A model generated the notes under the pieces. That model saw only the letters and a program-made list of their open reading frames with translations. It was not told the origin of the DNA and searched no databases. 56,155 bases of DNA from Acidimicrobiaceae bacterium. Lineage in GTDB: Bacteria; Actinomycetota; Acidimicrobiia; Acidimicrobiales; Aldehydirespiratoraceae. The stretch is from assembly GCA_028819005.1 (NCBI GenBank), contig JAPPMP010000005.1:137147-193301 (forward strand), in the 5' to 3' direction. Made by a program: the position numbers and the translations under genes. Of the stretch, positions 1 through 56,155 are shown in pieces (the stretch's first letter is position 1; each line of letters begins with the position of its first letter).

Positions 1-729
1 CGGCGGGAGCAACGCGCCCGGAGCCAGTACCGATTGGGCGGCGACCGCTCCGATCACCAGGGTGGACGGGGCGGCCACATCGAGTTCTGGCAGTCCCGCG
101 AGGGTTGTTCGTGTCACGCGCTGGTGTTTGGTTGTGGCGGAATAGATGACGGCGACGGGCGTGTCGGCGGGCAGTCCGCCGGCCGTCAGGCGCTGCGCAA
201 TCCACGCCGTGCGTGATGCTCCCATCAGGATCACCAGTGTTGTGCCGGAGCGGGCGAGAGCGTCCCAATCAAGCCGTCGCTCGGTATCGGGGTCCCAGTG
301 ACCGGTGATCACGGTGAACCCGCTGCTGAGACCCCGCATGGTGACGGGAATGCCGGCAGCCGCGGGTGCTGCGATGGCGGAGGTGATTCCCGGTACTTCT
401 TCCACATCGACGCCTGCCGCCCGCAACTCCAGCGCTTCCTCTCCGCCCCGCCCGAAAACGAAGGGGTCGCCGCCTTTGAGGCGCACGACACAATCGAATC
501 TCCGGCCACGGTCGATCAGCGCATCGTTGATTCGTGTTTGTGCGTCGGCGGGTGTCCCGGGGCGCTTGCCGACATCGATCATCTCGGCCCAGGGCGGGGC
601 GAGTTCGAGCATCGCAGGTTCGATCAGCCGGTCGTAGACGACCACATCGGCGCGCTGCAGGAGCTTGACGGCTTTGACGGTGAGCAGATCTGGGTCTCCG
701 GGTCCTGCTCCGACGAGGTGGACGGTCAT
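1..729 (-). CDS. cobA: Uroporphyrinogen-III C-methyltransferase, 3' end cut by window edge
   Basis: SAM-dependent methylation of uroporphyrinogen III to precorrin-2, the branch point to siroheme and cobalamin. The frame is open for 243 residues and leaves the window without a stop. It starts MTVHLVGAGPGDPDLLT, the glycine-rich start of the tetrapyrrole methylase fold, followed by the family motifs VVYDRL (about residue 31), RLKGGDPFVFGRGGEE (about 84-99), VPGITSAIAAPA and later GHW and LVILMG. The ATG (727-729) overlaps the TGA of the upstream precorrin-2 dehydrogenase gene by 4 bp, so the two are translationally coupled and act in one pathway. Only the C-terminus is missing; whether a uroporphyrinogen-III synthase domain is fused after it cannot be seen. 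Confidence 0.93.
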   Translation of the reverse strand, partial: MTVHLVGAGPGDPDLLTVKAVKLLQRADVVVYDRLIEPAMLELAPPWAEMIDVGKRPGTPADAQTRINDALIDRGRRFDCVVRLKGGDPFVFGRGGEEALELRAAGVDVEEVPGITSAIAAPAAAGIPVTMRGLSSGFTVITGHWDPDTERRLDWDALARSGTTLVILMGASRTAWIAQRLTAGGLPADTPVAVIYSATTKHQRVTRTTLAGLPELDVAAPSTLVIGAVAAQSVLAPGALLPP

Positions 730-1391
730 GCGAGCACCTCTTGGTTTCTCAGGCCGAGATGCCCCAGGAGGCGTTCCCGGGCTTCGACTGCGCGGTTTTG
801 TTGAACGAGTTCGAGCAGTCCGTCGTCGAGAGCCGTGTCCCAACCGGCGATCTCGGATGTGCCGAAGGTTGCGCGAGCCTCGGCTCGAGCTTCCGTCAAC
901 AGTGCTAGGAGGTCGTCGTAGCCATCGCTGAGCTGGCCTTCGAGTCTGCGGCGCAGCCAGCGGGCTAGGCCGGGGCTGCGTCCGCCGGTTGACACTGTGA
1001 TCTGCAGGTCGCCTCGACGGGCGACGGCGGGGAGCGTGAAGGAGCAGTTGGAGGGATCGTCGGCGGAGTTGACGAACACGTTGGCCCGATCACCGTCTGC
1101 GCGTACTGCCGCGTTGACGGCGGGGTCGTCGGTGGCCGTGACGGCCAGACGATAGGAGGCCACCTCGCCGGGTCGGTAGTGACGCGCCAACCAACGCACG
1201 TCGGGGTCGGCGCCGATCTCGCGGACTGCCGCGGGGGAGACGACAGTGACGCGAGCATCAGCGCTCTGCAGGCCCGCTACTTTGCGGGCCGCGACCGGCC
1301 CGCCTCCGACGACGAGGACGGGTTGACCGCTGAGTTCGAGGTTGACCGGGTATGGAGACATGGGCACGAAATCCAGATAATCCCGATCCAA
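726..1391 (-). CDS. Precorrin-2 dehydrogenase / sirohydrochlorin ferrochelatase (CysG N-terminal/Met8 type)
   Basis: NAD-dependent oxidation of precorrin-2 to sirohydrochlorin, possibly with ferrochelation to siroheme. The 221-residue protein has the Rossmann motif VLVVGGGPVAARKVAGL near the N-terminus, then SADDPSNCSFTLPAVARRGDL and STGGRSPGLARWLRRRLE, both typical of the CysG N-terminal/Met8 family. Start is ATG at 1391; a second in-frame ATG (MSPYPVNLEL, residue 11, base 1361) lies closer to the conserved domain and may be the real start. The stop overlaps the cobA start by 4 bp. Siroheme is the cofactor of assimilatory sulfite and nitrite reductases, but none is in the window. Confidence 0.9.
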   Translation of the reverse strand: MDRDYLDFVPMSPYPVNLELSGQPVLVVGGGPVAARKVAGLQSADARVTVVSPAAVREIGADPDVRWLARHYRPGEVASYRLAVTATDDPAVNAAVRADGDRANVFVNSADDPSNCSFTLPAVARRGDLQITVSTGGRSPGLARWLRRRLEGQLSDGYDDLLALLTEARAEARATFGTSEIAGWDTALDDGLLELVQQNRAVEARERLLGHLGLRNQEVLA

Positions 1392-1457
1392 ACAGTCAGG
1401 ATTCCCGACACCATAACCGAACGCCTCAGCTAAAGCATCTAATTCCGATCATTTTTG

Positions 1458-1967
1458 TCAGATATATGCTTTGGCCCGCCTCGCGGCACGGATGATCTTT
1501 GTGGCGATGAAAGCGACGCCGACCGCTACCGCGCCGAGAGTCATGAACTGTGCCCAACCGCCCCTGTCTCCGGGGTTCTGGGGTTTGGGCCCTGCATCAT
1601 CGCAGCCGATGATGGTGCGGCAAGCCTCAGGGGGACTGATCCGCTCGGTGCTGACGAACCTCGCGCCAATGTCGGGGTGGACATGGGTGCTGTGGTCATG
1701 TGCTGGGTCTGATGCGCTCAAGTCGCTCGTGCCGTTCAAGTCGCTCGTGCCGCTCAAGTCGCTCGCGCCGCTCACGGCATCGGCAGTCGGGTGAACGTGG
1801 GTGCTGTGATCGTGACGGTTCGTGAGCGCGATCACCACGAAGACGGCTGCCGACATCAAGACCAGCAGAGCGGCGATCGTCGTGCGGTCGGTCCACAACG
1901 AGCCTTCTGACGAGTCCCGATCACTCGTGCGAGCCGGGTCTTCAGAGTCGTCGGAGGCGTCGTTCAT
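1458..1967 (-). CDS. Small two-TM membrane protein with His-rich extracytoplasmic loop
   Basis: Function unknown. With the start at 1967 the protein has 169 residues: an acidic N-tail (MNDASDDSEDPARTSDRD), a first membrane span (about 28-49, IAALLVLMSAAVFVVIALTN), a loop of about 75 residues, a second span (WAQFMTLGAVAVGVAFIA) and a basic tail. The loop carries HDHSTHVHP twice, separated by a low-complexity SDLSGTSDLNGTSDLSASD stretch, and then a Cys pair (CRTIIGC). The clustered His and the two Cys suggest metal binding outside the membrane, an inference only. The start at 1967 is chosen because it overlaps the upstream SDR stop by 4 bp; the frame stays open to 2051 but that extension lies within the SDR gene. 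Confidence 0.7.
   Translation of the reverse strand: MNDASDDSEDPARTSDRDSSEGSLWTDRTTIAALLVLMSAAVFVVIALTNRHDHSTHVHPTADAVSGASDLSGTSDLNGTSDLSASDPAHDHSTHVHPDIGARFVSTERISPPEACRTIIGCDDAGPKPQNPGDRGGWAQFMTLGAVAVGVAFIATKIIRAARRAKAYI
1717..1770. repeat. Three 18-bp tandem repeats inside the His-rich protein gene
   Basis: Three in-frame copies of an 18-bp unit (ctcaagtcgctcgtgccg with one or two changes per copy) encode the S-D-L-(S/N)-G-T repeats between the two HDHSTHVHP blocks. Unit length is a multiple of three, so copy-number change would lengthen or shorten the loop without breaking the frame. Confidence 0.85.
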
Positions 1968-2770
1968 GATTCGGCTGGTGCTGACGGGGCGACCTTCGCC
2001 GCATCGATGTAGGAAGGGCTCTCCCCACCGCCGTGCACGGCGATCGCGCAACCGGACACCCAGCGGGCCAGAGGCGACGCGGCGAACAACACGACATCGG
2101 CGACTTCGGCGGGCGTGCCCATGCGCTTGAGCGCGAGCGTTCGGCCGACCGCGGCGATCCCCTCCTCATCGCCATAGAACAGATGGGCTTGCTCGGTGAC
2201 GATCATCCCGACCACCAGAGCGATCACGCGGATTTTGGGTCCCCACTCGTGGGCCAGCGTCTCGGTCAGATTGATCAGCCCAGCCTTGGCCGCGCCGTAG
2301 GCCGCGCCCTGGGGATTGGCCCTAGTGCCGCTGACGGAGGTGATGTTGATTATCACACCCCCGTCCTGCTGCATCTGGTCGTGGACGGCCTGGGCGAAGG
2401 TCATCGGCGCGATGAGATTGAGCGCGGCGATCTTGTCGTTGAAGCGAGGCGACACGGTTGCGCTGACCGATGGAGGTGCTCCGCCGGCATTGTTGACGAG
2501 CACGTCAACCCGACCCGTGGCGTCAACCGCCGCGGACACCACCCCGGCTATCTGCTCGGGATCTCGAACATCGGCCGCAACGAAGAGTGCTTCACGCCCC
2601 TCGCCAGAAACCGGGTCCTCGGGCGCGCTCCGGGCGCAGATCACCACGTCAGCGCCCTGTTCCAGAAAACGTTCGGCGATCACCCGACCGAGGCCTTTGG
2701 TGCCGCCGGTCACGATGACCGTCCGGCCGCTCATGTCAAGAGCGTCGTTCGTCTCGACCATGCCCGTCAC
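1964..2770 (-). CDS. Short-chain dehydrogenase/reductase (SDR)
   Basis: Classical SDR of 268 residues, an NAD(P)-dependent alcohol/ketone oxidoreductase. Visible motifs are the nucleotide-binding TGGTKGLG near residue 21, the NNAGG motif, a Ser in ITSVSGT and the catalytic YGAAK (YxxxK). The stop overlaps the start of the His-rich protein gene. It is divergent from ipdA across 143 bp. Mycobacteria also carry SDR genes beside ipdAB in the steroid C/D-ring locus, so a step in breaking down a cyclic CoA intermediate is plausible, but the substrate cannot be read from sequence. A second ATG (M4) gives nearly the same protein. Confidence 0.88.
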   Translation of the reverse strand: MTGMVETNDALDMSGRTVIVTGGTKGLGRVIAERFLEQGADVVICARSAPEDPVSGEGREALFVAADVRDPEQIAGVVSAAVDATGRVDVLVNNAGGAPPSVSATVSPRFNDKIAALNLIAPMTFAQAVHDQMQQDGGVIINITSVSGTRANPQGAAYGAAKAGLINLTETLAHEWGPKIRVIALVVGMIVTEQAHLFYGDEEGIAAVGRTLALKRMGTPAEVADVVLFAASPLARWVSGCAIAVHGGGESPSYIDAAKVAPSAPAES

Positions 2771-2913
2771 CCTATCGGGACGGTCCGACCCGCCGAAAAG
2801 CGAAGGGTCGACCCGCCCCCGCGGGCCGGCGACCCGGCGGGCTTAGCACCACGGGGACATGTCGAATACTGTCGGGGAGCCCTTGAGTTGAAGAACCGCT
2901 GAGAGGAGTCGGA

Positions 2914-3774
2914 GTGGCGGACAAACGAATGACCGAAGAGGAGGTCATCGGCGAACTCCGAAGCGGTATGACTCTCGGCATCGGCGGCTGGGGCTCGCGC
3001 CGAAAACCGATGTCGTTGGTGCGTGCCATCTTGCGCAGCGACCTGCGCGACCTCGACATCGTCTCCTATGGCGGCCCTGACGTCGGAATCCTGTGCGCGT
3101 CCGGGAGAGTCCGAAAGCTCACATACGGTTTCGTTTCGCTTGATTCCATCCCGCTCGAACCGCATTTCCGGCTGGCTCGTCAAGCCGGTGCCCTGGACGT
3201 CTCCGAGATGGACGAAGGCGCGTTCTATCTGGGCCTCATGGCTGCCGCTCACCGTGTGCCCTTCTACCCGACGCGGGCGGGTTTGGGCACGGCCATGATG
3301 TCCGAGAACCCTGACCTGAAGACGGTGAGATCACCTTACGACGACGGCGAGGAACTGGTGGCGGTTCCTGCGTTCCAGATGGACGCGGTGATTCTTCACA
3401 TGAACCGAGCCGATGCCAAAGGCAACGGCCAGTTCCTCGGGCCGGACCTCTACTTCGACGACCTGTTCGCCATGGCAGGCGCCAAGACCTTCATGTCGGC
3501 GGAGCAGATCGTTCCCACAGATCAGTTCTTGAGCGAGGGATCGGTTCACACGCTGCGAATCCCGCGTTCTCATGTCGACGGCGTGGTGAGCGCACCGAAC
3601 GGAGCCCATTTCACCGAATGCCCGCCCGACTATGAGCGCGACGAGCCGTTCCAGTCCGAATACGCGGCAACGGCCCGTGACCCGGACGCTTGGGAGCAGT
3701 TCCGCAAGGACTGGCTGGAACTCGAATCCCACGACGACTACGTCGCCAAGCTGAACGAACGGAGAAACAAATGA
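2914..3774 (+). CDS. ipdA: CoA-transferase family alpha subunit, IpdA-like
   Basis: 286 residues matching the alpha subunit of family I CoA-transferases: GMTLGIGGWGSRRKPMSLVRA near the N-terminus, a YGGPDVGILCASG strand and RADAKGNGQFLGPDLYFDD. In actinobacteria this type works with IpdB to hydrolyse the last ring of the steroid C/D-ring intermediate rather than move CoA. The GTG start at 2914 follows a GAGAGGAG ribosome site; an ATG (residue 6) is the alternative. The stop overlaps the ipdB start in ATGA. The pair plus two acyl-CoA dehydrogenases and a divergent SDR form a compact set reminiscent of the mycobacterial KstR2 genes. Other ring-CoA substrates remain possible. Confidence 0.85.
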   Translation: MADKRMTEEEVIGELRSGMTLGIGGWGSRRKPMSLVRAILRSDLRDLDIVSYGGPDVGILCASGRVRKLTYGFVSLDSIPLEPHFRLARQAGALDVSEMDEGAFYLGLMAAAHRVPFYPTRAGLGTAMMSENPDLKTVRSPYDDGEELVAVPAFQMDAVILHMNRADAKGNGQFLGPDLYFDDLFAMAGAKTFMSAEQIVPTDQFLSEGSVHTLRIPRSHVDGVVSAPNGAHFTECPPDYERDEPFQSEYAATARDPDAWEQFRKDWLELESHDDYVAKLNERRNK

Positions 3775-4523
3775 CCGTCACGCTCGATGAGGTGTGTGTA
3801 GTCGCTCTCGCCGAGGCGTTCAGGGGTGACGGCGAGCTCCTGTGCAATCCGATGGGTCCGTTGCCGGTGATCGCCGGGCGGTTGGCCAGGGCCTCTTTCG
3901 AACCCGACCTGATGCTGACCGACACGATCGCGTTCGCGATCGAAGGCAATCTACCCCTCGGCGGCGACCCCTCCTCAGCGGTGATCGAGTCCTACATGCC
4001 GTTCCGAACGGTCTTCGATCAGGTCTGGTCGGGGAAGCGGCACGTGTTGATGGGCGCCAGTCAGATAGACCAGTACGGCAACCAGAACTTTGCGGCCATC
4101 GGGTCCTACCGCAAGCCCAAAGCGCAACTGCTGGGTCTGCGCGGGGCGCCGGGCAATCTGCTCAATCACCCCACCACCTACTGGATCCCGAACCAGGCCC
4201 GAGCCTTCTGCACGTCGGTCGACGTGGTCTCAGCGCCGGGATACGACCGCATAGCGCAACTCCCCGAAGCGAGCAGGAAGCACTTCGAGATCCGCCGGGT
4301 GGTCACCGACCTCGGCGCCTACGACTTCGAGACCGAGGACCGCAGGATGAGAGTGCGTTCGCTCCACCCCGAGGTCACTCTTGAACAGGCACAAGAGGCT
4401 TCCGCGTTCGAACTGGCAGTCACCGGCGACGTCGAGGAGAGCCGGCTGCCCAGCGATGAGGAGTTGCGGCTGATCCGGGAAGTCTTCGACCCCAACGGCG
4501 TGCGCAAAGCCGAGTTCCGTTGA
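3771..4523 (+). CDS. ipdB: CoA-transferase family beta subunit, IpdB-like
   Basis: 250 residues, partner subunit of the preceding gene in a heteromeric ring-opening hydrolase. Features include LLCNPMGPLPVIAGRLAR, a MGASQIDQYGNQNFAAIGSY stretch typical of the beta subunit, and GLRGAPGNLLNHPTTYWI. The frame is open from 3690, but the ATG at 3771, which overlaps the ipdA stop by 4 bp, is the natural start and gives the usual subunit length. Its own stop (TGA, 4521-4523) overlaps the next gene's ATG by one base, so ipdA-ipdB-ACAD are translationally coupled. Confidence 0.86.
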   Translation: MTVTLDEVCVVALAEAFRGDGELLCNPMGPLPVIAGRLARASFEPDLMLTDTIAFAIEGNLPLGGDPSSAVIESYMPFRTVFDQVWSGKRHVLMGASQIDQYGNQNFAAIGSYRKPKAQLLGLRGAPGNLLNHPTTYWIPNQARAFCTSVDVVSAPGYDRIAQLPEASRKHFEIRRVVTDLGAYDFETEDRRMRVRSLHPEVTLEQAQEASAFELAVTGDVEESRLPSDEELRLIREVFDPNGVRKAEFR

Positions 4524-5827
4524 TGGACCTTGAGCTTTCTCCCCGCTACCTCGAGTTCCGCGACGAGTGCCGGACTTGGCTGCACGCCAACCGACCCGCC
4601 GAACCGCCTGCATCGATGGACTCGGCGGCGGGGTTCGAAGAGCATCGGCTCTGGGAACGAACTCTGTTCGAGGGAGGTTGGTCTGTGCCCGCTTGGCCCT
4701 CGGCATACGGCGGGCGTGACTGTGATCTGATCGAGTGGCTGATCTATGAGGAGGAGTACTGGCTTTCGGGTGTGCCGGGGCGGGTGAGCGCCAACGGCGT
4801 CAGCCTGTTGGCTCCCACCATCTTCAACTTCGGCACCCAGGCCCAGCAGGACTATTTCCTGCCGAGAATGGCCAGCGGCGAGCAGATCTGGGCTCAGGGC
4901 TGGTCCGAGCCCGAGGCCGGCTCGGACCTCGCCGGGATCAAGACGAACGCGGTCCGCGACGGTGACGACTATGTGATCAACGGCCAGAAAACCTGGTGCT
5001 CGCGGGGCAAGTACGCAGACTGGATCTTCTGCATTGTCCGCACCGACCCGACTGCCGAGCGTCACGCAGGCTTGAGCTATTTGCTGGTTCCTGCCGATGC
5101 ACCCGGAATGACGCGTAGAACCATCAAACGGCTCGATCAGGAGTCGGGCTTCGCAGAGATCTTCTTCGACGACTGCCGAGTGAGCGCGGACAACGTACTC
5201 GGCGAGCCGGGCCAGGGTTGGGCCGTTGCCATGGCGGCGGCGGGATCCGAACGCGGACTCAGCTTGCGAAGCCCCGGTCGTTTCATGGCCGCCGCCGAGC
5301 GTCTCAGGGAGCTTGCGACAGCGAGTGCTGCGACGGCGGGTGCTGCGACTGGCACGGCGGGTGCTGCGATTGGCACGGCGGGTGCTGCGATTGGCACGGC
5401 GGATGCTGCGACTGGCACAGCGGATGCTGCGACTGGCACGGCGGGTGCTGCGATTGGCACGGCGGGTGCTGCGACTGGCACAGCGGTGAATGAAACGGGC
5501 AGCGGGTTGGATTTGCGGTTGCGGGATGAGGTGGTTGATGCCTGGATCCGGGCCGAGGCTTATCGCTGGCAGACGTATTTTGTGGCTGCCGAGTTGATGG
5601 CGGGCGGTGATCTCGGATCAGAGGCCAGCTTGATGAAGGTGTTCTGGTCCGAGATGGATCTGGAACTCCATGCCACGGCCCTTCGCCTGCTCGGGGATGA
5701 TGCCGAGGTGCCCAGCGACTGGCTCGACGGATACGTGTTCGCCCTCGGCGGTCCGATCTATGCGGGAACCAACGAGATTCAGCGCAACATCATCGCTGAA
5801 CGCGTACTCGGGTTGCCGCGGAGGTAA
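4523..5827 (+). CDS. Acyl-CoA dehydrogenase with an in-frame heptapeptide repeat insertion
   Basis: FAD-dependent acyl-CoA dehydrogenase, 434 residues. It shows WAQGWSEPEAGSDLA and INGQKTWCSRGKYADWIF (flavin/acyl-CoA binding beta domain), and a C-terminal helical domain ending GGPIYAGTNEIQRNIIAERVLGLPRR. At about residues 272-320 seven copies of A-(G/D)-A-A-(T/I)-G-T interrupt the helical domain, probably in a loop between helices. Neighbouring ACAD2 is shorter and lacks an insert, so the two likely form an alpha2beta2 enzyme like the mycobacterial FadE pairs acting on steroid CoA esters (inference). ATG at 4523 chosen (TGATG overlap); a TTG lies one codon upstream. Confidence 0.9.
   Translation: MDLELSPRYLEFRDECRTWLHANRPAEPPASMDSAAGFEEHRLWERTLFEGGWSVPAWPSAYGGRDCDLIEWLIYEEEYWLSGVPGRVSANGVSLLAPTIFNFGTQAQQDYFLPRMASGEQIWAQGWSEPEAGSDLAGIKTNAVRDGDDYVINGQKTWCSRGKYADWIFCIVRTDPTAERHAGLSYLLVPADAPGMTRRTIKRLDQESGFAEIFFDDCRVSADNVLGEPGQGWAVAMAAAGSERGLSLRSPGRFMAAAERLRELATASAATAGAATGTAGAAIGTAGAAIGTADAATGTADAATGTAGAAIGTAGAATGTAVNETGSGLDLRLRDEVVDAWIRAEAYRWQTYFVAAELMAGGDLGSEASLMKVFWSEMDLELHATALRLLGDDAEVPSDWLDGYVFALGGPIYAGTNEIQRNIIAERVLGLPRR
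5336..5482. repeat. Seven 21-bp in-frame tandem repeats in the ACAD gene
   Basis: Seven consecutive units of 21 bp (gcgggtgctgcgactggcac plus g, with few substitutions). Each encodes the seven-residue unit AGAATGT or its variants with D or I. Exact 21-bp period keeps the reading frame. The low divergence between units suggests recent expansion by slippage or unequal exchange. Confidence 0.95.
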
Positions 5828-5832
5828 CACAA

Positions 5833-6837
5833 ATGCACTTCGCCTTCACCGACGAGCACGACATGTTCCGTGACACCGTCCGCGAGATCTTTGCGAACCA
5901 ATGCCGCGCGGAGGCGATCCGAGAAAGCTGGGACAGCGCTGACGGACGGGTGCGGGGCTTGTGGGCGACGCTGGCAGAAGTCGGAGTGCTGGCGATTACG
6001 GCCCCGACCGAGGCGGGCGGACTCGGGATGGACGAAGTGGCTCTGGTACGCGTGCTTGAGGAGGCTGGTTACGGCGGCGTGCCGGAACCGCTGGTGGAGC
6101 ATGTGGCTGTGGCAGTTCCCGCGCTGGCGGCCGCGGGTGCTGCTGATCTGTTGAACGCGGCTGTCAGCGGAGAGAGCACCTGCACGGTGGCGTTGGCAAC
6201 CGGTGGTCCCAATGTCGTGGCCCCAGTCGCGGCTGATCTGGTTGTCGCTGAACACTCAGGCTCACTGCTGGCGGTTGACAGTGGGGCGTTGACAGTTGTT
6301 CCCAAGGACTCCATTGACCAGTCTCGTCGACTTGCCGAGATCAGTTTCGATCCGGAGGCGGCGACTCTGTTGGCTGGCGCAGACGTCGCTCTGGCGTCTG
6401 ACCGGGCTGCTTTGGGCACTGCAGCCCAGTGCGTCGGCGTTGCTCGGCGTCTGCTTGACATCACGGTCGAGTATGTCAAAGAGCGCAGGCAGTTCGGTAA
6501 GCCCGTCGGAAGTTATCAAGCGGTCAAGCACCATTTGGCAAACGTGCGGCTGGGGATCGAGTTCTCCGCCCCGCTGGTGTACCGAGCGGCATGGTCTGTC
6601 GCTCATTGCGACGACGCAGTTGTGCGAGGCCGCGACGTGTCGATGGCCAAGGCAACCGCGTCGGACGCGGTTGATCGCGCATGCCGGGCGGCGCTCCAGT
6701 GCCACGGCGCCATCGCTTACACCTTCGAGTACGATCTGCAGATCTGGCTTAAGCGGGGCTGGAGCCTGTCGGGAGCGTACGGTTCTGCCTCTGTGCACAG
6801 GGACCGGGTTGCCGGCGCTCTGGGACTGTCGGATTAG
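5833..6837 (+). CDS. Acyl-CoA dehydrogenase, small subunit type
   Basis: 334 residues of the acyl-CoA dehydrogenase fold: FTDEHDMFRDTVREIF in the N-terminal helical domain, ITAPTEAGGLGMDEVALV, and VEYVKERRQFGKPVGSYQAV in the C-terminal domain. It lies 5 bp after the first ACAD, starts with ATG and has no repeat insertion. The beta domain is shorter and less conserved than in its neighbour, as in the non-catalytic or partner subunit of heteromeric actinobacterial FadE enzymes, so a joint enzyme is inferred. The substrate is not visible; the ipdAB context favours a ring-derived CoA ester. Confidence 0.88.
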   Translation: MHFAFTDEHDMFRDTVREIFANQCRAEAIRESWDSADGRVRGLWATLAEVGVLAITAPTEAGGLGMDEVALVRVLEEAGYGGVPEPLVEHVAVAVPALAAAGAADLLNAAVSGESTCTVALATGGPNVVAPVAADLVVAEHSGSLLAVDSGALTVVPKDSIDQSRRLAEISFDPEAATLLAGADVALASDRAALGTAAQCVGVARRLLDITVEYVKERRQFGKPVGSYQAVKHHLANVRLGIEFSAPLVYRAAWSVAHCDDAVVRGRDVSMAKATASDAVDRACRAALQCHGAIAYTFEYDLQIWLKRGWSLSGAYGSASVHRDRVAGALGLSD

Positions 6838-6853
6838 CTACGATCTAAGGCGT

Positions 6854-7642
6854 ATGCCGAACGAGCAGGATCCAGTACCGCTGCAAAGCCCGATCATCGA
6901 CCGGGCCGAGCGGGTGGTGATCATCATGGCGATGGAGGCGGAAGCGGCGCCTCTGCGGGACGCCCTCGGAGCGCAGCCCCTCGAGGCGCCTGTGTGGGCG
7001 AGCGGTCTGCCCTGCAGGCTCTCTCATGCGTCGAAGACCCGACGACGGCCCGATGTGGTGCTTGCAGTCAACGGGACCGATCCGATCTACGGCGTCGACG
7101 CGGTTGGAAGCACGGCTGCGGCTCTCACCGCTCATGTGGCGCTCAACCTGGATCGACCGAAGCCGGACCTGGTGCTCTCGGTGGGTACAGCCGGTGGTTG
7201 GCTGCGAGCTGGTGCTGAGATAGGCGACGCGTTCCTGGCGTGGCCTCACTTCGCCTGTCACGACCGTCGGATCCCGCTGCCGGGCTTCGAGGTCATGGGA
7301 CTCAGCGAACTCCCCGCAGCGGATCTTCGCAGTCACGCTTCGGCGCTCGGTTGCCGACTGGGGATTGTCTCCTCTGGCGACAGCTTCGACGAATCGAAGA
7401 CCGACCGAGAGAGGATTATCGCCAACGGGGCGGAGGTGAAGGAGATGGAGGCTGCAGCTGTCGCCTGGGTCGGGCATCTTCACGGCGTGCCGACCGGGGC
7501 GCTCAAGACGATCACCGATCTCGTCGACTCGCCGGTTGCCACCGAAGCTCAGTTCGTCGAGAACTTGGCCACAGCGGCTGAGACGCTTCGCAGCAAAACC
7601 CTCGCTCTGCTCGAGTGCTTGGCCCGAGACGACAGGGGCTGA
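6854..7642 (+). CDS. Nucleoside phosphorylase-like protein (MTA/SAH nucleosidase type)
   Basis: 262 residues starting MPNEQDPVPLQS. Motifs: VVIIMAMEAEAAPLRDALG, the N-terminal strand of the MTA/SAH nucleosidase family; VLSVGTAGGWL; SSGDSFDES; and KEMEAAAVAWVGHLHGVP with the purine-nucleosidase EMEAAA motif. It likely cleaves methylthioadenosine or S-adenosylhomocysteine, or a similar nucleoside. The frame is open upstream to 6296 inside the ACAD gene; the ATG at 6854, 16 bp after the ACAD stop, is the sensible start. It converges with livF, leaving 8 bp between the stops. Confidence 0.82.
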   Translation: MPNEQDPVPLQSPIIDRAERVVIIMAMEAEAAPLRDALGAQPLEAPVWASGLPCRLSHASKTRRRPDVVLAVNGTDPIYGVDAVGSTAAALTAHVALNLDRPKPDLVLSVGTAGGWLRAGAEIGDAFLAWPHFACHDRRIPLPGFEVMGLSELPAADLRSHASALGCRLGIVSSGDSFDESKTDRERIIANGAEVKEMEAAAVAWVGHLHGVPTGALKTITDLVDSPVATEAQFVENLATAAETLRSKTLALLECLARDDRG

Positions 7643-7650
7643 GCCGGGGG

Positions 7651-8385
7651 TCAGGTCTCGCCGAGGTAGCTGGCGCGCAGGTGTGGGTTGGCGAGGAGCG
7701 CCTCGGCAGTGTCGTCGAGCACAACCCGCCCGGTTTGAAGCACCCAACCGCGGTCTGCGATAGAGAGCGCCATGTTGGCGTTCTGCTCGACCACGAAAAT
7801 GGCCACTCCCTGTGAATGGATCTGTTTGATCAACTCGAAGTTGGTCTGCACCAGAGCGGGGGCGAGCCCCATTGACGGCTCGTCCATCAGCAGCACCTTC
7901 GGGTCAGACATCAACGCCCGGCCCATTGCCACCATCTGCTGCTCACCGCCGGAAAGAGTGCCGGCTTTCTGGCTGAGCCGTTCTTTCACCCTCGGGAACA
8001 TCTCGAATATCCGCTCAAGGTCGGCGTCGATGGCTGATCGGTCCGAGCGCAGGAAAGCCCCGAGTTCGAGATTGTCCTTGACCGACAGCCGTTTGAACAG
8101 CCGGCGGTTCTCGGGGACCATCGTGACGCCCCGCTCGACGCGGTACGAAATCGATTCGTCGGTCACGATCTCGCCGTTGAGGAGCACATCGCCGGTCGTG
8201 GGCGCGACCATGCCCAACAAGGTCTTCAGGGTGGTCGACTTGCCCGACGCATTGCCCCCGAGCAGGCACACCAACTCGCCGGGATAGATCGAGAACTCGA
8301 CGTCTTTGAGGATATGGACCGCGCCGTAGTGCGTGTTGACCCCGCGCATCTCAAGCAGAGGAGGCGCGCCGTCGGTGTCGCTCAT
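7651..8385 (-). CDS. livF: Branched-chain amino acid ABC transporter ATPase LivF
   Basis: 244-residue ABC ATPase, second nucleotide-binding subunit of a branched-chain amino acid type importer. Walker A is GGNASGKST, the signature is LSGGEQQMVAMGRAL, Walker B VLLMDEPSMGLAPAL and the switch region VEQNANMALSIADRG. The MxGLAP after Walker B is typical of LivF. ATG at 8385 overlaps the livG stop by 4 bp. The same frame runs on into livG without a stop (to 9198), but that upstream part is out-of-frame livG sequence. Last gene of the SBP-livH-livM-livG-livF operon. Confidence 0.92.
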   Translation of the reverse strand: MSDTDGAPPLLEMRGVNTHYGAVHILKDVEFSIYPGELVCLLGGNASGKSTTLKTLLGMVAPTTGDVLLNGEIVTDESISYRVERGVTMVPENRRLFKRLSVKDNLELGAFLRSDRSAIDADLERIFEMFPRVKERLSQKAGTLSGGEQQMVAMGRALMSDPKVLLMDEPSMGLAPALVQTNFELIKQIHSQGVAIFVVEQNANMALSIADRGWVLQTGRVVLDDTAEALLANPHLRASYLGET

Positions 8386-9173
8386 GCCGATTCCTTTGCG
8401 GGGCGCCCGAGGTATGCCTCGATGACATCGGGGTTGGTAGACACTTCCTCGTAGGTGCCATGGGCGATGGTCTCGCCGTGGTCGAGCACAACTACTCGGT
8501 CGCTCACATCGCGTACGACGCTCATGTCGTGTTCGATCATCACGATGGTGAAGCCCCATTCGCTGCGGAGTTCGCCGATCAGTCGGGTAAGTGCCGCGGA
8601 CTCCTTCGGGTTCATGCCGGCAACTGGCTCGTCGAGAAGGATGATCGTGGGTTTGGTGGCCATCGCTCGGGCGATCTCCAGCCGCCTCCGGTTCGCATAC
8701 GACAGCACCGCGGCCGGTTGATCGAGTCGGTAGCCGATCAGGCGAGTGCCGAAGAAGCTCAGCACTTTCTCGCCGTGTTCTCTGATCTCTTGTTCTTCCT
8801 GTTTGAACGGGCGTGTCTGGAACAGTGCGCCCCAGAGGCCTTGGCGGGTCCGGCAGTGTTGGGCGACCATCACATTCTCGAGGATGGTCATGTTGGCGAA
8901 CAGGCGGACGTTCTGGAACGTGCGGGCTATTCCGGCAGCTGTGACTTGGTTGGGGTCCAGCCCCAAGAGTGATTCGCCTTTGAAGATGATGTCGCCGGAT
9001 GTCGGTGTGACCATCCCGGAGATCATGTTGAAGAAGGTGGTTTTGCCGGCGCCGTTGGGTCCGATAACCGACACGATCTCGCCTTCGTCGACATAGAAAT
9101 CGAGGTCTTTGAGGGCGTGGAGACCCCCGAAGGTGACGCTGAGCTTGTTGATGGTCAACAGACGCCGGCTCAT
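8382..9173 (-). CDS. livG: Branched-chain amino acid ABC transporter ATPase LivG
   Basis: 263-residue ABC ATPase. Walker A is GPNGAGKTTFFNMISG, Walker B IILLDEPVAGMNPKES, with the relaxed LivG-type signature LSYANRRRLEIARAMA and a switch region MIEHDMSVV. The C-terminus AYLGRP is usual for LivG. Start ATG at 9173 overlaps the livM stop by 4 bp; the stop overlaps livF. Works with LivF on the cytoplasmic face of the LivHM channel. Confidence 0.93.
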   Translation of the reverse strand: MSRRLLTINKLSVTFGGLHALKDLDFYVDEGEIVSVIGPNGAGKTTFFNMISGMVTPTSGDIIFKGESLLGLDPNQVTAAGIARTFQNVRLFANMTILENVMVAQHCRTRQGLWGALFQTRPFKQEEQEIREHGEKVLSFFGTRLIGYRLDQPAAVLSYANRRRLEIARAMATKPTIILLDEPVAGMNPKESAALTRLIGELRSEWGFTIVMIEHDMSVVRDVSDRVVVLDHGETIAHGTYEEVSTNPDVIEAYLGRPAKESA

Positions 9174-11062
9174 GCGGGCAGCACCCCCGTATTGCCATTG
9201 GAGTGCGAGTCGTCGGTGTGTTCGGAGTCGGCGTCGATCTCGCCTCGGAGCCAGGCGTCCTGAAGGTACTCGTCTTGGTGGAGTTCTCGGGTGCGCCGAA
9301 CGTTGGGCACCAGACCCTCAGGACGTTTCAACATCATCCAGATCAGCAGCACGCCGTAGATCAGCAGCTTGTATTCGGAGAACTCCTGCAGCAGGCCCGG
9401 TTGTCGAGGTCCGCCGAGAATGCCGATCAGCACCACCGAGCCCACGATCACACCCGCGATGTTGCCCATACCGCCCACGATCACGACCACCAATATGACG
9501 ATTGAGACCAGAATGATGAAGCTGTTGGGGAAGACCGATCCCACTTTGGCTGCGAGGATGGCGCCCGAGAATGAGGCCAGCACAGCTCCCACGACGAAGG
9601 CCATGAGTTTGGCGTTGACCGTGTTGATGCCCATCGCTTCGGCGACCGACTCGTCTTCGCGGATCGCCATCCAGGCGCGGCCCAGTCGACTGCGTTCCAA
9701 TCGCCACGACACGTAGATGGCGATAGCGCAGAAGAACAGCACAAGGTAGAACACGGCCCGCGGATCGGTTCCTTTCACCGTGGCAAGGCCGAAGACCTGC
9801 ACGCCGGGGATGTTGGTCACTCCCTGCGCGGCGCCGGTGTAGCCCCCGAGCCAGTCGGAAAGGAACAGCAGGCGGATGATCTCGCCGAAACCCAGGGTGA
9901 CTATGGCCAGGTAGTCGCCCCTCATGCGGATCACCGGCGCGCCGATGAACAATCCAGCCAGCGCTGCCAGAATCACCACTGCGACCAGAGCCGTGCCCCA
10001 ATAGAACTGGGGCATCCAGTCGGGCCAGGATTCTCCACGGTTGGTGGTGGTGAGAATGCCGGCGGTGTAGCCGCCGATCGCGAAGAATGCCACGTATCCG
10101 AGGTCGAGTATTCCGGCGAGACCCACCACGATGTTGAGACCCAGGGCCAACAGCACGAACAGGCCGACGTTGGCCAACAGTTCGTTGGTGATACCGCCCA
10201 AGAACAGAGGCAGGATCACCAGCGCTGCTGCAACTACCAGCAAACCGATGGCGTTGGCCCGAGTTCGGCTCGTTCCCTCCAGTGCATCGAAGCGCTCTTT
10301 GGCACGATGGGCCCGGTCTCGTCCGAAAGCGGCGAACAGACCGCCGACGACAGCCAACACTGCGGCGCCGTGCATCGTCAACCCGCCGCGGATGAAATAG
10401 AGTTCCTCAACCAGCCATTCAGCGCCGAGCCAGGCGAAACCCTCCGACAGGTCGAGGATCACCGTCTCGAAGATCGCGAAGGCGATCACCGAAGCGAACG
10501 CCCAGCTCAGCATGCGGCGGACTGTCGCCGAGAGCAGGTGCGCCAACCCGCCGAATGTTCCGAGCACCAAGCCGACCGGTAGCCAGATTGCGATGCCGAA
10601 GGCTGTGTCTCGCTGGAAAGACAACAACTCGAGCAGTTGGGGACTCCAGTTGACCAGCGGATCACGAAGGTTGAAATTGTCCAGCAGGAATGTGAGGACG
10701 CTGAGACCGGCTCCACCGATCAGGCCCACGAGTGAGCCGGCGAGCACTTCGCGGCTTCCCTTGGCATGGCTGGGCATGCCTGCCAAGACTGGCTCCCTGC
10801 ACACCACCAGACCGAAGACTGCAGGGAGCCAGAACAATGACAGGTAGCCCATCGAGAAAATCGGTTCGATCAGCATGCGGTGATCAAGGTTGACCGGCAT
10901 GTTGGTGAGTGCGACAAACACAAGCACCAGAGCCAACAGAAGGCCGTAGTTGAATACCTTCCGCCAGTCCTGGTCCAGCATTCGCCGTGCCGGCAGCTCC
11001 TCGTCTGACGGTTCCTCGATGAATGCGGTACTCATGCTCGGCCCCCGGTCCTCGGTGCTCAT
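9170..11062 (-). CDS. livM: Branched-chain amino acid ABC transporter permease LivM, N-terminally extended
   Basis: 630 residues, about twice the core LivM length. The C-terminal half is canonical: NIVVGLAGILDLGYVAFFAIG, a LAIVTLGFGEIIRLL stretch before the ISL region, RAWMAIREDESVAEAMGIN (the EAA loop that contacts the ATPases) and GMGNIAGVIVGSVVL. The N-terminal 300 residues hold five or six extra hydrophobic spans, as seen in the longer LivM subfamily. The start at 11062 overlaps the livH stop by 4 bp; a second ATG (residue 10, 11035) is an alternative. Imports amino acids, amides or short fatty acid-like ligands depending on the binding protein. Confidence 0.93.
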   Translation of the reverse strand: MSTEDRGPSMSTAFIEEPSDEELPARRMLDQDWRKVFNYGLLLALVLVFVALTNMPVNLDHRMLIEPIFSMGYLSLFWLPAVFGLVVCREPVLAGMPSHAKGSREVLAGSLVGLIGGAGLSVLTFLLDNFNLRDPLVNWSPQLLELLSFQRDTAFGIAIWLPVGLVLGTFGGLAHLLSATVRRMLSWAFASVIAFAIFETVILDLSEGFAWLGAEWLVEELYFIRGGLTMHGAAVLAVVGGLFAAFGRDRAHRAKERFDALEGTSRTRANAIGLLVVAAALVILPLFLGGITNELLANVGLFVLLALGLNIVVGLAGILDLGYVAFFAIGGYTAGILTTTNRGESWPDWMPQFYWGTALVAVVILAALAGLFIGAPVIRMRGDYLAIVTLGFGEIIRLLFLSDWLGGYTGAAQGVTNIPGVQVFGLATVKGTDPRAVFYLVLFFCAIAIYVSWRLERSRLGRAWMAIREDESVAEAMGINTVNAKLMAFVVGAVLASFSGAILAAKVGSVFPNSFIILVSIVILVVVIVGGMGNIAGVIVGSVVLIGILGGPRQPGLLQEFSEYKLLIYGVLLIWMMLKRPEGLVPNVRRTRELHQDEYLQDAWLRGEIDADSEHTDDSHSNGNTGVLPA

Positions 11063-12195
11063 GCTCGGTCCTCGGTTGACAGCCGCTCACCGAACAGACC
11101 GGTCGGCTTCACCAGCAGCACGAAGATGAGAACCAGGAAGGCCACCGCATCCTTGAGTTGCGAGACGCCGTCGATACCCCAAGGCTCAAGCAGGATCAGG
11201 GGTGCCACTGATTCGGCACTGCCCAGGGTGATCCCGCCGGCCATCGCACCGCCCATATTCCCGATACCACCGACGACAGCCGCGCTGAAGGCTTTGATCC
11301 CGGGCAGGAACCCGGTGGTGTGAACGACCGATCGGAAGAGCAGACCCCAGAGGATCCCCGCAACACCGGCCATGGCGCCGCCGACAGCGAACGTCGTGAC
11401 GATCGTGCGGTTGACGTTGATTCCCATCAACGAGGCGATCTCCTTGTCCTCCGCCACGGCTCTCATGGCCTTGCCGATCTTGGTCCGCTCAACCAGATAC
11501 CACAGCGCCACCATGGATATTGCCGCTACAACCAGCACCATCAGCCTCGTGCCTTCAATGGTGACGAAACCGAGCAACTCCCGTTTCTTCGACAACCATT
11601 CCGGGAGCGTCGGGTAGGACTTGGCCCCAGGTCCGAGCAGTACCACAGATACGTTCTGGATGAAGAACGACACGCCGATGGAGGTGATCAGCGGAATGAG
11701 CCGCGGCGAGCCCCGCAATGGCCGGTAGGCGACTCGTTCCATGATGATCGCCGTCAAGGTGGAGCAGATGATCGCTATCACCAGGACGAACAGCAACGAG
11801 AGCAGGAAGTTGCTCTCCCACGCGCCGGACTCGTCGAGTTTGTTGGATGTGATCATCCCGGTCATGGCACCGACCATGAAGACCTCGCCGTGGGCGAAGT
11901 TGATGAACCCCAGAACGCCGTAGACCATGGAATAGCCGAGCGCGATCAGCCCGTACATAGCGCCCTGTGAGAGCCCGGAGATCACCAGACCTTCAAACTG
12001 GGCTGCGGTCAGCCCGGTGGCGTCGGGGTTGATGCGGGAGGCGACGAAGTTGTCGGGGTCGATCTGCTGCCCGATGAACATGAGCAGGCCAAGAATCACA
12101 AAGGTGCTCATGACCACCCGCATGAAGGTCAGGAAGGCGTCCACGCCGAGGCGACGGTTCAGCTTGTTGTTCTCCGCGGTGACGGGTGGTGGCAT
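11059..12195 (-). CDS. livH: Branched-chain amino acid ABC transporter permease LivH
   Basis: 378-residue membrane permease. It has GLSQGAMYGLIALGYSMVYG and INFAHGEVFMVGA, the LivH hallmark near the start of the transmembrane domain, and the cytoplasmic EAA loop KAMRAVAEDKEIASLMGINV, followed by GGIGNMGGAMAGG. The ATG at 12195 is preferred over a TTG two codons upstream. A 138-bp gap with a stable stem-loop separates it from the binding-protein gene; downstream it is coupled to livM. Confidence 0.93.
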   Translation of the reverse strand: MPPPVTAENNKLNRRLGVDAFLTFMRVVMSTFVILGLLMFIGQQIDPDNFVASRINPDATGLTAAQFEGLVISGLSQGAMYGLIALGYSMVYGVLGFINFAHGEVFMVGAMTGMITSNKLDESGAWESNFLLSLLFVLVIAIICSTLTAIIMERVAYRPLRGSPRLIPLITSIGVSFFIQNVSVVLLGPGAKSYPTLPEWLSKKRELLGFVTIEGTRLMVLVVAAISMVALWYLVERTKIGKAMRAVAEDKEIASLMGINVNRTIVTTFAVGGAMAGVAGILWGLLFRSVVHTTGFLPGIKAFSAAVVGGIGNMGGAMAGGITLGSAESVAPLILLEPWGIDGVSQLKDAVAFLVLIFVLLVKPTGLFGERLSTEDRA

Positions 12196-12278
12196 ATCCA
12201 ACGTCTCAGTTGCTTGCTGTGTTGACCATAGTGAGTCGCTGAAGACGAAGTCAGGATGCTTCGAGAGCGCCGACGGCG

Positions 12279-12318
12279 AGCGAACCGACCCCGATCCCAG
12301 GTTCGGGACCGGTTCGCT
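12279..12318. other. Stem-loop between the binding-protein gene and livH
   Basis: Nine-base outer arms (agcgaaccg at 12279-12287, cggttcgct at 12310-12318) enclose five-base inner arms (cccga at 12290-12294, tcggg at 12303-12307). No T-run follows on the minus strand, so it looks like an mRNA-stabilising or partial-termination structure. This would let the binding protein be made in excess of the permease (inference). Confidence 0.6.
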
Positions 12319-12333
12319 ACCGACAGCTAGTCC

Positions 12334-13686
12334 CTACGATGGCGCGTACTCGAAGACCACGTTGTCTGTTGAACCCTCGAAGTCGTTCGAATCCAGATGG
12401 TGAATAACGGTCACCTTCTGGGATCCGCAATCACCGAAGGCATCACAGTTGATCAACCCGATAAGGCCGTTGTATCCGGTGAGTCCGTCGAGGTGCTCGC
12501 GGACGCCGGCTTTGTCGATGACCAGATTGCCGTCGCCGTCCACGTAGCTCGCCGACTCAATGGCGTCGAGCAGCATGGCGGTGGCGTCGTAGCCGTGGCC
12601 CCAGAACGGCGAGGTCGGGGCCTCCCCGTGGAGGGATTCATAAGCGCTGGTGAAGTCAACGGCGGACTTGCCGGTTGACTGGTTGACGTTTTCACCGAAG
12701 CGGGAGTCGGGTCCCGAGAAGTACATTCCCTCGGTTTCCTCCAGTGCCAGGTAACCGGCGACCAACAGGCCGTCTGCAGCCAGCAACTGAGTGTCCTCAA
12801 GTCCGGCAACGCCCGGTGCTTGCGCAGCGATGAAGTTTCCCTCGGGCTGGAAGATCGGGAAGAAGAGGGCCTGGGGACTGGCGGCGGCGATCTCGGTGAG
12901 GACCGGAACCATGTCTGTGTCACCCTTTGCGATGCCTGCAAAGCCGGTTATCTCGCCGCCGATCTCCTCGTAGGCGTCGACGAACGCTTGGGCGAGGCCC
13001 TGGGTGTAGGGGTCGCCGTCGTGGATCGCCGCGGCGGTTGTCAGACCGAGGTCGTTGAACACGAACAAGGCCATTGCCCGACCCTGATAGAGGTCGTTGT
13101 GTGCGGTGCGGTAGTAGCCCTCGTTGTAGTTCTCCCCCGCAGTGCCCGCGAGGTCAGAAGTGAGAGCGGGTGAGGTATTGCCGCCAGAGATCATGACGAT
13201 CCCAGCTTCGCTGATCAACGGTGCCGCCGCTACGGCTGCACCGGAGCAGGACGTGCCGACCACACCGGCGATTTGCTCGTCGGCAACGATCGTCTGCGCG
13301 GCAGCCTGACCACCGTCGCTGGAGCAAAGGTCGTCGAGACCTTGACCCAATGAGACCGAGAAGCCATGAATGTCCCCATAGTCGTCAACGGCGATCTCTA
13401 TTGCCCGGTGGATCGGAAGACCGAAGAGCGCCACGTCCCCGGTGAGAGCGTTGAGAGATCGAATCTGCACCTCAGCTCCCGGCTCGACCGTGATCGTGCC
13501 GAGTGATCCGTCGCCGAGGTGATCCATCATCTCGCTGTCGTTGCCTGTTTCGGCCATGTCGTTGCCTGTTTCGGCCATGTCGTCGCCGTCATCGCCTGTG
13601 GTAGCCGCCTCGTCGTCGTCACCACAAGCGACGGCGAACAGAGCCAGCGCAGCTAACAAGAGTAGGAGCTTGCGGGTTCGTTCCAT
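12334..13686 (-). CDS. Lipoprotein substrate-binding protein of the Liv-type ABC importer
   Basis: 450 residues. N-terminal lipoprotein signal MERTRKLLLLLAALALFAVA followed by Cys (lipobox AVAC), then an acidic linker with a duplicated DDMAETGN/DMAETGND segment. The mature part is a type-1 periplasmic-binding fold: ALTGDVALFGLPIHRAIEIA, GVVGTSCSGAAVAAAPLISE and GHGYDATAMLLDAIESA. The frame opens at 13734, but the ATG at 13686 sits behind a GGAGGGA ribosome site and directly begins the signal peptide. First gene of the operon; the ligand is unknown. The two linker repeats are near-identical 21-bp DNA repeats (13537-13578). Confidence 0.92.
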   Translation of the reverse strand: MERTRKLLLLLAALALFAVACGDDDEAATTGDDGDDMAETGNDMAETGNDSEMMDHLGDGSLGTITVEPGAEVQIRSLNALTGDVALFGLPIHRAIEIAVDDYGDIHGFSVSLGQGLDDLCSSDGGQAAAQTIVADEQIAGVVGTSCSGAAVAAAPLISEAGIVMISGGNTSPALTSDLAGTAGENYNEGYYRTAHNDLYQGRAMALFVFNDLGLTTAAAIHDGDPYTQGLAQAFVDAYEEIGGEITGFAGIAKGDTDMVPVLTEIAAASPQALFFPIFQPEGNFIAAQAPGVAGLEDTQLLAADGLLVAGYLALEETEGMYFSGPDSRFGENVNQSTGKSAVDFTSAYESLHGEAPTSPFWGHGYDATAMLLDAIESASYVDGDGNLVIDKAGVREHLDGLTGYNGLIGLINCDAFGDCGSQKVTVIHHLDSNDFEGSTDNVVFEYAPS

Positions 13687-14034
13687 TGTCTGTCCCTCCA
13701 GAGTTGGATTGTTGTTGATGCCGCAAGTGAACATGCCGAGCCTGATTACTCGCGATTGAACTGTGATGCTAGCAAGTTCGCTGCCGTTGCGTGGAGGGTC
13801 AAAATGTCAGCAGACAGTTACGATGAACAGTGCAGCCAAGACTGCTGGCCGGCGAGCCGGAATCGCGCGGCGGACATGGCCTGCGTTGCGACCGGTTAGC
13901 TGCTCGGTGAGGCCGACGCCAACGCCGGCCTCCGGCAACTGATGATCCCCCTGTTGGCTTGACACCTCGATTGGGAGGTAAGCCATGGAAGTGATGGAAA
14001 GAGACGTCGGCGCGGTAACGAGAAAGAACAACTG
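13687..14034. promoter_or_regulatory. Gene-free divergent intergenic region
   Basis: 348 bp between the binding-protein gene (minus) and the phosphatase gene (plus). I see no convincing coding frame. It must hold the promoters of both divergent units and the GGAGGGA ribosome site of the binding-protein gene just upstream of 13686, but no clear -35/-10 pair stood out. Confidence 0.5.
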
Positions 14035-14610
14035 ATGAGCGATGATCGACCTCGGACGATTCGCGACGCGCCACGGCCGCGGCCTGTCCCCGAGAGACCC
14101 ACGGTGACCTTCCTGTGTACTGGCAACGCGGCCCGGTCGGTGATGGGAGCGGCGATGATGCGGGCTCACTTCGGCGAGGAACCGCAGGTGTGCGTTCTCA
14201 GCGGTGGCACCCATGTCCTGCCGGGGCAGCCGATGAGCGTGCGTACCCGCACGGCGTTGGAGAGGCACGGACTGCGCGACCCATGGCATCGCAGCCACCA
14301 ACTGTCTGCTGAAGACATAGCGCTCTCCACATTGATTGTCGCCATGGAGCCGGATCATCTCCTCTGGATGCGACGAACTCACCCCGAGGGAGCCGCCAAG
14401 ACCGGAAGCCTGAAGCGTGTCGCCCGAGACCTGGCGCCGGGGAGTGCCGATGATCTGGCCGCGCGGGTGGCTCGGCTGGGCCTTGCGGAGGTTGAACCCG
14501 AAGCGTGGGAGGAGGTCGTCGACCCCGGTGCGGGGCAGCAGGCCGACTACGACGCCGCAGCGGACGAGGTGGCGGCTCTCGTCAGTCGACTGATCGAACG
14601 TTTGGCCTGA
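14035..14610 (+). CDS. Low-molecular-weight protein-tyrosine-phosphatase-like protein
   Basis: 191 residues. The phosphate loop VTFLCTGNAARSVMG (C-x5-R-S, about residues 28-35) and the C-terminal VVDPGAGQQADYDAAADEV (general-acid Asp-Pro loop) identify the LMW-PTP/arsenate reductase fold. Between them is IVAMEPDHLLWMRRTHPEGAAK. A 25-residue Arg/Pro-rich N-terminal extension precedes the fold. The second Cys of the usual CTGNTCRS loop is Ala here, so no vicinal disulfide can form. It stands 15 bp before murA and may be co-transcribed. The substrate (phosphotyrosine or other) is open. Confidence 0.85.
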   Translation: MSDDRPRTIRDAPRPRPVPERPTVTFLCTGNAARSVMGAAMMRAHFGEEPQVCVLSGGTHVLPGQPMSVRTRTALERHGLRDPWHRSHQLSAEDIALSTLIVAMEPDHLLWMRRTHPEGAAKTGSLKRVARDLAPGSADDLAARVARLGLAEVEPEAWEEVVDPGAGQQADYDAAADEVAALVSRLIERLA

Positions 14611-14625
14611 GAACGCCCCGACGGA

Positions 14626-16011
14626 ATGCGAGCCGCAAGGCCCGCAGATATGCCTCAGATGACGCGCGCCGCGGGAGTTATGGTGGCAGACTCTCAGGTG
14701 ATGTCCCTGCTGGCCGCAGACGTTCCGGAACTTGACCTCGCCGGGCACAGCTTTGTCGTGCGGGGACCCTCTCCTCTCGAGGGAGCGGTGGAAGTCTCCG
14801 GCGCCAAGAACAGTGTCTTGAAGTTGATGGCCGCGACTCTGCTGGCCGAGGGCGCCTATCGCATCGCGAACGTCCCTCGCATCACTGACGTGGGGCTGAT
14901 GGCGGAACTGTTGCGGGCCATCGGTTGCAAGGTGACGCTGCCTTCCCGCAGCGTAGGCGGATCGTTGATCGTCGAGGTTCCAGCCGAGATAGAACCTGTT
15001 GCCCCCAGCGGCATCGTCGATCAGTTTCGAGCGTCGATCGAGGTTCTCGGACCGATGCTGGCGCGCTGCGGCGAAGCGGTCGTCGCGCTCCCGGGAGGTG
15101 ACGACTTCGGCCCTCGCCCCATCGATATGCATCTGCAGGGGTTGGCCAAGCTGGGCGTTGAGGCCGAGACGGTCGACGGATATGTCCACGCCCGAGTCCA
15201 GGAGTTGACCGGAGGGACGATCAGGCTCGACTTCCCGAGCGTCGGCGCTACCGAGAATCTGCTCATGGCGGCTGTGCGGGCCAGGGGCACGACCGTGATC
15301 GACAACGCGGCGCGTGAACCTGAAGTCGCAGATCTCTGCGAGTTCCTCAACAAGATGGGTGCGCAGATTTCCGGGTCGGGTTCAGGCACCCTCACGATCA
15401 ACGGCGTCGACCATGCAGAGGCGCTTCAGCCGGTCGATCATTCGGTCGTCGGCGACCGCATAGTGGCAGCGACGTATCTGGCCGCCGTCGGGATCGCTAC
15501 GGGTGAAATCGTCGTCACCGGCGTGGACCGTGATCACATGGCCGTGTTGTGCGGCAAACTCGGCGATATGGGCATGGAGATTTCAGCAGACGGCGACAGC
15601 ATTCGCGCCTGTGTATCCGGCCGTCTGAGCTCGGCGAAGTTCTCGACCCTCCCGTACCCGGGCGTAGCCACCGATCTGAAGCCTCTGCTGGTTGCCCTGC
15701 TGGCGACCGCCGATGGGGTCGGCTCGGTTACTGAGAACCTTTTCGCAGAGCGGTTCCGTTATGTGGACGACCTGCGGCTCATGGGTGCTGACATTCGTAT
15801 CGACTCGCACCACGTCGTGATCGAGGGCAAGGAGCGCCTGTCGGCAGCCAAGGTGAAGGCCCCTGACATTCGCGCGGGCGCGGCGCTCGTGATTGCGGGT
15901 CTGGGGGCAGAAGGGGAGACAGTCGTGAGCGACGCGCACCATATCGCCCGCGGTTACGACGACCTGGCAGCCAAGCTCAACTCGTTGGGCGCCGACGTCA
16001 GTCGTTCCTAG
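14626..16011 (+). CDS. murA: UDP-N-acetylglucosamine 1-carboxyvinyltransferase MurA (Asp-type, predicted fosfomycin resistant)
   Basis: First committed step of peptidoglycan synthesis: enolpyruvyl transfer from PEP to UDP-GlcNAc. SGAKNSVLKLMAATLLAEG, DQFRASIEVLGPMLARCG, RPIDMHLQGLAKLG and the C-terminal AGAALVIAGL are family hallmarks. In the active loop LPGGDDFGPRP the catalytic Cys of E. coli (LPGGCAIGARP) is Asp (codon 15100-15102), as in mycobacteria and chlamydiae, where this residue abolishes alkylation by fosfomycin. Length from the first ATG is 461; later ATGs at 14650, 14659, 14680 and 14701 could be the real start, since conserved sequence begins near residue 40. Confidence 0.93.
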   Translation: MRAARPADMPQMTRAAGVMVADSQVMSLLAADVPELDLAGHSFVVRGPSPLEGAVEVSGAKNSVLKLMAATLLAEGAYRIANVPRITDVGLMAELLRAIGCKVTLPSRSVGGSLIVEVPAEIEPVAPSGIVDQFRASIEVLGPMLARCGEAVVALPGGDDFGPRPIDMHLQGLAKLGVEAETVDGYVHARVQELTGGTIRLDFPSVGATENLLMAAVRARGTTVIDNAAREPEVADLCEFLNKMGAQISGSGSGTLTINGVDHAEALQPVDHSVVGDRIVAATYLAAVGIATGEIVVTGVDRDHMAVLCGKLGDMGMEISADGDSIRACVSGRLSSAKFSTLPYPGVATDLKPLLVALLATADGVGSVTENLFAERFRYVDDLRLMGADIRIDSHHVVIEGKERLSAAKVKAPDIRAGAALVIAGLGAEGETVVSDAHHIARGYDDLAAKLNSLGADVSRS

Positions 16012-16159
16012 CGGTCCGGTCGGTCGGAAGTTCCGTCGGTCTTGTTTCTTTGTGGTAGCGCGCCCGCCGGCGGGCGACGAGCAGGAGCGAGCCGAACAAC
16101 ACCATGGGCGCGCCCACCGCGAGGATCTCATCCCAACCGCCTTGGTGAGCAAGGAGCAC
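15998..16159 (-). CDS. Small single-TM membrane protein
   Basis: 53 residues, GTG start at 16159. The sequence begins VLLAHQGGWDEILAVGAP, followed by a hydrophobic span (MVLFGSLLLVA) and a basic tail (RRRARYHKE). Short proteins of this LAHQGGWDE type are common in actinobacteria, from memory; function unknown. A stop codon lies five codons upstream of the GTG, which fixes the frame to this region. It converges with murA, overlapping its last 14 bp. Confidence 0.5.
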   Translation of the reverse strand: MLLAHQGGWDEILAVGAPMVLFGSLLLVARRRARYHKETRPTELPTDRTARND

Positions 16160-16254
16160 AGAGACAGTATTCGTGCTTCAAAGTTACTGGCCTCGGTGGC
16201 GTTTGCTGGAGAAACTGATGAACCAATCGGGTTGAATGCTGGCACAATGGGAGT

Positions 16255-16515
16255 GTGCGAACCCAGGTTGAGAAGGTCGTCAATGCGATCCGCCCGGCCA
16301 TTCAGGCCGATGAGGGCGACATTGAACTGATCGAGGTCGACGAAGCCACCGGTGTTGTGACCGTCGAGCTGTTCGGCGCCTGTGTCACCTGCCCGGCGTC
16401 TACGCAGACCCTCAAGGCAGGTATCGAGCGGATCATGAAGGACCGGGTGGCCGGCGTCACCGAGGTTGTCGAAAAGAACGCTCTGGGAATGAGCGAATCC
16501 CCGGTGATGCTCTAG
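16255..16515 (+). CDS. NifU-like (Nfu) Fe-S scaffold domain protein
   Basis: 86 residues, a single NifU C-terminal domain: VEKVVNAIRPAIQADEGDIE, then GACVTCPASTQTLKAGIERI with the CxxC pair that holds an Fe-S cluster between two monomers. Likely an Fe-S cluster carrier. Start GTG at 16255 with no convincing ribosome site, so possibly leaderless. Its stop overlaps the convergent GH15 stop by 4 bp. The cysteine desulfurase at 20.7 kb could supply sulfur, but that is inference. Confidence 0.85.
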   Translation: MRTQVEKVVNAIRPAIQADEGDIELIEVDEATGVVTVELFGACVTCPASTQTLKAGIERIMKDRVAGVTEVVEKNALGMSESPVML

Positions 16516-18332
16516 AGGTCCTTGCTCGGGTGGCCTGCGGTTGTGCCCGCTTGAGCGAGGTTGCAGGCGTTGTTGATCAATCCGAGGTGCGAGTATGCCT
16601 GAGGGTGGTTGCCGAGGCCCTGTCGCGTAATCGGGTCGACTTCTTCGGGGATCAACCCGGTAGGACCGGCTAGGGCGATGTATGACTCGAATAGGGCTCG
16701 CGCTTCGTCGAGATCGCCGATAGCGATCTTGGCGTCAATGAGCCAACTGGTCATGAGGTTGAAGCCGCCTTCGGCGCCTGAGATCCCGTCCTCGTGTTTG
16801 TAGCGGTACAAGGTTTCGTTGTGACGCAGCGATTTTTCGACCGCGGCAACCGTTGCCGCGAACCGGGGATCGTCGGGCTCGATCAGTCCGAAGAGGCCGA
16901 TTGCCAGGACCGAAGCGTCGAGGTCCGTGCCGTCGTAGGCGGTGGTGAAGGCGCCGACCTGGTCGTTCCAGCCGTTCGCCAAGACGTCATCGCGGATCCG
17001 CTCGCGCAGCTCGATCCAATGCGCCCGGCCGCCGTCTCCAACGTGAGCGCCGGTGGCGACGGCTCTGTCAACTGTCAACCAGCACATCACCTTCGAGTGG
17101 GTGTGGTGCCGCGGGGCGGAACGGATCTCCCACATCCCTTGATCGGGTTCCATCCATCGTTGCCCGACTGCTTCGACGAGGTCCTCGAGCAGCTGCCAGT
17201 ATTTGATCGGGAGCGCCCCGTCGGCACTGACGACCTGATGGATCAACTCGGCCACAGATCCGAAGACGTCAAGCTGCAGTTGGCGGCACGCGGCGTTGCC
17301 GGCCCGCACCGGACGCGAATCCGCATAGCCCGCGAGTTCCTCGATCGTCTCCTCGGGTGGCAGAGCCTGACCCTCCACCGTGTAGAGCGGTGACAGCTGA
17401 TCGGGGTTCACGTCGTTGGTTGCGATTACTGCCAGGAGCCAGTCGAGCAGGTCGAGGGCCTCGCTGGTTGAACCCAGTCTGGTGAGGGCGCCGGCCGACA
17501 TCGCTGCGTCTCGGATCCAACAGTAGCGATAGTCCCAGTTGCGGACTCCGCCGATGAACTCTGGAAGGCTTGTAGTTGCCGCTGCGAGAATCGCCCCAGT
17601 GGGTCCGTAGCAGAGGGCTTTCAAGGTGAGAGCCGAGCGGAGCACCGATTCGGGTTCGACGTCGGGAATCTGAAGCCGCCCGCCCCAGTCGCTCCAGTAG
17701 CGCGCTGTCTGCTCGCGGCGCTCGAGTTCTGGTGGTCGAATTGCGCCCGGCGATGTCGCGCCGTAGAGCATCTCAAGAGTGACCGGACCCTGGTCGAGGT
17801 CGATCTCGGCCGCAGCGGTCTGATGCACTCCGTGGTCTTCGATAGACCAATCCACACCGGCTGATTCGAGGACCAGCAGATCCGCCGCGTCGGCCACTTC
17901 CAGTCCTCCGTCTCGGATCTTGATCTGCGTCTGCAGGCGTCCGAAGTCGAGTCTGGGAGCGAACACTACGCGAGCCTGCCCGGTGCCTTCGATGTGGCGG
18001 ATCAGTCGGGTTCTCCCGGCCGTCTCGTGGGGTTGGCCGTCGGAGCAGTCGAGGTAATCGGTCACGCACAGTGTTGGCCAGGAGGTCTGCAGGACCAGAG
18101 TGTTGCCGACGTAAGCCTGGGTGGGCCGGGTGCCGGCGCTGTCGCCCAGGGGTTCAATTGAGAAACGGCCGGCTTCGGGGCAGTCGAGCAACTCCGCGAA
18201 TATGGCAGGTGAGTCGATTCGGGGGACGCACAGCCAGGTGATTCGGGCGTTCGGTGTGACCAGAGCGGCACTGCGTTGATCGCTCAGCACGGAATGGTCT
18301 TCGATTGGCACAGTGTGGCTCTCGATGGGCAC
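16512..18332 (-). CDS. Glycoside hydrolase family 15, trehalase-like
   Basis: About 606 residues from the suggested GTG at 18332. Conserved GH15 segments: HSVLSDQRSAALVTPNARI and WLCVPRIDSPAIFAELLD at the N-terminal beta domain, FIGGVRNWDYRYCWIRDA in the catalytic (alpha/alpha)6 barrel, QLDVFGSVAELIHQ, and GNHPQAYSHLGLINNA near the C-terminus. Actinobacterial proteins of this form cleave trehalose; glucoamylase activity is the alternative. The frame is open to a GTG at 18440, which would overlap the divergent rhomboid gene start. I prefer the start shortly before the conserved IEDHSVLSD block. N-terminal VPIESH/VPIEDH is a small duplication. Confidence 0.87.
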   Translation of the reverse strand: MPIESHTVPIEDHSVLSDQRSAALVTPNARITWLCVPRIDSPAIFAELLDCPEAGRFSIEPLGDSAGTRPTQAYVGNTLVLQTSWPTLCVTDYLDCSDGQPHETAGRTRLIRHIEGTGQARVVFAPRLDFGRLQTQIKIRDGGLEVADAADLLVLESAGVDWSIEDHGVHQTAAAEIDLDQGPVTLEMLYGATSPGAIRPPELERREQTARYWSDWGGRLQIPDVEPESVLRSALTLKALCYGPTGAILAAATTSLPEFIGGVRNWDYRYCWIRDAAMSAGALTRLGSTSEALDLLDWLLAVIATNDVNPDQLSPLYTVEGQALPPEETIEELAGYADSRPVRAGNAACRQLQLDVFGSVAELIHQVVSADGALPIKYWQLLEDLVEAVGQRWMEPDQGMWEIRSAPRHHTHSKVMCWLTVDRAVATGAHVGDGGRAHWIELRERIRDDVLANGWNDQVGAFTTAYDGTDLDASVLAIGLFGLIEPDDPRFAATVAAVEKSLRHNETLYRYKHEDGISGAEGGFNLMTSWLIDAKIAIGDLDEARALFESYIALAGPTGLIPEEVDPITRQGLGNHPQAYSHLGLINNACNLAQAGTTAGHPSKDL

Positions 18333-18432
18333 GACACCGGACTCTTCGAGCCGTTCGACCGGCCGTTCACGCGAGCGGTTCACGGTCCCTGAAGCTATCG
18401 CTGTCGGGGTTGGCAACGGTAGCTTCGTGTGT

Positions 18433-19251
18433 GTGACCACACAGTCGGACTCTTCAGCGGTCGTCAGTTGCTATCGACACCGAGATCGCCGGGCGGGGGT
18501 CATCTGTCAGAGATGCGACCGCCCGATCTGTGCTGATTGCATGAATACGGCCTCGGTCGGCTTCCATTGCCCGGAGTGTGTGGCGACAAAAAGCCAGCGA
18601 GTGGTGACGGGTCCGCTGGTGTTCTCGCCGGTGCTGACCACCGTTCTGGTCGCGTTCAACGTGGCGATCTGGTTTGCTTCAACGGTTCAAGGCACGAATT
18701 TCTTTGCGGATTATGCCCTCTGGGGACCGCTCGTGGCCGACGGGGAGTGGTACCGGATCGTGACGTCGGGGTTTCTCCACGACGGCGTCTTCCATCTCGG
18801 TTTCAACTGTTTTGCGCTGTGGATCATGGGCAAGTCGCTGGAGCAGTTCTTGGGCAGGCCGCGATTTGCGGCGTTGTACTTCGTGTCGCTTCTCGGCGGG
18901 TCTGCAGGCGTTCTGTTGCTGGAACCGAGTGCGGTCGCCGTGGGGGCTTCGGGTGGCATCTTCGGACTCTTCGGAGCTATGGCGATGGTCCAACGATCAG
19001 TCGGAATCAGCGTTTGGGCGACTGGTTTGGGGCCGATTCTGGCGCTGAATCTGTTTCTTACCTTCGCCGTGTCGAGGATTTCGGTCGGCGGCCATGTCGG
19101 CGGTCTGATCGCCGGGGGAGTGGTCGGTTTGATCTATGTCTCGTCGAAGCGTGCCAACACCCCCAATTCGGTGGCTGTCGGTGCTGCGGCTGCGCTTGGA
19201 GCTCTGCTTGTGGTGCTCAGCCTGCAATTGGCTGCCAACCCTTTGATGTAA
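18433..19251 (+). CDS. Rhomboid intramembrane serine protease with N-terminal zinc-binding domain
   Basis: 272 residues from GTG 18433. The N-terminus has a B-box-like Cys/His cluster (CYRHRDRRAGVICQRC, then CADC and CPEC) that should bind zinc in the cytoplasm. Six membrane spans follow. The rhomboid dyad is clear: GASGGIFGLFG with nucleophile Ser about 173 and GGHVGGLIAG with His about 221; FLHDGVFHLGFNCFALW carries the conserved Asn near 125. Cleaves membrane proteins within the bilayer; substrates unknown. The frame extends upstream to 18313 over the divergent GH15 start, so the later GTG is preferred. Confidence 0.9.
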   Translation: MTTQSDSSAVVSCYRHRDRRAGVICQRCDRPICADCMNTASVGFHCPECVATKSQRVVTGPLVFSPVLTTVLVAFNVAIWFASTVQGTNFFADYALWGPLVADGEWYRIVTSGFLHDGVFHLGFNCFALWIMGKSLEQFLGRPRFAALYFVSLLGGSAGVLLLEPSAVAVGASGGIFGLFGAMAMVQRSVGISVWATGLGPILALNLFLTFAVSRISVGGHVGGLIAGGVVGLIYVSSKRANTPNSVAVGAAAALGALLVVLSLQLAANPLM

Positions 19252-19253
19252 CT

Positions 19254-19466
19254 GCTTTAGAGCGAGCGCAAATAGGCAGGCCTTCGAGTTCTACACCGCG
19301 CCAACGTGGGCGCGGTCAGCTTTAGAGCGAGCGCGAATAGGCAGGCCTTCGAGTTGCAGTCCGTTGTTCCCCGCTCTTGGTTCGCTTCGCTCACCGGGCC
19401 GCTCGGGCCACGGCCCCGCAAACCAAGCCGTTCGCACACGGAAATCCTCTGCCAATTTGCGGGGCC
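19254..19466. repeat. Intergenic repeats and inverted repeats after the rhomboid gene
   Basis: Two 37-bp direct repeats (19254-19290 and 19319-19355, one mismatch) begin gctttagagcgagcgc and end ggccttcgagtt. Between them is a hairpin with 8-bp arms (19295-19302 and 19309-19316). Next comes a GC-rich segment (19371-19412) related to the 27.0 kb repeats (gctcaccggccgctcgggc core), then an 11-bp inverted repeat (ggccccgcaaa at 19412-19422, tttgcggggcc at 19456-19466). No coding frame is credible here; it may act as terminator for the two converging genes. Confidence 0.75.
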
Positions 19467-19468
19467 TC

Positions 19469-19900
19469 TTAGAAGCGGGCTTGGAGCAGTTGCAGGTTTC
19501 GGCGCCAGACTCGGCGGAGTATCGGACTGCCGATCCAACTGCCGATTTGTCCGCCGAGCCACCAAGGGAAATGAAGGGTTTCGGCCCACACGAAGCGGGT
19601 CGTGTCATCGCCGGTTGCATCGATGGTGAATCGTCCCTCGCCGGTGACTAGCCCCACGTGGCGTACCCCGATGGCCTCTTGGTCGGTCCACTCGGTGATT
19701 TCCATGCGGTCGGTCAGCCGGATCGGGCCGATCTTTGTCAAGCAGTCGAAGGTGGTGCCGAAACCCTGGCGTTGGTCGGAGGTGAAGACGATGGACTCCG
19801 CATCGTGCATCCACTCCACATGTGAGGCGATGTCGCAGATGTCCTCCCACACCTCTTCAACCCCCGCTGCGAGTTCTGTCTCCACCCTGATGTGTGCCAC
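19469..19900 (-). CDS. SRPBCC / polyketide cyclase-like START-fold protein
   Basis: 143 residues from GTG 19900: HIRVETELAAGVEEVWEDIC, then DIASHVEWMHDAESIVFTSD and GFGTTFDCLTKIGPIRLTDR, the pattern of the SRPBCC ligand-binding fold, with a C-terminal helix WRRNLQLLQARF. Such proteins bind hydrophobic ligands or have cyclase/aromatase-like roles; here no ligand can be assigned. The frame continues upstream to 20053 into the neighbouring vapC gene, but the conserved fold begins at the GTG. Confidence 0.8.
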   Translation of the reverse strand: MAHIRVETELAAGVEEVWEDICDIASHVEWMHDAESIVFTSDQRQGFGTTFDCLTKIGPIRLTDRMEITEWTDQEAIGVRHVGLVTGEGRFTIDATGDDTTRFVWAETLHFPWWLGGQIGSWIGSPILRRVWRRNLQLLQARF

Positions 19901-19937
19901 ACTCCAAGCGTAGTCGGAGCGCGTATTCCCAGCCTGC

Positions 19938-20378
19938 CTAGAATGTGGGGAGAGGATCTCGGGTGGGGAGTTGGGGGAACATTGAGAAGTCCCGATCTCG
20001 GGTGAGCAGCGCTTCAACGCCGTGAGCAACACAAATCGCTGCAACACGGGCATCGTGGACGATTCCGCCGATGATCCTCGGACGATCTACGAACTGTCGC
20101 AATATGTCCAGGAATTCTGCCGTTTCTCCGATCAGGCGATTCGAAGGAGAGCCAGTCCAGGCCAGTAGCTGGCGCCAGGCTTGTTGTGGCGTGCTTGCGT
20201 CGTCGTTCCAGATGCGGCGATTCGTCGTGACGCTGAGGAACTCGTAACAACACGGCCATGGGATTGCCCAAGATCGGTCTCCTTCGGCGAGAGTTTTTAG
20301 CAACTGGTATGCGGCGTCGCCGTGGCGGGACTCATGGCGGTGCGCATAGACCAAGATGTTGGTATCGACAGCGATCAT
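19938..20378 (-). CDS. VapC-like PIN-domain toxin
   Basis: 146 residues. PIN-domain RNase: MIAVDTNILVYAHR (first acidic residue), CYEFLSV (Glu), HDARVAAICVAHGVEALLT and RDRDFSMFP (further acidic residues) form the four-residue Mg2+ site. As the toxin of a VapBC pair it would cleave tRNA or rRNA when freed from antitoxin. The ATG (20378) overlaps the antitoxin stop by 4 bp, the usual translational coupling; the frame is open to 20423 but that part lies in the antitoxin gene. Confidence 0.9.
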   Translation of the reverse strand: MIAVDTNILVYAHRHESRHGDAAYQLLKTLAEGDRSWAIPWPCCYEFLSVTTNRRIWNDDASTPQQAWRQLLAWTGSPSNRLIGETAEFLDILRQFVDRPRIIGGIVHDARVAAICVAHGVEALLTRDRDFSMFPQLPTRDPLPTF

Positions 20379-20620
20379 GAGGGACCGTCGCCGCCATAAA
20401 TCAACTCGCGCAGCTCCGGCCATGAAAGCTGTTCCAGGGGGTCTTGGACATCCCGGTTTCCGGCGCGCAGATCAGGAAGAACGTACGGTGCTGGTTCTGG
20501 CTCAGAGAGGACCCGACGCAGTCCGTCTTCCACGACAGCCCGGAGTGGGCGACCGGTCGATTTGGCGAGGCGTTTTGCGCGCTCAAGCAGTTCGTCGTGT
20601 ATGTCGAGTGTCGTCTTCAT
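20375..20620 (-). CDS. VapB-like antitoxin (ribbon-helix-helix type)
   Basis: 81 residues from ATG 20620: MKTTLDIHDELLERAKRLAK is a ribbon-helix-helix DNA-binding N-terminus, followed by STGRPLRAVVEDGLRRVL, and a tail (PYVLPDLRAGN, LSWPELRELIYGGD) that would wrap the toxin. A GGGAAG ribosome site lies just before the ATG. Short AT-rich direct repeats (atatgggca, atatgggaa on the minus strand, 20620-20645) between promoter and start are a candidate autoregulation operator. Confidence 0.88.
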   Translation of the reverse strand: MKTTLDIHDELLERAKRLAKSTGRPLRAVVEDGLRRVLSEPEPAPYVLPDLRAGNRDVQDPLEQLSWPELRELIYGGDGPS

Positions 20621-20660
20621 CTTCCCATATTGCCCATATTTTTCTATATGGCTAAGCAAT

Positions 20661-20689
20661 ATTATACTATAGAGCCGGTCGGGTGACAG
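20661..20689 (-). promoter_or_regulatory. Promoter of the vapBC operon
   Basis: On the minus strand: CTGTCA (20684-20689; 4 of 6 to the -35 consensus), a 17-bp spacer and a perfect TATAAT (20661-20666). The surrounding 50 bp are strikingly AT-rich for this genome. The transcript would begin about 20655 and run through the atatggg repeats into vapB. Confidence 0.75.
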
Positions 20690-20706
20690 TTGCGTAGGAT
20701 CAAGTC

Positions 20707-21867
20707 GTGCCCGCGTCAGAGATCTACCTGGATCACGCAGCCAGCACGATGGTCCGTGCTGAGGCGCAGGCCGCCTGGCTCGCGGCTGTGGAAGCCCACC
20801 ACGCGAATCCGACGGGAGCCCACAAAGCGGCTCGTGACGCCCGCCGCGCACTCGACGATGCCCGCGATCTGATCGCCTCGCTGATCGGGCGCGCCCCCGC
20901 GGAGGTGGTGTTCACGAGCGGCGGCTCGGAAGCCGACAACCTGGCCGTGCGCGGAGTTCTGGCAGCTCGTGGAGGTACGGCTGTCTGCTCGGCGGGGGAG
21001 CATCATGCCGTCCTTGAACCTGTCGAGCACGCCGGCGGGGTGACTGTGGGTCTCGACTCGACGGGACGTGTCACACCGGAGGCTCTTGCCGCCACGCTCA
21101 CAGCGACCGACGACGTGAGCGTCGTCTCGATCATCGCGGTCAACAATGAGACCGGAGCCATAAATGATCTACCGGCGCTGGCGCAGGTCGTTCGGGAGCA
21201 CGCCCCAGGTGCGCTCTTCCATACCGACGCAGTGCAGGCTCTTTCCTGGATAGACCTTGCCGCCGCGGTCGCAGACGTCGACATGGTGTCTATTACGGGG
21301 CACAAGGTGGGCGGTCCCATCGGTACCGGCGTGCTGTTCGTCCGCACCGGGATCGAACTCGAGGCTCAGATTCTGGGCGGCGGACAGGAACGCGGCCGCC
21401 GTGCCGGCACCCCCGATGTTGCCGGCGCGGCGGCTTTCGCGGCTGCCGTCGAGGCCACCGTGCAGCGGCGCCACAGCGAGGTCGTGCGTCTTCGCGAGCT
21501 GCGCGAGCGGTTGGTCGACGGCCTCATTGACCGGCTCGGTCCTGTGGTGGTACCGACCCTGCTCGGCAGGGGTCACGACTCCGAGGTTGCGGCTGGTATC
21601 GCCCATCTTTGTCTGGACGGGGTTGAGGCCGAAGCGCTGCTGTTCCTCCTTGATGCACAGGGACTGCGTGCTTCGGCGGCGTCGAGTTGTTCGAGCGGCG
21701 CCCAGGACCCCTCCCATGTGCTCGCGGCCATGGGAGTGCCACGCGAGCTTGCTGTCGGATCGCTGCGTTTGTCGCTGGGTCATTCGTCGACGCCGGGTGA
21801 CATTTCCGCCGCGCTGGAGATTATCCCTCCTGCGGTCGAACGCTTGCTCAGCCACGGTGGTGGCTAG
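20707..21867 (+). CDS. Cysteine desulfurase (NifS/IscS family)
   Basis: PLP enzyme of 386 residues that takes sulfur from cysteine as a persulfide. YLDHAASTMV near the N-terminus, TSGGSEADN, NNETGAINDL, HTDAVQA, the PLP lysine in SITGHKVGG (K200) and the persulfide-forming Cys in ASSCSSGAQDPSHV (C328) are all present. The GTG start at 20707 is the first codon of the frame. mnmA follows after 19 bp, so its sulfur probably goes to tRNA thiolation, and perhaps also to Fe-S assembly. Confidence 0.93.
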   Translation: MPASEIYLDHAASTMVRAEAQAAWLAAVEAHHANPTGAHKAARDARRALDDARDLIASLIGRAPAEVVFTSGGSEADNLAVRGVLAARGGTAVCSAGEHHAVLEPVEHAGGVTVGLDSTGRVTPEALAATLTATDDVSVVSIIAVNNETGAINDLPALAQVVREHAPGALFHTDAVQALSWIDLAAAVADVDMVSITGHKVGGPIGTGVLFVRTGIELEAQILGGGQERGRRAGTPDVAGAAAFAAAVEATVQRRHSEVVRLRELRERLVDGLIDRLGPVVVPTLLGRGHDSEVAAGIAHLCLDGVEAEALLFLLDAQGLRASAASSCSSGAQDPSHVLAAMGVPRELAVGSLRLSLGHSSTPGDISAALEIIPPAVERLLSHGGG

Positions 21868-21886
21868 AGGCCCTACGCTGGCTTCT

Positions 21887-22972
21887 ATGTCGATTGGCTC
21901 AGCTTCGGCCCCGATTCATGGGGGACCTGTCATGGTTGCCATGTCGGGCGGGGTCGACTCGTCGGTGGCGGCGGCCCTGCTGTTGGAGGCCGGCTACGAG
22001 GTGGTCGGCGTCACCATGAAATTGTGGGGCGGGCCGAGTGACACGGGTTGTTGCGCGGTCTCTGATGTTGATGACGCTCGCCGCGTCGCCGACCGGCTCG
22101 GTGTCGAGCACCATGTCTTCAATTTCGGAGACGACTTTGAACGCGACGTGGTCGGCCCGTATGTGGCGGATCACGCGGCGGGTCGCACCCCGAATCCGTG
22201 CATTGAGTGCAATCGTCACCTGAAGTTCGATCGTCTGCTGCGCCGTGCCGACGCGCTCGGCTTCTCGACGATCGCCACCGGCCACCATGCACGTGTTGTC
22301 GCAACTGCGGATGGGCTGCGAATCGGACGAGGTGCCGACACTGCCAAGGATCAGTCCTACGTGCTGCACATGCTCGATGAAGCCGTGCTGAGTCGCCTGC
22401 TGCTTCCGCTCGGACAAATGACCAAGGCCGAGGTGCGCAGGATCGCCGCCGAGCTCGGTCTGCGCACCGCGGCGAAGCCTGAGAGTCAGGACGTCTGTTT
22501 CATCACCAATCAGCACGGCCGGGAGGCGTTCCTCGGGGATCGGATCGGATTGAAGCCGGGGGTTGTGATTGATCGCCAGGGGGTCACGGTCGGCCGGGTG
22601 GATTCGGTCGAGTTGGTGACGGTCGGCCAGCGCAAGGGCCTGGGTCTCGCCGGAGGCGCCGATCCGCATTACGTGATCGACGTGGACCCGGAGTCGTCGA
22701 CGGTCACCGTGGGAACAGATGAGGACCGGCTGGTTGAGGTGACCCCGCTCGAATCGTGGGTGTGGACCGGTGAAGCAGTAGCCGGCGAGGTGGAGTTGCA
22801 GTGCTCGGCTCACGGCAAGCCCGCTCGTGGCGAAGTCGTCGACGGGTTCGTGAGGTGGCGTGGCGGGCACCGGCGGATCGCCACCGGTCAGAGCGTCGTC
22901 GCCTACCGCGGCGACTTGGTGATCGGCGGAGGCATCGCCGCCCGTGACGCTTACGCGGCCTTGCCTCGGTAA
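21887..22972 (+). CDS. mnmA: tRNA-specific 2-thiouridylase MnmA
   Basis: 361 residues. ATP-dependent 2-thiolation of wobble uridine in Lys, Glu and Gln tRNAs. The PP-loop AMSGGVDSSVAAALLLEAGY is near the N-terminus; NPCIECNRHLKFD carries one catalytic Cys, and ESQDVCFI the second. ATGHHAR and KDQSYVLHML are further hallmarks. A C-terminal beta domain follows. The frame is open to 21257, but the ATG at 21887, 19 bp after the desulfurase stop, is chosen. The last 22 bp overlap the convergent integrase remnant. Confidence 0.94.
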   Translation: MSIGSASAPIHGGPVMVAMSGGVDSSVAAALLLEAGYEVVGVTMKLWGGPSDTGCCAVSDVDDARRVADRLGVEHHVFNFGDDFERDVVGPYVADHAAGRTPNPCIECNRHLKFDRLLRRADALGFSTIATGHHARVVATADGLRIGRGADTAKDQSYVLHMLDEAVLSRLLLPLGQMTKAEVRRIAAELGLRTAAKPESQDVCFITNQHGREAFLGDRIGLKPGVVIDRQGVTVGRVDSVELVTVGQRKGLGLAGGADPHYVIDVDPESSTVTVGTDEDRLVEVTPLESWVWTGEAVAGEVELQCSAHGKPARGEVVDGFVRWRGGHRRIATGQSVVAYRGDLVIGGGIAARDAYAALPR

Positions 22973-23307
22973 TGCTGGGTTTTGAGGTATTGTCCCGCGG
23001 GCGTGTCCGACGCTGAGAGGTGTTCGGTGTAGCGGACGGCGGTTGCGGGGGATTTCCAGCGTCCTGCTTGCATCAGGCCGGGCATGGGCACACCGGCGGC
23101 TGCCAGGTCTTGGGCTATGCCCAAACGGGGTGAATGGCTGGTGATGTTGGCGGGGTCGAGTCCGGCAGCTTCTGCTGCTGCTCTTATGCGGCGAGCGAGG
23201 GTGCTGGGCGACATGTCGAAGATCCGGTCGCGGGGGTTGGCGTTGATCGGCTTGATGCGGTCGATTGCCTGTGCTGTGAAACGATGGTCAAGAGTGCTTG
23301 GAGGCCG
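22951..23307 (-). pseudogene. C-terminal fragment of a tyrosine recombinase/integrase
   Basis: The last 87 residues from an ATG (23214) show SHSPRLGIAQDLAAAGVPMP, then MQAGRWKSPATAVRYTEHLS: the HxxR box, the W/H position (GRW) and the nucleophile Tyr of tyrosine recombinases. Matching sequence continues upstream in frame (AIDRIKPINANPRDRIFDM) to an in-frame TAG at 23308-23310. The N-terminal arm-binding and most of the catalytic domain, including the first Arg, are absent. It is therefore a relic of an integrated element at the 3' end of mnmA. Confidence 0.75.
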
Positions 23308-23318
23308 CTACAAGACAA

Positions 23319-23438
23319 GCGGACTGGGTGGGTCGTGTGAAGTTCGTCGCCGCGCTCAGTCGCTCTTTTGACTAATGCCCAGAGTCGTGAATTGGGGTTG
23401 TCGCCGTCGACGATGAAAGGACCCGCTTCGATGATCAG
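23319..23438 (-). pseudogene. PIN-domain toxin remnant
   Basis: An uninterrupted minus-strand frame reads LIIEAGPFIVDGDNP then SRLWALVKRATERGDELHT. This resembles the N-terminus of PIN toxins (DAGALIAL...RLWALVKAA...RGD), but there is no ATG or GTG at the start (CTG at 23436-23438) and no C-terminal acidic cluster. Interpreted as a decayed third PIN toxin, next to the integrase relic. Recognition rests on one short block, so it is tentative. Confidence 0.4.
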
Positions 23439-23489
23439 CGGTCTACCCCTTGACGGTCGAGAACCGTGTCGGCCCGTTCGGAAGCCCTC

Positions 23490-23885
23490 TCAGTCGTTCT
23501 GCAGTTCGGGGAAGTAGCTCGCGTAGAAGCCGCGGTCTCGTGTCAGGAAGGTTTCCGCAGCGGTCATCGCGTGTGCGCCGATCAGGAAGTCGGTGATGAT
23601 TCGCTCTCGCGGCCCGCCGGTTCGGCGGTAGCGCTCCCAGCGCAGCCCTGCTTCGTAGGCGATTGCGGTGGTGATCGTCGAAGGTGACACATTGATCTGT
23701 CGCAACGCCCTGTCCAACCCGGCCCGGTCATCGAACGCCGGCACGAGTTCGGCATACACGATGTCGCAGATGATGACGGCGCCTGCGTCGTAGGCGCTGC
23801 GCAGACGCTCCAGTGACTCCGAACCGTGCCGCTCATCGGCCCCGAATACGTCCAGCAGGACGTTCGTGTCGACAGCGGTGATCAT
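23490..23885 (-). CDS. VapC-like PIN-domain toxin, second module
   Basis: 131 residues: MITAVDTNVLLDVFGADE, VYAELVPAF, ITDFLIGAHAMTAAETFLT and RDRGFYASYFPEL supply the PIN acidic residues. Predicted RNase toxin. The ATG at 23885 overlaps the AbrB-type antitoxin stop by 4 bp. It differs from the first VapC in length and sequence, so the two modules were probably acquired separately rather than duplicated. Confidence 0.9.
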   Translation of the reverse strand: MITAVDTNVLLDVFGADERHGSESLERLRSAYDAGAVIICDIVYAELVPAFDDRAGLDRALRQINVSPSTITTAIAYEAGLRWERYRRTGGPRERIITDFLIGAHAMTAAETFLTRDRGFYASYFPELQND

Positions 23886-24097
23886 CGACCGCGGATCTCT
23901 TCGACATAGTCGTCGGTGTTCACGGTGCGGCTCAGTATGCCGTAGACGCCCTCAACGGGATGAGCCACGGAAGAGCGCTTTTGGATGAGCAGGCCCTCTT
24001 TGGTGGGAGTGATCTCAACCTCAATATCGTGGTTCAGGCCGAAGCGGTCCCGCAGTCGCTTTGGGATCGTGATCTGGCCCCGTTCGGAGATGCGCAT
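23882..24097 (-). CDS. AbrB/MazE-type antitoxin
   Basis: 71 residues: MRISERGQITIPKRLRDRFGL is the swapped-hairpin AbrB DNA-binding start, followed by DIEVEITPTKEGLLIQKRS and an acidic tail that should bind the PIN toxin. First gene of its operon; the 33 bp upstream, before the permease stop, are AT-rich (tatcttagc, gtatgaattac) and probably hold the promoter/operator. Confidence 0.88.
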   Translation of the reverse strand: MRISERGQITIPKRLRDRFGLNHDIEVEITPTKEGLLIQKRSSVAHPVEGVYGILSRTVNTDDYVEEIRGR

Positions 24098-24130
24098 GGT
24101 TTTTCCAGTATGAATTACGGACTTTGATTT

Positions 24131-25939
24131 TCATATCTTAGCAGCCTGGGACGGGACCGCGGCCTCAATCGGCCTGATGTGGACGGTCACGACGTCGAGG
24201 TCGTGGTACTGCTGGTGGAAGACCTCCGAAGCGTGATGTTGGAGCATCCGCAGCGAGATGTCCCGTTCGAGCGGCAGCCCCGTGTTCTGGGAGGCGAGCA
24301 CCGAGAGCCGATCCTCGAGGTTCTCCTCGTTCGCCGCCGCTACGAACTCGAGCACCGCACGTCCGTCCTGTTTGCTGGTGGTCAGCCGCAGTGTGCGTCG
24401 GACATCCTCGTCGGATCCATCCGTGGACTCGTCACTGTCGAGCAGCGTGAGCAGAGTCTCCTCAGCGACCGCGTCGAGCCGCTGGTTCATGGCTTCGTCC
24501 CAGCCGTTTCGTTTCGAGAAGTCCTTGAGGAACTCGCGGATGCGGGGGAGCTCGGACACCGACAGCGCCGACCGGAAGCGTCTGCGCCTTGAACCCGTGA
24601 GTTCGGTGAACAGGGTCAGCGCGATCGCGGTGAGGCCACCCGTGGTCATTCCGTTCTCGAAGAAACCACCGGCGAACCCCTCAAGGTATTCGGGAAAGAT
24701 CTCACCGCCCTGGAAACCGACCCCGATCCAGAACGAAACACCGGCGATCAGGCTCCGGCGGTAGTCGTTGGCGTCCTCGACCACCATCCTCATGCCGACC
24801 ACGAACAGCAGAGCCAGCAGCACGGTCACGTATGCGGCGACCACCGCATCGGGTATTGCTAGCACCAGCGCCAACACCTTTGGAACGAAGGCCATCACCA
24901 CGAACGAGACGCCGATGGCCACACCGACGCGGCGTGCTGCGACACCGGTCAACTCGGTGATCGAGATGCTGGTCGAATACGTCGTGTTCGGCATTGTGCC
25001 GGCGATCCCCGACAGCAGGTTACCGGTTCCGTCGGCGGCCACAGCGCCCTGCACAGCTCGGTAGTCCACGGCACGGGGTCGACGCCACGACACCCGTTGA
25101 ATGGCGACCGAATCGCCGATCGTCTCAACAGCGCCGATCAGAGTGACGAACACGAAGGCAGGCAACAGGCCCCAGAAATCGCCCCCGAAGCCGAAGTTGT
25201 AGCCTGGCCAACCGCCGTCGGGCAGGCCGATCCATGATGCGTCAAGCACCTGGTCGGTGTCATAGAGCCCGAACATCGCAGCCACCACCGATCCGGCAGC
25301 GATGCCGATGACCGGCGCCCACAATCGCATACCGCGGGTCGCGGTCAGCGCGATGGAGACAATCACTCCCATTGCAACAAGCGCGCTCGCAGGCGCGCTC
25401 CACGATGACTTGCCCTCCGGCGAAACCGTCACCATGTCGAAAGCCAACGGCATCACCGTCACGGCGATGAGCATGACAACGGTGCCTGCAACGGTGGGGG
25501 TGAGCAGGCGCCGAAAGATCGACAGCTTCGCCGCCAACAGGAACTGGAACAGCGATGAGGCTATGACCAGCGTTGCGAGCAGGCCCGGACCGCCTTTTTC
25601 AAGCGCAGTGACGCACACCGCGATGAATGCGCCGGACGTGCCCATGAGCAGCACGTAGCCCGAACCGATCCGGCCGACGCGCACCGCTTGCAGAATGGTG
25701 CTGACGCCGCTTATCGCCGCAGCGGCGAAGACGGCCCATGCGAGGTACTCATCGGTACCTCCGGCTGCCCTGATAACGATGGCAGGCGTGAGGACGATCC
25801 CGGCGATGGCCAGAATGGCGAACTGCAAACCGAGACCGACCGTGAGCGCCACTGGTGGCTTGTCGTCGGCCTCGTAGCGGATGTTCCTTTGCGCGTTGGA
25901 TGTTTCATGTTGCATCGGGCGATTGTTGCCGCGAGACAT
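24131..25939 (-). CDS. NCS2 (xanthine/uracil permease family) transporter with a cytosolic C-terminal ATPase-like domain
   Basis: 602 residues; NCS2 nucleobase transporters usually have 430-480. Residues about 30-455 hold 12-14 hydrophobic spans with the family regions: VLLMGTSGAFIAVC, ATLVIASSLFQFLLAAKLS, FVTLIGAVETIGDSVAI (TM8 with the substrate Glu) and GNLLSGIAGTMPNTTYSTSI. The last 145 residues are soluble: EFLKDFSKRNGWDEAMNQRL, DAVAEETLLTLLD and VVTVHIRP look like a GHKL/HATPase fold of the RsbW kind, although the usual N-box Asn is not visible. Probably a purine or related anion/proton symporter with a regulatory domain (inference). M9 (25915) is an alternative start. Confidence 0.85.
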   Translation of the reverse strand: MSRGNNRPMQHETSNAQRNIRYEADDKPPVALTVGLGLQFAILAIAGIVLTPAIVIRAAGGTDEYLAWAVFAAAAISGVSTILQAVRVGRIGSGYVLLMGTSGAFIAVCVTALEKGGPGLLATLVIASSLFQFLLAAKLSIFRRLLTPTVAGTVVMLIAVTVMPLAFDMVTVSPEGKSSWSAPASALVAMGVIVSIALTATRGMRLWAPVIGIAAGSVVAAMFGLYDTDQVLDASWIGLPDGGWPGYNFGFGGDFWGLLPAFVFVTLIGAVETIGDSVAIQRVSWRRPRAVDYRAVQGAVAADGTGNLLSGIAGTMPNTTYSTSISITELTGVAARRVGVAIGVSFVVMAFVPKVLALVLAIPDAVVAAYVTVLLALLFVVGMRMVVEDANDYRRSLIAGVSFWIGVGFQGGEIFPEYLEGFAGGFFENGMTTGGLTAIALTLFTELTGSRRRRFRSALSVSELPRIREFLKDFSKRNGWDEAMNQRLDAVAEETLLTLLDSDESTDGSDEDVRRTLRLTTSKQDGRAVLEFVAAANEENLEDRLSVLASQNTGLPLERDISLRMLQHHASEVFHQQYHDLDVVTVHIRPIEAAVPSQAAKI

Positions 25940-25975
25940 ATGTCGATCAAGACGTAGCTGTAAGAAGTCTCTGTA

Positions 25976-26869
25976 TCAGGCGATGTTGATGCCGCGCTGA
26001 TTTGCATGGCGCATCACATCGGCCGGGCGGGAGGGAGAGATCAGCAGCGACCGCACCTGGCGTTCATGGGTGGTCTTGCGCCCTGTGACAATCGGCAGAG
26101 TGACCGTGGAGCGCAGCTTCAACTCGAGAGCCAGGCCGAGTGCTGAGGCGGTGAGGTCGGTCGCGCTCGTCTCGGCCTGAGCTGGACCCAAACCGACGAC
26201 GTCCCGTCGGGCGAACAGGACCGGCTCGCGCAGAACGGTCCGGTCGTGCAACACCAGTCCGTTCGGCACGAACACGATGAAACGGCTGGTGAGCCTGTAG
26301 AGGGCGTTGAAAGCAAGTGCCGCGAGGGGCATTCCGACAGCGGTCGCCAGCGCTCCCGCCGCCCAACGCTGATCTGCCAGCAGAATCGGTCCGGCTGTCG
26401 AACCGCCGATCACCACGGCCCACGCCGGCACAACCAGCACCAAAAGCACAGGCCCTGGGGCTCGCAAGGCGAAGCGTCGCTCGTCTCCGTAGCTGGCGCC
26501 GTCGATGAAACTGTCGGCCACTCCCGGGACAAGCACCGCCGCGGTAACGGCAAGGCTGCCAACGATCCCCAAGACTGTGAGCGCCGAGTTCTGGGATTCA
26601 ATGGCAGCCCAGACGGCGGCGGGGAGGGTCCCAGCGGTTCCGATGCGGGCGATCGCTAGGGTGACCGGCAGACGCGCTGCCAACGAGACCAGCACCCCCA
26701 GCCAAATGAGCCAGCCGGCCAGGGTTACGATGCCGCCGAAAGGCTCCGAAGCTCCACTCAACCCGTCGCTCAACAACGGCCCCAACAGGAACGGCTGCGC
26801 GATCCAAAGTCCGGTTGCCGACCAGCACAATCGCTGTGCAGAGGTGGAACCGCGTAGACGTTCGAGCAC
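25976..26869 (-). CDS. Hypothetical membrane protein
   Basis: 297 residues, not recognised. About six or seven hydrophobic spans (for example IVTLAGWLIWLGVLVSLAA, GPVLLVLVVPAWAVVI, AVGMPLAALAFNAL) precede a soluble C-terminal part of about 90 residues (FIVFVPNGLVLHDRTVLREP, ARRDVVGLGP, LLISPSRPADVMRHA) that looks like a small beta-rich domain. Similar proteins with this LVLHDR...LREP segment are, from memory, conserved in actinobacteria. It lies 36 bp upstream of the permease, in the same direction, so the two may be co-transcribed. Confidence 0.75.
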   Translation of the reverse strand: MLERLRGSTSAQRLCWSATGLWIAQPFLLGPLLSDGLSGASEPFGGIVTLAGWLIWLGVLVSLAARLPVTLAIARIGTAGTLPAAVWAAIESQNSALTVLGIVGSLAVTAAVLVPGVADSFIDGASYGDERRFALRAPGPVLLVLVVPAWAVVIGGSTAGPILLADQRWAAGALATAVGMPLAALAFNALYRLTSRFIVFVPNGLVLHDRTVLREPVLFARRDVVGLGPAQAETSATDLTASALGLALELKLRSTVTLPIVTGRKTTHERQVRSLLISPSRPADVMRHANQRGINIA

Positions 26870-29683
<2,814 letters not shown>

Positions 29684-29817
29684 CAGTCGTTTGGACAAGC
29701 CGACCGTTTCCCCGCTAACCCTTGCGCCATGATCGAAGCAATCTGTTGGGATGTGGGCGGTTTTACCCTGGCCATGAGCGAACTGAAGGCCCTCGTAAGG
29801 AATCTGGGCTGACTCAC

Positions 29818-30243
29818 TCAGTTGACGGTGAAAACCCACTCGATCTCTGAGAACCGTCCCGGTAGCGAGATCTTCTCGATCGTGACGTTGACGCAGTTCT
29901 GGTCCGGGGCGAGCGCTTCCACTGGCAGACCGGGCGCAGGCTGATAGATGAACTGCTGAAGCCCTTCGACGCGGCGGACGTGCTGGGTCACCTCGACCGG
30001 GCGCGTGCATCGGGCATTTGCAGAAATTGTCATCTCCACCAGGCGGTATCCGGGTTCCAGATCGATCCCCACGCGCTGCTGCTGCAGGACTTCGTCGTCG
30101 CGTTCTGGGATCAGACCCTCGACTCCCGGGACCGACAACGCCGTGTCCGGCTGGTTGCCGCTGTTGACGAGCGCGGCCGAAGCGATCAAAGCGATTCCTG
30201 CGGCGATGAGGAATCCAAAAATGATCTGCTGTTTGCGGAGCAC
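29818..30243 (-). CDS. Hypothetical membrane-anchored secreted protein
   Basis: 141 residues from GTG 30243. N-terminal basic start and single membrane anchor (LRKQQIIFGFLIAAGIALIA), then an extracytoplasmic beta-rich domain with two Cys (ISANARCTRPVEV and APDQNCVNVTIE) that could form a disulfide. Not recognised. The frame stays open to 30666 but the N-terminal 140 residues there are Arg/Pro-rich and overlap the opposite-strand PASTA remnant; the GTG directly before the anchor is a better start. Confidence 0.6.
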   Translation of the reverse strand: MLRKQQIIFGFLIAAGIALIASAALVNSGNQPDTALSVPGVEGLIPERDDEVLQQQRVGIDLEPGYRLVEMTISANARCTRPVEVTQHVRRVEGLQQFIYQPAPGLPVEALAPDQNCVNVTIEKISLPGRFSEIEWVFTVN

Positions 30244-30377
30244 AGTCTGCAGTTTGCCAGATTTCGGGCCTGCTCTTCGGGCGGGCGCCCAACACGGGGC
30301 CGCGACGACACGGACATGACCCGGGATTTCGGGTCTGCTCTTTGAGCGGGCGCCGAAGTTAGCCACTGACGGCGCAG

Positions 30378-30676
30378 GAGCGTCGATACTCAGATTCGGT
30401 TCCTGAAGGTCAGGTGATTTCCTCCGACCCCCTGCCTGGTCGAACCACCCCGGTCGATTCGGAGGTTGTGATCGTCGTGTCCGGCGGCCCGGCGCCGCGT
30501 CCGGTGCCCGATGTGCTCGAACTGAGCGTGACTGAGGCGACGCGGATCCTTCAGGACCTGGGATTCGTGGTGGGTGTGCAGGGCAACGCGAACCTCCCGG
30601 TATTCGAGACCTTGCCCGCAGCGGTTCGGTTGAGGAGTTCGGTGCCAGGGTGGCCATCATCACCACAGGGCTGTGA
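30378..30676 (+). pseudogene. C-terminal PASTA-domain gene remnant with frameshift
   Basis: Reads ERRYSDSVPEGQVISSDPLP then G-R-T-T-P-V-D-S-E-V-V-I-V-V-S-G-G, the end of one PASTA domain, followed by VPDVLELSVTEATRILQDLG, the start of another. After FETLPAA the frame is lost: one missing G in gcggttcgg (near 30630) shifts it, and the +1 frame reads SVEEFGARVAIITTGL to a stop at 30674-30676. No upstream kinase or penicillin-binding protein part is present. It is the broken tail of a PASTA-containing Ser/Thr kinase, PBP or similar surface protein. Confidence 0.65.
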
Positions 30677-30680
30677 GGTT

Positions 30681-31145
30681 TCAGGTTTCTGGCCGCAGGG
30701 TGATCGCGTCGATTTGCTTGACTATCTCGGCGGCCACAGGTCCGAGACCTTCGGCCGGGTCGTCAGAATCGTCCGGTGGCCCGATGAAGTCGGCCAGCAG
30801 CAGGATCTTCGACGAGTCGCCGGTGAGCTTCACCTGCCCGCCCAGAAGCACAGGGAGCACCGCGGCCGGGTCTCGCTCGACGAATATCTCAAAGGCGAGC
30901 GAGTAGGGCATTTCGACGTCGAAGTCGGCATTGCCCAGGTGTCCTTCGTCCAGAATCAGTGTGCCGCTGTTGGTGTCGAGGTGTCCGAGCACGATCGGAA
31001 CCTCGAAGGGAGCGTCCACGATCGTGACGTTGGCTCGTACCCCCGAGTCAGTTTCCTGCGCACCGCTCTCGAGTTCATCGCGAATCTGTTTTACGGCCCT
31101 GATCCAACCAGGACTGAGGAACACATGCACGGCCACCGTTGACAC
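30681..31145 (-). CDS. SCP2 sterol-binding-like domain protein
   Basis: 154 residues: VFLSPGWIRAVKQIRDEL, VPIVLGHLDTNSGTLILDEG, MPYSLAFEIFVERDPAAVLP and LLGGQVKLTGDSSKILLLAD follow the SCP2-like pattern (final helix with a G-x-(I/V)-K-(L/V)-x-G-D-x-S-K stretch). Such domains bind lipids or acyl chains. GTG start at 31145; 24 bp separate it from the divergent gatC start region. No partner genes indicate the ligand. Confidence 0.7.
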   Translation of the reverse strand: MSTVAVHVFLSPGWIRAVKQIRDELESGAQETDSGVRANVTIVDAPFEVPIVLGHLDTNSGTLILDEGHLGNADFDVEMPYSLAFEIFVERDPAAVLPVLLGGQVKLTGDSSKILLLADFIGPPDDSDDPAEGLGPVAAEIVKQIDAITLRPET

Positions 31146-31169
31146 GCTAATCCCTTATCCTTGGACACC

Positions 31170-31472
31170 GTGGCTGAACGCTTGACCCGTGACGAGGTGG
31201 TGCATGTAGCCCGCTTGGCGCGTCTTGAACTGGCCGAAGATGAGATCGACAGGTTCACTCAGCAGCTCGGCGCGATTCTGGAACACGCTGCCGATGTCGA
31301 AGCGCTTGAAGTGACCGATGTGGAGCCGACCTCGCATCCGTTGCCGCTCAGCAATGTGATGCGTGCTGATGTGGTCTCTGAGTCGTTGGACCGCGATGAC
31401 GTGATGGCGCAGGCGCCGGTGCCCCAGGACGGACAGTTTCGAGTCCCGCCGGTGCTCGGCGAACGACCGTGA
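31170..31472 (+). CDS. gatC: Asp-tRNA(Asn)/Glu-tRNA(Gln) amidotransferase subunit C
   Basis: 100 residues. [20 protein letters not shown] and [20 protein letters not shown] are the GatC helices; LRPDV-like C-terminal [20 protein letters not shown] and [11 protein letters not shown] follow. It bridges GatA and GatB and stabilises the complex. GTG at 31170 is preferred to the TTG three codons upstream. Its stop overlaps the gatA GTG by 4 bp. Confidence 0.95.
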
Positions 31473-32899
31473 GCGCAATAGAGACCGCTGTCGCGGTCAG
31501 GGCCGGGGAACGCTCGGCGTTGGAGGTGGTCGACGCGCATCTTGAGCTGATCGCGCAGCGAGACCCCGAACTCCATGCTTTCAACCTCGTCACTGCCGAG
31601 AGTGCCCGCGCTGAGGCAGCGGCGATCGATTCACGTGTGTCAGCGGGCGAGGCTGTGGGTCCTCTTGCGGGGGTTCCGTTGGCTGTCAAGGACAACATGT
31701 GCACGAAGGGCGTCCCCACAACCTGTTCGTCGAAGATCTTGGAGGGTTGGAGACCCCCCTATGACGCCACTGTGGTGACACGGCTGCGTGAAGCGGGTGC
31801 GGTCAGCGTCGGCAAGACGAATCTCGACGAGTTCGCGATGGGTTCTTCCACCGAACACTCCGCGTTCGGTCCCACCCGCAACCCTCACGACCCGTCGAAA
31901 GTGCCCGGAGGGTCCAGTGGAGGCTCGGCCGCTTCGGTCGCTGCAGGATTCACGCCCCTCGGTATTGGTTCGGATACGGGTGGGTCTATCCGTCAACCGG
32001 CAGCGTTCTGCGGGGTTGTGGGGATGAAGCCGACCTATGGCGTTGTCAGCCGCTACGGCCTGATCGCCTTTGCATCCTCGCTGGACCAGATCGGTCCGTT
32101 TGCGGCCGATGTCGCTGACGCCGCGGCCTTGTTCGATGTGATTGCGGGGCACGATCCGCTTGATTCGACATCGATTCGCGATTTCACGCCGACGGCGTCG
32201 GCGATGCTCGACGAAGGGGTCGACGGTCTGCGGATCGGGGTGGTGAAAGAACTGGCGGGCGGACCGGGGGGAGTTCCGGGACTGGCTGCCGATGTGTTGG
32301 CGCGCACCGCAGAAGCGGTCGAGGTCCTGGCTACCGCTGGTGCGCTCGTTGATGAGGTTTCGGTTCCGTCATCGACGCTGGGTCTGAGCGCCTATTACTT
32401 GGTGGCCCCTGCGGAGGCGTCGAGCAACCTGGCTCGTTACGACGGAGTTCGCTACGGCCTTAGGGTTGATGGTCCCACCACTCCGGAGATGACCACCGCC
32501 ACACGCACGGCGGGCTTCGGCCCCGAAGTCAAGCGCCGGATCATGCTCGGAACGTACGCCCTGTCGGCCGGCTACTACGACGCGTTCTATGGCAAGGCCT
32601 TGAAGGTCCGCACCATGATGCTCAGCGATTTCGCGAGGGTTTATGAGGACTTCGATGTGCTTGTAGCGCCGACCACCCCGACCACTGCGTTCGAGTTGGG
32701 GGCTCGAACCCAAGACCCGCTGACGATGTACGTCAACGACGTTTGCACGATCCCTTCCAACCTCACGGGTCACCCCGCCATCTCGGTGCCGTTCGGCGTT
32801 GGTGACGACGGAATGCCAGTCGGTGTCCAGGTGCTTGCTCCGGCATTGCATGATGCGCAGACGTTTCGAGTGGCCGCCGTGCTCGAGGCGGCGTCGTGA
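31469..32899 (+). CDS. gatA: Asp-tRNA(Asn)/Glu-tRNA(Gln) amidotransferase subunit A
   Basis: 476 residues, amidase-signature glutaminase that frees ammonia from glutamine for the GatB site. The Ser-cisSer-Lys triad is visible: K74 in [12 protein letters not shown]149 in [16 protein letters not shown] and S173 in [35 protein letters not shown] and LDQIGPFA follow. GTG start; coupled on both sides by 4-bp overlaps. The presence of gatCAB implies that at least Gln-tRNA (or Asn-tRNA) is made by the indirect route. Confidence 0.96.
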
Positions 32900-34371
32900 G
32901 CGAGCCGGCGCCCGCGGCGACGCCGGAAACGCCGGTGGAGCCGGCCCTGCCCGAGGGCTGGGAACTCGTCGTCGGGCTCGAGGTTCACGTCGAGCTCGAC
33001 ACGGCCACAAAGCTGTTCTGCGGCTGCGTCAACCGGTTCGGATCTGAACCCAACACCAACGTCTGCCCGACCTGTCTGGGACTGCCGGGCTCTCTGCCGG
33101 TGATGAACGAACGGGCTGTTGAACTGGCGATGATCTTGGGCCGGGCCCTGGGATGTCAGGTCAATCGGTCGGTCATGGCACGCAAGAACTACTTCTACCC
33201 GGACATGCCCAAGGACTTCCAAACCACCCAGTACGACCAGCCGACCAATTCAGAGGGCGAACTGGAGTTGGCCGACGGGTTCGTGGTTGGCGTCGAACGA
33301 GCCCACATCGAAGAGGACACCGGCAAATCGGTTCATGTAGGCGGCGGCGGACGGATCAACGAGGCGGTCTATTCCCTGGTCGATTACAACCGAGCCGGTG
33401 TCCCGCTGATCGAGATCGTCAGCAAACCCGACATTCGAACGATTGAGCATGCCCGCAACTACGTCGAGGAACTGAGAGCCATTGTGGTTGCGACGGGGGT
33501 CTCCGACGCGCGAATGGAGGAGGGCTCGATTCGGGTCGACGCCAACGTGTCGGTGCGTCGGCACGGTTCGTCCGAACTGCGCACCCGTTGCGAGATCAAG
33601 AACATCAACTCGTTGCGGTCGCTGGGTCGCGCCATCGAGCATGAGGCGCTTAGACAGATTGATCTTTGGACCACCGGCGACGGTCCACAACAGCAAACAC
33701 GCCATTGGGATGAGGACGCCGGGCGTACGACTCCGGGCCGCTCGAAGGAGGACGCCGACGATTACAGATATTTCCAGGAACCGGACTTGGTTCCGCTCGA
33801 CCCGGCACCCGCAACGATCGCCGCGATCGACGAGGCCATGCCACCGCTGCCGGCGGCTCGTAGAGCGACGCTCCGCGCCGCGACAGGCGCCGACATCGAT
33901 GCCGTGCGTATCCTGGTTGAGCGAGGCCAGGACGCCTTGGCGATCGCTGCGGTCGAAGCTGGTGCGGACGGCGCCAAGACCGTGACTCGACTGGTCAATG
34001 ACTTGGCAGTAGACGACTGGTCCAAGGTCGACGCCGAGTCTCTCGCGGCTCTGGTTCAGATGGAGTCGAACGGCGAGCTGTCTGCAAGCCAGGCCAAGCA
34101 GGTGCTCGGCGATCTCCTCGAGCAGGGGGGAGACCCGGCAGCCCACGCGGCGACGCGCGGGTTCGAGGCCATGGACACGACCGAGCTTGAGTCGCTGCTG
34201 GACCAACTGATCGACGACAGCCCCGGCGAATGGTCTCGTTATTGCGGTGGCGATGAGGGTGACCGCAAGAAGATGCAGGGGTTCTTCACGGGCCGGGTCA
34301 TGAAGGCCACGCGCGGCCAGGCGGATGGGAAAGTGGTCGCTCAACTCCTAGCGAAGAGATCTTCGAGCTAG
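32896..34371 (+). CDS. gatB: Asp-tRNA(Asn)/Glu-tRNA(Gln) amidotransferase subunit B
   Basis: 491 residues. ATP-dependent activation and amidation of Glu-tRNA(Gln)/Asp-tRNA(Asn). [86 protein letters not shown] and [11 protein letters not shown] are GatB hallmarks, followed by the tail/YqeY domain. It ends KRSSS; the last codon region overlaps the convergent MATE gene by 4 bp. A diverged copy of this 3' end reappears at 36004. Confidence 0.96.
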
Positions 34372-35720
34372 AGGTTCGCTCCGGTTACCTGCCATTTGGT
34401 GGTTCGGAAGCGGGCCAGCAGCATGACGGCGCGAGACCAGATCCACGCCGTCAGACAGAACCAGAGCCAGCCGATGCCCGCGCCGGTTGCTAAGACAACA
34501 AGCCCTCCGCCGACCAGCACTATCGCGGCGATCCACATGGTGACGGCAAGGAATCGCAGGTTGCCGGCGCCGATGAGGATGCCGTCGAGAGCGAAGACCA
34601 CGCCGGCGAACGGCTGTTGGAGAGCAACATGGATGAGCAGAAAGGCGGTGAGGCTCAACACGGCCGCGTCTGTCGTGAAGAGATGACCGAGCAGGGGCGA
34701 TAAGAGTCCGACGATGAAACCGAGGCCGACCCCGCACCAAAACCCCCACTGGATCATTCTTCGCCCCAACGAACGCGCCCGGTCCGCGTCCCCGCTCCCC
34801 AGGGTCATGCCGATCATGGCTTGGGCGGCGATCGCGATCGAATCAAGGGTCAGCGCCAGAAGGTTCCAGATCTCGAAGGCGATCTGATGTGCCGCTAGAT
34901 CGTCGGTGCCGATCCGTGCAGCCACCGCGAGCGTGATGGTGAGACTCCCCCGTAGTGCGGCGGTGCGAATGAACAGGTCAAGTCCGTCACTGGCGACCCG
35001 GTTGATGACCTTCAGGTCTGGCCGAAAGTCAACTCCGTGGGCTTTCACCGCGGCGCGGATCCAGGCGATGAACACCGCAGCGGCGATCCATTGTGCAATG
35101 ACCGTCGAAAGGGCGGACGCGCCGATTCCCTGGCCGAAACCGTATATCAGCACGAGTTCGAGGACGAGGTTGAAAACGGCGGTGCCGAGAGCCACATACA
35201 GCGGTCGTTTCGTGTCCTGCAGGCCGCGCAGGTAGCCGACTCCGGCGAGAGTGATGAGCATTGCGGGCACGCCGAACAACGAGACCCGGAAGTAGACCTC
35301 GGCGTGCCGGCCGACGTCGTCCGTGCCTCCCATCAGCGAGATCAGATCGCCGCCGAACACGAATCCGAGTACCGCCAGTGCAATCCCGATCAGCGCCGCC
35401 AGCCAGATGCTCTGTACAGCATGGTGCGCGGCGCGGCGCAGTTCTTTGGCGCCCAGCAGCCTGGCTACGGTGGCGGTGGTGCCGTAAGCCAGGAAAATGA
35501 AGACTGAATATCCGATCAACAACAGAGACGAGGCGACAGCCAGACCGCCGAGCTGTGGCGTCCCGAGACGCCCGACCACGGCGGTATCGGCCAGAATGTA
35601 GAGCGGTTCGGCTATCAGAGCCGCCAGCGCCGGCATCGCGAGGCGTAGGATTTCCCGATCTTCGCGGGTCCAGCGGACACGAAGACGCCGACGATAGCCA
35701 GAGTCAACGGGGGACGACAT
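34368..35720 (-). CDS. MATE family multidrug/toxin efflux transporter
   Basis: 450 residues, about 12 membrane spans, Na+/H+-driven exporter of the DinF type. Motifs: LRLAMPALAALIAEPLYILA, DTAVVGRLGTPQLGGLAVAS, FLAYGTTATVARLLGAKELR, RVSLFGVPAMLITLAGVGYL, RGLQDTKRPLYVALGTAVFN and a symmetrical second half (DLAAHQIAFEIWNLLALTLD). The frame is open to 36053, but the ATG at 35720 matches the family start. The 5' part (35422-35720) is present again at 38264-38562. The opposite-strand acyltransferase fragment starts 78 bp upstream. Confidence 0.93.
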   Translation of the reverse strand: MSSPVDSGYRRRLRVRWTREDREILRLAMPALAALIAEPLYILADTAVVGRLGTPQLGGLAVASSLLLIGYSVFIFLAYGTTATVARLLGAKELRRAAHHAVQSIWLAALIGIALAVLGFVFGGDLISLMGGTDDVGRHAEVYFRVSLFGVPAMLITLAGVGYLRGLQDTKRPLYVALGTAVFNLVLELVLIYGFGQGIGASALSTVIAQWIAAAVFIAWIRAAVKAHGVDFRPDLKVINRVASDGLDLFIRTAALRGSLTITLAVAARIGTDDLAAHQIAFEIWNLLALTLDSIAIAAQAMIGMTLGSGDADRARSLGRRMIQWGFWCGVGLGFIVGLLSPLLGHLFTTDAAVLSLTAFLLIHVALQQPFAGVVFALDGILIGAGNLRFLAVTMWIAAIVLVGGGLVVLATGAGIGWLWFCLTAWIWSRAVMLLARFRTTKWQVTGANL

Positions 35721-35992
35721 GGGAGCGAATGCTACGGCTGCCACCGACGGGATCGTTCCTACAGCGGGTGCTCGCGGCGCGACGGGTCGTGAAGCGGCGT
35801 GAGCGCATCGACGACCGAGTTGGCTGAACGGCCCAAGTTCGGCTACATCCCGACCTTTGACGGGATGCGCGGATTCTGGGTTGTTCTCGGCCCGCTGCTC
35901 TATCACGCCCGCCCCGAGAGTATCCGGGGAGGTCCTGAGATCGTGCCGGGAGGCATCCTCAGCCTCGACCTGTTCTTCGTGCTGTCGAGCTA
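35422..35992. repeat. 571-bp direct repeat, copy 1
   Basis: Covers the first 100 codons of the MATE gene, the MATE-acyltransferase intergenic region and the first 65 codons of the acyltransferase gene. Copy 2 is at 38264-38834, exactly 2,842 bp away. I saw no differences in the middle; mismatches occur only near both ends (gcgcggcg/gacacggcg at the left, gtgctgtcgagc/gtgttgtcgagt at the right), typical of a recombination or gene-conversion tract. Confidence 0.93.
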
Positions 35993-36017
35993 CCTGCCCG
36001 AGCGGTCTTCGAGCTAG
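35799..36017 (+). pseudogene. Truncated 5' copy of the acyltransferase gene
   Basis: 72 residues from GTG 35799, identical for 65 codons to the intact acyltransferase at 38641 (FGYIPTFDGMRGFWVVLGPL, LSLDLFFVLSSYL). It then switches to PERSSS and a stop; these last residues come from a diverged gatB 3' end. It lacks nearly all membrane spans and cannot be active. Confidence 0.88.
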
Positions 36018-36062
36018 AGGTCCGCTCCGGTCACCTGCCATTTCGTGGTTCAAAAGCGAGCC
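36004..36062 (-). pseudogene. Diverged copy of the gatB / MATE 3' boundary
   Basis: 59 bp align to 34358-34416 with 7 mismatches. On the plus strand they encode the gatB tail RSSS plus stop. On the minus strand they encode a MATE C-terminus, T-T-K-W-Q-V-T-G-A-D-L and stop, against [11 protein letters not shown] in the intact gene, with Arg-to-stop TGA in the codon before TTK. The divergence (about 12%) contrasts with the identical 571-bp repeats, so this piece derives from a different allele or strain. Confidence 0.8.
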
Positions 36063-36493
36063 GTGGGTGACATTGGTTCAGCTACGGCAACCGGTCGGCT
36101 CGGCTGCGCGCTGACGAGTTCAATTGCCGGAAATAACTCAAGTGTCCAGCGATGCACTGCTCCTTGATGGCCAAGGTCGGCTGAGAGTTGTACGAACAGT
36201 CCCAGCCTACCGATTGAGCTTCGGCCGATGAGCGAGGTAACGAAATAATCACTTCCGATGCGCTCCAATGTATGACCAAGATAGAGTTGACGTCCGCGGA
36301 GAAGAACACGGCCGTTCTCAACCTCGACTGGTACATGCTCGACAGAACCATCGGCACATTGACGGGCCTCGTACAATTCAGGCCCGAGTCGGTAGTTGTA
36401 GCTATTCGGGTTCAAGTTGACAGGCTCATACGGATCGATGACGATGCTTCGGTCTGCTACAGCTCGGGCAATTGCACTTCCAGTCAGTATCAC
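36050..36493 (-). CDS. dCTP deaminase-like protein, 3' end truncated by recombination
   Basis: 147 residues. Matches the dCTP deaminase/dUTPase fold: MILTGSAIARAVADRSIVID, VNLNPNSYNYRLGPELYEA, SLIGRSSIGRLGLFVQLSAD and VHRWTLEL with the Glu at the catalytic position. Full-length proteins have about 190 residues; here the end SPTARF plus stop is borrowed from the MATE fragment, so the C-terminal part is lost or altered. GTG start with a strong GGGAGG site, 11 bp after the kinase-like gene stop, so both are one operon. Would convert dCTP or a related deoxycytidine nucleotide; activity of the truncated form is doubtful. Confidence 0.7.
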   Translation of the reverse strand: MILTGSAIARAVADRSIVIDPYEPVNLNPNSYNYRLGPELYEARQCADGSVEHVPVEVENGRVLLRGRQLYLGHTLERIGSDYFVTSLIGRSSIGRLGLFVQLSADLGHQGAVHRWTLELFPAIELVSAQPSRPVAVAEPMSPTARF

Positions 36494-36504
36494 GGTTCCT
36501 CCCT

Positions 36505-37428
36505 TTAGCAGACGTTGCGTTTGAGATGGGCCACGAAATCATCACAGAGTGGCGTAGGCGATCCAAAGTTCTGCCAACTCTCTGGACAATCCGGATGACG
36601 TTTGGCGTAGAAGGAAAGAACGCCGAGCATGTTCCATAGTTCATAGTGTTGAACGAGATCAAGGCGAGTCTCGGGAAGACGGCTGGCGACCTCACTCAGG
36701 AACAGAGATCGTTCGGGGTGATGGCGTAGGTTTACGCTGAGCGCACCAACTCCATGCGCGATTGAAGACAGGCCGACAATGGGAACGTTAAGGAGCACCA
36801 ACGACCCGTCGGTGGCCACGACGAAGTTCTTGAGGTTCGCATCGATCGCCACCACACCGAAGGGTTGATCGTCAGCCGTCGCCGCAGTCAACCCGTTGTT
36901 GATCCACTGTTCGACCGAGCGCTGGACATGATCATCGAAATACGGCCGTACGCGGTTCCAGTAGCGGAGAGCGTAGTGCTTGATGAACTGACCGTGGCTC
37001 ACGAATGTCTGGGCACTGCGCTTGAACAGCCCGAATCCGGGGTGCAGCGGCGGCACAAGCAGCATTGCCTCAAGAAGGTCGACAAAGAACGACGGAATGG
37101 CCGCTCGATCAAATGAAGATTCAGTATCGCTGTTCAAGGTTGTGGCCAGATCTACACCGTCGATGTACTCGGCCACGACCACATCGATTGAATGCTCATC
37201 GGAGGCTAGATGGACCTCTCTCACTCCTTGCGTCGGTAGCCGCTGTGCGATGACCTGGTTCACCTTGGCGAGATAGTCGAGCGGGATGTCGCGGTCGGTG
37301 ACCAGCTTCACAACGACCACACGGTCATCGTTGGTGACGAGGTACACGTCGTTGTTCGTTCCACTCAGCGGGACAACTTGACTCCGGGGAAATCTCTTCG
37401 ACACGAAGGTCTCGAGGGGGCTAGCCAT
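36505..37428 (-). CDS. Kinase-fold (aminoglycoside phosphotransferase-like) protein
   Basis: 307 residues from ATG 37428, behind a clear AAGGAGG site. Reads as the APH/protein-kinase fold: VVVVKLVTDRD (N-lobe Lys), VVVAEYIDGVDLATTL (hinge), then GVVAIDANLKNFVVATDGSL resembling the catalytic loop D-x4-N. The following metal-binding position reads LLNVPIVG, with Asn where kinases have Asp, so catalysis may be altered or lost. The C-terminal half is helical and not recognised. Base composition is visibly less GC-rich than neighbours. Operon with the dCTP-deaminase-like gene; substrate unknown. Confidence 0.65.
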   Translation of the reverse strand: MASPLETFVSKRFPRSQVVPLSGTNNDVYLVTNDDRVVVVKLVTDRDIPLDYLAKVNQVIAQRLPTQGVREVHLASDEHSIDVVVAEYIDGVDLATTLNSDTESSFDRAAIPSFFVDLLEAMLLVPPLHPGFGLFKRSAQTFVSHGQFIKHYALRYWNRVRPYFDDHVQRSVEQWINNGLTAATADDQPFGVVAIDANLKNFVVATDGSLVLLNVPIVGLSSIAHGVGALSVNLRHHPERSLFLSEVASRLPETRLDLVQHYELWNMLGVLSFYAKRHPDCPESWQNFGSPTPLCDDFVAHLKRNVC

Positions 37429-37500
37429 GAGTTCGACCTCCTTGAGCCGCCCGGATGCCAGCACCATGCCGCCGGCTGGTGGGCGATGTATCTGAAGTGC

Positions 37501-38092
37501 TCAAGTCGCGGGGCCTCCTTCGGTCACTCGCCACCCTCGGGGCCACATGGCCCGGAATTCTCGGCCCATATGGAACGAGGTGACAGCCGCCACCCCAGCA
37601 GCAACAATGATGAACACTAGGACTCCGTTCCGGTTGTCGCCTGAGACGGAGCCAGCAGCGAACGCGCCCAGTCCGGTGCCAACATCGCCGACGAGCGACA
37701 GGAATGCCAAGACCCTCGCCTGCCGGTCGGATGTGGCCCGAGCAGACGCCGAGGCGAAGATGTTCGTCGTAGCACCTCCGGATCCCGAGTGCAGTGACGA
37801 TGGCGGCTCCGAGAAGCACGGCGTGGACGGCTGAGACCGAGACGGCCGCCATAGCACCGGCCACCCCTAACAGAGAAACGGCTGAGAGGGGGGCGTGGCC
37901 GATACGATCGCCGAGAACACCGCCAGCAAGGCGGCCCACGACTAAGGACAGCCCAAAGGCGATATAGAGCCAGGTCAACAACGATTGGGCCACATCAGCC
38001 GCCAACAGGGGCATGAATGCCTCCAGAGCACCGATGCACGCGCTGGTGAGTATGAGTGCAGAGCCCGAGATGAGGATCAGAGAGCCCAGCAT
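37501..38092 (-). pseudogene. MFS transporter, C-terminal part, frameshifted
   Basis: Two frames together encode an MFS half. The first, from ATG 38092 region, gives ISGSALILTSACIGALEAFM, LYIAFGLSLVVGRLAGGVLG and DRIGHAPLSAVSLLGVAGAM. After VTALG (near 37790) the reading shifts to SGGATTNIFASASARATSDR and QARVLAFLSLVGDVGTGLGA, ending at a stop 37501-37503. DRxGxxP between two spans is the classical MFS loop motif. At least one more base is missing upstream, near 38105 (ggccggccgg), where the chimeric frame breaks. The ribosome site of the kinase-like gene follows. Confidence 0.75.
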
Positions 38093-38562
38093 CGGCGATG
38101 TCTCACTTGTGCCGGCCGGCCGTCGAGAGCGATGGGAATCGAAAGCGCAACCATGACGGCGAAAGCCGCGTACACCATGTCGATCCCGAATCGGAAGTAG
38201 ATGGCAAGGCCAGTCGGAGGCATGACGACTAGGGCAACGCCAGCCAAAGCCCCGGCGATCCCGTGGTGCGCGACACGGCGCAGTTCTTTGGCGCCCAGCA
38301 GCCTGGCTACGGTGGCGGTGGTGCCGTAAGCCAGGAAAATGAAGACTGAATATCCGATCAACAACAGAGACGAGGCGACAGCCAGACCGCCGAGCTGTGG
38401 CGTCCCGAGACGCCCGACCACGGCGGTATCGGCCAGAATGTAGAGCGGTTCGGCTATCAGAGCCGCCAGCGCCGGCATCGCGAGGCGTAGGATTTCCCGA
38501 TCTTCGCGGGTCCAGCGGACACGAAGACGCCGACGATAGCCAGAGTCAACGGGGGACGACAT
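38077..38562 (-). pseudogene. Chimeric frame: MATE N-terminus fused to MFS fragment
   Basis: From ATG 38562 the first 100 residues equal the MATE transporter at 34368-35720 apart from one substitution (ELRRVAHH for ELRRAAHH). At 38262-38264 the sequence switches in frame to an unrelated MFS piece (GIAGALAGVALVVMPPTG, FGIDMVYAAFAVMVALSIPI). A missing base near 38105 then sends it to a stop at 38077. The 161-residue product has about five spans from two families and is very unlikely to work. The MATE promoter could still drive the downstream kinase and deaminase genes. Confidence 0.85.
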
Positions 38563-38834
38563 GGGAGCGAATGCTACGGCTGCCACCGACGGGATCGTTC
38601 CTACAGCGGGTGCTCGCGGCGCGACGGGTCGTGAAGCGGCGTGAGCGCATCGACGACCGAGTTGGCTGAACGGCCCAAGTTCGGCTACATCCCGACCTTT
38701 GACGGGATGCGCGGATTCTGGGTTGTTCTCGGCCCGCTGCTCTATCACGCCCGCCCCGAGAGTATCCGGGGAGGTCCTGAGATCGTGCCGGGAGGCATCC
38801 TCAGCCTCGACCTGTTCTTCGTGTTGTCGAGTTA
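38264..38834. repeat. 571-bp direct repeat, copy 2
   Basis: Second copy of the segment at 35422-35992. Left end joins the MFS fragment, right end continues into the intact acyltransferase gene. With copy 1 it brackets the foreign-looking piece, so a crossover between the copies would delete 2,842 bp and restore a MATE-acyltransferase arrangement. Confidence 0.93.
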
Positions 38835-40845
38835 CCTGATTGTCAGCATTGCCCTGCGTGAGTGGGACGCCAACGGCCGCATTGATCTGGTCGCATACGC
38901 AGGAAGGCGGGTACGGCGACTCTTTCCCGCTCTTTTCTTGGTGCTCGCTTTTCTCTCGATCTATCTGGCAGTTGTCGACGACCCAGACCTGGTCGATCGG
39001 TGGACGGGTGCGATCATTTCGGCTCTCGCGTACTGCGCCAACTGGCATGAGATCGTGGCGGGCGTCTCATATTTCGAGCAGTTCCTCACCCCCTCACCGT
39101 TGAAACATGTGTGGTCGTTTTCGATTGAGGAACAGTTCTACCTCTTTGCGCCACTGTTTCTGATCGCCGGCCTTCGCTGGGGCGGTCGCAGAGGACGCGA
39201 GATCTTGTTGGCGCTGTCAGTGTTGGGCGCGCTCGGTTCGGCCTGGTGGATGAGCAGGGTGCATGTGGTCGGGGAGGACCCGTCACGGGCGTACTACGGA
39301 ACCGATACCCGCGCCCAAGCGCTGTTCGTGGGTATTGCAATGGCGTTGGCGGTGCATCTGTACGGCCAGCCGAGCACAGAGAAGGGGAAGAAGTTTCTGG
39401 CTCTTGTCGCCTACCCGGCTACAGCGTTTCATCTCTGGGCCGTGCTGGCCGTCAGCGAGCGTGACGCATGGATGTTCGAGAACGGCGGGTTCCTGCTGGT
39501 TGCGGTCGCTTCGGGCGCGGCGCTGATGGGGCTGTCCCAGGACGCCCCGTGGAGTCCGTTGCACTGGTTCTTCGCCTGGTCACCGCTCCGATACACGGGC
39601 CGGATTTCGTACGGCCTCTACCTCTACCACTGGCCGATCTACCTGTTGGTCGACTCAGAGCGGGCGGGGAGTCTGTTCGGCGTCGAACGGGTGACCGGCT
39701 GGTCCCTGCTCGCCGTGCATTTGACCCTGACCCTGGTCGTGTCGGTTCTCTCCTTTCATCTGATCGAGCAGCCGTTCGTGAAACGCAAGTGGCCCTTCAC
39801 GTTCGCCGAGCTCAAGCCCGTAATGGTTGCGTTCGCAGGGGCTACCGCCGTCGTTGTGATTTTGAGCGGTCTTCTGGTGGCACATACCCGTCGTCCACCT
39901 GAGATCCAACAGATTCTGGTGCCTGCTGCCGCATCCCAGCCGGATCAGCACACTGAAGTTGAGAGCACCGGATCCGACCGCACGCGACTCCCCGAGGAAA
40001 CGACTGAGTCCGAAACACTCCGGGACGGCGCGAGCGACGGTGATGTGAGCAGTGGCGTGGCCGACGAGGATCCGGTCGCTGAGACCGACGAAGCACCTGA
40101 GAGGCAAGCGCCGGATCAGGAGCCGACCGACACAGGACCGCTGCGCATTCTGACCGTGGGTGATTCGGTGATGGCCCAGCTGGGCGACGCGCTCGTCGAA
40201 TGGACACTCGACAATCCGGATGCGGGCGTGATCGTGTTCGACGAAGCCCATATCGGTTGCGGAACGGTCAGGTTCGGCTTGAAGCGCGTGCCCGGTGGGC
40301 AGGAAGGCCCGGTCGGTGATCTGTGCTCCAACTGGGCTGTTCCGGTCGACCCGGAGTCGGTCTCACAACCCGAAGTCGTCTCTTGGACGACAGTCCTTGA
40401 GGTGTTTGCGCCCGACATCGTCATTTCGCACGTGAGCCCTTGGGACATAACTGATCGACTGATTCCGGGAGTGGCCGGAGACGAGTGGACCAACATCGGA
40501 GAGCCGGCGTTCGACGAGTACGCAGCGAGCGAGTACGGCGCTGCCATCGAGCTCCTGACGTCGACGGGCGCCGATCTCTACTTCCTTGAAGGAGCGGAGC
40601 ACAATCGGCCGATCGCTCCTCAGAACACCCCGGAGCGAGTGGCGCTGCTGAACCAGCTTGTGGCAGCGGTGGCTGCGGAGTCGGGTGCGGCGGTCACGAT
40701 GGTCGACTATCCGGGATGGATCGGAGAGGTCGGGAGCGATCGCGAGCTGAACCTCAGAGACGACGGCCTCCACCTGTCGCGCGAGGGTCTCGGCGAGGCC
40801 GTCGATTGGCTCCTGTTCGAGATTCTGGACCTTGATGCGCGTTAG
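38641..40845 (+). CDS. Acyltransferase-3 (OafA/YrhL-type) with SGNH C-terminal domain
   Basis: 734 residues from GTG 38641. N-terminal acyltransferase-3 domain, about 10 spans: GYIPTFDGMRGFWVVLGPLL, LDLFFVLSSYLIVSIALREW, AYAGRRVRRLFPALFLVLAF, and the hallmark VWSFSIEEQFYLFAPLFLI; ISYGLYLYHWPIYLLVDSER. A Glu/Asp-rich linker (about 425-495) leads to an extracytoplasmic SGNH-like domain: RILTVGDSVMAQLGDAL (block I Ser), ILSHV-like VISHVSPWD and LRDDGLHLSREGLGEAV (final Asp/His). Probably O-acylates a cell-surface glycan. The 5' end is duplicated at 35799. Confidence 0.92.
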   Translation: MSASTTELAERPKFGYIPTFDGMRGFWVVLGPLLYHARPESIRGGPEIVPGGILSLDLFFVLSSYLIVSIALREWDANGRIDLVAYAGRRVRRLFPALFLVLAFLSIYLAVVDDPDLVDRWTGAIISALAYCANWHEIVAGVSYFEQFLTPSPLKHVWSFSIEEQFYLFAPLFLIAGLRWGGRRGREILLALSVLGALGSAWWMSRVHVVGEDPSRAYYGTDTRAQALFVGIAMALAVHLYGQPSTEKGKKFLALVAYPATAFHLWAVLAVSERDAWMFENGGFLLVAVASGAALMGLSQDAPWSPLHWFFAWSPLRYTGRISYGLYLYHWPIYLLVDSERAGSLFGVERVTGWSLLAVHLTLTLVVSVLSFHLIEQPFVKRKWPFTFAELKPVMVAFAGATAVVVILSGLLVAHTRRPPEIQQILVPAAASQPDQHTEVESTGSDRTRLPEETTESETLRDGASDGDVSSGVADEDPVAETDEAPERQAPDQEPTDTGPLRILTVGDSVMAQLGDALVEWTLDNPDAGVIVFDEAHIGCGTVRFGLKRVPGGQEGPVGDLCSNWAVPVDPESVSQPEVVSWTTVLEVFAPDIVISHVSPWDITDRLIPGVAGDEWTNIGEPAFDEYAASEYGAAIELLTSTGADLYFLEGAEHNRPIAPQNTPERVALLNQLVAAVAAESGAAVTMVDYPGWIGEVGSDRELNLRDDGLHLSREGLGEAVDWLLFEILDLDAR

Positions 40846-40851
40846 CCTCCC

Positions 40852-40933
40852 CGGGCGCAACCGGAGCCGCGGTCATCAGCCGCAGATTCGCCGGGCGCGT
40901 TGCTTTTGCCGGGCGTAGCCGGAGCCGTGGTAA
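40852..40933. repeat. Two copies of a GC-rich intergenic repeat
   Basis: ccgggcgcaaccggagccg (from 40852) and ccgggcgtagccggagccg (from 40908), each followed by (c/t)ggt(c/a)atcagccgc, about 56 bp apart. The ccgggcgtagccggagccg core is the same as in the tandem array at the right end of the window (56.0-56.15 kb). Non-coding, between converging genes. Confidence 0.8.
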
Positions 40934-41509
40934 TCAGCCGCGGTCTTCGGGGAGGTGCCGAAGCTGGTATTTCGCGGGATTGGTCCAAGCTCCGGTTTCG
41001 GCGTCGAACTGTGCCGCGGCGAGGGTCATCTGATCGGTGCGCCCGGCACGTGCGGCTGTGGACGAGACTTCAAGCAGGTCGTCGGGCACCGGCAGTTGTA
41101 GCGCTGCTGGGATCACATGCGGCGGTCTGGGAGCCAACGCAACAGTCGGCAGACGGTCGACGGCACTGTCGCGGGCTTGCGTATCATCGTTGTACCAGGC
41201 GGGATCGTTCACCTGGTGCCATTTGTCTGCACCCATGACCACGACGTCGTAGCCATCGGCGATGTCGCAGATCAGCTGCTCCTCGGTGACGACGACCGCG
41301 AGGCTCTCGTGCTCCAACAACGACTGTTCGACGACTTCAAGTCGGTGCGCGAAGCTCGGCACCTCCACTTCGGCCTTGCCCAGAGGACTCAGCGACAGCG
41401 CGAAGTCGAGCCGTTTCAGCGAATGTTGCGACACCGCGGCAAGGGCGATTGCAAGGTGCGCCCTGGTCGGCGGGTTGAACGATCCGGGATAAACGCCGAT
41501 GCGTGCCAC
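40934..41509 (-). CDS. Nucleotidyltransferase of the nicotinate-nucleotide adenylyltransferase type
   Basis: 191 residues from GTG 41509: RIGVYPGSFNPPTRAHLAIA is the nucleotidyltransferase start with TRAH in place of HxGH; VVVMGADKWHQVND lies mid-domain, and LEVSSTAARAG matches the SSTxxR ATP-binding motif. NadD adenylates nicotinate mononucleotide in NAD synthesis, but with a Thr for the first His and about 190 residues a related activity cannot be excluded. The frame is open to 41776, over the ilv leader region; the GTG directly before the fold is the likely start. Confidence 0.8.
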   Translation of the reverse strand: MARIGVYPGSFNPPTRAHLAIALAAVSQHSLKRLDFALSLSPLGKAEVEVPSFAHRLEVVEQSLLEHESLAVVVTEEQLICDIADGYDVVVMGADKWHQVNDPAWYNDDTQARDSAVDRLPTVALAPRPPHVIPAALQLPVPDDLLEVSSTAARAGRTDQMTLAAAQFDAETGAWTNPAKYQLRHLPEDRG

Positions 41510-41581
41510 TGGAAATCCGATGCTACCGAGCCGGCGCGGCGAGACAGCGCGGCAATGGCCGCGATTGCTCCGAAACCAATG

Positions 41582-41610
41582 TTGCCAAGTGGCCTCTGAA
41601 CCGCCATACT
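41582..41610 (+). promoter_or_regulatory. Promoter of the ilvBNC operon
   Basis: TTGCCA (41582-41587), a 17-bp spacer and CATACT (41605-41610), each matching the sigma70-type consensus at four or five of six positions. The start site predicted 7-8 bases downstream falls at or just before the leader-peptide GTG (41618). Confidence 0.65.
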
Positions 41611-41617
41611 TCTCGTT

Positions 41618-41662
41618 GTGAGCCTGCGCCCATTCCCCGACTTGGTAGTAGTCGTCAGCTAG
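41618..41662 (+). CDS. ilvB leader peptide (branched-chain amino acid attenuator)
   Basis: GTG AGC CTG CGC ... AGC TAG encodes 14 residues, M-S-L-R-P-F-P-D-L-V-V-V-V-S. The run Leu-Val-Val-Val-Val is the signature of leader peptides that sense branched-chain aminoacyl-tRNA supply: ribosome stalling there would prevent the downstream terminator from forming. It lies about 8 bases after the -10 box, so it is leaderless or nearly so, common in actinobacteria. Too short for ordinary gene finding. Product has no role beyond being translated. Confidence 0.85.
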   Translation: MSLRPFPDLVVVVS

Positions 41663-41697
41663 CGCACGCACGCGAGACCACAGCCGTTCGTGCGCCT

Positions 41698-41730
41698 CGA
41701 CCTCCCGGAAGGGAGGTCGTTTCGTGTTTT
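41698..41730 (+). terminator. ilv attenuator terminator
   Basis: Perfect 9-bp stem cgacctccc (41698-41706) and gggaggtcg (41711-41719) with a ggaa tetraloop, followed by tttcgtgtttt. A rho-independent terminator 36 bp after the leader-peptide stop and 46 bp before ilvB. The competing antiterminator pairing could not be resolved by eye. Confidence 0.85.
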
Positions 41731-41775
41731 CGGCCCATACTTCAATAACAACCGAGCAGAGATGCGGGATAGTCA

Positions 41776-43533
41776 ATGAGCAACAACCAACAGATGTGTG
41801 GCGGCGAGGCCTTGGTGAAGGCTCTCGAACGCGCCGGAGTCGAAGTGATGTTCGGCCTGCCGGGCGGTGCCATTCTTCCTGTTTACGACCCGATCATCGA
41901 CAGTTCGATCCGTCATATCCTGGTGCGCCACGAGCAGGGCGCGGGCCACATGGCCGAGGGTTACGCCCATGCCACTGGACGGCCCGGGGTGGTCATGGTC
42001 ACCAGCGGTCCAGCGGCCACCAACGTTGTCACCCCGCTGTGCGACGCTTTCCTCGACTCGGTTCCGATTGTCTGCATCACCGGGCAAGTCCCCTACGCGG
42101 CTATCGGGACTGATGCGTTCCAAGAATGCGACACAACCGGTATCACGATGGCGGTCACCAAACACAACTTCTTGGTGACCGAAGCCCAGGACATCCCGAG
42201 AACCATCCGCGCCGCTTTCCACATCGCCACCACGGGACGCCCCGGTCCGGTGCTCGTCGACATTCCCAAAGACATCGTCGATCCGGTGAATCCCCGGTCG
42301 GCGATGACTTGGTATGAGGCAACCGACGCTGACATGGATCTGCCCGGTTATCACCCGGTCACCCACGGTGATCCTGAACTGATCCGCGCTGCTGCAGAGA
42401 TGATCCGCACGGCGCAGCGACCCGTGCTCTACGTGGGTGGCGGGATCCTCAAATCCCGTGCCGCGGAAGCGCTGCTGCAACTGGCAGAGATGGTCCAGAT
42501 TCCCGTCGTCACGACGTTGATGGCCCGAGGAGCCTTCCCCGACAGCCACGAACTGTGTCTGGGAATGCCGGGTATGCACGGCAACTTCACAGCCGTCACG
42601 GCCATGCAGCGCTCCGACCTGCTGATCTCGTTGGGCGCCCGGTTCGACGACCGTGTCACCGGCAGGCTCGACGGGTTCGCCCCCGGCGCCAAGATCATCC
42701 ACGTCGACGTCGACCCGGCCGAACTCGGCAAGGTTCGCCGGGTCGACATCGGGATACAGGGCGACTGCCGGCTCGTCATTGAAGATCTCATCGCGGCGAT
42801 GCGTGAGATCGGCGGCGCAGAGGCACAAGTCGATCGACGAGCTTGGCGGTCCACCATCTCGGGCTGGCAGGAGAAGTTCCCGCTCGTCTATGAGCAGTCA
42901 GAGCCCGGCGAAAGACTCAAACCTCAATACGTGCTTGAAGAACTGCGTGACAACAACCCTGCGGACACCATCGTCACCTCCGGCGTCGGCCAGCATCAGA
43001 TGTACGCCAGCCAATACTGGAAGTTCGATTACCCCTACACCTGGATCAACTCGGGCGGCCTGGGCACGATGGGCTTCTCCATCCCCGCTGCCATCGGCGC
43101 CAAGGTCGGAAAACCCGACCGCCGGGTCTGGGCTGTCGACGGCGACGGCTGTTTCCAGATGACCGCACAGGAACTGGTCACCGCTTCAGTCGAGGACATT
43201 CCCATCAAGGTCGCGTTGCTCAACAACTCGTATCTGGGGATGGTCCGCCAATGGCAGGAGATGTTCTACGAGGAGCGTTTCAGCGAGGTGTACCTGTCGG
43301 AGGAGACCCCTGACTACGTCAAGTGGTCCGAGGCGATGGGTTGCGTCGGGATCCGGGTGGAGGCACCCGAAGAAGTCGCGCCGGCCATCGCCAAGGCCAA
43401 CGAGATCAACGACCGCCCGGTGGTGGTCGAGTTCCGCACCGATCCGCGCGAGAACGTCTTCCCCATGGTTCCGGCCGGCAAGAGCAACTCCGAACTCGTG
43501 GTCGATCCGAGCCAGCAGGGGCTGGAGTCGTGA
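41776..43533 (+). CDS. ilvB: Acetolactate synthase large subunit
   Basis: 585 residues. ThDP-dependent condensation of pyruvate to acetolactate or acetohydroxybutyrate, first common step to Val, Leu and Ile. VMFGLPGGAILPVYDPIIDS, RHEQGAGHMAEGYAHATGRP with catalytic Glu53, DAFQECDTTGITMAVTKHNF, SLGARFDDRVTG, GLGTMGFSIPAAIGAKVG and the ThDP-binding WAVDGDGCFQMTAQELVTAS with NNSYLGMVRQWQ are all present. ATG start at 41776 behind a weak ribosome site. Controlled by the upstream attenuator; ilvN overlaps its stop by 4 bp. Confidence 0.97.
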   Translation: MSNNQQMCGGEALVKALERAGVEVMFGLPGGAILPVYDPIIDSSIRHILVRHEQGAGHMAEGYAHATGRPGVVMVTSGPAATNVVTPLCDAFLDSVPIVCITGQVPYAAIGTDAFQECDTTGITMAVTKHNFLVTEAQDIPRTIRAAFHIATTGRPGPVLVDIPKDIVDPVNPRSAMTWYEATDADMDLPGYHPVTHGDPELIRAAAEMIRTAQRPVLYVGGGILKSRAAEALLQLAEMVQIPVVTTLMARGAFPDSHELCLGMPGMHGNFTAVTAMQRSDLLISLGARFDDRVTGRLDGFAPGAKIIHVDVDPAELGKVRRVDIGIQGDCRLVIEDLIAAMREIGGAEAQVDRRAWRSTISGWQEKFPLVYEQSEPGERLKPQYVLEELRDNNPADTIVTSGVGQHQMYASQYWKFDYPYTWINSGGLGTMGFSIPAAIGAKVGKPDRRVWAVDGDGCFQMTAQELVTASVEDIPIKVALLNNSYLGMVRQWQEMFYEERFSEVYLSEETPDYVKWSEAMGCVGIRVEAPEEVAPAIAKANEINDRPVVVEFRTDPRENVFPMVPAGKSNSELVVDPSQQGLES

Positions 43534-44021
43534 GCAATCCGGACCGGTTCCATACGATCGTCACAACGGTGGAGAACAAGCCCGGCGTTCTGGCCCGGGT
43601 GTCAGGCCTGTTCGCGCGCCGAGGCTTCAACATCGAGTCGCTCGCGGTGGCGCCTACCGACGACGAGCGCTTCAGCCGCATCACCTTTACGGTCGACGTC
43701 GAATCGGCGCCGCTCGAGCAAGTCGTCAAGCAGCTCGACAAGCTCATCAACGTGGTTGAAATCCAGGAGTTGCCGCCTGAGGACTGCGTTTCAAGAGAGC
43801 TGATGTTGGTGACCGTTGCCGCTGACGCACACCATCGGCGCGAGCTGATGGAGCTCATTGACGACTGGCGGGCGTACGTATTGGCGGAGAACACCGAGAG
43901 AATAATGATGTCGTTCTCGGCTCGTACGGCTCGGCTGGACGAGTTCGAGGAATGTCTGCGACCCTTCGGGATCGTGGAGCTTCAGCGAACCGGACGGGTG
44001 GCGCTCCCAGCGCTCGACTAG
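43530..44021 (+). CDS. ilvN: Acetolactate synthase small (regulatory) subunit
   Basis: 163 residues from GTG 43530. HTIVTTVENKPGVLARVSGL and FARRGFNIESLAVAPTDDER form the ACT domain that binds valine; a C-terminal domain (ELMLVTVAADAHHRRELMEL, FEECLRPFGIVELQRTGRVA) activates IlvB. The GTG overlaps the ilvB stop (tgtga context), so subunits are made in step. Feedback control by valine is expected for the family. 75 bp separate it from ilvC. Confidence 0.96.
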   Translation: MSNPDRFHTIVTTVENKPGVLARVSGLFARRGFNIESLAVAPTDDERFSRITFTVDVESAPLEQVVKQLDKLINVVEIQELPPEDCVSRELMLVTVAADAHHRRELMELIDDWRAYVLAENTERIMMSFSARTARLDEFEECLRPFGIVELQRTGRVALPALD

Positions 44022-44051
44022 CGACAAGACACTCCCGACCGCAATCATTGA

Positions 44052-45134
<1,083 letters not shown>

Positions 45135-45173
45135 GCCGTTTACGCGTAGCCGTCTAGAACGAGTGTCCGGCGA

Positions 45174-45566
45174 TCAGGGGAACAGTCCTTCAGCGAGGCT
45201 GTAGAGGATCAGCAGCCCGGCAACGATGAACGTGCCCGGGATCGCCCAGAACACAGACCAGGCTGCCCAGCGGACCCAGGCGGGCCGGTCTGCTAGGCGG
45301 CGATGATGGTAAGCGGCTTCGAGGGCCTGGATCTCCTTGTCGGGCTCGACGCTGTGACCGAGCAGTTCGCGGGCGTCTTCGGCCACCTCTTCGCGCACCA
45401 CGACCCGGAACATTCGGTCGGTCACGTGATGTGGAGCGATGGAATGTGCGGGGTCGCCGAGCACGACACCCTCCAGGCCTGCGTCTCCGAGCATGGCCAC
45501 GGCCAGATCGGCGTCGAACTTCGAGGTGAACTCCCCGACGATGCTCATCCCCGACAGCGGTTCCAT
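45174..45566 (-). CDS. Hypothetical membrane protein with a DUF2007-like domain
   Basis: 130 residues from ATG 45566. The N-terminal soluble part (SIVGEFTSKFDADLAVAMLG, AGLEGVVLGDPAHSIAPHHV, FRVVVREEVAEDARELL) follows the pattern of the small DUF2007 signal-transducing domain; a C-terminal span (WSVFWAIPGTFIVAGLLILY) anchors it. Possible starts are 45623, 45572, 45566 and 45548; none has a clear ribosome site. It converges with ilvC (39 bp apart) and is divergent from the ABC exporter. Function unknown. Confidence 0.65.
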   Translation of the reverse strand: MEPLSGMSIVGEFTSKFDADLAVAMLGDAGLEGVVLGDPAHSIAPHHVTDRMFRVVVREEVAEDARELLGHSVEPDKEIQALEAAYHHRRLADRPAWVRWAAWSVFWAIPGTFIVAGLLILYSLAEGLFP

Positions 45567-45664
45567 CGTGAGCATTCTGGCACCGCGGTGTTGCAATGCA
45601 ACCGGCGCCTGGACCAATCGCAAGGTTGCAGGTTCTAGCGGCCTGACGACTATCGTCGCCTCCG

Positions 45665-46606
45665 ATGACCAAGGCGATCAAAGTCCGCGGGCTCACCAAG
45701 GCCTACGGTGACCTTCGTGCCGTCGACGGCGTCAGCTTTGACGTCGTTGAAGGAGAGGTGCTGGCGATCCTGGGTCCCAACGGTGCCGGCAAGACGACGA
45801 CCGTGGAGATTCTGGAAGGTCACCGGACCCGTGACGGCGGCGATGTGTCGGTGCTCGGAACTGACCCTGGTCGAGGCGGGCGTCGTTTTCGAGACCGTAT
45901 CGGGATCGTGTTGCAGGCCGCAGGCGTCGACCGGGAACTGTCGACTCGCGAGGCTCTCGAACTCTATGGTGCGGCCTATTCGAATCCGAGGTCGATTGAT
46001 GAGCTGATCGAACTAGTGGAGTTGACGGACAAGGCCGACGATCGGATCGTCTCGCTCTCAGGCGGCCAGCGACGCAGGGTGGATCTGGCGCTCGGTCTGA
46101 TCGGCAACCCCGAACTGATATTCCTCGACGAACCCACCACCGGTTTCGACCCGCGCGCCCGCCGTCGCAGCTGGGACGTCATCTCCAACCTGACTTCTCT
46201 GGGCCGCACGATCGTGTTGACCACGCACTACCTCGAAGAAGCGGAGTACCTGGCCGACCGGGTGGCGGTCATGGCCAGGGGTCGAGTAGTCGCGGACGGC
46301 ACACCGGCCCAACTGCGCAGGTCGGTACAGTCCGACACGAAGATCGCCTTCGACCTGCCTCGACTCGACGAGCCCCTGGTGGAATTGCTGGAACCGCTGA
46401 CCGGCCAGGGCAAAGGCAGAGGACGTCGGGTCGAGATCTTGACCCCGGCTCCCACCGCCGATCTGGCCCACGTCACGAACTGGGCCGTGCGGCGGGGGAT
46501 CGAACTCGACGGCCTGACCGTCGAATCAGCTGATCTGGAAGACGTCTACCTGAGTCTCGTGGGCGCCGACGATGACTCCGAGGAATCGGGGCCCGGTCAT
46601 GGCTGA
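45665..46606 (+). CDS. ABC-2 type exporter ATPase
   Basis: 313 residues. Walker A LGPNGAGKTTTVEILEGHR, signature SLSGGQRRRVDLALGL, Walker B ELIFLDEPTTGFDPRAR, switch VLTTHYLEEAEYLADRVAVM. The LEGHRTRDGG after Walker A and a 75-residue C-terminal extension are typical of the drug/lipid (DrrA, YadG-like) exporter ATPases. It overlaps the permease gene by 8 bp when the latter starts at 46599. Confidence 0.93.
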   Translation: MTKAIKVRGLTKAYGDLRAVDGVSFDVVEGEVLAILGPNGAGKTTTVEILEGHRTRDGGDVSVLGTDPGRGGRRFRDRIGIVLQAAGVDRELSTREALELYGAAYSNPRSIDELIELVELTDKADDRIVSLSGGQRRRVDLALGLIGNPELIFLDEPTTGFDPRARRRSWDVISNLTSLGRTIVLTTHYLEEAEYLADRVAVMARGRVVADGTPAQLRRSVQSDTKIAFDLPRLDEPLVELLEPLTGQGKGRGRRVEILTPAPTADLAHVTNWAVRRGIELDGLTVESADLEDVYLSLVGADDDSEESGPGHG

Positions 46607-47435
46607 CGGTCTCGGTGCGGGTCGCATGTCGCTCGTCGTGCGGCATATTCGCGCTCAGAACAGGATTTTCTGGAGGGTGCCGATAGGCGCCTTCTTTGCT
46701 CTCTTCCTGCCGGTGATGATGCTGGTGCTGTTCGTGGCTCTGTTTGGTTCGGACGCCTATACCACTGAGTACGGCGAGGTTTCGCGGGCGCAGTTCTACA
46801 CGCCCGCTCTGGCAGTGTTCGCGGTCGCCAGCGCGACCTTCACCAATCTCGCGATCAACCTCTCGATCCGTCGCGACGAGGGAATCCTGCGGAGGGTTCG
46901 AGGCACTCCGCTGCCCCCGTGGATCTATCTGGCGGGCGTCGTCGGTTCGGCGGTGTACATGGCTCTGTTGGGAACTGTGGCTGTGGTGACGCTCGGTGTC
47001 GTGGCGTACGGCGTCAACATCGAACTGGCCAAGCTTCCCGCGATGCTGCTGGCCCTCGTGTTCGGCGCGACCACATTCGCGACCTGGGGAGTAGCGCTGG
47101 CCGCACTGACCCGAACCGCTGCCGCTGCTCCTGCGGTTGCCAACGCCGTGATCCTGCCGCTGGCGTTCGTGTCCAACGTCTTCGTCTCATTCGAGGGTGA
47201 CCCGCCGACGTGGCTGCTGCTGGTGGGCGACACTTTCCCGTTGCGCCACTTCGTGATCTCCTTCGGCGAAGCGATGAGTCCCTTCAGCGAAGCGCCCGCC
47301 CTCCTCCCGGAACGCCTCGGTGTGCTGGTGGCGTGGACCGTCGTCGGTGTGCTGGTTGCCTCACGCAAGTTTCGTTGGGAACCGGCAGTCGGTGCTTCCT
47401 CAGCCCGCAGCCGCCGCAACGGCCAACCGGGCTGA
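46599..47435 (+). CDS. ABC-2 type exporter permease
   Basis: 278 residues from ATG 46599. About six spans in the ABC-2 arrangement: FALFLPVMMLVLFVALFGSD, ALAVFAVASATFTNLAINLS, then RRDEGILRRVRGTPLPPWIY (the conserved cytoplasmic helix that meets the ATPase), and LPLAFVSNVFVSFEGDPP. Starts at 46572 and 46626 are also possible. Forms a two-gene exporter with the preceding ATPase; the substrate is not evident. A terminator lies 45 bp downstream. Confidence 0.9.
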   Translation: MADGLGAGRMSLVVRHIRAQNRIFWRVPIGAFFALFLPVMMLVLFVALFGSDAYTTEYGEVSRAQFYTPALAVFAVASATFTNLAINLSIRRDEGILRRVRGTPLPPWIYLAGVVGSAVYMALLGTVAVVTLGVVAYGVNIELAKLPAMLLALVFGATTFATWGVALAALTRTAAAAPAVANAVILPLAFVSNVFVSFEGDPPTWLLLVGDTFPLRHFVISFGEAMSPFSEAPALLPERLGVLVAWTVVGVLVASRKFRWEPAVGASSARSRRNGQPG

Positions 47436-47479
47436 AGCAAGCGTGCCGTCGGGCACCTGCTTGGTGCCGACCACAAGCT

Positions 47480-47533
47480 GTCTAGAGAGCGTTCCTCTAG
47501 ACGTCCTTTTCGCGCAGACTCCCTTTAGGAGTC
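47480..47533. terminator. Back-to-back terminators between converging genes
   Basis: First hairpin: gtctagag (47480-47487) with ctctagac (47495-47502), then gtcctttt, a rho-independent terminator for the exporter operon. Second hairpin: gactcc (47517-47522) with ggagtc (47528-47533), overlapping the stop of the converging small membrane protein gene. Confidence 0.8.
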
Positions 47534-47767
47534 GTGCAAGGTCGCACCCAGGACCTCGGCCACGAAACACACTCCTAAACCGTATGCGAGCCATCGAAGC
47601 CCCTCCGAAGGCCACGCCCACGTAAACACTGCGATCAGGGCAAAGAACACAGCAATAACACCCCGATAACGCCAGCGATGATCGCGACCAAAAAACCTCC
47701 GCCAGAATCGCTCACGTGCGGTTTGGGCGTGGGCGCTGCCGTCTAGGCCTGTGGCTGTGCCTGTCAT
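47525..47767 (-). CDS. Small hypothetical membrane protein
   Basis: 80 residues from ATG 47767. A basic, aromatic segment (ERFWRRFFGRDHRWRYRG) is followed by two hydrophobic stretches (VIAVFFALIAVFTWAWP and WLAYGLGVCFVAEVLGATL). The frame is open to 47797. Not recognised; coding nature is supported by the clear membrane pattern and by the terminator hairpin at its stop. Confidence 0.6.
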   Translation of the reverse strand: MTGTATGLDGSAHAQTARERFWRRFFGRDHRWRYRGVIAVFFALIAVFTWAWPSEGLRWLAYGLGVCFVAEVLGATLHDS

Positions 47768-48058
47768 AGGGGCTCCTGTTTGGCCAGACGGTAGCACCCC
47801 GGCGGGTGAGCGCCAAGAGCCGGCGTCGGCTGCGGGTGCTGCAACGAGACTCTCGCGGCTTTCTGTTGGATTCGCTCACGTCGTGCGGCGAGCAGATCCT
47901 TGTGTACGCGCTCTGGGATGTCCGCTTCCTGTACCGGACCGACAAATATCTTCCTGTTCCTCTGTCTGTCTGGCCTGTCAAATTGGCGCAGGGGTGGGGG
48001 AATCTGCAAATCTGCTCGCTTACCTGACAAGGCCTAAGGTGACGAGGAGGAGCAGGCC
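47768..48058. other. Divergent intergenic region
   Basis: About 290 bp between the small membrane protein and the 378-residue gene. A plus-strand frame (47806-48027, 73 codons from GTG) exists but shows no domain, and its last third runs through AT-richer promoter-like sequence, so I leave it uncalled. A strong gaggaggagcagg ribosome site precedes the gene at 48059. Confidence 0.5.
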
Positions 48059-49195
48059 GTGCTCAGCAAATTCGACGATTACCCGATCCATCAGACCCCC
48101 GAGCCCATCGCTCATCCGGCCAGCAGCGACAAGGACGTCTATGAGCGCTACTGGTTCAACGGATACTCGACCGCTGGCGACATGTACCTCGGCGTCGGCG
48201 CCGCTCTCTACCCTCATCTGGGAGTCCAGGACTGCGGGATCTCCGTTGTTTACGGGGGTCGTCAGCATGCCTTCCACGCATCCGCTCGTGCCGGTGCTGA
48301 ACCGACCGATATGCGGGTCGGGCCGTTCAATCTCGAGATCGTCGACCCGATGCGGTCCTGCCGGGTGACCCTTGATCGCAACGACACAGACTTCGCTTGT
48401 GACCTGCTGTTCGAGGGGCGGACGGGCAACGTGGAGGAACCGCGCCACCACTTCGGGAACGGCCTTCGCAAAACCATGGACACCACCCGTTTCGCCCAAC
48501 TCGGGCACTGGAGCGGTCAGATCTCCTTCGGCGGTCAGAGGCTCGAGCTCGAGCGTGAGCAGACCTGGGGCACCAAGGACCGCTCGTGGGGCATCCGGCC
48601 CCTGATCGGCGGAGACACCCGCGGCGCCCCCCAGCCTCCTCGACAAGGAGGCCTCTTCTTCCTGTGGGCGCCGATCAACTTTGAGGACATGTGCATCCAC
48701 TATCAACTCTTCGAAGACTTCAAGGGGCGTCCGCTGTTCAACGTCGGAGCGATCCTTCCGGTCTACGAATCTCCCGATGGCATTCCTGGGGTCGAGGATG
48801 AAGCCGCGAGCCACATGCGCAGCCTCGAGCACAAGCTCAGGTTCAAGTCGGGCATCCGCATGGTGAACGACGCCACCATCGCCATGACCTCGATCGACGA
48901 TGGAACCCGCCACGAAGTTCACCTAGAGCCGATTTTCACGTTCCGCATGAAAGGGATCGGTTATATGCACCCCAAATGGGTGCACGGCCAGTGGCACGGC
49001 GAGTTGGAGATGGAGAGCGAGTCGTGGTCGCTTGATGAGGTCGACGAGACGGCCTACGAGAACCAGCATGTCCAGCACCTGGTTCGGGCGACCTACGGTG
49101 ATCGGCGCGGAATCGGGGTGTTGGAGCAGGCGATGTTCGGCCCGTACCTCCCGTACGGACTTGAAGGCGGCTGGCAGGCCCCGACCTGCGACTAG
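48059..49195 (+). CDS. Conserved hypothetical protein, lipocalin/AttH-like beta fold
   Basis: 378 residues from GTG 48059 behind a strong GAGGAGGAG site. Beta-rich, no signal peptide. Blocks such as YERYWFNGYSTAGDMYLGVG, MRVGPFNLEIVDPMRSCRVT, TWGTKDRSWGIRPLIG and LFFLWAPINFEDMCIHYQLF resemble the duplicated lipocalin-like (AttH/DUF7064-7065) proteins of actinobacteria and sphingomonads often found near steroid or hydrophobic-compound genes, from memory. The E-x-T-W-G-x-x-D-R-S-W-G-x-R block is the most characteristic. Ligand or reaction unknown. Confidence 0.72.
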   Translation: MLSKFDDYPIHQTPEPIAHPASSDKDVYERYWFNGYSTAGDMYLGVGAALYPHLGVQDCGISVVYGGRQHAFHASARAGAEPTDMRVGPFNLEIVDPMRSCRVTLDRNDTDFACDLLFEGRTGNVEEPRHHFGNGLRKTMDTTRFAQLGHWSGQISFGGQRLELEREQTWGTKDRSWGIRPLIGGDTRGAPQPPRQGGLFFLWAPINFEDMCIHYQLFEDFKGRPLFNVGAILPVYESPDGIPGVEDEAASHMRSLEHKLRFKSGIRMVNDATIAMTSIDDGTRHEVHLEPIFTFRMKGIGYMHPKWVHGQWHGELEMESESWSLDEVDETAYENQHVQHLVRATYGDRRGIGVLEQAMFGPYLPYGLEGGWQAPTCD

Positions 49196-49224
49196 TACGG
49201 CCAGGTCAGTTGGTTCAGGCCCGA

Positions 49225-49950
49225 TCAGCTCGCCGGGTCGATGAGACGGAACGCTTCGGCGTACCGCACTCCGCCGCGGCGACCGTGATCTCGGGCTTCG
49301 CCCAGTATTCGTCGGCGGAAGCGGAGTGCCTGGGCGCCGTCGTCGTCGGCGTCGATCTCCATTGTGGTCTCGAATTGAGACTCGTGAGCGAGCAGCGCTG
49401 AGATCTTGGCGTCCAGGTGTGGCTGTTCGACGTTTTCGAGATGGTCGGGCTCCTCGCACTCGAACAGCAGGAGCGCGGCGGGTCGATGGTGGGCGATGCC
49501 GTGTTCACGGTGGTAATGGGGGTCTCTTGACGCGACCACCGCGTCCACGGTGAGCCATCCGGCTGCTCGATGGTCGGGATGAATCCGCCAGCGCTGCCAC
49601 GGGTCGTGCCCCAACACGACCTCGGGCCGCAGTTCACGGATGACGCGGCTGAGATCGCTTCGACGCTCGACCGTGTGGTCGAGTTCACCGTCTTCGGCCC
49701 CCAGGAACCGCACTTCGCCGGAGACGCCGAGACGGCGGGCAGCCTCCTGCTGCTCGGTTTGACGGCGAGCGATAAGCGCGTCGGCGTCGGCGTCCCAGGT
49801 TCCCTTGCTTCCATCAGTACAGATCAGCAAGTGAACGGTCGCTCCCGCCGCTGTCCACTTGGCTAGCGTGGCCCCGCATTCGAACTCCACATCGTCAGGG
49901 TGCGCTCCGATCGCCAGCGCGGAGGCGGGAGCGGGCAGATCAATGCGCAT
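49225..49950 (-). CDS. PIG-L family zinc deacetylase
   Basis: 241 residues from ATG 49950. ALAIGAHPDDVEFECGATLA has the AHPDD motif (zinc ligands and catalytic Asp), and RIHPDHRAAGWLTVDAVVAS supplies the second His ligand. LLICTDGSKGTWD is the conserved TxG loop. Family members remove acetyl groups from N-acetylglucosamine derivatives, e.g. in mycothiol or mycothiol-conjugate metabolism. The start lies 2 bp after the cofC stop, so they are one operon. The frame remains open upstream through cofC in another frame; that is a shadow. Confidence 0.9.
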   Translation of the reverse strand: MRIDLPAPASALAIGAHPDDVEFECGATLAKWTAAGATVHLLICTDGSKGTWDADADALIARRQTEQQEAARRLGVSGEVRFLGAEDGELDHTVERRSDLSRVIRELRPEVVLGHDPWQRWRIHPDHRAAGWLTVDAVVASRDPHYHREHGIAHHRPAALLLFECEEPDHLENVEQPHLDAKISALLAHESQFETTMEIDADDDGAQALRFRRRILGEARDHGRRGGVRYAEAFRLIDPAS

Positions 49951-49952
49951 TG

Positions 49953-50618
49953 TCAGGGGACTTTGGAGGTGATCGCGGCGGAGTGCGAGGTGCTGCGTTG
50001 GGCGGTATCCGAATCGTGGCGGGAAGCGTCGTGTGTGGACCGCACAAGGTGCGGCGGCAGATCGGCGGGGCTGTCGACGTCCCAGGCCAAAGACGGGTCG
50101 TCGATCTCGCTGAAGGCGAGTCCGAGGCGCGTTGCTTCGGCACGGTGTTGTTCGAACGACCCGGGGCCGTAGGCGAATCTGAACCCTGTGCCGGTTGGGA
50201 GGCTCATCACGTTGGTTCCGTCGCGGCGCCGGTCGGGAGCGATCACCACTCCGCGTCCGGTCACCACCCTGAGGTCCGAGGCGTAGGGCAGGTCGGCATG
50301 GGCTATGAGGATTCGAGCCGCCCCGGCGCGTTCGGCCGCCGCTTCGGCCGCAGTGATCGCCGCGTTGAGCCCGCTCACGCGGACACGTTGGGCCGGAACG
50401 TGCATTCCTTGTGCCCAAAGCACCACTTCGTCGTCGTCGGTCACGACCCATACGGGCAGGTCGTGGGCTGCGGCGACAACCGTCTCCGCCATTTGACGCA
50501 TCAACGCCCGCCGCGCTTGTGGATCCAGCGACTCGGCGAGGCGACTCTTGGCGTCGTCGAACGAACGTATCGGCACCAACACGATCGTGTGGTCCGCTGC
50601 AGGTTCGTTCAAAGCCAC
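49953..50618 (-). CDS. cofC: 2-phospho-L-lactate / phosphoenolpyruvate guanylyltransferase (coenzyme F420)
   Basis: 221 residues. VLVPIRSFDDAKSRLAESLD at the N-terminus and VIAPDRRRDGTNVMSLP in the middle are the CofC/FbiD signature. It activates phosphoenolpyruvate (actinobacteria) or phospholactate with GTP for F420 synthesis. Its presence implies F420-dependent enzymes elsewhere in the genome. In mycobacteria fbiD lies beside gpsA; here a gpsA relic lies divergently 84 bp away, so old synteny is preserved. The C-terminal tail after PPHLVRST is Ser/His-rich and probably unstructured. Confidence 0.92.
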   Translation of the reverse strand: MALNEPAADHTIVLVPIRSFDDAKSRLAESLDPQARRALMRQMAETVVAAAHDLPVWVVTDDDEVVLWAQGMHVPAQRVRVSGLNAAITAAEAAAERAGAARILIAHADLPYASDLRVVTGRGVVIAPDRRRDGTNVMSLPTGTGFRFAYGPGSFEQHRAEATRLGLAFSEIDDPSLAWDVDSPADLPPHLVRSTHDASRHDSDTAQRSTSHSAAITSKVP

Positions 50619-50702
50619 GATCCTGTGAGTCTACGGTTCCTTGTCGGGCGCACTTGCATGCGATTCTGTTGGGGGTTGGGTTGCTGGCCTAGGGTGAAGG
50701 GC

Positions 50703-50852
50703 ATGGAGATGCACGTTGCCGTTGTCGGGGCGGGTTCCTGGGGTACCGCGGTCGCCCTGCCCTCCACCTGCGTGAACCCGCAGAGCCGGAACCGGTATGT
50801 GGCAGAAGAACTCAGGCGGGGCCTAATCGCACGAGAGATCACCCGCGAGTAG
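50703..50852 (+). pseudogene. gpsA: Collapsed glycerol-3-phosphate dehydrogenase (gpsA) remnant
   Basis: 49 residues: MHVAVVGAGSWGTAVA is the Rossmann start of GpsA, and TCVNPQSRNRYVAEELRRG resembles the C-terminal-domain block (LVATC-x2-x-x-SRNR-x2-GEQLGRG). About 200 codons between them are missing and the frame continues across the joint, ending in TAG at 50850-50852. This is an internal in-frame deletion with loss of the rest of the C-terminus. It has its own ATG and a gggtgaagg site and might still be translated, but cannot be an enzyme. Confidence 0.75.
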
Positions 50853-50857
50853 CGGTG

Positions 50858-52306
50858 ATGCACAACTGGGCGAGGACCAGCATGCGGACCCAGGCGACCG
50901 GGGGCGTCGGCACTGCGCCCGCCGCGCTCGGGGGATCGATGATCGGCGACCTCGAAGGTCCGGTGGCCGTTGTCGATGAGTGTGGCCGCGTGCAGACATG
51001 TGATCGCGGCTGGTCGTTCGAATGGGGGGTCGGGGTCGGGGATCGCTGGCGTGTGGCCCATGTCGACCCGGGTGCTCGTCGTCATCGGATCGACGACGCC
51101 CCGGTCTATGAGACTCGGCTGCGGGTGCCGACGGGTGACGTCGTCCACCGGGTGGCGGTCGCCAACGACGGGGTCAGCAGGGTCCTGGTCATCGAGTTCG
51201 AAAACATGTCGTCCGACGCTGTTGCGGTTGCGCTCGTCGGCCGCGCTCACGGCGTTGAACTGCAGGCAACCCGCGACGCGGTCACCCTCGGTGGTCAGGT
51301 GTGGATCCAGCCCGAACGCCGAGCCGGGGGAGCGGTGGCGGTCAGCAGCGCACAGGACCCATGGTCGGAAATCCGGCGCGACCCGCCCGCAGCCGCAGTG
51401 TCGGCCCGCGGCGACGAGGTGGCGGCTGGGCTGGTGATGGCGCTGCCGCATCGTCAAACCGTCAAGTTCGGCGTGGTGGTTGAAGGTACCGCACTGAGCC
51501 GTCCGGCGAGCCCCGCCGAGATTGCCTCGGGATGGCGAGCCGTCACCGCCGAAGCGCTCACCATCGACGTCGCCGATGCCGACTTCGGGGCGGCCTGGCG
51601 TCGGATCCTCGGCGATCTTGTCGTGCAGGCAGGGTCCGACAACCCGCGGAGCGCCGCTGAAGCAGCCCCGATCCTCGACATCGCCGGACTCGATCGAGAG
51701 GCAGACCGGGCCAGGGCCGTGGTCGTGTCGTCCGCGGAATTCGGACTTCTCACGGGATCGGCAGCGGTCGCAGCATTGCGGGCGCTGGCCTCTCGAGATT
51801 TGCGAATCGGAAGAGACTCCGGACTGAACGAACTGGCCGATGTGCTGGTAGCGGGCGCTTCGGATTCTCTCGACCGCGATACTGCGAACCAGTTGGCGCG
51901 GGCTTTGGAAGCCGGCCTCCCACGCGTCGCAGCAGACGCAAGACGGCTCGCTGCCTCAGTCGATCCGAACGCTGTGTATCAGCCGTCGACTCCGGCTGCG
52001 TCTGCGGCGGATCGCGTCCTCGGCACACTGATCGACGATTCACGGCCCGACCACATCGACATGCTTGGTGAGATTCCGCCCGAGTGGTTCAGCCGGCCCA
52101 TTGATGTACGCGGCTTCGGAACCCTCTGGGGTCGGATGTCGTTCAGCGTGCGGTGGCACGGACGTCGGCCCGCTCTGCTCTGGGAACGGGCCGGAAGCCG
52201 CGACAATGTCGAACTGTGCTGCGGAGGGATCGACCCTTCATGGTCGAGCGTCGAACGTCGGGGCGAAACCCTGCTCGCCGAGCCCAGCTGGGTGCCGAAC
52301 GCTTAG
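50858..52306 (+). CDS. Hypothetical protein
   Basis: 482 residues from ATG 50858 (GTG 50855 is adjacent; ATG 50882 or 50939, MIGDLEGPVAVVDECG, are other options). N-terminal 200 residues look beta-rich (VYETRLRVPTGDVVHRVAVA, RVLVIEFENMSSDAVAVALV), like the N-terminal domain of glycosidase or glycogen-debranching-type proteins; residues 210-350 look helical (FGAAWRRILGDLVVQAG, LNELADVLVAGASDSLDRD). The last 70 residues (FGTLWGRMSFSVRWHGRRPA, LLWERAG) form another beta segment. No catalytic motif recognised. A real gene by composition and length; function unknown. Confidence 0.72.
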   Translation: MHNWARTSMRTQATGGVGTAPAALGGSMIGDLEGPVAVVDECGRVQTCDRGWSFEWGVGVGDRWRVAHVDPGARRHRIDDAPVYETRLRVPTGDVVHRVAVANDGVSRVLVIEFENMSSDAVAVALVGRAHGVELQATRDAVTLGGQVWIQPERRAGGAVAVSSAQDPWSEIRRDPPAAAVSARGDEVAAGLVMALPHRQTVKFGVVVEGTALSRPASPAEIASGWRAVTAEALTIDVADADFGAAWRRILGDLVVQAGSDNPRSAAEAAPILDIAGLDREADRARAVVVSSAEFGLLTGSAAVAALRALASRDLRIGRDSGLNELADVLVAGASDSLDRDTANQLARALEAGLPRVAADARRLAASVDPNAVYQPSTPAASAADRVLGTLIDDSRPDHIDMLGEIPPEWFSRPIDVRGFGTLWGRMSFSVRWHGRRPALLWERAGSRDNVELCCGGIDPSWSSVERRGETLLAEPSWVPNA

Positions 52307-52307
52307 C

Positions 52308-52378
52308 GAGCGCTTGTCGCTCAGGACGACACGAGCCGCAGCCCGCGGGATTCCGCGGCCATCAACACGCCGTTGATG
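52308..52378. other. Three consecutive small hairpins upstream of rnhB
   Basis: gagcg/cgctc (52308-52312, 52318-52322), ccgcgg/ccgcgg with gatt loop (52343-52358) and catcaac/gttgatg (52360-52366, 52372-52378). None is followed by a T-run. They may terminate the preceding transcript by a Rho-type or I-shaped mechanism, or shape the rnhB 5' leader. Confidence 0.5.
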
Positions 52379-52416
52379 GCTCAGGCGTCGGTTGCGGGTC
52401 GGTTAGGGTGCACTTG

Positions 52417-53115
52417 ATGGTTGCTGCCGCTCGACCACTTCGCCAATCGATCAAACACAACGCCCCGGGATTGCGGTTTGAAAAAGACTTGTGGGCGGCC
52501 GGCAATCAGGTGGTCGCAGGTATTGATGAGGTGGGGCGCGGATCGTGGGCGGGACCGCTCACTCTCGCCGCGGTCGTGGTCCCGCAAAGCAGACGGCTCT
52601 ACAAGGTCCGTGATTCCAAGATGCTCACCGAAGCCGAGCGTGAAGTGATGCACGACCGGATCCTGGACTGGGCCAGTGGGGTTTCCGTCGCGCATGCCAG
52701 CCAGCAGGAATGCGATGAACTGGGCATGTCGGCAGCGCAGAAGCTTGCCGCGCAACGCGCCCTGAACGGTCTCGGTGAGCCAGTCGACCATGTTCTCGTG
52801 GACGGGAATTGGGACTTTGTGGAGTCGGTCCCGACTACCAGGATCGTCAAGGGCGACGCGGTGAGCCTGTCGATCGCGGCTGCTTCGATCGTGGCGAAGG
52901 TCACCCGTGACCGGATCATGGGTGACTGGGACCGGCAGTATCCGGCGTTCGGATTTGCGAGCAACAAGGGTTATCCGTGTCCCCGTCACAAGGCTGCGCT
53001 CGCGGCCTACGGCCCCACTGCGGTGCATCGACGCAGCTGGGTGTTCATGGACGACCTGCGCTGGACCGCGGTGCCCCGCGTAGTCGAGGACAGCCCGCAG
53101 CTGGGACTCTTCTGA
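52417..53115 (+). CDS. rnhB: Ribonuclease HII
   Basis: 232 residues from ATG 52417 (GTG 52408 also possible). Cleaves RNA in RNA-DNA hybrids and at single ribonucleotides. Active-site motifs: VVAGIDEVGRGSWAGPLTLA (DEVGRG), VLVDGNWDF, IVKGDAVSLSIAAASIVAKV and the Y-x-F-x-x-N-K-G-Y block in FGFASNKGYPCPRHKAALAA. The frame opens upstream inside the 482-residue gene; the conserved fold begins about 35 residues after the ATG, a modest extension typical of actinobacteria. Confidence 0.95.
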   Translation: MVAAARPLRQSIKHNAPGLRFEKDLWAAGNQVVAGIDEVGRGSWAGPLTLAAVVVPQSRRLYKVRDSKMLTEAEREVMHDRILDWASGVSVAHASQQECDELGMSAAQKLAAQRALNGLGEPVDHVLVDGNWDFVESVPTTRIVKGDAVSLSIAAASIVAKVTRDRIMGDWDRQYPAFGFASNKGYPCPRHKAALAAYGPTAVHRRSWVFMDDLRWTAVPRVVEDSPQLGLF

Positions 53116-53160
53116 TCCGGCTTCCGCGCAGCGGCTCAAGGAGGGTAACCTGCTGACGCT

Positions 53161-53493
53161 ATGGGACAACCGGTCACTTTCATCCGCTCCAGTTCGCCTC
53201 GGCCCGGCGTCGTGCGTTTTGAACTCAATCGCAGCCTCACCGGCATGGGCCACGAGAGTTATGCCGTCGGCGACGAGATTCTCGGCGACCGTCCCCCCGA
53301 CGTGCTGGCCCGACGCATCTTCGAGTTGGGCAACGTGTCGAAGATCCACATGTACAGCTCGATGGTGACCGTCACGTTCGCCACGACCGAACAAGCTGAC
53401 CTCGAGTCGGTGGTGAGCGACTTGTTCACGTATTACGTGCCCGGCGTTGAGATCCCCGACGACGAGGAGCTCATCGCCATGGTTGAGGGCTGA
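53161..53493 (+). CDS. Nfu/NifU N-terminal-domain-like protein
   Basis: 110 residues. PRPGVVRFELNRSLTGMGHE, PPDVLARRIFELGNVSKIHM and YSSMVTVTFATTEQADL follow the pattern of the Nfu N-terminal domain (nP-x-x-vkF-x-lnr ... sPla-x-x-lF-x-x-gv-x-x-v-x-i-x-x-x-x-vTV). No CxxC is present, so it would not itself hold a cluster. Lies 45 bp after rnhB in the same direction. A role in Fe-S delivery is only an inference. Confidence 0.7.
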   Translation: MGQPVTFIRSSSPRPGVVRFELNRSLTGMGHESYAVGDEILGDRPPDVLARRIFELGNVSKIHMYSSMVTVTFATTEQADLESVVSDLFTYYVPGVEIPDDEELIAMVEG

Positions 53494-53501
53494 TCGATCC
53501 C

Positions 53502-54116
53502 TTACGCCCAGCGTCGAATCCAGGCGTGCATGGCGATGCCGGCGGCCACTCCAGCGTTGATCGACCGAGTGGACCCGTACTGCGCGATTGAGCACACCCG
53601 CTCAGCGGCTTGACGAGCAGCCGGCGACAGGCCCGGGCCCTCCTGTCCGAACAGCAGCACACAGCGCTGCGGGAGTTCGGCGTCCTCGATCGGAGTTGAA
53701 CCGGGAAGGTTGTCGATGCCGATGACCGGCACAGCTTCAGCGGCGGTCCAAGCGAGCAGATCGTCGATCGTCCGATGATGGGTTATGTGCTGGTAGACGT
53801 CGGTCATCATCGCTCCGCGCCGGTTCCATTTGCGTTTCCCCACAATGTGGACTTCCGCTGCCAAGAAGGCGTTGGCGGTGCGCACGATCGTGCCGATATT
53901 GCGGTCATGCTCCCAGTTCTCCACAGCGACATGGAACCCGTGGCGACGCTGATCGAGGTCCTTCACGATCGCCTCCACCGACCAGTAGCGGTATCGATCG
54001 ATCACATTGCGCCGGTCTCCGTCGGCCAACAGTTGCGGATCGAGCCGCTCATCGTCGGGCCAAGGACCCTCGTAGGGTCCGACCCCCGCCTCCTGTTGAC
54101 CCCCCACTTCCTCCAC
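53502..54116 (-). CDS. SpoU/TrmH family RNA 2'-O-methyltransferase
   Basis: 204 residues from GTG 54116. SPOUT knot motifs: ENWEHDRNIGTIVRTANAF (motif 1 with N and R), VLLFGQEGPGLSPAARQAAE (motif 2) and IAQYGSTRSINAGVAAGIAM (motif 3 with S-x-N-x-x-x-A). HIVGKRKWNRRGAMMTDVYQ is typical of an actinobacterial/bacteroidete TrmH-like subgroup. It methylates a ribose 2'-OH in tRNA or rRNA; the target is not defined. Stop (TAA) is 8 bp from the convergent Nfu-like gene stop. Confidence 0.9.
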   Translation of the reverse strand: MEEVGGQQEAGVGPYEGPWPDDERLDPQLLADGDRRNVIDRYRYWSVEAIVKDLDQRRHGFHVAVENWEHDRNIGTIVRTANAFLAAEVHIVGKRKWNRRGAMMTDVYQHITHHRTIDDLLAWTAAEAVPVIGIDNLPGSTPIEDAELPQRCVLLFGQEGPGLSPAARQAAERVCSIAQYGSTRSINAGVAAGIAMHAWIRRWA

Positions 54117-54141
54117 CGTCGAACCCTAACCGGAGAGCGGG

Positions 54142-55017
54142 CTAGTCGATGAGGGTGTCGGAGCGTACCCGGCGGCGTTCGGCGGCTTCGTGTTCGGGCA
54201 GGACCCGGCCGAACAGTTGCATCGTGCGCTCCACTCGCCCGACAACACCGGGCTGTTCGGTGTAAGCGAAGATTGCGGCGTGCCGCGGCCTTGAATCGGC
54301 GGCCACTCGTTTGACTCGATGCAGAGAGTGGCGGCCGCGGAAGATCTGAAGATCACCGGGCCGCAGCTCCAAGGTGTGTACACCTTCATTTCGGCCGATG
54401 GAGTCCCCGCCGTCCAGCACGGCTTGGATCTTGTCGAAGCTCTCATCGGTCGCCGACCGGATGGCGGGGTAGTACTGGAACTCACCTCCGGAGTCGGCGT
54501 CTTGCACGAGCACCGTGACCGCGAAGTCGTTGGTGTCGAAATGCCAGGTGAACTGTTGGCCCGGATCCAAGATGTTGGCGGTCAGGCCGGCGAGCGGATC
54601 GGCGTAACAGTGCAGTTCGTCGATCTCAAGGCAGTCTGCCAGAAACTTCACCAGTTCGGGGGCCCGGAACAGCGTGTCGATGGCCATTCCCGAGTTCCAG
54701 CTGTCACCGGGGATGAATCCGCTGGAGCGTTCCAAGAAGGTGTTGACCGGGTGGTGCTCAGCGAAGTCCGGATTGTGTGTCGTGTGGAAATACGGGTTCA
54801 TCACTTCGACCGAGAAGTGGGTCGTGTGCTTGCGGTCCTCGATCTCGTCGTTGATGCGAGCCACCGCATCGGTTCGCACAAGATCTGCGATGACCGCGCA
54901 ACCTACAGACCGCAACCCGGATCGTGCTTCGTCGACCACCGCTCGGTAGCGCTCGCTGCCGGGTCTCTCGATGGGGTAGCGGTCGAGGTCGATGAGCTCA
55001 TAAAGCGTGCAGGTCAT
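54142..55017 (-). CDS. 2-oxoglutarate/Fe(II) oxygenase-like protein (HalD-like)
   Basis: 291 residues. FTWHFDTNDFAVTVLVQDAD carries the HxD facial-triad pair, and LQIFRGRHSLHRVKRVAADS the distal His followed by an Arg that could bind 2-oxoglutarate; SGGEFQYYPAIRS lies between. The overall pattern resembles the HalD/ArpA-like subfamily of non-heme iron enzymes. In halogenases the Asp is Gly; here Asp is kept, which predicts hydroxylation rather than halogenation. ATG at 55017 lies 4 bp after the stop of the upstream dehydrogenase gene, so the two form an operon and may act on the same compound. Confidence 0.8.
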   Translation of the reverse strand: MTCTLYELIDLDRYPIERPGSERYRAVVDEARSGLRSVGCAVIADLVRTDAVARINDEIEDRKHTTHFSVEVMNPYFHTTHNPDFAEHHPVNTFLERSSGFIPGDSWNSGMAIDTLFRAPELVKFLADCLEIDELHCYADPLAGLTANILDPGQQFTWHFDTNDFAVTVLVQDADSGGEFQYYPAIRSATDESFDKIQAVLDGGDSIGRNEGVHTLELRPGDLQIFRGRHSLHRVKRVAADSRPRHAAIFAYTEQPGVVGRVERTMQLFGRVLPEHEAAERRRVRSDTLID

Positions 55018-55021
55018 TTGG

Positions 55022-55957
55022 TCATTGCTCCGAGGGGGCGACCCAGTCGCCGTCGAGGCGCATGGAGATGCCGGCGTCGTCCTCGATGCGCTTGACTACA
55101 TGCAGTTCGCCCACATCGGTTCCGTAGCGCGCAGCGGCCTGTTCGAACATCTTGTGCGCGGTGGCGGTCATCGGCAGATCCGCCTTCACGTTCTCGCCCA
55201 GTTCGGCAAGGAGGCTCAGGTCTTTGATGCAGAGATCGAGGGTGAACGAGGGGTCGTAGTGACCGGCGAAGACGCTTGGCGCGTCGTGGCGGACGACAAA
55301 ACTGTCGCCGACGCTCTCTTTGACGGCGTGCCACAGGGTTGCCAACTCAACACCGTTCGCCATCCCCATGGCGAACGCCTCCCCAAGTGCTGCCGCGGAA
55401 ACGAACCAGAGTTGGTTGGTGACGAGTTTCACGACGTTTCCCGAACCGAGCGCACCGCACGCAATCACCAGACCGAGGTTCTGCAGAACCCTGCTCGCCT
55501 CGGCGACGGGCTCGGCGTCTCCGGAGACGAACAGAGTCAGAGTGCCGTTGCGGGCGCCGTCGACCGCGCCGGTCACAGGTGAATCGACGACCTGCACGCC
55601 CGGGGGCGCCGAGCCGGCCAATTCGATGATGAGCTCCTTGCGGTTGGTGGTGAGATCCACCCAGATCGAACCCGGCTGCATGGCCGAGAGCGCTCCGGTC
55701 GAACCGGCCATGACAGCTTCGACATGGCTGGGATGCGGGAGCGAGGTCAACAACAGGTCGACTCGCGCGGCGCATGCCGCTGCGGACTCCGCGGCCACGG
55801 CGCCTTCATCGACGATCTCGCTCAGCACCGAATCGTTGACGTCGAAGGCGGTCACGTCGTAGCCCGCGGCAATCAGCCGGCGGCACATCGGCCGTCCCAT
55901 GTTCCCGAGCCCGACGAAACCGATCATCGGCAATCTGGTGTTCTTTGCGAGTGTCAA
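55022..55957 (-). CDS. 3-hydroxyisobutyrate dehydrogenase-family oxidoreductase
   Basis: 311 residues. IGFVGLGNMGRPMCRRLIAA is the NAD(P) motif, VVDSPVTGAVDGARNGTLTL the substrate motif, and GSGNVVKLVTNQLWFVSAAA contains the catalytic Lys. Family members oxidise beta-hydroxyacids or reduce semialdehydes. The TTG start at 55957 follows an AAGGTGAGG site; the ATG at 55927 (residue 11) is the alternative. First gene of the pair with the 2-oxoglutarate oxygenase-like gene; substrate unknown. Confidence 0.88.
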   Translation of the reverse strand: MTLAKNTRLPMIGFVGLGNMGRPMCRRLIAAGYDVTAFDVNDSVLSEIVDEGAVAAESAAACAARVDLLLTSLPHPSHVEAVMAGSTGALSAMQPGSIWVDLTTNRKELIIELAGSAPPGVQVVDSPVTGAVDGARNGTLTLFVSGDAEPVAEASRVLQNLGLVIACGALGSGNVVKLVTNQLWFVSAAALGEAFAMGMANGVELATLWHAVKESVGDSFVVRHDAPSVFAGHYDPSFTLDLCIKDLSLLAELGENVKADLPMTATAHKMFEQAAARYGTDVGELHVVKRIEDDAGISMRLDGDWVAPSEQ

Positions 55958-55969
55958 GTCCTCACCTTG

Positions 55970-56155
55970 CTTTCGCCGGGCGTAGCCGGAGCCGAGTGTT
56001 GTCGTTGCCGGGGCGTAGCAGCGGTACTTTAGCTGAGCGGAACCGGTACCGCGTTGTTGTTGCCGGGCGTAGCCGGAGCCGAGCGGTGTTGTTGCGGGGT
56101 GTAGCCGGAGCCGAGCGGTGTTGTTGCGGGGTGTAGCCGGAGCCGAGCGGTGTTG
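55970..56155. repeat. GC-rich tandem repeats at the right end of the window
   Basis: Three head-to-tail 32-bp units (56057-56088, 56089-56120, 56121-56152), each with (c/g)gggtgtagccggagccga or its ccgggcg variant and separated by gttgttg; the array leaves the window. A single related unit lies at 55976 and others at 40852-40926. No unique spacers, so it is not a CRISPR array. Also no credible gene in these 186 bp. Confidence 0.9.

Follow-up and report, generated by a model that had tools for sequence, protein, structure and literature searches.

The trp, leu, ilv, his and thr attenuators of Escherichia coli have leader codons, a terminator and a stop codon placed near the switch, all of which recur at the locus described here; they are not leaderless, as this locus is predicted to be, and their antiterminator shares bases with the terminator. 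Leaderless systems are found in actinobacteria. The ilvBNC leader of Corynebacterium glutamicum starts one nucleotide from +1 (PMC11857589, citing Morbach et al., 2000), the ilvB leaders of C. glutamicum and Mycobacterium tuberculosis, with their LVVV and LVVI codons, have been shown to attenuate (PMC11857589, PMC13236596), and the ilvL, leuL and trpL leaders of Streptomyces lividans are transcribed leaderless (PMC8079986). A 2005 study had already described candidate leaders with terminators for several actinobacteria without deciding how regulation works (PMC1262725). Mutating the codons of the ilvB leader in Streptomyces coelicolor is reported in that source to have had no effect on regulation, which counts against attenuation. 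Two other kinds of element have been described, namely the LEU element of actinobacterial leuA, in which a run of leucine codons pairs with the Shine-Dalgarno box of leuA and a pseudoknot is formed (PMC1262725), and the ilvB-OMG RNA motif, with 41 representatives from various phyla and upstream ORFs rich in branched-chain amino acids and threonine (PMC10272879).

IlvL of C. glutamicum (MTIIRLVVVTARRLP; the Corynebacterium ilvB-II RNA motif) precedes the same operon as the leader studied here, with LVVV codons and a terminator before ilvB. As here, an upstream hairpin adjoins the terminator and a GUA valine codon is conserved (PMC11857589, PMC10272879). In contrast, the antiterminator of C. glutamicum shares three bases with its terminator and an extra hairpin covers the leader start, whereas in the present element the upstream hairpin (P1) has its first base in the stop codon and adjoins the terminator hairpin (P2) with no conserved overlap, the two systems being compared by description. 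The ilvB1 leader of M. tuberculosis, with its LVVI upstream ORF, shares the L-V-V codons, yields an abundant short terminated leader RNA and relies on a ribosome at the stop codon to prevent the antiterminator, which is the logic proposed below (PMC13236596); compared again by description, it differs in its 166-nt leader and in an antiterminator and terminator drawn as mutually exclusive. The S. lividans leaders ilvL, leuL1, leuL2, trpL1 and trpL2 are leaderless, as is predicted for those treated here, and likewise have codons that match the downstream pathway (PMC8079986). However, ilvL (MRTRILVLGKRVG) has fewer valine codons, and leuL1, the leader of leuA, is without a typical terminator, whereas the corresponding leuA leader in the present genome has both P1 and P2.

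Leaderless attenuation of ilvBNC through LVVV-type codons is established in C. glutamicum and is not new. What is new is an RNA motif that spans a whole class and has no Rfam match (ilvB-OMG and ilvB-II being known here by description), together with a stop-codon-anchored P1 abutting P2, the use of one module for three operons of a genome and the strength of a bias towards the valine codon GTA. No report on attenuation in Acidimicrobiia was found among open-access papers, and the element would add a large class of Actinomycetota, most of it uncultured, to the known range of leader-peptide attenuation. The alignment and covariance model obtained can be used to annotate it elsewhere.

Organization of the ilvB Leader Region

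The window, i.e., the whole stretch of 56,155 nucleotides that was analysed, belongs to an Acidimicrobiia genome of 3.06 Mb (G000); the IlvB proteins of the nearest named Acidimicrobiaceae and Acidimicrobiales metagenome-assembled genomes are 95-97% identical. Upstream of ilvB, the sequence reads TTGCCA-N17-CATACT, 7 nt, GTG, the peptide VSLRPFPDLVVVVS with its stop, a 9-bp terminator and then the gene itself (Table 1). Very probably the region attenuates ilvBNC transcription by means of a ribosome translating a leaderless leader peptide, as argued by its anatomy, its conservation, the covariation of P1 and P2, and the pathway-matched codons of three operons.

Table 1. Features of the ilvBNC leader region, in positions of the window.
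Feature	Position	Strand	Basis
Promoter: -35 TTGCCA 41582-41587, 17-nt spacer, -10 CATACT 41605-41610	41582-41610	+	Sequence; kept in 41 family leaders
7-nt gap from -10 to GTG; predicted transcript start at the GTG or within 1 nt	41611-41617	+	Gap conservation
Leader peptide ORF V(M)SLRPFPDLVVVVS: GTG 41618, 14 sense codons to 41659, stop TAG 41660-41662	41618-41662	+	
Hairpin P1: GCGCACG 41662-41668 / CGTGCGC 41689-41695	41662-41695	+	Covariation
Hairpin P2, intrinsic terminator: CGACCTCCC 41698-41706 / GGGAGGTCG 41711-41719, loop GGAA	41698-41719	+	Sequence, covariation
T-rich terminator tail, interrupted: TTTCGTGTTTT	41720-41730	+	Sequence; relatives
ilvB, acetolactate synthase large subunit, 585 aa, ATG 41776	41776-43533	+	Pfam TPP_enzyme_N/M/C
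ilvN, acetolactate synthase small subunit; start approximate, inside ORF 43323-44021	43524-44021	+	Sequence reading
ilvC, ketol-acid reductoisomerase; ORF from 44073, start approximate	44100-45134	+	Sequence reading

A first-pass annotation had described the region as a complete attenuator. The promoter it named is indeed the sole promoter-like match on either strand of the 700 bases 41300-42000, where 0.2 would be expected in shuffles, and is conserved in 41 leaders. The proposed 14-codon LVVVV frame is present with its GTG at 41618 rather than 41617, and the 9-bp terminator stem is present and covaries, its T-rich tail being interrupted. The promoter, the leader peptide, predicted to be leaderless, and the terminator are strongly supported by comparison with relatives, but the word complete goes too far, with no conserved antiterminator sharing terminator bases having been found and with the stop-codon-anchored P1 overlooked. 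The same annotation considered the leaderless GTG start notable for needing no ribosome site, which is not new in view of S. lividans (PMC8079986) and of C. glutamicum (PMC11857589).

On the minus strand, a nadD-like gene (40934-41776) diverges from the leader promoter, with a cytidylyltransferase domain that begins at residue 95 of the long ORF. The first start of this ORF, which would make it run through the leader, is probably wrong, and a GTG near 41509 looks more likely as the start of the gene.

Promoter Spacing, Leader Peptide and Control Codons

Among the 41 family leaders, the -10 hexamer is CATACT in 35 and CATAAT in 6, the start codon is GTG in every case, and the gap between them is always 6-8 nt (exactly 7 nt in 35 leaders). 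With the gap fixed in this way, no ribosome binding site fits between the promoter and the start codon, and the transcript is predicted from the -10 spacing to begin at or next to the leader GTG, hence to be leaderless. In other families a -10 is again found 7-8 nt before an in-frame start at 23 of 53 loci under a strict hexamer rule, and a second group of 11 loci has a gap of 11 nt. At one further locus (L238), an ATG lies 5 nt past TATACT with a frame that closes at once, whereas the frame of the GTG located 7 nt away encodes a leucine leader.

As in the leaderless ilvB attenuators of other actinobacteria, a short ORF with a run of Leu, Val or Ile codons lies upstream of ilvB. Family leaders have 12-18 codons, and the control codons occupy positions -7 to -1 relative to the stop, in the leaders of leuA, leuB and cimA as well as in those of ilvB. 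Those of the window leader are TTG for Leu followed by GTA GTA GTC GTC for Val. Within the last seven codons, GTA accounts for 82 of 100 valine codons in the family leaders and for 150 of 195 in the class-wide leaders (77-82% across both sets), against 5 of 182 (3%) in four protein genes of the window. This suggests that the leader may sense valine supply through a rare codon, and the strength of the preference makes codon-specific sensing open to a direct test.

Two Adjoining Hairpins

P1 has the G of the stop codon TAG as the first base of its 5' arm and ends 2 nt before P2. Taken alone, the window is only suggestive, since terminator-like sites in the region number one against 0.6 expected by chance and the leader folds no better than shuffles (z -1.1); it is conservation in relatives that places this anatomy beyond chance. 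Covariation was assessed in 66 distinct class-wide sequences over 15 stem pairs, seven from P1 and eight modelled for P2. Both sides have changed in 8 of the 15 pairs (4/7 in P1 and 4/8 in P2), and 98.7% of cells remain paired (97.4% in P1 and 99.8% in P2). No shuffle among 500 matched any of five measures, and sliding the partner columns by 1-3 positions lowers pairing to 32-63%. These counts lean towards the family structure, because the alignment was fitted to it; the sequences from other families had no part in building the model that found them.

The loops of P1 are very variable, while for the most part P1 still starts at the stop codon or close by and lies only a short way from P2. Its mean predicted energies range by operon from about -9 to -20 kcal/mol. 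The arms of P2 are near-invariant in the 41 family leaders. An intrinsic terminator between leader and ilvB is predicted on the grounds of sequence and covariation. The second T run of its tail occurs in most relatives and is missing from one genus (the L044-L051 group).

Both hairpins have arms conserved in sequence beyond what pairing alone needs. In P2, GACCTCCC/GGGAGGTC is almost invariant across the class where pairing would permit change. With a single copy in the genome, it is not a terminator word in general use there.

Occurrence of the Element

With IlvB as the query, the family yielded 46 ilvB matches from 45 genomes. Two of these matches run off their contigs, which left 44 upstream regions to read. 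Promoter, GTG, leader, P1 and P2 are found together in 41 of these. Loss of the codons and hairpin in close relatives that keep ilvB, which the first-pass annotation had named as a refutation, is therefore not borne out, and the outcome favours the element. Of the exceptions, L069 has an AT-rich upstream region with no recognisable element, and L070, the second ilvB copy of its genome (G014), has a divergent element that the covariance model still detects. The third, L010, comes from a genome (G003) of the same genus as the window genome and has no element upstream of ilvB. Its IlvB is 90% identical; the ilvB attenuator has been lost and another coding sequence, presumably gatB-like, ends directly upstream, so that this locus offers a natural deletion for comparison.

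Beyond the family, the element is carried by all but a handful of the 65 class-level loci taken from the collection of named genomes. Cultured relatives that have it include Ferrithrix and Ca. Microthrix. The covariance model built on the family (R2) matches families outside its training set with E values of 1e-15 to 2e-4, and the class model (R3) has matches in 260 of 394 Acidimicrobiia genomes. In a sample of the phylum, R3 also matched 28 other Actinomycetota more weakly (E 2e-9 to 7e-4); the matches inspected lie before ilvB in seven cases (L215-L219, L223, L225) and before cimA-like genes in four (L220, L221, L222, L224). Three second R3 matches (L209, L213, L214) and four weak ones in the window's own genome (L229-L232) were discarded on inspection, the former as false positives and none being a leader. 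Rfam release 15 gave no match at the gathering score for the window and 16 related loci, and a permissive scan returned chance matches only.

Four loci (L124, L150, L133, L115), in records titled Bifidobacterium breve, Euryarchaeota and Acidobacteria, have ilvB genes and leaders of the Acidimicrobiia type; the titles of these records are probably wrong.

Related Leaders Before leuA, leuB and cimA

The window genome has two further leaders of the same build, one before leuA and one before leuB-ilvE-cimA, the downstream genes having been named by reading translations. The leuB-ilvE-cimA leader (L227/L206; G000 contig C51:9596-9697, minus strand) encodes MGSHGPLIVIIS up to its stop, with control codons LIVII, and has TACACT, 6 nt and ATG at its start and P1 and P2 at its end. 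The leuA leader (L237; G000 contig C7, upstream of leuA at 27643) encodes VNCTTNLLLLL before its stop, with control codons LLLLL, behind a promoter TTGCAA-17-TTTCAT followed by 7 nt and GTG. It has a terminator and a 10-bp P1, GGCGAGCGCC/GGCGCTCGCC, whose first base is the final G of TAG. All six genomes of the genus have a leuA leader built in this way, even G003, where the ilvB element has been lost.

Among the Acidimicrobiia genomes, second R3 matches lie before leuB (L206, L207, L210, L211), before cimA (L208, a leader with IIII) and before leuA (L212, a leader with LLLR), and Ile codons again precede cimA in L220-L222 and L224 of other genomes. The layout is constant while the codons track the product of the operon, which is the strongest functional argument that sequence can offer here. 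One module can in this manner serve three branched-chain amino acid operons of a single genome.

These comparisons bear on the most sceptical explanation, in which a plain terminator happens to follow a chance short ORF, or in which the ORF is only the reflection of a protein conserved on the opposite strand. On the minus strand, ORF 40934-41776 is open throughout the region and spans the leader, with DDYYQ opposite LVVVV, and when the window is considered by itself, the number of terminators and the folding energy do not go beyond chance. However, the element is class-wide and persists where the sequence further upstream differs, the recognisable domain of the minus-strand protein begins beyond the leader, the codons of the paralogous leaders vary with the downstream pathway, and neither the GTA bias nor the fixed -10 spacing has any reason in the other strand. 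For practical purposes the comparative data appear to refute this explanation, whose probability we consider negligible.

Proposed Mechanism and the Relation of P1 to P2

Ribosome-mediated attenuation would operate as follows. RNA polymerase would initiate at or adjacent to the GTG, and a ribosome would load on the bare 5' end and translate VSLRPFPDLVVVVS. A ribosome covers about 12-14 nt downstream of the first base of the A-site codon. When charged Val or Leu tRNA is scarce, the ribosome would stall at the LVVVV codons and, with this standard footprint, its leading edge would reach no further than the stop codon, so that P1 could fold. When charged tRNAs are plentiful, the ribosome would reach the stop codon and cover the 5' arm of P1; P1 would then not form, and P2, transcribed next, would terminate transcription before ilvB. 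As in trp-type systems, the placement of the codons and of the start of P1, at the stop codon or close to it in the leaders of ilvB, leuA, leuB and cimA, would let a stalled ribosome and one at the stop codon permit different RNA structures. Given that P1 would form only under starvation, through ribosome position, it can be regarded as the likely antiterminator, a role that we favour by a modest degree. Telling starvation from plenty is also what the antiterminator does in trp-type logic and in the models published for M. tuberculosis and C. glutamicum. How it would act on P2 is the least certain step of a scheme in which transcript start, stalling and direction of regulation are likewise deduced, and attenuation by a ribosome is held with much more confidence than the working of this last step.

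In trp-type attenuators the antiterminator and the terminator exclude each other through shared bases. The first-pass annotation had suggested RNA folding as a way to look for an antiterminator; no conserved one overlapping the terminator came out. Duplex energies between leader or inter-hairpin segments and both terminator arms do not rise above chance. In an unbiased mutual-information analysis of the class alignment, the strong pairs lie within P1 and P2, the weaker ones are scattered, and no third helix appears. Tail swaps and shuffled leaders likewise gave no conserved antiterminator sharing bases with either arm of P2. In an equilibrium occlusion series, P1 and P2 are compatible and the probability of P2 is about 1.00 at every 5' truncation, meaning that P1 alone does not abolish P2 thermodynamically. 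The lack of a conserved overlap in these tests sets the element apart from plain members of the trp type.

The main alternative is nevertheless a classical trp-type attenuator whose antiterminator sequesters terminator bases in a way that the folding tests missed, for example P1 lengthened via the leader to the base of P2 (in the window, UCG:CGA) or P2 lengthened across the P1 3' arm as far as the tail (GCG:CGT), comparable to the 3-nt overlap of C. glutamicum. There, antiterminator (36-79) and terminator (77-113) have three bases in common (PMC11857589). In the window, the leader pairs across P1 with the 5' arm of P2 at a probability of 0.81 when the 3' arm is not yet made and the core stem is fixed, and the predicted P2 of the leuA leader of the same genome includes the GCC that ends P1. 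Over 90 leaders, however, the mean of this pairing is 0.405 against 0.371 with shuffled leaders, and a conserved overlap is disfavoured because shuffled leaders pair nearly as well. E. coli attenuators taken as controls give 0.41-0.69 for upstream pairing of the terminator 5' arm, so that the measure alone does not separate kinds of attenuator. The extension into the tail was tried and rejected, since tails swapped between species cost nothing and own tails do no better (z -0.68), and the covarying columns, as stated, contain no outstanding alternative helix. An overlap of P2 with upstream pairing that is weak and unconserved is possible, and we regard the trp-type reading as a serious minority candidate.

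The reading favoured over shared bases is a positional or kinetic block. With P1 and P2 abutting at 2 nt and no conserved bases in common, a positional effect of P1 is suggested: P1 would fold first and, at the RNA exit channel, make it harder for P2 to close at its base, sequestering neither P2 arm. That P1 blocks P2 purely by position is a tentative proposal. With similar reserve, the family may be viewed as a set of leaderless attenuators, class-wide in Acidimicrobiia and scattered among other Actinomycetota, in which a stop-codon-anchored hairpin disables the adjoining terminator by its position with no shared base. Its extension, in which this positional 'doorstop', steric or kinetic, belongs to one module that serves ilvB, leuA and leuB/cimA alike and differs between them in its control codons alone, is put forward as conjecturally. 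If functional, such a non-overlapping layout would make a terminator switch with no shared bases, of a kind that attenuator finders based on overlap would miss.

The leader of E. coli trp contains a 1:2 pause hairpin, and the position of P1 matches it. Leader and terminator could accordingly be real while P1 does no more than pause RNA polymerase, so that transcription and leaderless translation keep in step, or forms the initial half of a tandem terminator; read-through would then arise by other means, such as a trailing ribosome. The stability of P1 and its compatibility with P2 at equilibrium fit this idea. On the other hand, a pause hairpin needs neither to start on a stop codon nor to abut a terminator, and control codons at -7 to -1 form the layout expected if ribosome position decides the folding of P1. 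A role of P1 limited to pausing seems unlikely.

Control through translation of ilvB or through Rho, in place of intrinsic termination at P2, would have precedents in mycobacteria. Leaderless polycysteine leaders act there as attenuators (according to a reference given in PMC13236596), and cys leaders are without an evident intrinsic terminator (PMC1262725). The interruption of the P2 tail, which is poor in one genus, would be in keeping with it. However, at nearly all loci P2 combines a covarying, GC-rich stem and a T-rich tail, its T tract is full in the paralogous leuB, leuA and cimA leaders, and it ends about 55 nt upstream of the ilvB start, which it does not cover. Such control appears quite improbable.

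Past the terminator, at window positions 41732-41745, CGGCCCATACTTC or GGCCGGTAGTTTT is kept in many family members. The segment holds a -10-like hexamer, for which no matching -35 was seen, and could represent a second promoter.
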